From Actinomycetota bacterium (lineage in GTDB: Bacteria > Actinomycetota > Actinomycetes > S36-B12 > UBA5976): a stretch of 34,145 nt of DNA. Shown piece by piece: positions 1 through 34,145 of the stretch. Positions within the stretch are counted from its first letter, which is position 1; the number at the start of each line of letters is the position of its first letter. The translations under genes and the position numbers were made by a program. The notes beneath the pieces were generated by a model. That model did no database searches. It saw only the letters and a program-made list of their open reading frames with translations, and was not told the DNA's origin. The stretch spans positions 1 to 34,145 of the forward strand of contig VGBH01000014.1 in NCBI GenBank assembly GCA_016870575.1, read 5' to 3'.

Positions 1-50
1 TGACAAACTGCCCTTTAAGATTTTGTCTCCTCGTCCAGACTCATATATGG

Positions 51-105
51 CACCCTTGCGTTCATGCCTTGGGTGTTCTCGGTGTCGGACAGGCACTGGC
101 ATGAA
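51..105 (+). promoter_or_regulatory. Candidate H-type pseudoknot in the rpoB leader
   Basis: CACCC (51-55)/GGGTG (71-75) crossing TTCATGCC (61-68)/GGCATGAA (98-105). Confidence 0.5.
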
Positions 106-133
106 TATTCCTTAACTGTTCGGAAGGATTGCC

Positions 134-3100
134 TTGGCTGCCCTGACTAACAAAGTCTCTACCAAAGCCGTACGAGTTTCATTTGGAAAAGTAAAAGAAA
201 CTCTTGAAGTTCCAAATCTCCTAGATCTACAACGCGAATCATTTCAATGGTTGATTGGTGATCCAGCTTGGCGAGCACGAGTACAGGCTGCTATCGATTC
301 AGGTAAAACTGAAGTTCCACGACAAAGTGGATTAGAGGAAATCTTTGAAGAGATTTCTCCCATTGAAGATGTTGCAGGAACAATGTCACTTTCGTTTCGT
401 GACCATCGCTTTGAGCCGCCAAAGAATTCGATTGAACAGTGTCGCGATAAAGACGCTACGTACTCCTCAGCATTATTCGTAACTGCCGAATTCACAAATA
501 ACGAAACTGGAGAAATCAAATCCCAAACAGTGTTTATGGGAGATTTCCCGTTGATGACCGATCGCGGTACTTTTGTTATTAATGGTACGGAACGTGTGGT
601 TGTTTCTCAGTTAGTACGTTCGCCAGGTGTTTATTTTGAACATGAAGTAGATAAAGCAACTGAAAAAGATTTGTTTACTGCAAAAATTATTCCAAGCCGT
701 GGCGCTTGGCTTGAGTTTGATATCGATAAAAAAGACACAGTTGGTGTCCGAGTAGATCGCAAACGTCGTCAGTCAGCAATTACATTCTTGCGTGCAATTG
801 GTGTAACCAGCTCTGATGTTGCTAAGCGGTTTGGCGAATTTTCAGTAATGGCAAATTTCTTTGAAAAAGAGCTTTCCAAAGCCGTTGATGATAATCAAAA
901 AGATCAAGATGATGCACTACTTGATCTTTATCGAAAATTGCGTCCAGGTGAACCACCAACAGTAGAAGCATCTCGTCAGCTATTGGATAACTTGTATTTC
1001 AATCGCAAACGCTATGACTTAGCAAAAGTTGGTCGCTTCAAACTCAATCACAAACTTGGTACTGATGCTCAGCTAACTGATTCAGTGTTATCCATTGAAG
1101 ATATTTTGACAACTGTTGAATACTTGATACGCCTTCATGCTGGTCAAACTGAAATGAAATCTCAACGTGGAAATGTTGCAATCGCATTTGATGACATTGA
1201 TCACTTTGGTAATCGTCGACTTCGTTCAGTTGGTGAGTTGATTCAAAATCAAATTCGAACCGGTTTATCTCGAATGGAGCGTGTTGTTCGAGAGCGTATG
1301 ACCACTCAGGATGTTGAAGCAATTACTCCGCAGACATTACTTAACATTCGACCAGTAGTTGCAGCGCTGAAGGAGTTCTTCGGTACATCACAGTTATCTC
1401 AGTTTATGGATCAAACGAATCCAATTTCGGGCTTAACTCATAAGCGTCGACTATCTGCTCTAGGGCCAGGCGGACTATCGCGTGAGCGTGCTGGATTTGA
1501 AGTTCGTGATGTGCACCCATCTCACTATGGTCGGATGTGTCCAATCGAAACTCCTGAAGGACCAAACATTGGTCTGATTGGATCTTTGGCAACATTTGCG
1601 CGAATCAATGAGTTTGGTTTTGTTGAAACACCATATCGAAAAGTCGTAAATGGTGTAGTAACTGACAAAGTTGATTATTTAACTGCGCACGATGAAGATC
1701 TTCATATTATTGCTCAAGCTAATGCTGAGTTAGATGACAAAAATGCGTTTAAAGATGAGCGCGTTTTAGTTCGCAAAAAAGGCGGCGAAGTTGAGATAGT
1801 TCCAGCTGCTGATGTGGATTATATGGATGTTTCTCCTCATCAATTATGGTCAGTTGCGACATCAATGATTCCTTTCTTGGAGCATGATGATGCAAACCGT
1901 GCGTTAATGGGTGCAAATATGCAGCGACAGGCGGTTCCTTTAATCAAGACTGAAGCGCCATTTGTTGGAACTGGTATGGAACTGCGTGCTGCAGTTGATG
2001 CTGGTGATGTTGTGCTTGCTAAAAAAGCAGGCACTGTTTCATACGTATCTGCAGATGTAATAAAGATTAAAACTGCGGATGGTGAAGATAGCTATCCGCT
2101 GAGAAAGTTTGACCGATCAAACCAAGGAACTTGCTACAACCAGCGACCAACAGTTGCCGAAGGTGATCAAGTTGCTGCAAATCAAGTTATTGCAGATGGA
2201 CCATCAACTGATTTGGGCGAAATGGCGCTTGGTAAGAACTTATTAGTTGCCTTTATGCCTTGGGAAGGTCATAACTACGAAGACGCAATTATTTTGAGTC
2301 AACGTTTAGTTCAAGATGATGTGTTAACCTCAATTCATATTGAAGAGTATGAAATTGATGCCAGAGATACCAAACTTGGTCCGGAAGAAATCACTCGAGA
2401 TATTCCAAATGTTTCAGAAGAAGTGCTTAAAGATTTGGATGAGCGCGGCATAATTCGAATTGGTGCTGAAGTAGTTCCAGGCGATGTGTTAGTTGGAAAA
2501 GTAACACCTAAAGGTGAAACTGAGTTAACTCCAGAAGAGCGCTTACTTCGAGCTATCTTTGGCGAAAAAGCCCGTGAAGTTAGAGACACTTCGCTGAAAG
2601 TTCCACACGGCGAAGGCGGCACAGTAATTGCTGTTCGGGAATTTGATTCATCAGAAGGTGATGAACTTTCAGCTGGAGTTAACCAATTAGTTCGTGTTTA
2701 TCTAGCGCAAAAGCGCAAGATCACTGAGGGTGACAAGTTAGCTGGTCGACACGGCAATAAAGGTGTTATCGCTCGTATCTTGCCAGTTGAAGATATGCCG
2801 TTCTTAGCTGACGGAACTCCAGTAGATATTGTGTTAAATCCACTTGGTGTGCCAAGCCGTATGAACTTGGGTCAGGTTTTGGAAACTCACTTAGGTTGGG
2901 TAGCTGCAACTGGATGGAATATTGATGGCAATCCTGATTGGGCGCATCAAGTTACACCGGATGCTCGAACTGCTCCAAAACGCACCAGAATTGCAACACC
3001 AGTATTTAATGGCGTTCGTGAAGAAGAGCTAACTGGATTGTTGAAATCTACTTTAGCTTCAGATACTGGATTCCAATTAGTAAATGAAACTGGTAAAGCA

Positions 3101-3607
3101 AATCTGTTTGATGGTCGCTCAGGAGAGCCATTCCCTGAACCAATTGCAGTTGGTTATATGTATATCTTGAAACTACACCACTTGGTGGATGACAAGATTC
3201 ACGCTCGCTCAACTGGTCCTTACAGCATGATTACGCAACAACCTCTTGGTGGTAAAGCACAATTTGGTGGTCAGCGATTTGGTGAAATGGAAGTATGGGC
3301 CCTTGAAGCATATGGTGCTTCTTATGCACTGCAAGAATTGCTCACCATTAAATCAGATGATGTGCTTGGTCGAGTAAAGGTTTATGAAGCAATCGTTAAG
3401 GGAGAAAATATCCCTGAGCCCGGTATTCCAGAATCTTTCAAGGTATTGATGAAGGAAATGCAGTCCTTGTGTCTAAATGTTGAAGTGCTATCAACAGATG
3501 GTGCCGCAATTGAGATGAAGGATCAAGATGAAGAGGTCTTCCGCACTGCAGAAGAACTCGGTATCGATCTGTCTAGGCGTGAGCCGAGCAGCGTCGAGGA
3601 GGTCTGA
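134..3607 (+). CDS. rpoB: DNA-directed RNA polymerase subunit beta
   Basis: 1157 aa ORF with [68 protein letters not shown] and GRHGNKGVI motifs; TTG start preceded by GGAAGG. Confidence 0.99.
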
Positions 3608-3664
3608 GGAAACTCCTCAGATAACACTGAATTAATCCACTACTAGAGAAATAAGGAAAACACA

Positions 3665-6600
3665 GTGCTAGATATCAACTTCTTCGACGGTCTTCGAATT
3701 GGTTTGGCAACACCAGAAGATGTTCGCAGTTGGTCATTTGGTGAGGTAAAGAAGCCAGAGACAATCAACTATCGAACTCTAAAGCCTGAGAAAGATGGAT
3801 TGTTCTGCGAAAAAATATTTGGTCCAACCAGAGACTGGGAATGCTATTGCGGCAAATACAAGCGCGTTCGATTCAAAGGCATTATTTGCGAACGCTGCGG
3901 AGTAGAAGTTACCAGAGCAAAAGTACGTCGCGAGCGAATGGGACACATTGAGTTAGCAGCGCCAGTAACTCACATTTGGTATTTCAAAGGTGTGCCAAGT
4001 CGACTTGGATACTTGCTAGATCTAGCTCCAAAAGATTTAGAAAAAGTAATTTATTTTGCAGCTTATATGGTAACTGATGTCGATTTTGAAAAACGTCACC
4101 AAGATCTGCCAAAACTAGAAGCTGAAATTGAGGGCGAGAAGAAGCGTTGGGCTAAACGTCGAGATGAAAATATTAATGAACGCATTAAGAAACACGAGCA
4201 AGATTTAGCTGAATTAGAAGCAGAGGATGCCAAGGCTGAAGTTAAGCGAAAAGTAAAAGAAGGTGCTGAGCGTGATGTAAAGCGAATTCGTGCCGAAGCT
4301 GATACTGAAATTGATCGATTGACACGAGTCTTTGAGCGATTCCGTAATCTCAAGGTGCAAGATCTTGAAGGCGATGAGATGTTGTTCCGCGAAATGCGTG
4401 ATCGTTACGGTGATTATTTCTCAGGATCAATGGGTGCGCAAGCAATCAAACGCAGATTAGAAACTTTTGATCTAGAGGGTAATGCCGAATTACTTCGCGA
4501 AATTGCGAAGACTGGAAAAGGCGCAAAGAAAACCAGAGCACTTAAGCGCTTAAAGGTGATCAATGCATTCATTAATACATCTGGTAGTCAGCGCGGAATG
4601 GTGCTTGATGCAGTTCCAGTGATTCCACCAGATCTAAGGCCAATGGTGCAGCTAGACGGCGGAAGATTTGCTACTAGCGATTTAAATGACCTTTACCGAC
4701 GAGTGATTAATCGAAATAACCGATTAAAGCGACTTATTGATCTTGAGGCCCCAGAGATTATTGTCAACAATGAAAAGCGTATGTTGCAAGAAGCTGTTGA
4801 TGCGCTATTTGATAACGGTCGACGTGGTCGTCCAGTAACAGGTCCAGGAAATCGAGCACTTAAGTCCCTTTCAGATATGTTGAAAGGAAAGCAAGGTCGG
4901 TTCCGTCAAAACCTTCTTGGCAAGCGTGTTGATTACTCAGGTCGTTCAGTAATTGTGGTTGGTCCTCAGCTCAAATTGCATCAGTGTGGATTGCCAAAAC
5001 AGATGGCACTTGAGTTGTTCAAACCATTTGTGATGAAGCGATTAGTTGATTTAAACCATGCTCAAAATATTAAGAGCGCAAAGCGTATGGTTGAGCGTTC
5101 TCGATCAGTAGTTTGGGATGTACTTGAAGAAGTTATTGCTGAGCACCCAGTATTACTAAATCGTGCACCAACTTTGCACCGACTTGGTATTCAGGCATTT
5201 GAGCCACTACTAATTGAAGGTAAAGCAATTCAGATTCACCCGCTAGTGACAACAGCATTCAACGCTGACTTTGATGGTGACCAGATGGCAGTTCACCTGC
5301 CACTTTCTGCTGAAGCGCAGGCTGAAGCAAGAATTTTGATGTTATCAAGCAATAACATCTTGTCGCCTGCAAATGGCAAGCCAATCACCACTCCAACTCA
5401 GGATATGGTGCTTGGAATTTACTTCTTAACTGGCTCAACCGCTGGTGAAAAGGGTGAAGGTGGCGCATATTCATCTGTTGATGAAGCACTAATGGCTTTT
5501 GACCGCGGCGTGCTTGGCATTAGAGCCAAGATTAAGTTGCGTTTAACTGGTGATGTCGTACCACCAATTGGTCAGCATCCAGCTAATTATGTAGCTGGTC
5601 AGTCTTACACACTGGAAACTACGCTTGGTTGCGCACTTTTCAACGACGCACTGCCTGTTGATTTCGAATTCATTAACAAAGAGGTAGACAAGAAGGTTCT
5701 AGGTAGCATTGTTAATGAACTTGCTGATCGATATGAACGAATTGATGTTGCAGCAGCATTAGATAAGTTAAAAGACTTAGGCTTTTACTGGGCAACTCGC
5801 TCAGGTGTGACAGTTTCATTTGATGACATTGTTGCTCCTGCTGAAAAAGCAAAACTTCTTGTTGCTGCTGAAGAAAAAGCTGCAAAAGTAGAAAAGAACT
5901 ATGAGCGTGGATTAGTTTCTGATGCAGAGCGCCGTCAAGAACTTATTGAAATCTGGACTAAGGCAACCGAAGATATAGCTCGCGCTATGGATGCAAACTT
6001 CCACGAAAGCAATCCACTTCGGAAAATGGTGGCATCTGGTGCTCGCGGAAATATGTTGCAGCTTCGTCAGCTGGCTGGAATGCGAGGATTAGTATCAAAT
6101 CCAAAAGGTGAGATTATTCCTCGACCAATTAAATCGAACTTCCGCGAAGGACTATCGGTGTTGGAATACTTCATTTCAACACACGGTGCTCGCAAGGGTC
6201 TTGCTGATACTGCATTGCGAACAGCTGACTCTGGTTATCTAACTAGACGTCTGGTTGACGTATCACAAGACGTCATCATCCGTGAGGAAGATTGCGGAAC
6301 CGATCGAGGTATGCCAAAAGAACTTGCCACAAAAGATGCTAGTGGCAAATTGGTAATGCTAGATAACTTAGAAACATCAGTTGCATCTAGATATCTTGCT
6401 CAAGACGCAACAATAGATGGCAAGGTAGTAGTTGTTGCAAATACGGAACTGACAATGCCAGTGATTGAATCTTTAGTTGCAGCAGGTGTGAGTGAAGTTC
6501 GCACACGAACTGTGTTTAATTGTGAAAGTAAATTTGGAACATGCGCTAAGTGTTACGGTCGATCATTAGCTTCTGGCAAACTTGTAGATGTTGGTGAAGC

Positions 6601-7540
6601 AGTTGGAATTATTGCCGCACAATCTATCGGTGAGCCTGGCACGCAGTTAACAATGCGTACCTTCCACACCGGTGGTGTTGCAGGCGATGACATTACTCAG
6701 GGTCTGCCAAGAGTTGTTGAGTTGTTTGAAGCAAGAACTCCAAAAGCTGTTGCACCAATTGCACCATTTACTGGAACAATAAGAATCGAAGAAGCAGAGC
6801 GCATTCGAAAAATAACTGTAGTTGCTTCTGATGAACAAGAAGAGACATTCTCTGTACCAAAGCGTCAACGACTTTTGGTTGAAGATGGCGTAGCTGTGGA
6901 AGTTGGTACACCACTTGTTGTAGGACCACTTGATCCAAAGCAGATTTTGGATGTGCTTGGTATTCGAGCAGTTCAGTCTCATCTAGTAGATCAGGTTCAG
7001 CAGGTTTATCGATCTCAAGGTGTATCAATTCATGATAAGCACATTGAAATTATCTGCCGACAAATGTTAAAGCGAGTAACAATTTTAGAATCTGGCAATA
7101 CAGATTTGTTGGCTGGTGAACTAGTTGATCGAGCATCATTTGAGGAAGCAAACCGCACTGCTGTTGCGGAAGGATTACAGCCTGCTCAAGGTCGTCCAGT
7201 AATGCTCGGTATCACTAAGGCATCTTTGGCTACCGATTCATGGCTATCTGCAGCTTCATTCCAAGAGACAACTCGCGTATTAACTGAAGCAGCGATTCAA
7301 GGCAAGAGTGATCCGCTACTTGGCTTGAAAGAGAATGTCATTTTGGGCAAGTTGATTCCAGCTGGAACTGGACTTGCGAAATATCGAAATGTAAAGGTTG
7401 AACCAACGGAGGAAGCCAAATCAAGTATGTATGCCTCGCTTAGTACGTATGACGATCTGCCTTATTTTGGCTTCAGTGAGCCACAATCTGAGGCTGTTCC
7501 GCTTGAGGAATATGACCTTGGTGGTTACGACCAGCGCTAA
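3665..7540 (+). CDS. rpoC: DNA-directed RNA polymerase subunit beta'
   Basis: 1291 aa; [12 protein letters not shown] catalytic motif, [24 protein letters not shown] zinc motif; GTG start. Confidence 0.99.
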
Positions 7541-7550
7541 TTCTTAAATC

Positions 7551-7587
7551 AAGAGGGGGTTAGGTCAACTAACCCCCTCTTTTTCTT
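7551..7587 (+). terminator. Intrinsic terminator downstream of rpoC
   Basis: AGAGGGGGTTAG-gtcaa-CTAACCCCCTCT perfect 12 bp stem followed by TTTTCTT, 11 nt after the rpoC stop. Confidence 0.93.
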
Positions 7588-7790
7588 ACCCCCGACTTAG
7601 TGTCCGCGAGAGGGTTGGGGTAGTTTTCTCTTCCGCGCTCGAACCAGTTCGAGCCAAGCTGTAATGCCTCTGACAATCGTTAGTTGGTATCCCATCGATT
7701 AGGGCGTTTTCTTAATGCGCCCAAAATCGGCGACACACCCGACCGCGGGTGTGGGGAGTTAAGGCAGAACGCAACAGATAGGGAGTGACT

Positions 7791-8165
7791 GTGCCAACTA
7801 TTCAGCAGTTGGTTCGCAAAGGACGCGAAGATAAAGCGTTCAAGTCGAAAGCGCCTGCGCTAAAGAGTTCGCCGCAGCGTCGTGGTGTTTGTACTCGTGT
7901 TTATACCACAACACCAAAGAAGCCGAATTCAGCACTTCGTAAAGTTGCTCGTGTTCGTTTGACTTCTGGCATTGAAGTTACGGCATACATTCCAGGCGTT
8001 GGTCACAATTTGCAAGAGCACTCAATTGTTTTAGTTCGTGGTGGCCGTGTGAAAGATCTACCTGGTGTTCGTTACAAAATTGTTCGTGGCGCTCTTGATA
8101 CTCAAGGTGTAAAAGATCGTAAGCAAGCGCGCAGTCGTTATGGTGCGAAGAAGGAGAAGGGATAA
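7791..8165 (+). CDS. rpsL: 30S ribosomal protein S12
   Basis: [12 protein letters not shown]...[18 protein letters not shown]...[16 protein letters not shown]. The ORF track starts at 7785, but GTG at 7791 fits S12 homologues and the AGGGAG ribosome-binding site better. Confidence 0.97.
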
Positions 8166-8635
8166 TGCCTCGTAAAGGTCCAGCTCCACGTCGCCCACTA
8201 GTTCTTGATCCAGTTTATGGATCAGCAATTGTTTCGCAGCTAGTAAATCGAGTCTTAACTGATGGTAAGCGTTCAACTGCTGAATCAATTGTTTATGGTG
8301 CACTTAATGGTTGCAAAGAAAAATCTGGAAATGATCCAACTGCAACTTTAAAGCGTGCGCTTGAAAATGTTAAGCCGACTGTTGAAGTTCGCTCACGTCG
8401 TGTTGGTGGTGCTACTTATCAGGTGCCAGTTGAAGTTAAGCCTGCACGTGCAATGACTTTAGGAATGCGTTGGTTAGTTGAATACGCACAACAGCGTCGC
8501 GAAAAAAGTATGACCGAGCGATTAATGAATGAAATTTTGGATGCTTCAAATGGTTTAGGTGCTGCAGTTAAGCGCCGTGAAGACGTACACAAAATGGCAG
8601 AAGCGAACAAGGCGTTCGCTCACTACCGCTGGTAA
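8165..8635 (+). CDS. rpsG: 30S ribosomal protein S7
   Basis: 156 aa [20 protein letters not shown]...; TAATG overlap with rpsL. Confidence 0.98.
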
Positions 8636-8653
8636 GAAGAAGGAAGCGATACT

Positions 8654-10750
8654 GTGTCAACACAAACGTTGGTTGATCTAGCCAAGGTGCGCAATATCGG
8701 CATTATGGCTCACATTGATGCTGGTAAAACCACCACAACAGAGCGCATCCTTTTTTATACTGGCATTAATTACAAGATTGGTGAAGTGCACGAAGGTGCA
8801 GCCACTATGGACTGGATGGAACAGGAGCAAGAGCGAGGAATCACAATTACCTCAGCTGCAACTACCTGCCAGTGGAAAAATCACGTAATTAACATTATTG
8901 ATACTCCAGGTCACGTTGACTTTACCGTTGAAGTTGAACGATCACTTCGCGTACTTGATGGTGCGGTTGCAGTTTTTGATGGTGTTGCTGGAGTTGAGCC
9001 ACAATCTGAAACCGTATGGCGTCAAGCAGATCGCTATAACGTGCCGCGCATTTGCTTTGTAAACAAACTAGATCGAACTGGTGCAGATTTTTATCGCTGT
9101 GTAGAGATGATTAAAGACCGTTTGAATTCAACTGCTCTAGTTCTGCAAATTCCAATTGGTGCTGAAGGTGACTTTATTGGCGTTGTAGATCTAATTGCGA
9201 TGAAAGCTAATGTCTGGCGCACTGAAGGTAAAGGCGATGAGTATTCAGTTGAAGAGATTCCTGCCGACTTAGTTGATAAAGCAAATGAGTATCGTGCACT
9301 ATTGATTGAAATTCTAGCTGACAATGATGATGTAATTATGGAAGCAGTTTTAGAAGATAAAGAATTGACTGAAGAAGAAATTATTGCTGGTATTCGCAGA
9401 GCAACTTTGGCTGATAAATTCAATCCAATTTTGACTGGTTCTGCATTTAAGAACAAGGGCGTGCAACCAATGTTGGATGCAGTTGTTCGCTACCTGCCAA
9501 GTCCGCTTGATATCGGCGCAATCAAAGGCTTTAAGCCAGGTAAAGAAGAAACTGAAGAATCACGCAAGCCAGATGAGAAAGAACCATTAGCAGCACTTGC
9601 ATTTAAAATTATGACTGACCCTCACCTTGGCAAGTTAACTTATTTGCGAATCTATTCTGGAACGCTGGAATCGGGTTCACAATTGCTAAATTCTGTAAAG
9701 GATCGCAAAGAGCGAATTGGCAAGATTTATCAGATGCACGCCAACAAGCGTGAAGAGCGCGAGAATGCAACTGCTGGACATATCGTTGCAGTGATGGGTT
9801 TGAAAGATACAACAACTGGTGAAACTCTTTGCGACCCAGCAAAACCAATTGTGCTGGAATCAATGAACTTCCCAGATCCTGTTATTTCAGTTGCAATTGA
9901 ACCAAAGACTAAAGGTGACCAAGAAAAACTTGGTGTAGCTATTCAACGTCTTGCTGAAGAAGATCCAACTTTCCGAGTTCATGGTGATGAAGAAACCGGC
10001 CAGACGATTATTGAAGGAATGGGAGAGCTCCATCTTGAGGTGCTAGTTGATCGGATGCGCCGCGAATTTAAAGTAGAAGCAAATGTTGGTCGCCCACAGG
10101 TTGCATATCGCGAAACATTAACTCGCAAAGTTGAAAAGATTGACTACACCCACAAGAAACAATCAGGTGGTGCCGGTCAGTTTGGTCGAGTCATTATGGA
10201 TGTTGAACCACTTGTTGGATCGGAAGCAAACTATGAGTTTGTAAATGCAGTAACTGGTGGACGAATTCCTCGTGAATATATTCCTTCAGTAGATAACGGC
10301 TGCCAGGAAGCAATGCAAACAGGTGTGCTTGCTGGTTATCCGATGGTAAATGTCAAAGTTACTTTGCAAGATGGTGCATACCATGATGTTGACTCATCTG
10401 AACTTGCATTCAAAATTGCTGGATCGATGGCGTTTAAAGAAGGTTGCCGTAAAGCAGGTCCGGTACTACTCGAACCAATTATGTCGGTTGAAGTTGTAAC
10501 TCCCGAAGACTTTATGGGCGATGTAATTGGTGACTTGAACTCACGCCGTGGCCAAATTCAGGCAATGGATGAGCGAAGCGGCGCAAAGGTAGTACGCGCA
10601 ATCGTTCCACTTTCCGAAATGTTTGGTTATGTGGGCGATTTACGTAGCCGCACGCAGGGTCGTGCTAGCTACACCATGGAGTTTGACTCTTACGCACAAG
10701 TTCCAGAATTTGTGTCGAAAGAGATCATCGCAAAAGTTAAAGGTGAGTAA
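8654..10750 (+). CDS. fusA: Elongation factor G
   Basis: 698 aa; [50 protein letters not shown] start. Confidence 0.99.
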
Positions 10751-10865
10751 CTTTTAATTTTTGCAAACCAACTGGTTGCCCGATCAGTTGGCGCAGTAAC
10801 AGGAAAAAGAATGGCCATACCGGCGTTGTCGGGCGGCCGGACAACGCAGGTTCTAGGAGGACCCA

Positions 10866-12059
<1,194 letters not shown>

Positions 12060-12067
12060 TTAACTAG

Positions 12068-12095
12068 CCCAGGCGCAGTGCGAACTGCGCCTGGG
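12068..12095 (+). promoter_or_regulatory. Intergenic hairpin between tuf and rpsJ, no U-tract
   Basis: CCCAGGCGCAGT-GCGA-ACTGCGCCTGGG perfect 12 bp stem with a GNRA-type tetraloop; followed by acaccaaacg. Confidence 0.85.
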
Positions 12096-12143
12096 ACACC
12101 AAACGAATTACCAAGAGCAGTTTTATAGAAAGGCGCCAGCAAA

Positions 12144-12452
12144 ATGGCCGGACAGAAAATCCGTATCAGGCTAAAGGCCTATGACCATGAGGTCATTGAT
12201 AGCTCAGCAAAGAAGATTGTTGAGACTGTTACGCGCACTGGTGCCAAAGTGGCCGGACCTGTTCCGCTGCCAACTGAAAAGAATGTCTTCTGCGTTATTC
12301 GCTCACCACATAAATATAAGGATTCGCGCGAGCACTTTGAAATGCGCACGCACAAGCGCTTAATCGACATCCTTGATCCAACTCCAAAGACTGTTGACTC
12401 CCTAATGCGACTTGATTTACCTGCTGGCGTCGACATCGAGATCAAGCTTTAG
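12144..12452 (+). CDS. rpsJ: 30S ribosomal protein S10
   Basis: 102 aa [29 protein letters not shown]. Confidence 0.98.
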
Positions 12453-12471
12453 TGAAATAGGAAACTTAATC

Positions 12472-13113
12472 ATGAAATCGATAGTCAAAGGCGTGCTCGG
12501 TGAAAAACTGGGTATGACTCAGGTCTGGGATGAAAACAACCAGGTTGTGCCAGTTACCGTAATTCGTGCTGCCAACAATGTGGTTACTAGCGTGCGCACT
12601 CCCGAAACAGATGGTTACTCTGCAGTGCAAATTGCGTTTGGTGAGTTAGAGCCTCGCAAAGCAACCAGACCAATGCTTGGTCATTTTGCAAAAGCAGGAG
12701 TTACCCCAAAGCGTCATATTGCAGAACTTCGTACCAACGATGCAAGTGAATATCAACTTGGTCAAACACTTGGTCCAGATGTTTTTGAACCAGGTCAGAT
12801 GGTTGATGTAACTGGCACAAATAAAGGTAAAGGATTCGCTGGTGCGATGAAGCGCCATGGTTTCCATGGTCTGCGAGCAAGTCACGGTGTGCAGGCAAAA
12901 CACCGATCTCCAGGTTCCATCGGAGCTTGCTCAACACCAGCGCGAGTTTTTCGCGGAACGCGAATGGCTGGTCATATGGGTACTACTCGAGTAACTGTGC
13001 CAATGTTGAAAGTTCAAGCAGTAGATACTGAACGTGGCCTTATCTTGGTTCGCGGTGCAGTTCCAGGATCGAAAGGCAGTGTGGTTTTAGTTCGCACTGC
13101 ATCGAAGGGTTGA
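12472..13113 (+). CDS. rplC: 50S ribosomal protein L3
   Basis: [21 protein letters not shown]...; the ORF track start at 12412 lies inside rpsJ, and ATG 12472 is the likely start. Confidence 0.96.
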
Positions 13114-13118
13114 TCAAA

Positions 13119-13775
13119 ATGGCAACAGTAGATGTATTAACTCCGGCCGGAACTAAGAGCGGCACTGCTGAATTACCAGCAGAAATTTTTGAAGCACAAG
13201 TAAACATCCCGCTGATGCACCAAGTAGTAGTAGCGCAGTTAGCTGCTGCTCGACAAGGCTCTGCAGATACTAAAACTAGAAATGAAATTTCTGGTGGTGG
13301 TCGCAAGCCTTACAAGCAAAAGGGAACAGGTAACGCTCGTCAGGGTTCTATTCGCGCTCCTCATTATCGAGGCGGCGGTACTGTGCATGGGCCAAGTCCA
13401 AGAAAATATGACCAACGCACACCGAAGAAGATGAAATTTGCGGCACTGCGAAGTGCACTATCAGATCGCGCTGCAAGTGGCAGAGTTCATGTTGTTGCTG
13501 GATTTATTGAAGGCGATAAGCCATCAACTAAGTCAGCTCTAAAAATGCTTGCGCAACTTACAGATCGAAAGAAGACATTAGTTGTTTTAGATCGCACTGA
13601 TAATGTGACTTGGTTATCCTTGCGTAATTTGCCAAGTGTGCATATCTTGGTGCCAGATCAGCTTAATGTGTATGACATCTTGAATTCTGATGATGTTGTT
13701 TTTACAACTAAGTCACTAAATGATTTCTTAACCCACACTGCAAATCGCACCAGCGCAAGTAAGGGAGATGAGTAA
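13119..13775 (+). CDS. rplD: 50S ribosomal protein L4
   Basis: [24 protein letters not shown]...; TTG 13110 in the ORF track overlaps the rplC stop, so ATG 13119 is preferred. Confidence 0.96.
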
Positions 13776-14071
13776 TGAAAATCTCTGATAGCCGCGATGT
13801 ATTGCTGCGACCAGTTGTGTCGGAGAAGAGTTATGCCTTGCTAGATCAAAACAAATACACCTTTATTGTTCGCAAAGATGCAAACAAGACCCAGATTAAG
13901 CAAGCAGTAGAAGCAATTTTCAATGTGAAAGTTACTAGCGTCAACACTTTAAATCGTCCAGGCAAAAAGTCTCGGACTCGATTTGGTGTGGGACAGCGAT
14001 CTGATACCAAACGAGCAATAGTTAGTTTGGCAGATGGCGACCGCATTGATCTATTCGGAACACCAGCGTAG
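13775..14071 (+). CDS. rplW: 50S ribosomal protein L23
   Basis: 98 aa, [25 protein letters not shown]. Confidence 0.97.
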
Positions 14072-14088
14072 AGCGAACGAGGAAAATC

Positions 14089-14925
14089 ATGGCAATTCGT
14101 AAATACAAGCCGACTACACCGGGCCGTCGTGGCTCAAGTGTGGCTGACTTTGTTGAAGTTACTCGTACGCAACCAGAAAAATCTTTGGTGCGACCAGTAG
14201 TCAGTAAAGGTGGTCGTAACGCTCAAGGTCGCATCACTGCTCGTCATCAAGGGGGCGGTCACAAACGTGCCTATCGATTAATCGATTTTAAGCGTGCAGA
14301 TAAAGATGGTGTGCCAGCAAAAGTTGCACACATTGAATACGATCCAAATAGAACTGCTCGTATTGCACTTTTGCATTATGCCGATGGTGAAAAGCGTTAC
14401 ATCATTGCACCAAACAAGATTGCGCAAGGCGATGCAATTGAAACTGGTCCAGCTGCAGATATCAAGCCGGGCAATAACCTGCCACTTCGAAATATTCCAG
14501 TTGGTACTGTGATTCACGCAGTTGAATTAAAGCCAGGTGGCGGAGCGAAGTTAGCTCGCGGCGCAGGTTCTTCAATTCAGTTAGTGGCAAAAGATGGCCC
14601 ATATGCGCAACTTCGTTTACCAAGCGGTGAAATTCGCTCTGTTGATCTGCGTTGCCGAGCAACTGTTGGTGAAGTTGGCAATGCTGAACAGAGCAATATC
14701 AATTGGGGCAAAGCAGGACGTATGCGATGGAAAGGTGTTCGACCAACAGTTCGCGGTGTTGCAATGAACCCAGTTGATCATCCACACGGTGGTGGTGAAG
14801 GTAAAACTTCTGGCGGTCGACATCCAGTAAATCCAGCTGGTAAACCAGAAGGACGCACTCGAAGCCGCAAGAAAGCCAGCAACAAATTTATTGTCCGTCG
14901 TCGCAAGTCAAACAAGAGTCGCTAG
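14089..14925 (+). CDS. rplB: 50S ribosomal protein L2
   Basis: 278 aa [21 protein letters not shown]...[31 protein letters not shown]. Confidence 0.99.
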
Positions 14926-14937
14926 GAGTATTGACCA

Positions 14938-15216
14938 ATGCCAAGAAGTCTTAGAAAAGGTCCATTTGTGGATCTGCATTTAGCTAAGAAAGTTGATGCC
15001 CAAAATACTGCTGGCACCAAGACTGTGATTAAGACCTGGTCGCGTCGTTCAATGATTACGCCAGAAATGATTGGTCACACAATTGCAGTGCACGATGGCA
15101 AGAAACATGTTCCAGTTTTCATTACGGAAAACATGATTGGCCATAAATTGGGTGAGTTTGCGCCGACTAGAACTTTTCGCGGTCACGCCAAAGCAGATCG
15201 AGCTGTTGGTAAGTAA
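14938..15216 (+). CDS. rpsS: 30S ribosomal protein S19
   Basis: [23 protein letters not shown]... Confidence 0.98.
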
Positions 15217-15245
15217 GAAATTTAGAAAGAAACAGAGAGGTAGAG

Positions 15246-15860
15246 ATGGAAGCCAAGGCACAAGCGCGATACGTTCGCGTTACGCCGCAGAAAGCCAGAC
15301 GAATCATTAATCAGATTCGTGGTATGGCAACTGCTGATGCGCAAGCGTTGCTGCACTTTGCACCCCAAGCGGTTAGCGAACCAATTGGTAAAGTGCTAAA
15401 GAGTGCTGTTGCAAATGCAGCCAACAACTTCAATATGAATCCCGATACTCTGTTTGTTACTGAAGCATTTGTAGATGAAGGTCCAACAATGAAGCGTTTC
15501 CGTCCGCGCGCGCAAGGCCGGGCATTTGAAATTTTGAAGCGCACCTCACATATTACGGTTGTAGTTGGTGACGAATTTGCTGTTACTAATGGACCTGAAC
15601 GCTTGAAGAAGGAACCAAAAATAAAGAAGCGTCCAATTTCACAAGCACCAGCAACACAAAAATCTGAAGTTAAGGCCGAGTCTGAAGCCGCGCCAGCAAA
15701 GAAAGCCCCTGCGAAGAAGACTGCTGCTAAGAAAACAACTGCAAAGAAAGCAGCACCAGCAAAGAAGGCTGCACCTGCAAAGAAAGCAGCAGCAACTAAA
15801 AAAGCTGCCCCTGCGAAAAAGACTGCTGCAAAGAAATCTACTACCAAGAAGGAGAAATAA
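15246..15860 (+). CDS. rplV: 50S ribosomal protein L22 with Ala/Lys-rich C-terminal extension
   Basis: N-terminal L22 core ([24 protein letters not shown]) followed by an (A)PAKK/AAKK tail of about 80 aa. Confidence 0.97.
15687..15857 (+). repeat. Low-complexity PAKKA/AAKKT-type repeats encoding the L22 C-terminal tail
   Basis: [57 protein letters not shown] read directly from the translation. Confidence 0.95.
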
Positions 15861-15862
15861 CA

Positions 15863-16645
15863 GTGGGTCAGAAAATTAACCCGCACGGCTTCCGCCTTGG
15901 TTATTCTGCGGATTTCTCAAGCCGTTGGTTTGCCGATAGCACGAAAGCCGGTCAACGCTATGTTGATTATGTTGCTGAGGATGTGAAGATCCGAAAGATG
16001 CTTGCTAAAGGTATGGAGCGTGCAGGTATTTCTCGAGTTGAAATTGAGCGCACCAGAGAGCGAGTACGAGTTGATATTCATACCGCTCGCCCAGGAATTG
16101 TGATTGGCCGACGAGGACAAGAAGCAGATCGAATTCGCGCTGATCTCGAAAAACTAACTGGTAAGCAAGTGCAGTTAAATATTTTAGAAGTTAAAAATTC
16201 TGAAGTTGATGCACAGCTAGTAGCACAAGGTGTAGCAGAGCAGTTGGCAAGTCGAGTTTCATTCCGTCGTGCAATGCGCAAAGCAATTCAAACCACAATG
16301 AAATCTGGAGCACAGGGAATTCGTATTCAAGTTTCTGGTCGCTTAGGTGGCGCTGAAATGAGTCGAACTGAGTTTTATCGTGAAGGACGAGTTCCACTTC
16401 ATACTTTGCGAGCTGATATCAATTATGGTTTTTATGAAGCTCACACCACTTTTGGTCGAATTGGTGTAAAGGTTTGGATTTATCGCGGAGTTGCACCGAT
16501 TACTAGAGCCGAGAAAGAAGCAGCAGCAGCTGCTGCAACTCGAGTTCCAGGAACTGGTGGTGCTAATCCAGGTAGACGCGGCGGCAAAGGAAGATCATCA
16601 GATGCCGCATCCGAGCAAGCCCAACCAGTAGCGACGGAGGCATAG
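15863..16645 (+). CDS. rpsC: 30S ribosomal protein S3
   Basis: 260 aa [13 protein letters not shown]...; KH domain [14 protein letters not shown]; Gly/Ala-rich C-terminal tail. Confidence 0.98.
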
Positions 16646-16647
16646 TT

Positions 16648-17064
16648 ATGTTGATTCCACGAAAAGTTAAACATCGTAAACAACATCATCCTAAGCGCAC
16701 TGGCAAAGCAACTGGTGGAACTGAAGTTACTTTTGGTGATTATGGTTTGCAAGCACTTGAGCCCGGTTATGTAACTAATCGTCAGATTGAAGCTAGTCGT
16801 ATTGCAATCACTCGTCACTTAAAGCGTGGTGGAAATGTTTGGATCAATATATTCCCAGATCGTCCACTAACTAAGAAGCCAGCAGAAACTCGTATGGGTT
16901 CTGGTAAAGGATCTCCTGAGTTCTGGGTTGCGAATGTGAAGCCAGGGCGAGTTATGTTTGAAGTTTCTTTTCCAACTGAGCAAGTTGCTAAAGAAGCATT
17001 GTTGCGTGCAGCACACAAGCTGCCAATGAAATGTCGAATTATTCGACGCGAAGTAGGTGAGTAA
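16648..17064 (+). CDS. rplP: 50S ribosomal protein L16
   Basis: 138 aa [27 protein letters not shown]. Confidence 0.98.
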
Positions 17065-17066
17065 AG

Positions 17067-17294
17067 ATGGCGGTAGGAACTGATATCCAAGATTTGCGCG
17101 TGCTATCTGATGATGCGCTAGCTGAGAAGCTAATGGAAGCAAAGCAAGAGCTTTTCAACCTACGCTTTCAAGGCGCAACTGGGCAGCTAGAAAATCATGG
17201 ACGACTAAAGGCAGTTCGTCGTGACATTGCTCGGATTTACACCATTTTGCGTGAACGCGAACTTGGAATCACCACAGTTGGAGGTGCGGCATGA
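17067..17294 (+). CDS. rpmC: 50S ribosomal protein L29
   Basis: 75 aa, [50 protein letters not shown]. Confidence 0.97.
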
Positions 17295-17548
17295 GTGATC
17301 GTTCCAATCGCAAGACCCGAGAAGGTCTAGTTGTTAGCGACAAGATGGATAAGACTGTTGTTGTTGCTGTGGAAGACCGCTTCAAGCATCCGCTGTACGG
17401 AAAAGTTGTTCGTCGCACGAGCAAACTTAAAGCTCATGATGAAGCAAACACTGCAGGTGTTGGCGATCGAGTTTTAGTAATGGAAACCAGACCGCTATCT
17501 GCAACTAAGCGCTGGCGCGTAGTTCAGATTCTGGAGAAGGCAAAGTAA
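17291..17548 (+). CDS. rpsQ: 30S ribosomal protein S17
   Basis: 85 aa, [40 protein letters not shown]. Confidence 0.97.
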
Positions 17549-17582
17549 CGCTTACGCGTTACCTACCGAAAGTGAGTATGAA

Positions 17583-17951
17583 GTGATACAGCAAGAGTCG
17601 CGACTACGGGTCGCAGACAACACCGGCGCGAAAGAGCTGCTATGTATTCGTGTCTTGGGTGGATCGCATCGACGATACGCCGGCATCGGTGATGTCATTG
17701 TCTGCTCAGTTAAGGATGCCGTGCCCGGTGGTTCGGTTAAAAAAGGACAGGTAGTCAAAGCAGTTGTGGTTAGAACAGTTCGTTCTATCAGGCGAACAGA
17801 TGGTTCTTATATTCGTTTTGATGAAAACGCTGCCGTAATTATTAAAGCTGATGGCGAACCACAAGGAACTCGTATCTTTGGTCCAGTTGCTCGTGAGCTA
17901 CGTGATAAGCGATTTATGAAAATCATTTCACTTGCTCCGGAGGTGTTGTAA
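17583..17951 (+). CDS. rplN: 50S ribosomal protein L14
   Basis: [28 protein letters not shown]. Confidence 0.99.
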
Positions 17952-17953
17952 CA

Positions 17954-18313
17954 ATGGCGCTTAATGTCAGAAAAGGTGACACTGTTCAAATAATCAGCGG
18001 TAAAGATCGCGGTGCGACTGGCCGAGTAATTTCTGTTGATGTTAAGAATGAACGGGTAATTGTAGAAGGTGTTAATCGAGTAAAGCGTCACACTAAAGTT
18101 GGCCAAACAAATCGTGGCGCAACGACAGGTGGCATTGAAACTAAAGAAGCGCCAGTTCACGTATCCAATGTGATGGTGGTAGATCCAAAAGATAACCGTG
18201 GTACTCGTGTTGGTAAGCAGCGCGAGAAAGTTACCAAAACTAGAACAGATGGCACCACATATGAATCAACTAGAGCAACAAGAATTGCTCGACGATCTGG
18301 TAAGGAACTGTAA
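17954..18313 (+). CDS. rplX: 50S ribosomal protein L24
   Basis: [25 protein letters not shown] (KOW motif). Confidence 0.97.
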
Positions 18314-18870
18314 TGAGCAGCAAAACATTACCGAGACTAAAGCAGCAGTATCGAGCTGAAGTTGCCCCAAATCTGCAGTCAAAATTTGGTTATGGCAATG
18401 TAATGCAAACTCCTACCCTGACCAAAATAGTAATAAATATGGGTGTCGGCGATGCGGCTCGAGATAGCAAAATGATTGAAGGTGCAATTCGTGATTTGAC
18501 TGCAATCTCGGGACAGAAGCCGCTGGTTAATCGTGCTCGCAAATCAATTGCGCAATTCAAACTACGTGAGGGTATGCCAATTGGTGCGCACGTAACTTTG
18601 CGCGGAGATCGAATGTGGGAATTTCTAGATCGCTTGCTTTCAGTAGCCCTTCCTCGTATTCGTGATTTCCGTGGTTTGTCACCAAAGCAGTTTGATGGAA
18701 ATGGCAACTACACATTTGGTTTAACTGAACAAAGTGTGTTTCATGAAATTTTGCAAGACAAGATTGATCGCGTTCGAGGTATGGATATCACTATCGTGAC
18801 AACGGCAACTACTGATGAGGAAGGTCGGGAACTGCTCCGCAGTTTGGGATTCCCGTTTAAAGAGGCATAA
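18313..18870 (+). CDS. rplE: 50S ribosomal protein L5
   Basis: 185 aa, [20 protein letters not shown]. Confidence 0.98.
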
Positions 18871-18872
18871 AT

Positions 18873-19178
18873 ATGGCAAAACTAAGCAAGATTCACCGCA
18901 ATATTCAGCGCGAAGAAGTAGTGCAACGCTATGCAAAGCGTCGCGCTGAGTTAAAGGCCATTGTAAAGAGTGAAACTGCAACTGATGAGCAAAAGGCAGC
19001 AGCAGTTGCTGAACTTCAGAAGCAACCACGCAATGCGTCAGCAACAAGATTGCGTAACCGCGACACTGTTGATGGTCGTCCACGCGGTTACCTCCGTAAG
19101 TTTGGTGTCTCTCGTGTTCGATTCCGCGGGATGGCACATCGTGGTGAGCTACCTGGCATCACCAAGAGCAGTTGGTAA
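18873..19178 (+). CDS. rpsN: 30S ribosomal protein S14, cysteine-free (zinc-independent) form
   Basis: 101 aa, [33 protein letters not shown]; no Cys in the translation. Confidence 0.96.
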
Positions 19179-19243
19179 AAAACTTTGTTGTAGGTCTAAT
19201 TGAAATTCAATTGGATACCGCAGCAGGAAAGAGATAACCGGCC

Positions 19244-19642
19244 ATGACTATGACCGATCCAATCGCCGACATGTTGTCGCGAGTGCGAAATGCAAATGCC
19301 GCACATCACGATACGTTGTCGATGCCACACTCCAAAATGAAGGAGGGGTTGGCGCAAATCCTGTTAAGCGAGGGCTACATTGCAGGATTTAAAACTGAAG
19401 ATGCTGAAGTTGGTAAAACTTTAGTTATCGATTTGAAGTATGGACCTAACCGAGAGCGATCAATTGCTGGGGTTCGTCGTGTCAGCAAGCCTGGTTTGCG
19501 GGTATATGCAAAATCAACTGAGTTACCAAAAGTATTAGGTGGTTTAGGAATTGCGATTATTTCAACTTCATCAGGTCTGCTTACTGATAAGCAGGCAGCA
19601 AAGAAAGGCGTAGGCGGAGAAGTTCTTGCTTACGTCTGGTAA
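19244..19642 (+). CDS. rpsH: 30S ribosomal protein S8
   Basis: [33 protein letters not shown]. Confidence 0.98.
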
Positions 19643-19654
19643 GCGAGGATTGCG

Positions 19655-20200
19655 ATGAGTCGAATTGGCAAAAACCCAATCATTCTGCCAAGTGGAGTCA
19701 CGGTAACTATTTCTGGTGATGTAGTCACGGTTGCTGGTCCCAAAGGAACTTTGAACCACACAGTTGCTACCCCAATTACTGTTTCAAAAAACGAATCTGG
19801 TGCCATCGTGGTTAATCGTCCAAATGATGAGCGAAATTCAAAGTCACTACATGGCTTAACTCGAACGTTGATTGCGAATATGGTTATTGGGGTAACTGAA
19901 GGTTATTCAAAGACAATGGAAATCTCCGGAACTGGATATCGCGTAGCTGCTAAAGGAAAAGATTTGGAGTTTTCGCTTGGCTACAGCCATCCAGTTCCAA
20001 TAATTGCGCCAGAGGGAATTAGCTTTGCAGTTGAGTCACCAACTCTGTTGCATGTTTCCGGAATTGATAAGCAGTTGGTTGGTGAAACTGCAGCCAAGTT
20101 ACGCAAGCTTAGAAAAACCGATCCTTACAAAGCCAAAGGCGTTAAGTATCGTGGTGAAGTTATTAGGCGCAAAGCTGGAAAGGCTGGTAAGAAAGCATGA
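19655..20200 (+). CDS. rplF: 50S ribosomal protein L6
   Basis: [17 protein letters not shown]...[26 protein letters not shown]. Confidence 0.98.
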
Positions 20201-20580
20201 GTACATTTACAGCTTCAGCTAAGCACACTGACAAGAAAACTAAACTACGTAAAAAGCGTCATCTTCGAGTACGAAAGCGCATTTCTGGTGATGCTCAGAT
20301 GCCTCGATTAGTAGTTACTCGATCATTGCGCCATATGACTGCTCAAATTGTGGATGACACAGTTGGCAAGACTTTAGCTAGTGCAACCACAATGGAAGCG
20401 GATTTGCGAAAAGCAAATGGCAAGAAATCCGATTTAGCGTTTGAAGTTGGCAAACTAGTGGCAACTCGTGCTAAAGCCGCCGGTATTTCCAAAGTTGTAT
20501 TTGATCGTGCTGGTAACCGTTACCACGGTCGAGTAGCAGCAGTTGCTGATGGTGCTCGCGATGCTGGACTAACCCTCTAA
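20197..20580 (+). CDS. rplR: 50S ribosomal protein L18
   Basis: [26 protein letters not shown]...[26 protein letters not shown]. Confidence 0.97.
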
Positions 20581-20586
20581 GAAACG

Positions 20587-21201
20587 ATGAAGATGACAAA
20601 AGACAAAGACATAACAGGCAGTGATCGTCCAGAACGTGGCGAACGACGCGAGCGACGTGGCGAGCGTGGTGGTGCGGAAAAGAGCAATCACTTAGAGCGC
20701 GTAGTTGCAATAAATCGCGTTGCCAAAGTAGTGCAAGGTGGCCGACGCTTTAGCTTTACTGCGCTCGTTGTTGTAGGCGATGGTGATGGTCAAGTTGGCG
20801 TTGGCTATGGCAAAGCAAAAGAAGTTCCACAAGCAATTTCTAAAGCTGTTGAAGAAGCAAAGAAGAGTTTCTTTAAAGTGCCAAGAATTCAAGGAACTAT
20901 TCCTCACCCGGTAACTGGTGAAGCAGCAGCCGGCGTTGTATTACTGCGACCTGCTGCACCTGGTACTGGTGTTATTGCTGGTGGCGCTGCGCGTGCAGTT
21001 TTGGAGTGTGCGGGAATAACCGACGTTTTGAGCAAGTCATTAGGAAGCGATAACGCTATTAACGTTGTGCATGCAACTGTTGCTGCCCTCAAGTTATTAG
21101 AGTTGCCTCAAGCAGTTGCAGCTCGTCGCGGTAAAGCACTTGAAGATGTAGCGCCTAATGCTATGTTGAAAGCGCAAGCCGCTGGAACGGGAGCGAAATA
21201 A
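20587..21201 (+). CDS. rpsE: 30S ribosomal protein S5
   Basis: 204 aa, [46 protein letters not shown]. Confidence 0.98.
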
Positions 21202-21383
21202 TGGCAAAGTTGCAGATCACTCAGATCAAATCTGATATCGCCGGAACTCAATCACAGCGACAAACTCTTCGCAGTTTGGGACTGAGAAAGATTGGCGATG
21301 TTTCAGTAAAGGAAGATAAGCCAGAATTTCGCGGTATGGTGCGCACAGTTGCTCACCTAATTCGCGTTGAGGAGGTTAACTAA
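21201..21383 (+). CDS. rpmD: 50S ribosomal protein L30
   Basis: 60 aa, [30 protein letters not shown]. Confidence 0.96.
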
Positions 21384-21385
21384 TT

Positions 21386-21829
21386 ATGACGGTAAAACTT
21401 CATCATCTTCGACCTGCGCCTGGTGCAAAAACTGCACGTACACGCGTTGGCCGCGGTGAAGCGTCAAAAGGTAAAACTGCGGGTCGCGGCACTAAAGGAA
21501 CTAAAGCACGATATCAAGTTCCAGCAAGATTTGAAGGCGGACATCTGCCACTTCATATGCGACTACCTAAACTCAAAGGTTTCAAGAACCCAAACAAGAT
21601 TGATTATCAGGTAGTTAATGTTGCGGACTTAAATGCTGCATTTCCAAAAGGTGGCGAAGTTGGAATAACTGACTTTGTTCGCGCTGGATTAGTTCGTAAA
21701 GGTGAGCTAGTTAAAGTGCTTGGCAATGGTGAAATTAGTGTAAAGCTAACGGTTTCTGCACATAAGTTCTCAGAGACAGCGGTCGCAAAAATTGTTGCTG
21801 CTGGCGGTAAAGCCGAAGTACTGAGCTAA
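21386..21829 (+). CDS. rplO: 50S ribosomal protein L15
   Basis: [34 protein letters not shown]. Confidence 0.98.
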
Positions 21830-21846
21830 GTCGAGAGGTCAAAATC

Positions 21847-23142
21847 ATGTTGAGCGTATTCGCAAATGCATTTCGCACCCCAGATCTGCGAAAGAAGTTG
21901 CTGTTTGTGCTAGCGATGATTGCCATTTATCGATTTGGTGCAGTAATGCCAACTCCTGGAATTGATTACAACGCAGTTCAACAGTGCGTAGCTCTAGTGC
22001 AAGACAACACGTTATATTCGCTAATTAATCTCTTTAGCGGCGGCGCATTGCTGCAATTATCTATTTTTGCACTCGGAATTATGCCCTACATTACTGCGAG
22101 CATTATTTTGCAATTGCTGGTTGTGGTGATTCCGCGCCTTGAAGCTTTAAAGAAAGAAGGACAATCAGGTCAAGCAATAATTACTCAGTACACCAGATAT
22201 GTCACAATTGGATTGGCAATATTGCAAGCGACATCTCTTGTTGCATTAGCTCGTACGCCAGGAGCACTTTTGCAAGGTTGTGAGTTACCACTTATTCCAG
22301 ATACTTCAATTGGAATTTTATTGGTAATGGTGATCACATTAACTGCCGGAACTGCAGTTGTCATGTGGCTTGGCGAATTGATTACTGATCGTGGTGTTGG
22401 AAACGGTATGTCATTGTTGATTATGGCATCTATTGTTTCAGTGCTGCCTGGACAACTTTGGGGAATTTTGCGCGGCAATGGTTTTTGGCCGTTTGCAGTA
22501 GTGATTGCAATTGGTGTGGTGTTAATCATCATTGTTGCCTTCGTGGAACAAGGACAGCGACGAATTCCAGTTCAGTATGCAAAGCGAATGGTTGGTCGAC
22601 GCCAATATGGTGGCACCAGCACATATTTACCAATCAAAGTAAATATGGCTGGAGTAATTCCAGTTATCTTTGCCTCTTCATTGCTCTACGTTCCAGTTTT
22701 GTTTACTCAGTTATCTGGCTCAACAGCAGAATGGGCGCAATGGATCTCTAGAAATTTATCTGATTCAACATCCATTACTTACGCCCTCACCTATGGACTA
22801 ATGATTTTCTTCTTTGCATTCTTTTATGTATCAATTACATTTAACCCAGATGATGTTGCTGATGATATGAAGAAGTATGGTGGATTTATTCCAGGTATCC
22901 GAGCTGGCAAACCAACTGCAGATTACCTGCGATTTGTATTAAATCGATTACTTTCTGCAGGTGCTACCTATTTGATGATTATTGCGATTGTGCCGTACTT
23001 TATTTTTGGTGCAATGGGGATTGGTGCACAGTTAGCTTTTGGTGGCACTAGTTTGCTGATTATGGTTGGTGTTGGTCTTGATTTCGTTAAGCAAGTCGAA
23101 GCACAGCTACAACAGCGAAATTATGAAGGTTTTCTAGGTTAA
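21847..23142 (+). CDS. secY: Protein translocase subunit SecY
   Basis: 431 aa polytopic membrane protein; IYRFGAVMPTPGID, SLINLFSGGALLQLSIFALGIMPYITASIILQLL. Confidence 0.98.
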   Translation: MLSVFANAFRTPDLRKKLLFVLAMIAIYRFGAVMPTPGIDYNAVQQCVALVQDNTLYSLINLFSGGALLQLSIFALGIMPYITASIILQLLVVVIPRLEALKKEGQSGQAIITQYTRYVTIGLAILQATSLVALARTPGALLQGCELPLIPDTSIGILLVMVITLTAGTAVVMWLGELITDRGVGNGMSLLIMASIVSVLPGQLWGILRGNGFWPFAVVIAIGVVLIIIVAFVEQGQRRIPVQYAKRMVGRRQYGGTSTYLPIKVNMAGVIPVIFASSLLYVPVLFTQLSGSTAEWAQWISRNLSDSTSITYALTYGLMIFFFAFFYVSITFNPDDVADDMKKYGGFIPGIRAGKPTADYLRFVLNRLLSAGATYLMIIAIVPYFIFGAMGIGAQLAFGGTSLLIMVGVGLDFVKQVEAQLQQRNYEGFLG

Positions 23143-23145
23143 CAA

Positions 23146-23709
23146 ATGCGCATCGTTCTGATGGGACCACCAGGTGCCGGGAAAGGAACGCAAGCAGTTA
23201 GTCTGGCAAACCAACTTGGCATTGCACACATCTCAACTGGCGACATTTTTCGCAGTAATGTTTCAGACAAAACGGAACTTGGTTTACTTGCAAAAAAATA
23301 TATGGATGCTGGTGAATATGTACCAGATTCAGTAACCAATGAAATGGTGAAGCACCGACTTGCTGAACCTGATGTGCAACATGGATTTTTACTCGATGGT
23401 TATCCACGCACAGTTGCCCAAGTTGCTGAACTCGATGTCATCTTGAGCAAGCTTGGTGCGCAGGTTGATTTAGTAATTGAGTTAACTGTTGATATTGATG
23501 AAGTGGTAAAACGACTAGTTCAGCGCTCCTTGCAGCAGGGTAGATCGGATGATTCTGAAGAGGTAATTCGCCGCCGGCTTGAGGTGTATCAGGAGCAAAC
23601 TGCTCCGCTGTTGGCAGCCTATCGAGCACGTGGTGTGCTGAAATCTGTAAGTGGTATGGGCGAAATTGAGCAGGTTCGTGAGCGATTAGCCCAGTTGGTC
23701 GCTTCTTAA
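23146..23709 (+). CDS. adk: Adenylate kinase
   Basis: MRIVLMGPPGAGKGTQAVSLA, HISTGDIFR, FLLDGYPRT. Confidence 0.98.
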   Translation: MRIVLMGPPGAGKGTQAVSLANQLGIAHISTGDIFRSNVSDKTELGLLAKKYMDAGEYVPDSVTNEMVKHRLAEPDVQHGFLLDGYPRTVAQVAELDVILSKLGAQVDLVIELTVDIDEVVKRLVQRSLQQGRSDDSEEVIRRRLEVYQEQTAPLLAAYRARGVLKSVSGMGEIEQVRERLAQLVAS

Positions 23710-23750
23710 GCCAACCCGAGTGCTGAGGGGCGAGTGTTGCCCCGTAAGAT

Positions 23751-23809
23751 TCACTTTCCGTTCTGCTGCTAATCCAGCACGAACAGATAGTGCAAAAGCT
23801 AGAAAGTGA
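23751..23809 (+). promoter_or_regulatory. Candidate structured 5' leader of infA, adjacent to the Shine-Dalgarno region
   Basis: Closing stem TCACTTTC (23751-23758)/GAAAGTGA (23802-23809) enclosing GTTC-TGCTG (23760-23768)/CAGCA-c-GAAC (23775-23784). Confidence 0.6.
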
Positions 23810-23818
23810 GAGGGCAGA

Positions 23819-24040
23819 GTGTCCAAAAAGGACGGTGCCATTGAACTGGAAGGCACCATTTTAGAGGCGCTACCAAACGCAATGTTTCGGGTGGAACTCG
23901 ATAATGGTCACAAAGTTCTTGCCCATATCAGCGGGAAGATGCGAATGAATTACATTCGAATTCTTCCTGATGATCGAGTAATCGTGGAACTTAGTCCCTA
24001 CGACTTAACTCGTGGGCGGATCATCTACCGCTACAAGTGA
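23819..24040 (+). CDS. infA: Translation initiation factor IF-1
   Basis: 73 aa, [69 protein letters not shown] start. Confidence 0.98.
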
Positions 24041-24053
24041 GGTAAAGAGCTTT

Positions 24054-24167
24054 ATGAAGGTACAACCAAGTGTCAAACCGATGTGCGACAAATGCAAAGT
24101 CATTCGTCGTCACGGTCGGGTGATGGTGATTTGCGAAAATCCTCGTCACAAACAGCGTCAAGGTTAA
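24054..24167 (+). CDS. rpmJ: 50S ribosomal protein L36
   Basis: Hand translation [37 protein letters not shown]; absent from the ORF track because it is only 37 aa. Confidence 0.97.
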
Positions 24168-24203
24168 AAACTAAATACTTCACGATCAACCTGATTGTGA
24201 TTA

Positions 24204-24308
24204 CACGAATGTTCGACCCTGTTAAGTGCCAACTAACAGACGAACCCTTTGTCAGAGGCGAAGGCTTACCCGGGCGGGTAGGACAACATTCGTGACCAGA
24301 GACCTCTG
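24204..24308 (+). promoter_or_regulatory. Candidate structured leader of rpsM (alpha operon): cloverleaf with loop-tail pseudoknot
   Basis: P1 CACGAAT(GTT)/(AAC)ATTCGTG; P2 GTTCG/CGAAC plus CTGTTA/TAACAG; P3 CCTTTG/CGAAGG; P4 TACCC/GGGTA; P3 loop CAGAGG complementary to downstream CCTCTG (24303-24308). Confidence 0.6.
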
Positions 24309-24331
24309 CTAACGAAAGTGAGTAACCGCCC

Positions 24332-24709
24332 ATGGCAAGACTTATTGGTGTTGATCTTCCGCGCGATAAGCGCTTGGAAGTAGCACTAACTTATGTGTAC
24401 GGCATTGGCCGCACTAGAGCTGCACAAATGTTGAAAGCAACTGGTATTTCACCAGATCTTCGAGTTAAAGATATGTCTGATGATCAACTATCTCAACTTC
24501 GCGATTACATCGAAGCAAATTTCAAAGTTGAGGGTGATTTGCGCCGCGAAGTAACAGCAGACATTCGTCGCAAAATTGATATTCAAAGTTACCAAGGCAC
24601 TCGCCACCGTAAAGGATTGCCAGTTCGAGGTCAGCGCACTCATACCAATGCTCGCACACGCAAAGGACCGCGTAAGACTGTTGCGGGCAAGAAGATTGCA
24701 ACGAAGTAA
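24332..24709 (+). CDS. rpsM: 30S ribosomal protein S13
   Basis: [34 protein letters not shown]. Confidence 0.98.
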
Positions 24710-24720
24710 GGACTGACTAA

Positions 24721-25140
24721 ATGGCAACTAAAACTACAAAAACTGCTGCTGGTAAGCCAGCCGGTAAGAAGCTTCGCAAAAAAGAGCGCAAGAATGTTGC
24801 GCACGGTCAAGCTCATATCAAGAGCACATTTAATAACACAATTGTTTCCATTACCGACCCATCTGGTGCAGTAATTTCTTGGTCATCATCTGGACAGGTT
24901 GGATTTAAAGGCTCTCGTAAATCAACTCCATTTGCCGCACAGTTGGCAGCAGAAGATGCTGCAAAGCGAGCAATGGAACATGGAATGAAGCGAGTTGATG
25001 TATTTGTCAAAGGTCCAGGATCAGGTCGCGAGACTGCAATTCGATCTTTGCAAGCTGCTGGGTTAGAGGTTGGTTCAATCTCAGATGTAACACCAGTTCC
25101 CCACAATGGTTGCCGACCACCAAAGCGTCGTCGGGTCTGA
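24721..25140 (+). CDS. rpsK: 30S ribosomal protein S11
   Basis: [46 protein letters not shown]...[15 protein letters not shown]. Confidence 0.98.
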
Positions 25141-25163
25141 GAAAGCACAGGAGAGAAAACTAA

Positions 25164-25790
25164 ATGGCTCGTTATACAGGTCCAAAGTGCAAGCGTTGCC
25201 GACGCGAGAAGGTAAAGCTGTTTTTGAAAGGCTCTAAGTGCGACGGTCCAAAGTGTCCGTTGGAATCACGTCCTTACCCACCAGGTCAGCATGGTCGTGG
25301 CCGGGCAAAGGAATCTGAATATTTGCTCCAGATGCGCGAAAAGCAAAAGCTAGCGCGTCAATATGGAGTGCTCGAAAAGCAATTCCGTAATTACTTTGAA
25401 GAAGCATCTCGTCAAACAGGTAAAACTGGTGATAACTTGCTTGCACTTCTTGAAACTAGATTAGACAATGTAGTTTTCCGCGCTGGCTTTGCGAAGAGTC
25501 GTGATATGGCTCGACAGTTAGTTAAGCACGGACATTTCACGGTAAATGGCAAGAAGGTAGACATCCCATCATTTTCAGTTTCACCAAGTGATGTCATTGA
25601 AGTAAAAGTAGATTCAAGAGAAATCACCCCATTTGTAGTTGCTCGAGCTGAATCTGGTGAGCGAAAAGTGCCAGGTTGGATGGAAGCAATTCCAAATCGG
25701 ATGCGAATTTTGATTCACGCAGCGCCAGAGCGCTCCCAGATTGACACCAATGTGCAAGAGCAGTTGGTAGTTGAGCTTTACAGCAAGTAA
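25164..25790 (+). CDS. rpsD: 30S ribosomal protein S4, four-cysteine (putative zinc-binding) form
   Basis: MARYTGPKCKRCRREKVKLFLKGSKCDGPKCPLESRPYPPGQHGRGRAKESEYLLQ. Confidence 0.98.
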   Translation: MARYTGPKCKRCRREKVKLFLKGSKCDGPKCPLESRPYPPGQHGRGRAKESEYLLQMREKQKLARQYGVLEKQFRNYFEEASRQTGKTGDNLLALLETRLDNVVFRAGFAKSRDMARQLVKHGHFTVNGKKVDIPSFSVSPSDVIEVKVDSREITPFVVARAESGERKVPGWMEAIPNRMRILIHAAPERSQIDTNVQEQLVVELYSK

Positions 25791-25797
25791 CCAAACC

Positions 25798-25877
25798 GCT
25801 GTTGGTAACAACAGCATCGATGTGGGAGCAACCCCGCCTCACATCATCCGAGACGCGACACCATATAGCGGGTGTCG
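25798..25877 (+). promoter_or_regulatory. Three tandem hairpins between rpsD and rpoA
   Basis: GCTGTTG-gtaa-CAACAGC (25798-25815); GATGTG...CACATC (25819-25845); CGACACC-atatagcg-GGTGTCG (25856-25877). Confidence 0.6.
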
Positions 25878-25894
25878 ACTGAAAGGAAAAAACA

Positions 25895-26926
25895 GTGCTA
25901 ATTGCACAACGCCCTAACCTAACCGAAGAAGTTCTATCCGATACTCGATCACGTTTCGTGCTTGAGCCACTTGAGCCAGGTTTTGGTTACACGCTTGGAA
26001 ATTCCATGCGTCGTACCTTGCTCTCATCTATTCCAGGTGCTGCTGTTACCTCAATCCGCGTTGTGGGAGTTCTGCATGAATTTGGCACAATAGATGGTGT
26101 TAAAGAAGATGTAACCGAAATTCTGTTGAATATCAAGAATTTGGTCGTCTCAAGTGAGAATGACGAGCCAACGGTAATGTATTTACGCAAAGAAGGACCT
26201 GCTGTAGTTACTGCTGCAGACATTAATCCGCCAGCTGGCGTTGAGGTACACAATAAAGATTTGCATATTGCAACTTTGAATCCAGGCGCAAGCTTGGAAG
26301 TTGAATTTGTTGTTGAGCGTGGCCGTGGTTATGTGCCATCAACAATGAATAAGGGAACTGATCCTGAGATTGGTCGAATTTACGTTGACTCAATTTATAG
26401 CCCAGTTACTAAAGTTACTTACAAAGTTGAAGCAACTCGTGTTGAGCAGCGTACAGACTTTGATAAGTTGATTATCGATGTTGAAACAAAGCCATCAATG
26501 CTGCCACGCGATGCCGTTGCATCTGCAGGAAAGACATTAGTTGAGTTGTTTGGTTTGGCTCGTGAACTTAATCTTGATGCAGAAGGTATTGAAATTGGAC
26601 CATCAGCGTTAGATTCATTTGCTGCTGAGCAACTAAATATGCCAATTGAGCAGCTTGATTTAACCGTTCGCTCTTACAACTGCTTAAAGCGTGAGGGTGT
26701 ACATACTGTTGGAGAGTTGATGACTCGCTCAGAAGCGGATCTATTGGATATTCGTAATTTTGGGCAAAAGTCAATTGATGAAGTTAAAGGTAAGTTGGCG
26801 ATGTTGGGCCTATCACTAAAAGATAGTCCAGCTGGATTTGATCCAACCAAAGTTGCTGGATACTACGACGAAGTTGATGAAGATGAGCTAGATAGTGAAG
26901 TTTACGTTGAAGACGAGAAACTCTAA
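25895..26926 (+). CDS. rpoA: DNA-directed RNA polymerase subunit alpha
   Basis: 343 aa, [34 protein letters not shown]; alpha-[28 protein letters not shown] start. Confidence 0.99.
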
Positions 26927-26943
26927 GCAGGAAAAGGAAAATC

Positions 26944-27372
26944 ATGCCAACTCCAACTAAAGGTGCTCGCCTGGGCGGTAGCCCTGCGCACGAGAAGATG
27001 ATTTTGTCTAATTTGGCAACCCAACTTTTCCAGCATGGCAAAATCACCACAACAGAATCAAAGGCAAAAAAGTTGCGACCATATGCTGAACGACTGATCA
27101 CTTTTGCAAAGCGAGGAGATCTTGCATCTCGTCGCCGCGTAATGATGACCATTCGGGATAAGGGCGTGGTGCACAGTTTATTTGCTGAGATTGGTCCAAA
27201 GTTCTCATCAAGGAATGGTGGCTACACACGCATCACTAAGTTAGCTCCAAGAAATGGTGATCGTGCTTCAATGGCAGTAATTGAATTAGTAGAACCACTT
27301 GCTGAGCAAGTTGTTGCTGAAGCAACAGGTGCTACTAGGCGTGCTGCTAAAGAAAAAGGAAGCGCTGAGTAA
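26944..27372 (+). CDS. rplQ: 50S ribosomal protein L17
   Basis: [42 protein letters not shown]. Confidence 0.98.
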
Positions 27373-27387
27373 TTTTCAGGAATTGTG

Positions 27388-28236
27388 ATGAACACTGAAA
27401 CTGAGCCCGTCAGCAATGGCGGGCTCATTCGCGTTCGCCTAGATTTAAGTTATGACGGAACAAACTATTTTGGTTGGGCAAAGCAGCCAGACGGTTTAAG
27501 AACTATTCAAGGAGAACTTGAATCGGCGTTAGCTGCAATTACTGGATTGGCTGAAGTAAAAACAATTGTTGGTGGTCGAACTGACGCTGGAGTACACGCC
27601 CGAGGTCAGGTTTGCCATTTAGATCTGCCTTCAGATTTTGTGCACGATCAACTATCCAGACTAGCTCGACGGCTACATGTGTTACTACCTGTAGATATTC
27701 GAATAAATTCAGTTAAAGTAGTGCCAGATATTTTTGATGCACGCTTTGCAGCATTAGCACGCAGATATAGCTATCGAATTGCCGATCGCCAAGTTGATCC
27801 ATTAACCCGCAATTGGGTGTTAACTCATGATTTTCCACTCGATATCGCTGCAATGAATGAAGCGTCAGCACAGCTAATTGGATTAAATGATTATGCAGCT
27901 TTTTGTAAACCTAAACCTGGAGGCAGCACAATAAGAAATCTTCTTGAGCTTTCTTGGCAGCGGATAGATGATTTAGTGGTTGGTACCTTCAAAGCTGATG
28001 CCTTTTGTCATTCGATGGTGAGATCACTTGTTGGTTCACTTATTCCAGTAGGGGACGGCCGAAAAGATATTGATTGGCCTGGTAGATCACTGCGTGCCGC
28101 AGAGCGAGTATTTGATATTCCGTTAGCTCCTGCGCACGGATTAGTTTTAGAAGAAATTTATTACCCTGATGAATCTGAATATGCCGCTCGAATTAAAAAA
28201 ACCCAAGCTCTGCGCATTGCAGATGAGGTTGAGTAG
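27388..28236 (+). CDS. truA: tRNA pseudouridine(38-40) synthase TruA
   Basis: RVRLDLSYDGTNYFGWAKQPDGLRTIQGELE...GGRTDAGVHARGQVCH; ATG 27388 or GTG 27385 start. Confidence 0.96.
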   Translation: MNTETEPVSNGGLIRVRLDLSYDGTNYFGWAKQPDGLRTIQGELESALAAITGLAEVKTIVGGRTDAGVHARGQVCHLDLPSDFVHDQLSRLARRLHVLLPVDIRINSVKVVPDIFDARFAALARRYSYRIADRQVDPLTRNWVLTHDFPLDIAAMNEASAQLIGLNDYAAFCKPKPGGSTIRNLLELSWQRIDDLVVGTFKADAFCHSMVRSLVGSLIPVGDGRKDIDWPGRSLRAAERVFDIPLAPAHGLVLEEIYYPDESEYAARIKKTQALRIADEVE

Positions 28237-29843
28237 TGGGGCATATTGATGCAACTGGAATAACAATGATTTTGCCAGATGGCAGATTGTTGTTAGATGA
28301 AGTTTCATTTCGGGTTGGCGATGGTGCACACGCTGCGATGGTTGGTCCAAATGGAGCTGGCAAGACAACATTAATGCGAATCATCGCTGGCGATGTTGAA
28401 CCTTTTGCCGGATCAGTTGCACAATCTGGTGGACTGGGCGTGATGCGGCAATTCATTGGCGGAATTAGAGATGAAACCACAATTCGAGATTTATTACTTT
28501 CCCTTGCTCCACCAAGAATTAAAACTGCCGCGGAAAACTATCGAGCTGCAGAAGAGAAGTTGACGCAGCAACCAGAGAGTGAAAAAGTTCAAATGCGATT
28601 TGCGCAAGCAATTTCAGATTGGGGCGATGCTGGTGGCTATGAGATGGATGTACTTTGGGATATCTGCACAATGCAAGCAATTAACATTCCATTTTCAGAG
28701 TGCCAGAATCGTTTAGTAAACACCCTCTCTGGTGGGCAACAAAAGCGTCTTGCACTCGAAGTATTACTGCGCGGTCCGGATGAAGTGTTAATGTTGGATG
28801 AGCCAGATAACTATTTGGATGTGCCTGGCAAACTTTGGCTGGAAGAGCAGATAAGAAATTCTGTTAAAACTATTTTATTGATTTCACATGATCGAGCATT
28901 ACTTAATGCTGTCGCTGATCGAATTATCACGGTTGAAGATGGCAGAGTTTGGGTTCATGGCGGCTCCTTCGCTACTTATCATGATGCTAGAAAAGCCAGA
29001 TACGAGAGACAAGAAGAGATACTTAAGCGCTGGACCGAGGAACACGAACGACTAAAGGAGTTAGTTCGAACCTTGCAGGGACAGGCAAAATCCTCACCAG
29101 ATATGGCAAGTAAATATCGCGCAATGCAAACTAGGTTGCGTAAGTTTGAAGAAGCTGGCGCACCTGAAGCACCGCCACAAGATCAGAACATCAAAATGAA
29201 TCTTCGTGGCTCACGAACTGGGGTGCGAGTTATAACTTGCGAACAAACCGAGATAACAGGATTGCTGAAACCATTTGATTTAGAAATATTTTTTGGTGAC
29301 CGATTGGCTGTGCTAGGTCCTAATGGAGCTGGTAAATCACATCTGCTTAGGCTTTTTGCTGAAACTGAAGCAGATGAAATAAAGGTTGGAAAGCCATGGA
29401 GTGGCAAGAAGAAGATTGGTGCGAGAGTTGTGCCTGGGCATTTTGCGCAAACACATGCTCATCCAGAATGGGTCAATCGAACCCCAATTGAAATTCTTAA
29501 TGATGTAAAGCCAATGTTGTTGAATGAATCTATTGGTATTTTGCGAAAATACGAATTGAGCAAACAGTCAGATCAGAAGTTTCAGACATTATCCGGTGGC
29601 CAACAAGCACGACTGCAAATCTTGGTACTGGAATTAGCTGGCTGTAATTTACTACTCCTAGATGAGCCAACAGATAACTTAGATCTAGCATCCGCTGAGG
29701 CTTTGCAAGATGCGTTAGATGCATTTCAAGGTACCGTGATTGCAGTTACTCATGATCGCTGGTTTGCTGAGTCATTTGATCGATATGTATATGTCGGTGC
29801 TGATGGCATAGTCCGAGAGACAACAACACCAGTTTGGGCATAA
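28236..29843 (+). CDS. ABC-F family ATPase (ribosome-associated type, two ABC domains, no transmembrane domains)
   Basis: Two Walker A (GPNGAGKTT, GPNGAGKSH), two LSGGQQ signatures, DEPDNYLD and DEPTDNLD Walker B; basic interdomain linker; GTG start overlapping the truA stop. Confidence 0.93.
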   Translation: MGHIDATGITMILPDGRLLLDEVSFRVGDGAHAAMVGPNGAGKTTLMRIIAGDVEPFAGSVAQSGGLGVMRQFIGGIRDETTIRDLLLSLAPPRIKTAAENYRAAEEKLTQQPESEKVQMRFAQAISDWGDAGGYEMDVLWDICTMQAINIPFSECQNRLVNTLSGGQQKRLALEVLLRGPDEVLMLDEPDNYLDVPGKLWLEEQIRNSVKTILLISHDRALLNAVADRIITVEDGRVWVHGGSFATYHDARKARYERQEEILKRWTEEHERLKELVRTLQGQAKSSPDMASKYRAMQTRLRKFEEAGAPEAPPQDQNIKMNLRGSRTGVRVITCEQTEITGLLKPFDLEIFFGDRLAVLGPNGAGKSHLLRLFAETEADEIKVGKPWSGKKKIGARVVPGHFAQTHAHPEWVNRTPIEILNDVKPMLLNESIGILRKYELSKQSDQKFQTLSGGQQARLQILVLELAGCNLLLLDEPTDNLDLASAEALQDALDAFQGTVIAVTHDRWFAESFDRYVYVGADGIVRETTTPVWA

Positions 29844-29893
29844 TCAAACCAACTATTTGTAAAGATACGTTGCATACAGCAATTAGATATTGA

Positions 29894-29931
29894 CGTGGCA
29901 CTAAATTTAAGTAAGACTTATCTTTGCCACG
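29894..29931. promoter_or_regulatory. Two-tier hairpin between the ABC-F gene and the accessory cassette
   Basis: CGTGGCA-ctaaatt-TAAGT-aag-ACTTA-tctt-TGCCACG. Confidence 0.65.
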
Positions 29932-29963
29932 CTTAAATGCGATATACAGAATTGAGAAATTAG

Positions 29964-30821
29964 ATGCATTCACAAACAAATCAGATTGCTAAATTGTCCA
30001 GATTTGATCCAATGCCCCGCATCATTACCTTTGATGATTTCGATTATGGGTTTTGTGGTTGGGGACAATTAGTTGGTAATTATGAGCAGTCTTTAGATGC
30101 GATGAATCCAAGTTATCAACAGCACACTCATCCGCAACTTTCAAATTTGTCACATTGGGATAGTGGTTCTCATAGTAGCTGGGACGGCACATATGCGCTC
30201 AAAATACAAACGCGTCCAGTTGCTGGTGCTCGTAATGTTTCAGTTAAACGATTAACTTTTAGAAAAGCAGGGCCGATTAGACTTGAGTTGTATTTTACTT
30301 TCAAACCAGAAGCAACCGAACCAAGATTGCTCGAAACTGATGTTCGCTCCGTTGGTTTTTTATTTGACCTGCAAGACCCAGATGAGGGTGGTAACCGAGT
30401 TATGCCGCACATTCGTTTTCTAAATGCGGAAAATGGCGAACACGTACAAAAGTGGCAGTTTAAGCGTAAATCACCGCCAGTTACGCCAGTAGGTGAGGAA
30501 GGAAAAACAATAACTCATGACCATCTGGCACCAAATGATTGGGAAGATTTGCCAAATGGACATCAGAAACTTTGTTACAATGAAATTCCAACTAAAGTGA
30601 ATTGGCATTACCTTCGATTTGACTTTGATTTAGAGAATATGCGGATGTTGGAAATGCAATGCAACAATCGACTTTTTGATCTTAGCCAGATTGATTCTAT
30701 GGTAATGCCTGCAATGAAAAATCTTTGGTGTATGTTGAATATGGGGTTTTTTACTGAAACGGATACTAATAAACGTGCCCTGTATTACATAGATTCAGTT
30801 TGTTTGTCGGGTGATTTCTAA
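29964..30821 (+). CDS. Uncharacterised 285 aa protein, probably a beta-sandwich/jelly-roll domain, no apparent signal peptide
   Basis: Uninterrupted 285 aa ORF; RIITFDDFDYGFCGWGQLVGN...WDGTYALKIQTRP...GPIRLELYFTFKPEA...WHYLRFDFDLENMRMLEMQCNNRLFDLS pattern; family not verifiable here. Confidence 0.85.
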   Translation: MHSQTNQIAKLSRFDPMPRIITFDDFDYGFCGWGQLVGNYEQSLDAMNPSYQQHTHPQLSNLSHWDSGSHSSWDGTYALKIQTRPVAGARNVSVKRLTFRKAGPIRLELYFTFKPEATEPRLLETDVRSVGFLFDLQDPDEGGNRVMPHIRFLNAENGEHVQKWQFKRKSPPVTPVGEEGKTITHDHLAPNDWEDLPNGHQKLCYNEIPTKVNWHYLRFDFDLENMRMLEMQCNNRLFDLSQIDSMVMPAMKNLWCMLNMGFFTETDTNKRALYYIDSVCLSGDF

Positions 30822-31160
30822 ATGCTCCCGTTAAGTATTACCGCGGTTGTTGCAAGAAATGAGTTATGGCAGAACCAAGTAAGTTCGGAACCTTATGAGT
30901 GCGGCTGGGCAAAAGAAGCAATTGTTTACCTTCGCGCTTTAAAGCACCCTGTGCGAACGGAAAATGTACGTGCCCGAATTGAATATTCACCCGACGGTAT
31001 CCGATGGGTTGATTCGGGTCTGGATTTTGCCCTACCTACTCAGGCCGATCAGATCTCCTGGATTCCAGTAAATCATTTCGGCAATTGGCTCAGGGTAGCC
31101 GTGGACTTACCCGATGGAGCGGCCATCACGGTGCTGGTTTCCATCAATTTAAAGGCTTAG
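30822..31160 (+). CDS. Uncharacterised 112 aa protein, probably an all-beta domain, partner of the preceding gene
   Basis: ATG immediately follows the TAA of the upstream gene; MLPLSITAVVARNELWQNQVSSEPYECGWAKEAIVYLRALK...ARIEYSPDGIRWVDSG...FGNWLRVAVDLPDGAAITVLVSINLKA. Confidence 0.82.
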   Translation: MLPLSITAVVARNELWQNQVSSEPYECGWAKEAIVYLRALKHPVRTENVRARIEYSPDGIRWVDSGLDFALPTQADQISWIPVNHFGNWLRVAVDLPDGAAITVLVSINLKA

Positions 31161-31182
31161 TTGACCCATTAGCTCTAAGCCT
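31153..31182 (+). promoter_or_regulatory. Hairpin at the 3' end of the accessory cassette, overlapping its stop codon
   Basis: AGGCTTAG-ttgacccattagct-CTAAGCCT perfect 8 bp stem; no U-tract. Confidence 0.6.
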
Positions 31183-31233
31183 GCTCCAGCGCAGCCCCCA
31201 AGCACTAAGCCCTTCTGCCACAAGGGTATTCTG

Positions 31234-31273
31234 CTCTACTGGACTTTGGCTTTACCTGTAGTCCAGACCAGAG
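31234..31273 (+). promoter_or_regulatory. Candidate rplM leader hairpin
   Basis: CTCT-a-CTGGACT-14 nt-AGTCCAG-acc-AGAG, ending just upstream of the AGGAG ribosome-binding site. Confidence 0.55.
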
Positions 31274-31291
31274 ATTATTTAGGAGCAAGGC

Positions 31292-31735
31292 GTGCGCACA
31301 TTCAGTCCCCAAGCAGATTCGGTTACCCGGAACTGGTACGTAATTGACGCCAATGATGTTGTACTTGGACGTTTAGCAGTTCAGGCCGCTACTTTGCTTC
31401 GAGGTAAACACAAACCAATATACGCGCCTCATGTTGACACTGGCGATTTTGTCATCATTATTAATGCAGAGAAAGTTGCACTTACTGGCTCTAAGTTAAC
31501 GCAGAAGCGCGATTATCGTCACTCTGGTTTCCCAGGTGGCCTGCGCTCAACTGATTACGTCAGTTTGCTGAAGCAAAACCCAGTTCGAGCAATTGAGAAA
31601 GCGGTGCACGGAATGTTGCCGCACAACAAATTAGGTCGAGCAGTTGGGACGAAACTTAAAGTTTATGCTGGACCGAATCACCCGCATGCGGCCCAGAATC
31701 CAATTCCATTTGAGATTAAGCAGATTGCGCAGTAG
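31292..31735 (+). CDS. rplM: 50S ribosomal protein L13
   Basis: [62 protein letters not shown]. Confidence 0.98.
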
Positions 31736-31758
31736 CGCAGATTTTAGAAAGGCAATTT

Positions 31759-32211
31759 GTGACCGACACATTAGTAGCGAGTTCAGAATCTCCAGGACTA
31801 TCAATTCCAAAAGCTGGAGCAACAACACCAGGTAGCGGTATTGGACGTCGTAAGGAAGCAGTTGCGCGAGTTCGCCTGGTTCCGGGAACTGGAAACTTCA
31901 AGATTAATGGTCGAACAATTGAAGATTATTTTCCAAATGCGCTGCACCGCCAATCAATCAAAGATCCACTAAGAATTTTGGGTCTAGAAAATAAGTTTGA
32001 TGTGATTGCAACTATTACTGGTGGCGGTATCTCCGGACAGGCTGGAGCACTTCGATTGGGAGTTGCTCGATCACTAAATGAGATTGATAAAGATGCATAT
32101 CGTGCTGCATTAAAGAAGGCTGGCTTCTTAACTCGTGACGCACGCGTTATTGAGCGCAAGAAGTACGGATTGAAGAAAGCACGTAAGGCTTCTCAGTACA
32201 GCAAGCGTTAA
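31759..32211 (+). CDS. rpsI: 30S ribosomal protein S9
   Basis: [32 protein letters not shown]...[12 protein letters not shown]. Confidence 0.98.
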
Positions 32212-32213
32212 TT

Positions 32214-33551
32214 TTGGCTCGGCTGTTTGGCACTGATGGTATTCGAGGTGTTGCTAACCTCGATTTAACCGCTGAACTTGCAACTAATTTAGGAACAGCA
32301 GCTGTTCAAGTTTTAGCTGTTGGCTTAGCAAAAAAACCAGTTGCAGTTATTGGTCGAGACACTCGCGCAAGTGGTGAGTTTCTAGAAGCAGCACTAGCTG
32401 CTGGAATGGCTGCTGCGGGTGCAACTGTGTTTCGCATAGGAGTTGCACCAACTCCTGAAGTTGCTTATTTAATTGATGCTCTAGATGCTGATTTAGGTGC
32501 AGTCATTTCAGCCTCGCATAATCCAATGCCAGATAATGGAATCAAGTTCTTTGCTGCAGGTGGGAGAAAATTACCTGATTCACTAGAGGATGCTATTGAA
32601 GATCGATTAAAGAATTTTAAACAATTGCCGGTTGGAAGCGAAGTTGGTCGAATAATTGATAATCCAATGGCAAGTGGTAATTATGTTGACCATCTGGTGG
32701 ATTCTTTAGATATAGATTTATCAGGAATAAAAGTTGTTGTAGATTGCGCAAATGGAGCAGCTCATCACACTGCTCCTGCTGCTTATCGAAAAGCTGGCGC
32801 AGATGTAATTGCAATTCATGCTGAACCTGATGGGTTAAATATAAATGCAAATTGCGGATCTACTCACCTTTCAGATTTGATTACTGCAGTTAAAGAAAAC
32901 AAAGCTGATCTAGGTATTGCACATGATGGTGATGCGGATCGCTGCCTAGCAGTTGCTGCTGATGGCAGCGTGGTTGATGGCGATCAAATTTTGGCAATTT
33001 TGGCGCAAGCGATGAAAGAAAATCTCAAATTAGTTAATAATCATGTCGTGACAACGGTTATGGCCAATTTGGGATTAAAGAAATTCTTACAAACCGCTGA
33101 TATTGAAGTTATCGAAACACCCGTTGGTGATCGATATGTCCTTTCTGCAATGGAAGTTGGCGGATACAACTTAGGTGGCGAACAAAGTGGACATATCATT
33201 TTGGCAGATTATGCGACCACAGGTGATGGCACACTAACTGCATTACATCTTATGCAACGAATGAAGCAAACCGGTTTACCGTTGGCAAAACTTGCAATGG
33301 TTGTGCAGAAACTACCGCAAGTATTGCTTAACGTGTCAGGTGTTGATCGTAATTTAGGAGTATCGCATCCTAGAGTTTTGGCAGAAGTTGATCGATTGCG
33401 TGAAGAGTTAGGTGACACGGGCAGAATTTTGTTACGTCCAAGTGGCACTGAACCTTTGGTACGAGTGATGGTTGAAGCACCAACGAATGAACAAGCAACT
33501 GCTGTTGCTCAAGCACTAGTTGCAGTGGTGCGCGAAGTTGCAGCTCAATAG
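32214..33551 (+). CDS. glmM: Phosphoglucosamine mutase
   Basis: 445 aa, MARLFGTDGIRGVAN, GAVISASHNPMPDNGIKFFA, DGDADR; TTG start. Confidence 0.98.
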   Translation: MARLFGTDGIRGVANLDLTAELATNLGTAAVQVLAVGLAKKPVAVIGRDTRASGEFLEAALAAGMAAAGATVFRIGVAPTPEVAYLIDALDADLGAVISASHNPMPDNGIKFFAAGGRKLPDSLEDAIEDRLKNFKQLPVGSEVGRIIDNPMASGNYVDHLVDSLDIDLSGIKVVVDCANGAAHHTAPAAYRKAGADVIAIHAEPDGLNINANCGSTHLSDLITAVKENKADLGIAHDGDADRCLAVAADGSVVDGDQILAILAQAMKENLKLVNNHVVTTVMANLGLKKFLQTADIEVIETPVGDRYVLSAMEVGGYNLGGEQSGHIILADYATTGDGTLTALHLMQRMKQTGLPLAKLAMVVQKLPQVLLNVSGVDRNLGVSHPRVLAEVDRLREELGDTGRILLRPSGTEPLVRVMVEAPTNEQATAVAQALVAVVREVAAQ

Positions 33552-33566
33552 CCGTAGGCTTATCGC

Positions 33567-34145
33567 ATGTGTGGAATTGTTGGTTACGTCGGTGGGCAAT
33601 CGGCTCAAGACGTATTGCTCTCCGGACTTAAACATTTAGAGTATCGTGGTTATGACTCAGCAGGTATAGCTCTTACTAATAATCATTCTCTTATTACTTA
33701 TAAAAAAGCTGGAAAACTTACAAACTTGCAAGATTTACTCACTGAAGCAAAACCTGCTAAATCAAACAGTGGTATTGGACATACTAGGTGGGCTACTCAT
33801 GGCGCTCCAAACGATCAAAATGCTCATCCGCATCTAGATGAATCAAATCAAATTGCAATAATTCACAATGGAATTATTGAAAATTTTGCATCCTTGCGAA
33901 ATGAACTAATCAAAGCCGGATTTCACTTTAGGAGTGAAACAGATACTGAAGTTGTTGCGCACCTTTTAGCACAAGAGATGGACAATAACTCAAGCAAATT
34001 AGCTGATGCAATGCGAAAAGCATGTCAACGATTAAAAGGAGCATTCACGCTAGTTGCAATTTCAGCAGCTGAGCCAGAGGTAATAGTTGGTGCACGACGC
34101 AATTCACCGCTCGTTGTTGGATTGGGACAGGGCGAAAATTTCCTA
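33567..34145 (+). CDS. glmS: Glutamine-fructose-6-phosphate aminotransferase, N-terminal part, truncated by the window end
   Basis: Hand translation MCGIVGYVGGQSAQDVLLSGLKHLEYRGYDSAGIAL...GIGHTRWATHGAPNDQNAHPH...; open to the last base, hence absent from the ORF track. Confidence 0.96.
   Translation, partial: MCGIVGYVGGQSAQDVLLSGLKHLEYRGYDSAGIALTNNHSLITYKKAGKLTNLQDLLTEAKPAKSNSGIGHTRWATHGAPNDQNAHPHLDESNQIAIIHNGIIENFASLRNELIKAGFHFRSETDTEVVAHLLAQEMDNNSSKLADAMRKACQRLKGAFTLVAISAAEPEVIVGARRNSPLVVGLGQGENFL

Follow-up and report, generated by a model that had tools for sequence, protein, structure and literature searches.

A cloverleaf-pseudoknot RNA upstream of rpsM across the class Actinomycetes, probably a ribosomal-protein leader of the alpha operon

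The spacer between rpmJ and rpsM

The window, meaning the whole 34,145-nucleotide stretch of DNA analysed here, makes up one contig of a 1.25 Mb genome and carries, according to its list of open reading frames, the gene order infA, rpmJ, rpsM, rpsK, rpsD, rpoA, rplQ, truA. The rpmJ stop codon ends at 24167 and the rpsM ATG is at 24332. An earlier note, made from this single sequence, had described the 164-nucleotide spacer between them (24168-24331) as folding into a cloverleaf with a pseudoknot between the P3 loop and the tail. Its spacer length was correct, and the strings it quoted for P1, the parts of P2, P3, P4, the loop CAGAGG and the tail CCTCTG were all found at their positions in the window. 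The features are listed below, with pairing values taken from relatives.

24204-24213, + strand: 5' strand of P1, CACGAATGTT, pairing with 24285-24294 over 10 bp; aligned by covariance model, with 6 of the 8 modelled pairs changing on both sides in relatives.
24214-24218, + strand: junction J1/2, CGACC, conserved as CG(A/U) in the alignments and overlapping the lower P2 stem of the earlier note.
24219-24239, + strand: P2 hairpin CTGTTA/TAACAG, read from the sequence; 85% paired, two-sided changes at 6 of 7 pairs.
24240-24245, + strand: junction J2/3, ACGAAC, consensus ACGNCAC (alignment A2, columns 47-53).
24246-24264, + strand: P3 hairpin CCTTTG/CGAAGG (24246-24251 and 24259-24264), loop TCAGAGG; 96% paired, two-sided changes at 5 of 6 pairs.
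24253-24258, + strand: pseudoknot strand CAGAGG within the P3 loop, covarying with the tail; 92% paired, two-sided changes at 5 of 7 pairs.
24265-24282, + strand: P4 hairpin CTTACCC/GGGTAGG (24265-24271 and 24276-24282), 7 bp with one G-U; 95% paired, two-sided changes at 6 of 7 pairs.
24285-24294, + strand: 3' strand of P1, AACATTCGTG, on the same basis as the 5' strand.
24303-24308, + strand: pseudoknot tail CCTCTG, ending 23 nucleotides 5' of the rpsM start and covarying with the P3 loop.
24314-24322, + strand: presumed ribosome-binding region GAAAGTGAG, judged from its sequence and its position relative to the ATG at 24332.
24332-24709, + strand: rpsM (uS13), the first gene under presumed control of the leader, from the list of open reading frames; a uS13 homologue was located in 138 of 167 genomes from the order to which the window belongs.
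24721, 25164, 25895 and 26944: rpsK, rpsD, rpoA and rplQ, respectively, the genes 3' of rpsM in the list of open reading frames.

Folded as a single sequence, the spacer has a z-score of -4.2, and none of 200 shuffles was as stable. For the core (24204-24294), the cloverleaf as corrected here has a folding energy of -29.7 kcal/mol versus -26.1 kcal/mol for the fold of the earlier note, while the unconstrained minimum is a mixed form at -36.2 kcal/mol, a comparison that energy rules without pseudoknots cannot decide. The single-sequence fold also places a local hairpin, CAGA/TCTG, around the tail (24297-24308), which was rejected as the sister genome (L003) does not preserve it.

Between rpmJ and the leader, the window additionally contains a 9-bp hairpin (TCACGATCA/TGATTGTGA, 24180-24200), and the sister genome has a hairpin of other sequence (TTTGCAAAC/GTTTGCAAA) in the same place. 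One family of the order (f6) and nearby named metagenome-assembled genomes (MAGs) carry, 5' of the cloverleaf, a hairpin in which a region resembling GGGGAGA(C/T)AACCC is conserved (L026, L030, L056, L058, L059, L132, L137).

Comparative evidence for the fold

The regions upstream of the uS13 homologues located in the order were read, and the spacers of relatives were found to share a common layout consisting of P1, CG(A/U)CC, P2, ACGNCAC, P3, A, P4, ACY, the 3' strand of P1 and a tail complementary to the P3 loop. An alignment of 20 relatives, from which the window and its genus were left out, was then scored against a hand-written structure. In this alignment 92.0% of cells pair and two-sided changes occur at 28 of 35 pairs, so that the compensatory substitutions for which the earlier note had proposed searching related rpmJ-rpsM spacers are present. 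The covariation score is 0.607 versus 0.207 in shuffles, and sliding the partner strand by 1-3 columns lowers pairing to 35-45%. Taken alone, the pseudoknot is 91.9% paired, with two-sided changes at 5 of its 7 pairs and 35 two-sided cells versus 10 in shuffles; for a helix this short, shuffles often reach the observed value on two of five measures (the number of two-sided pairs and the number of pair types).

These comparisons bear out P3 and the loop-tail pseudoknot as first proposed and revise the other helices. The seven P1 pairs originally drawn (CACGAAT/ATTCGTG, 24204-24210/24288-24294) form and covary, and P1 of the window is taken at the 10 bp to which the note had allowed it to extend, because P1 in relatives reaches the CG(A/U) junction. 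The upper part of P2, CTGTTA/TAACAG, is retained; its proposed lower stem, GTTCG/CGAAC, is not conserved and was discarded, as relatives have the junction strands CGACC and ACGNCAC there. P4 is real as TACCC/GGGTA (24267-24271/24276-24280) but extends from the 5 bp first given to 7 bp.

A covariance model built from the 20-relative alignment, with the pseudoknot not included, recovers the leader of the window (24204-24309) at a score of 40 bits and an E-value of 4e-9. Since the window was found by a model built without it, its leader counts as an independent member; the pseudoknot there is intact. At the level of the class, in a survey drawn from the better rpsM matches rather than as a random sample, a strict leader (a 6-bp P3 plus a Watson-Crick pseudoknot of at least 6 nucleotides) was detected in 73 of 100 spacers of at least 100 nucleotides, compared to 27 of 1000 dinucleotide shuffles; many of the remaining 27 spacers, read by eye, have a bulged or five-pair pseudoknot. 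Loop-tail complementarity of at least 6 was found in 73% of native pairs versus 17.5% when tails were swapped between species with different loops, which upholds the CAGAGG/CCTCTG pairing beyond the 20 relatives. GC-rich hairpins can pair accidentally, as the shuffled spacers with a P3-plus-pseudoknot match illustrate, yet chance pairing or a compositional artefact is refuted by the shuffle, slide and swap controls, leaving this explanation a negligible probability.

The pseudoknot is 6-8 bp long and its tail lies just 5' of the rpsM Shine-Dalgarno sequence; the distance from tail end to start codon has a median of 23 nucleotides and falls within 19-27 in 66 of 74 leaders. In GC-rich genera the tail is often ACCUCC and the Shine-Dalgarno sequence GGAG, which raises the alternative of an anti-Shine-Dalgarno switch, where a CCUCN tail not engaged in the pseudoknot would pair with the ribosome-binding site. 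Against this, the complementarity of tails to their own downstream region shows no native excess over that to other species' regions (mean run 3.58 vs 3.55), and the tail sequence instead tracks the P3 loop, making such a switch very improbable.

Distribution across the class Actinomycetes

The covariance model has matches in 134 of 166 genomes of the order and, a few weak extra matches aside, the best match per genome adjoins rpsM. The order itself is probably Nanopelagicales or a sister to it, as judged from the 83% DNA identity between a named Nanopelagicales MAG (L137) and another family of the order. In a sample of the phylum, every strong match lies upstream of rpsM and all are in the class Actinomycetes, a distribution much wider than one sequence could reveal. 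Named class members with the leader include Streptacidiphilus, Kitasatospora, Frankia, Cellulomonas, Sanguibacter, Xylanimonas, Microbacterium, Ornithinimicrobium, Kytococcus, Serinicoccus, Cutibacterium, Catellatospora and Phytoactinopolyspora, with some leaders of named genomes read by eye at model scores below significance. One large genus of the class (g42) is taken to be Streptomyces, an identification on which every leader called Streptomyces here rests, and one family (f10) is likewise taken to be Mycobacteriaceae, the basis for speaking of relatives of Mycobacterium. Conserved across the class, at a fixed place before rpsM, is a four-way-junction cloverleaf (P1-P4) with a pseudoknot between the P3 loop and the tail.

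In the Acidimicrobiia, Coriobacteriia and other outgroups surveyed, spacers are mostly shorter than 50 nucleotides and lack the leader. Within the class, it is absent from two members, Acidothermus (L142) and a Jiangellaceae MAG (L130). A small-genome lineage (f99) and similar lake MAGs (L125, L128, L131, L135, L232-L236) have a diverged leader with the loop ACCGGTAGG, the tail CCTTCCGG, an apparent P1 of GCGTGGTGC/GCACTGC and a mismatch or bulge inside the pseudoknot.

Proposed function

Ribosomal-protein leaders are generally recognised as conserved, covarying structured RNAs directly upstream of a ribosomal-protein gene, and such an RNA is what was found here. The stretch 24204-24308 is probably a cis-acting ribosomal-protein leader of the alpha operon acting in translational autoregulation, for which we infer both binding and repression. 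Excess ribosomal protein would bind and stabilise the cloverleaf-pseudoknot, which would then sit against the ribosome-binding site and block or trap initiation on rpsM; rpsK and, where present, rpsD would follow through translational coupling.

Attenuation is a mode used by other ribosomal-protein leaders, and a transcription attenuator was weighed for this one. The leader was searched for a site resembling an intrinsic terminator, and no terminator-like hairpin with a T run was found; the pseudoknot, moreover, abuts the ribosome-binding site. Because the leader holds no intrinsic terminator, translational control appears more likely, and an attenuator is, if anything, even less credible than the anti-Shine-Dalgarno switch. 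Another explanation is a structural spacer without a protein ligand, which would set mRNA processing or stability or uncouple rpmJ translation from that of rpsM. This is in keeping with its location between neighbouring genes that probably share an operon and with ligands that are candidate proteins at present. Bound RNAs, however, typically look like this one, which has an intricate four-way junction, junction strands that are unpaired yet conserved, and a covarying pseudoknot whose spacing to the start codon is nearly constant. Many lineages outside the class also do without the leader, and a purely structural role is considered improbable.

Candidate ligands

In order to weigh S4 as the ligand, the presence of rpsD in the operon is informative. 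In 17 surveyed class operons rpsK is followed directly by rpoA with no rpsD, and 13 of these 17 keep the strict leader, which is therefore retained independently of S4 being encoded in the operon. No convincing leader copy was found at the unlinked rpsD loci examined, where three weak detector matches were unrelated sequences. In genomes without an operon rpsD, the unlinked gene is of a divergent type, 42-47% identical to that of the window, compared to roughly 54-79% for the operon copies of other class members. The divergent type also lacks the N-terminal cysteines of the window's S4 (L114-L124, L258-L268), and one Streptomyces-like genome (G338) has both rpsD types.

Retention of the leader in operons lacking rpsD, together with the leaderless unlinked rpsD copies, weakens the case for S4 and casts doubt on a straightforward counterpart of the S4 control known from E. 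coli. S4 may control rpsM-rpsK in trans, with its own gene exempt; alternatively, the ligand may be S13, S11 or L17. As a single ligand, uS4 (in cis or in trans) is still the top candidate, tentatively held; uS13 comes next as a somewhat unlikely choice, bL17 and uS11 are each unlikely to the same degree, and some other protein is a still poorer prospect. To our knowledge, neither uS13 nor uS11 has been described as a leader ligand, and we know of no proven leader for S13, S11 or L17.

A specific form of the L17 alternative, in which bL17 would recognise a site that the rpsM leader has in common with the known L17 leader before rplQ of the same operon, arises from a match of the L17-Actino-Proteobacteria family (RF03132) to P3 and P4 of one Streptomyces rpsM leader, at 33.9 bits versus a threshold of 34.9, and true RF03132 elements are present in the same class. 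No such match occurs in seven other leaders of that genus or in Kitasatospora and Streptacidiphilus, however, the family with a real L17 leader (f93) has a different P4 at rpsM, and the window has no rplQ leader, the gap there being 18 nucleotides. Across the window and the other rpsM leaders tested, no RF03132 match exceeded the gathering cut-off. The resemblance may offer a weak lead towards L17, and a shared bL17 site is judged rather unlikely. The sub-threshold match lies at 1526-1574 on the minus strand of L095, where the P4 loop GTACCTGGTACGGC resembles the L17 hairpin GGTACCTGATACGGCC.

A plausible but tentative reading is that this class-wide leader, absent from Rfam, has as its ligand another alpha-operon protein, uS13 or uS11, rather than S4. 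If true, the persistence of the leader at rpsM after rpsD leaves the operon would be accounted for, and in a major bacterial class the master regulator of the alpha operon would be a different one.

A second hairpin upstream of rpoA

A remark in the literature (PMC3207917) prompted a search for a second copy of the leader before rpoA, which was not found; a different hairpin lies there. In the window it occupies 25856-25877, with the stem CGACACC/GGTGTCG and the loop ATATAGCG, ahead of the rpoA start at 25895. The loop consensus is A(A/U)AU(A/G)G(C/U)G, closed by C-G, the stem shows compensatory changes with positions 3-6 from the loop 93-96% paired, and the distance from loop end to rpoA start is usually 22-29 nucleotides. 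Among loci where the rpmJ-rpsM spacer is long, 82 of 87 have the loop motif, versus 3 of 50 others. This hairpin has no Rfam match and may serve as a leader of its own for the RNA polymerase alpha subunit.

Comparison with known leader RNAs

Searching positions 24000-24450 of the window against Rfam 15 (cmscan, E up to 10), as the earlier note had suggested for Alpha_RBS, gave no match to the leader by Alpha_RBS or any other family, including the S4 leaders of Clostridia, Fusobacteriales, Bacteroidia, Flavobacteria and Firmicutes. The same families gave nothing but two chance eukaryotic matches on the leaders of eight relatives. A GUAA rRNA mimic is conserved in the S4 leaders of Fusobacteriales and Firmicutes, and no conserved unpaired GUAA was seen in core alignment A2. 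Among the 20 leader candidates of Eckert and Weinberg (2020), S4 leaders were predicted before rpsM in Clostridia and Fusobacteriales, with no actinobacterial rpsM leader in their Table 1 (PMC7247131); these likewise precede rpsM-rpsK-rpsD-rpoA-rplQ but belong to other lineages and have other structures.

The L17-Actino-Proteobacteria leader belongs to the same operon and partly to the same class, and approaches its threshold in the one Streptomyces leader, yet it sits before rplQ and consists of simple tandem hairpins, unlike the cloverleaf-pseudoknot before rpsM. In the mycobacterial rpsO (S15) leader, a pseudoknot upstream of the initiation site is needed for repression and the ligand is proven (PMC10931766, PMC8470358). 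That leader is also actinobacterial with its pseudoknot upstream of the ribosome-binding site, and differs in its gene, its structure and its proven ligand.

In M. tuberculosis, the rpsM 5'UTR is 216 nucleotides long and highly expressed, and regulation together with rpoA has been speculated (Arnvig 2011, PMC3207917). This 5'UTR corresponds to the one studied here, in an actinobacterium less closely related to the window, and the main text of that report gives no structure, pseudoknot, distribution or ligand. Beyond it, no description of an actinobacterial rpsM leader was found in a literature search that largely did not reach subscription journals, and because of that coverage the novelty is provisional, as is the view that this class-wide rpsM leader has so far been uncatalogued. 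In mycobacteria, hardly any work has addressed how ribosomal proteins control their own synthesis (PMC8470358). With the leader, a class to which Streptomyces and, probably, mycobacteria belong gains a widespread candidate regulatory RNA, and the balance of an operon that also encodes the RNA polymerase alpha subunit becomes directly testable. The leader further bears on whether S4 kept its regulatory role once rpsD was no longer part of the operon, a point raised previously (PMC10931766).

In E. coli, S4 is the repressor of the alpha operon (PMC10931766). The Alpha_RBS leader lies at the same locus before rpsM, with a pseudoknot by the ribosome-binding site and, as presumed here, translational repression. 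Its pseudoknot contains the ribosome-binding site, whereas the actinobacterial tail ends a median of 23 nucleotides before the start codon, upstream of the Shine-Dalgarno sequence, and the actinobacterial RNA is a cloverleaf with a P3-loop/tail pseudoknot that is kept in operons without rpsD. The covariation, the class-wide distribution and the lack of any Rfam match, Alpha_RBS included, strongly support the suggestion that actinobacteria have a leader of their own at this locus, independent of the E. coli pseudoknot. The best reading is that the leader would work like the E. coli S4 pseudoknot while being unrelated to it.

Follow-up and report, generated by a model that had tools for sequence, protein, structure and literature searches.

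A DUF6772 gene and its constant downstream partner, inserted beside rplM in an actinobacterium, as a candidate two-subunit enzyme of acidic-sugar catabolism

Gene content and insertion site of the cassette

The window analysed here is the whole of contig C14 (34,145 bases) from a 1.25-Mb genome that is 92% complete and, by its gene content and relatives, actinobacterial. On its forward strand, ORF A (positions 29964 to 30821, 285 amino acids) is followed by ORF B (30822 to 31160, 112 amino acids), and the TAA of A directly abuts the ATG of B. The cassette is bounded by an ABC-F gene that ends at 29843 and by rplM, which starts at 31292; glmM and the start of glmS are found further downstream. 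An earlier, sequence-only reading had described two ORFs with zero spacing in a housekeeping cluster, and the sequence and the gene list confirmed this. Judged by sequence comparison, A and B are genuine genes and not chance ORFs, because A matches a Pfam family over its length (see below) and B is 66% identical to a homologue that also lies beside A, in the alphaproteobacterial metagenome-assembled genome (MAG) L010.

In a genome of the same genus (rplM 93% identical), the stop codon of the ABC-F gene is followed by rplM within approximately 107 nt, and neither A nor B is present; the cassette region is therefore an insertion. Its upstream part (29844 to 29963, forward strand) is an A+T-rich leader with a GC content of 33% that is missing from the empty site. 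Its downstream end (31161 to 31230, forward strand) precedes the rplM leader TATTCTGCTCYACTGGACTT, which the window shares with the same-genus genome L091, and was placed by eye in this comparison, so that the boundary is approximate. Hairpins had been proposed on both sides of the cassette. The upstream one (about 29892 to 29935) was upheld by RNA folding (−13.2 kcal/mol, z −3.3), while the downstream one was within chance expectation (z −1.2). Neither is a consensus terminator, the upstream hairpin having no T-run; a terminator scan found no terminators at the cassette ends, and an Rfam search of the flanks returned nothing of note. We also carried out the proposed comparison of codon usage and GC content with the flanks. 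The GC content at third codon positions (GC3) was 0.32 for A and 0.47 for B, against approximately 0.24 to 0.43 for the flanks. Since A and its flanks share GC3, a chimeric contig appears unlikely.

Families, predicted folds, and conserved residues

ORF A belongs to DUF6772 (PF20562), as the sequence-only reading had guessed: it matched positions 9 to 284 of 284 with an E value of 1.3e-125 and 418.8 bits, exceeding the curated cut-off of 27 over the full model. DUF6772 was the sole Pfam entry for A at E values up to 10, and no signal peptide was seen on A. An NCBIfam search named neither A nor B, a PDB sequence search gave no significant match, the literature library searched contained no paper on DUF6772 or DUF6385, and no characterised activity was found among the homologues.

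The AlphaFold2 (AF2) model of A (pLDDT 76, pTM 0.80) is nearly all-beta. Foldseek (2e-6) and VIA comparisons (Z scores of 13 to 14 over 173 to 193 residues, rmsd 3.0 to 4.2) both matched it to legume and L-type lectins; further matches were the alginate lyase Aly36B, beta-glucanases of bacteria, and YesU. The model thus predicts that A is a jelly roll of the ConA-like lectin/glucanase superfamily, and the jelly-roll or LamG-like look previously ascribed to A was borne out by the proposed AlphaFold and Foldseek analysis (ConA/legume-lectin type, Z about 14). Because many families tie in Z, this fold does not choose a function.

ORF B matched DUF6385 (PF19912) weakly over residues 47 to 98 with 19.6 bits, below the curated cut-off of 26.8. 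A weak match to this family recurred in 30 of 30 B homologues, and B is therefore likely to be a distant relative of DUF6385 rather than a member. Its AF2 model (pLDDT 96) is a small jelly roll with fold matches to XepA/YomS (Z about 11), which supports the earlier description of the smaller protein as an all-beta sandwich.

An alignment of 30 A sequences contained 91 invariant columns, many of them charged or aromatic (they are rich in R/K/E/D/N/H/W/Y), a pattern that would suit an enzyme. Many of the invariant charged residues persist in a Nonomuraea homologue that is only 36% identical. The statement that the proteins have no recognisable catalytic motifs holds for known motifs, but it passes over these columns in A. 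Two loops of A (residues 36 to 46 and 66 to 74) are poorly predicted yet have conservation values of 0.84 and 0.77, compared with 0.80 elsewhere, and may become ordered only with B or a ligand.

Pairing, operon context, and horizontal transfer

To survey the homologues, we scanned 84,980 species, which gave 351 relatives, and used the best 80 of these together with 7 loci from a plasmid collection. At each of the 87 loci A is immediately followed by B, and in 66 the genes overlap by 1 nt. A whole-genome search with B found exactly one copy in each of 12 genomes. Across 385 alphaproteobacterial genomes, A and B occurred in the same 3 genomes and were adjacent there; the sampling had been centred on at least one of the 3, and the rest resemble loci of the set, so this sample is not fully independent. 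The distant Nonomuraea homologue likewise has B (L009, 9956 to 12278), and its pair is followed by a putative LacI-type regulator gene and not by the usual sugar-acid operon. In the window, A and B are adjacent, on the same strand, and coupled. The suspicion that the two genes form a fixed pair was therefore well founded; the stoichiometric complex that the earlier reading drew from the pairing is putative.

Gene context was counted at 71 loci with enough flanking sequence, drawn from the same best 80 of 351 relatives plus 7 plasmid-collection loci, and presence was called by 30 to 40% identity to reference genes. Near the pair we found a CUT1-type sugar ABC permease and a solute-binding protein (SBP), each at 69 of the 71 loci, an MR/MLE enolase resembling sugar-acid dehydratases (68/71), a FadR regulator (61/71), and an SDR (56/71). 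In proteobacteria the pair thus almost always belongs to an operon for the import and breakdown of acidic sugars. Over all 87 loci (best 80 of 351 plus 7 plasmid), A lies immediately 3' of either the permease gene (53 loci) or the MR/MLE gene (27 loci). The ABC components belong to the Ugp/Mal (CUT1) class. For the MR/MLE proteins, the top-scoring models were those of galactonate, arabinonate, and talarate/galactarate dehydratases, with scores below the equivalog cut-offs. Three layouts recurred: a Bosea/Chelatococcus type, a Rhizobium type with UgpC and sometimes SMP-30, and a Microvirga/L010 type with RpiR, PALP, and AstE-like genes. The last represents a second neighbourhood class (L010, 2670 to 8226; L023, 2951 to 6608) with RpiR, a PALP enzyme, and an AstE/AspA-type deacylase, plus a RidA-like protein in L023. 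This content does not fit a plain uronate pathway and suggests that the substrate in those genomes carries an amino or N-acyl group.

The most informative locus is a different cluster, which surrounds the pair in the alphaproteobacterial MAG L052 (2310 to 14885). It resembles a polysaccharide utilisation locus (PUL). Besides A and B, it encodes a TonB receptor, a PL8 lyase whose nearest relatives are xanthan lyases, an MFS protein, SMP-30, an SDR, IclR, and a GDSL hydrolase, together with a D-mannonate dehydratase (ManD) scoring above its equivalog cut-off. In L052, A and B lie between SMP-30 and the SDR. This gene content points to uronate-derived substrates, at least at this locus. Loci L141 and L142 were listed with L052 for the PUL-like cluster.

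The window copy shares the whole-length DUF6772 match but differs from these relatives in its actinobacterial host and in lying outside a sugar operon: no set of ABC importer, SBP, MR/MLE, and SDR genes occurs within 9 kb, and housekeeping genes stand there instead. A sugar-related role had been suggested from the nearby glmM and glmS. The link to sugars was supported by the sugar-acid operons around the homologues, but glmM and glmS were not a valid reason for it, as their position is housekeeping synteny. We rejected them as functional partners, since L092, a cassette-free genome of the same genus, also has rpsI and glmM after rplM.

A search for the DUF6772 family found it in 1 of 148 relatives and in 1 of 396 members of the phylum, each time in the genome of the window itself. 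Maximum-likelihood analysis of 88 A proteins placed the copy from the window with those of the alphaproteobacterial MAGs L010 and L011 (support 99/95), within proteobacterial diversity; the terminal branch of the window copy is long (0.57), which makes the exact placement less sure. Absence from the other 147 relatives, the empty site in the same genus, and nesting within Proteobacteria together show that the pair was acquired horizontally. A phage origin was rejected, as relatives were absent from viral contigs and phage records and there was no PHROG match.

Compared with its L010 homologue, A is 74% identical in amino acids but only 62% in nucleotides (dN 0.20, dS saturated), and its GC3 is host-like, while donor-like loci have a GC content of about 70%. 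These values indicate that A has spent some time in low-GC hosts under purifying selection; ORF B is less ameliorated. Of the columns that do not vary among the 29 other A proteins, one is changed in the window (D to N235); no otherwise invariant column of B is changed.

Candidate function of the pair

From the family, the predicted single-chain folds, the pairing, the homologue operons, the transfer, and the retention of conserved residues, all of which are established, we infer a complex, catalysis, a substrate class, and host partners. The reading that we prefer, and to which we assign about an even chance of being right, is that A and B form a cytoplasmic two-subunit enzyme that acts early in acidic-sugar catabolism and came from an alphaproteobacterium. 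The ConA-like jelly roll of A would probably hold the active site, and the small jelly roll of B would complete or close it. The substrate would be an imported acidic sugar, namely a uronate, an aldonate, or a glycoside of one, and the pair would act between the CUT1-type ABC importer and the SDR and MR/MLE-type dehydratase, whose steps would lead to 2-keto-3-deoxy sugar acids. The donor of the transferred pair would be an alphaproteobacterium like the MAGs L010 and L011. In the actinobacterium, at its site next to rplM, the pair would probably supply substrate to sugar-acid enzymes that the host already has. Against this reading, the enzymes beside the pair vary among the loci, and those of L010 and L023 depart from a plain uronate pathway.

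The SBP and the PALP enzyme of L010 and the AstE family were sought in the host genome (92% complete) and not found, the two protein searches having no positive control. The host's own MR/MLE enzymes share only about 27% identity with those of the operons. At one locus (L120, contig C33), an MR/MLE gene adjoins genes for Gfo/Idh, an SDR, and a rhaM-type mutarotase, and at another (L122, contig C3), an MR/MLE gene accompanies genes for SMP-30 and an aldose-epimerase-like protein. As a guess, these loci could take the product of the pair.

A somewhat unlikely alternative, in our judgement, is that A and B are no enzyme but bind carbohydrate in the cytoplasm. As a lectin-like module, the pair would sense or carry the imported sugar and tune the operon's regulator, transporter, or enzymes. 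ConA-like folds serve binders as often as enzymes, and the best matches of A are L-type and legume lectins, which counts against an enzyme. The position of A directly 3' of the permease gene at 53 loci speaks for the binding role. YesU (PDB 1oq1) has a ConA/galectin-like fold like that of A (Z 13.1, 188 residues, rmsd 3.6, 10% identity in the alignment), and its gene, in a further likeness, is clustered with other saccharide-use genes and an ABC transporter; we know of no B-like partner of YesU. YesU of B. subtilis itself has been described as a glycan binder (PMC6120924), which favours the binding role. Against that role, the invariant columns of A go beyond the usual needs of a simple binder, and the pair persisted alone, without its transporter or neighbouring enzymes. 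Conservation of charged and aromatic residues, the logic of the operons, and the lone survival of the pair favour, but do not prove, an enzyme over a binder.

We consider it improbable that the pair cleaves glycosides by a 3-keto-glycoside or beta-elimination route, in function like DUF1080 proteins or the two-subunit C-glycoside eliminases; the keto sugar would then be formed or reduced by the SDR. DUF1080 proteins have a ConA-like fold, and SDR genes are frequent at the flanked loci, as counted above, but known 3-dehydrogenases are, to our knowledge, usually not of the SDR type. Neither A nor B matches PF06439 or known eliminase families in Pfam, so that A falls outside the DUF1080 3-keto-disaccharide hydrolases; the described DUF1080 example is probably periplasmic, whereas A has no signal peptide. 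A further likeness lies in context, as DUF1080 proteins are proposed 3-ketoglycoside hydrolases found beside dehydrogenases in sugar-catabolism clusters (PMC9007349). Similarly, C-glycoside eliminases of the PuCGE type combine a large and a small subunit, as A and B would, and need the second subunit to form part of the substrate pocket (PMC10628242), but their large subunit is a metal-binding TIM barrel and A is predicted to be a nearly all-beta jelly roll, so that A does not belong with them.

That the pair is a functionless passenger not yet lost after transfer is very improbable: its cognate transporter and enzymes were not found in the host and it is missing from all relatives examined, but its DNA has drifted far from the donor-like loci while the protein was held, with the single change at an invariant column of A and none in B, in a genome of only 1.25 Mb.

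DUF6772 was already known as a family with no known function. Our analysis adds an obligatory partner, an operon, and the movement of the pair, by itself, from one phylum to another. That it entered a cluster of ribosomal-protein genes in an actinobacterium on its own suggests that the functional unit is the pair rather than the operon. It is possible, though doubtful, that A and B represent a class of two-subunit jelly-roll enzymes not described before, which would supply a missing acidic-sugar step, be portable across phyla, and extend the substrates of a streamlined genome without the transporter of the operon. The fixed partner, the MR/MLE operon, and the L052 cluster with its PL8 lyase and ManD make DUF6772 a testable acidic-sugar enzyme candidate, with homologues in the culturable genera Bosea, Chelatococcus, and Rhizobium.
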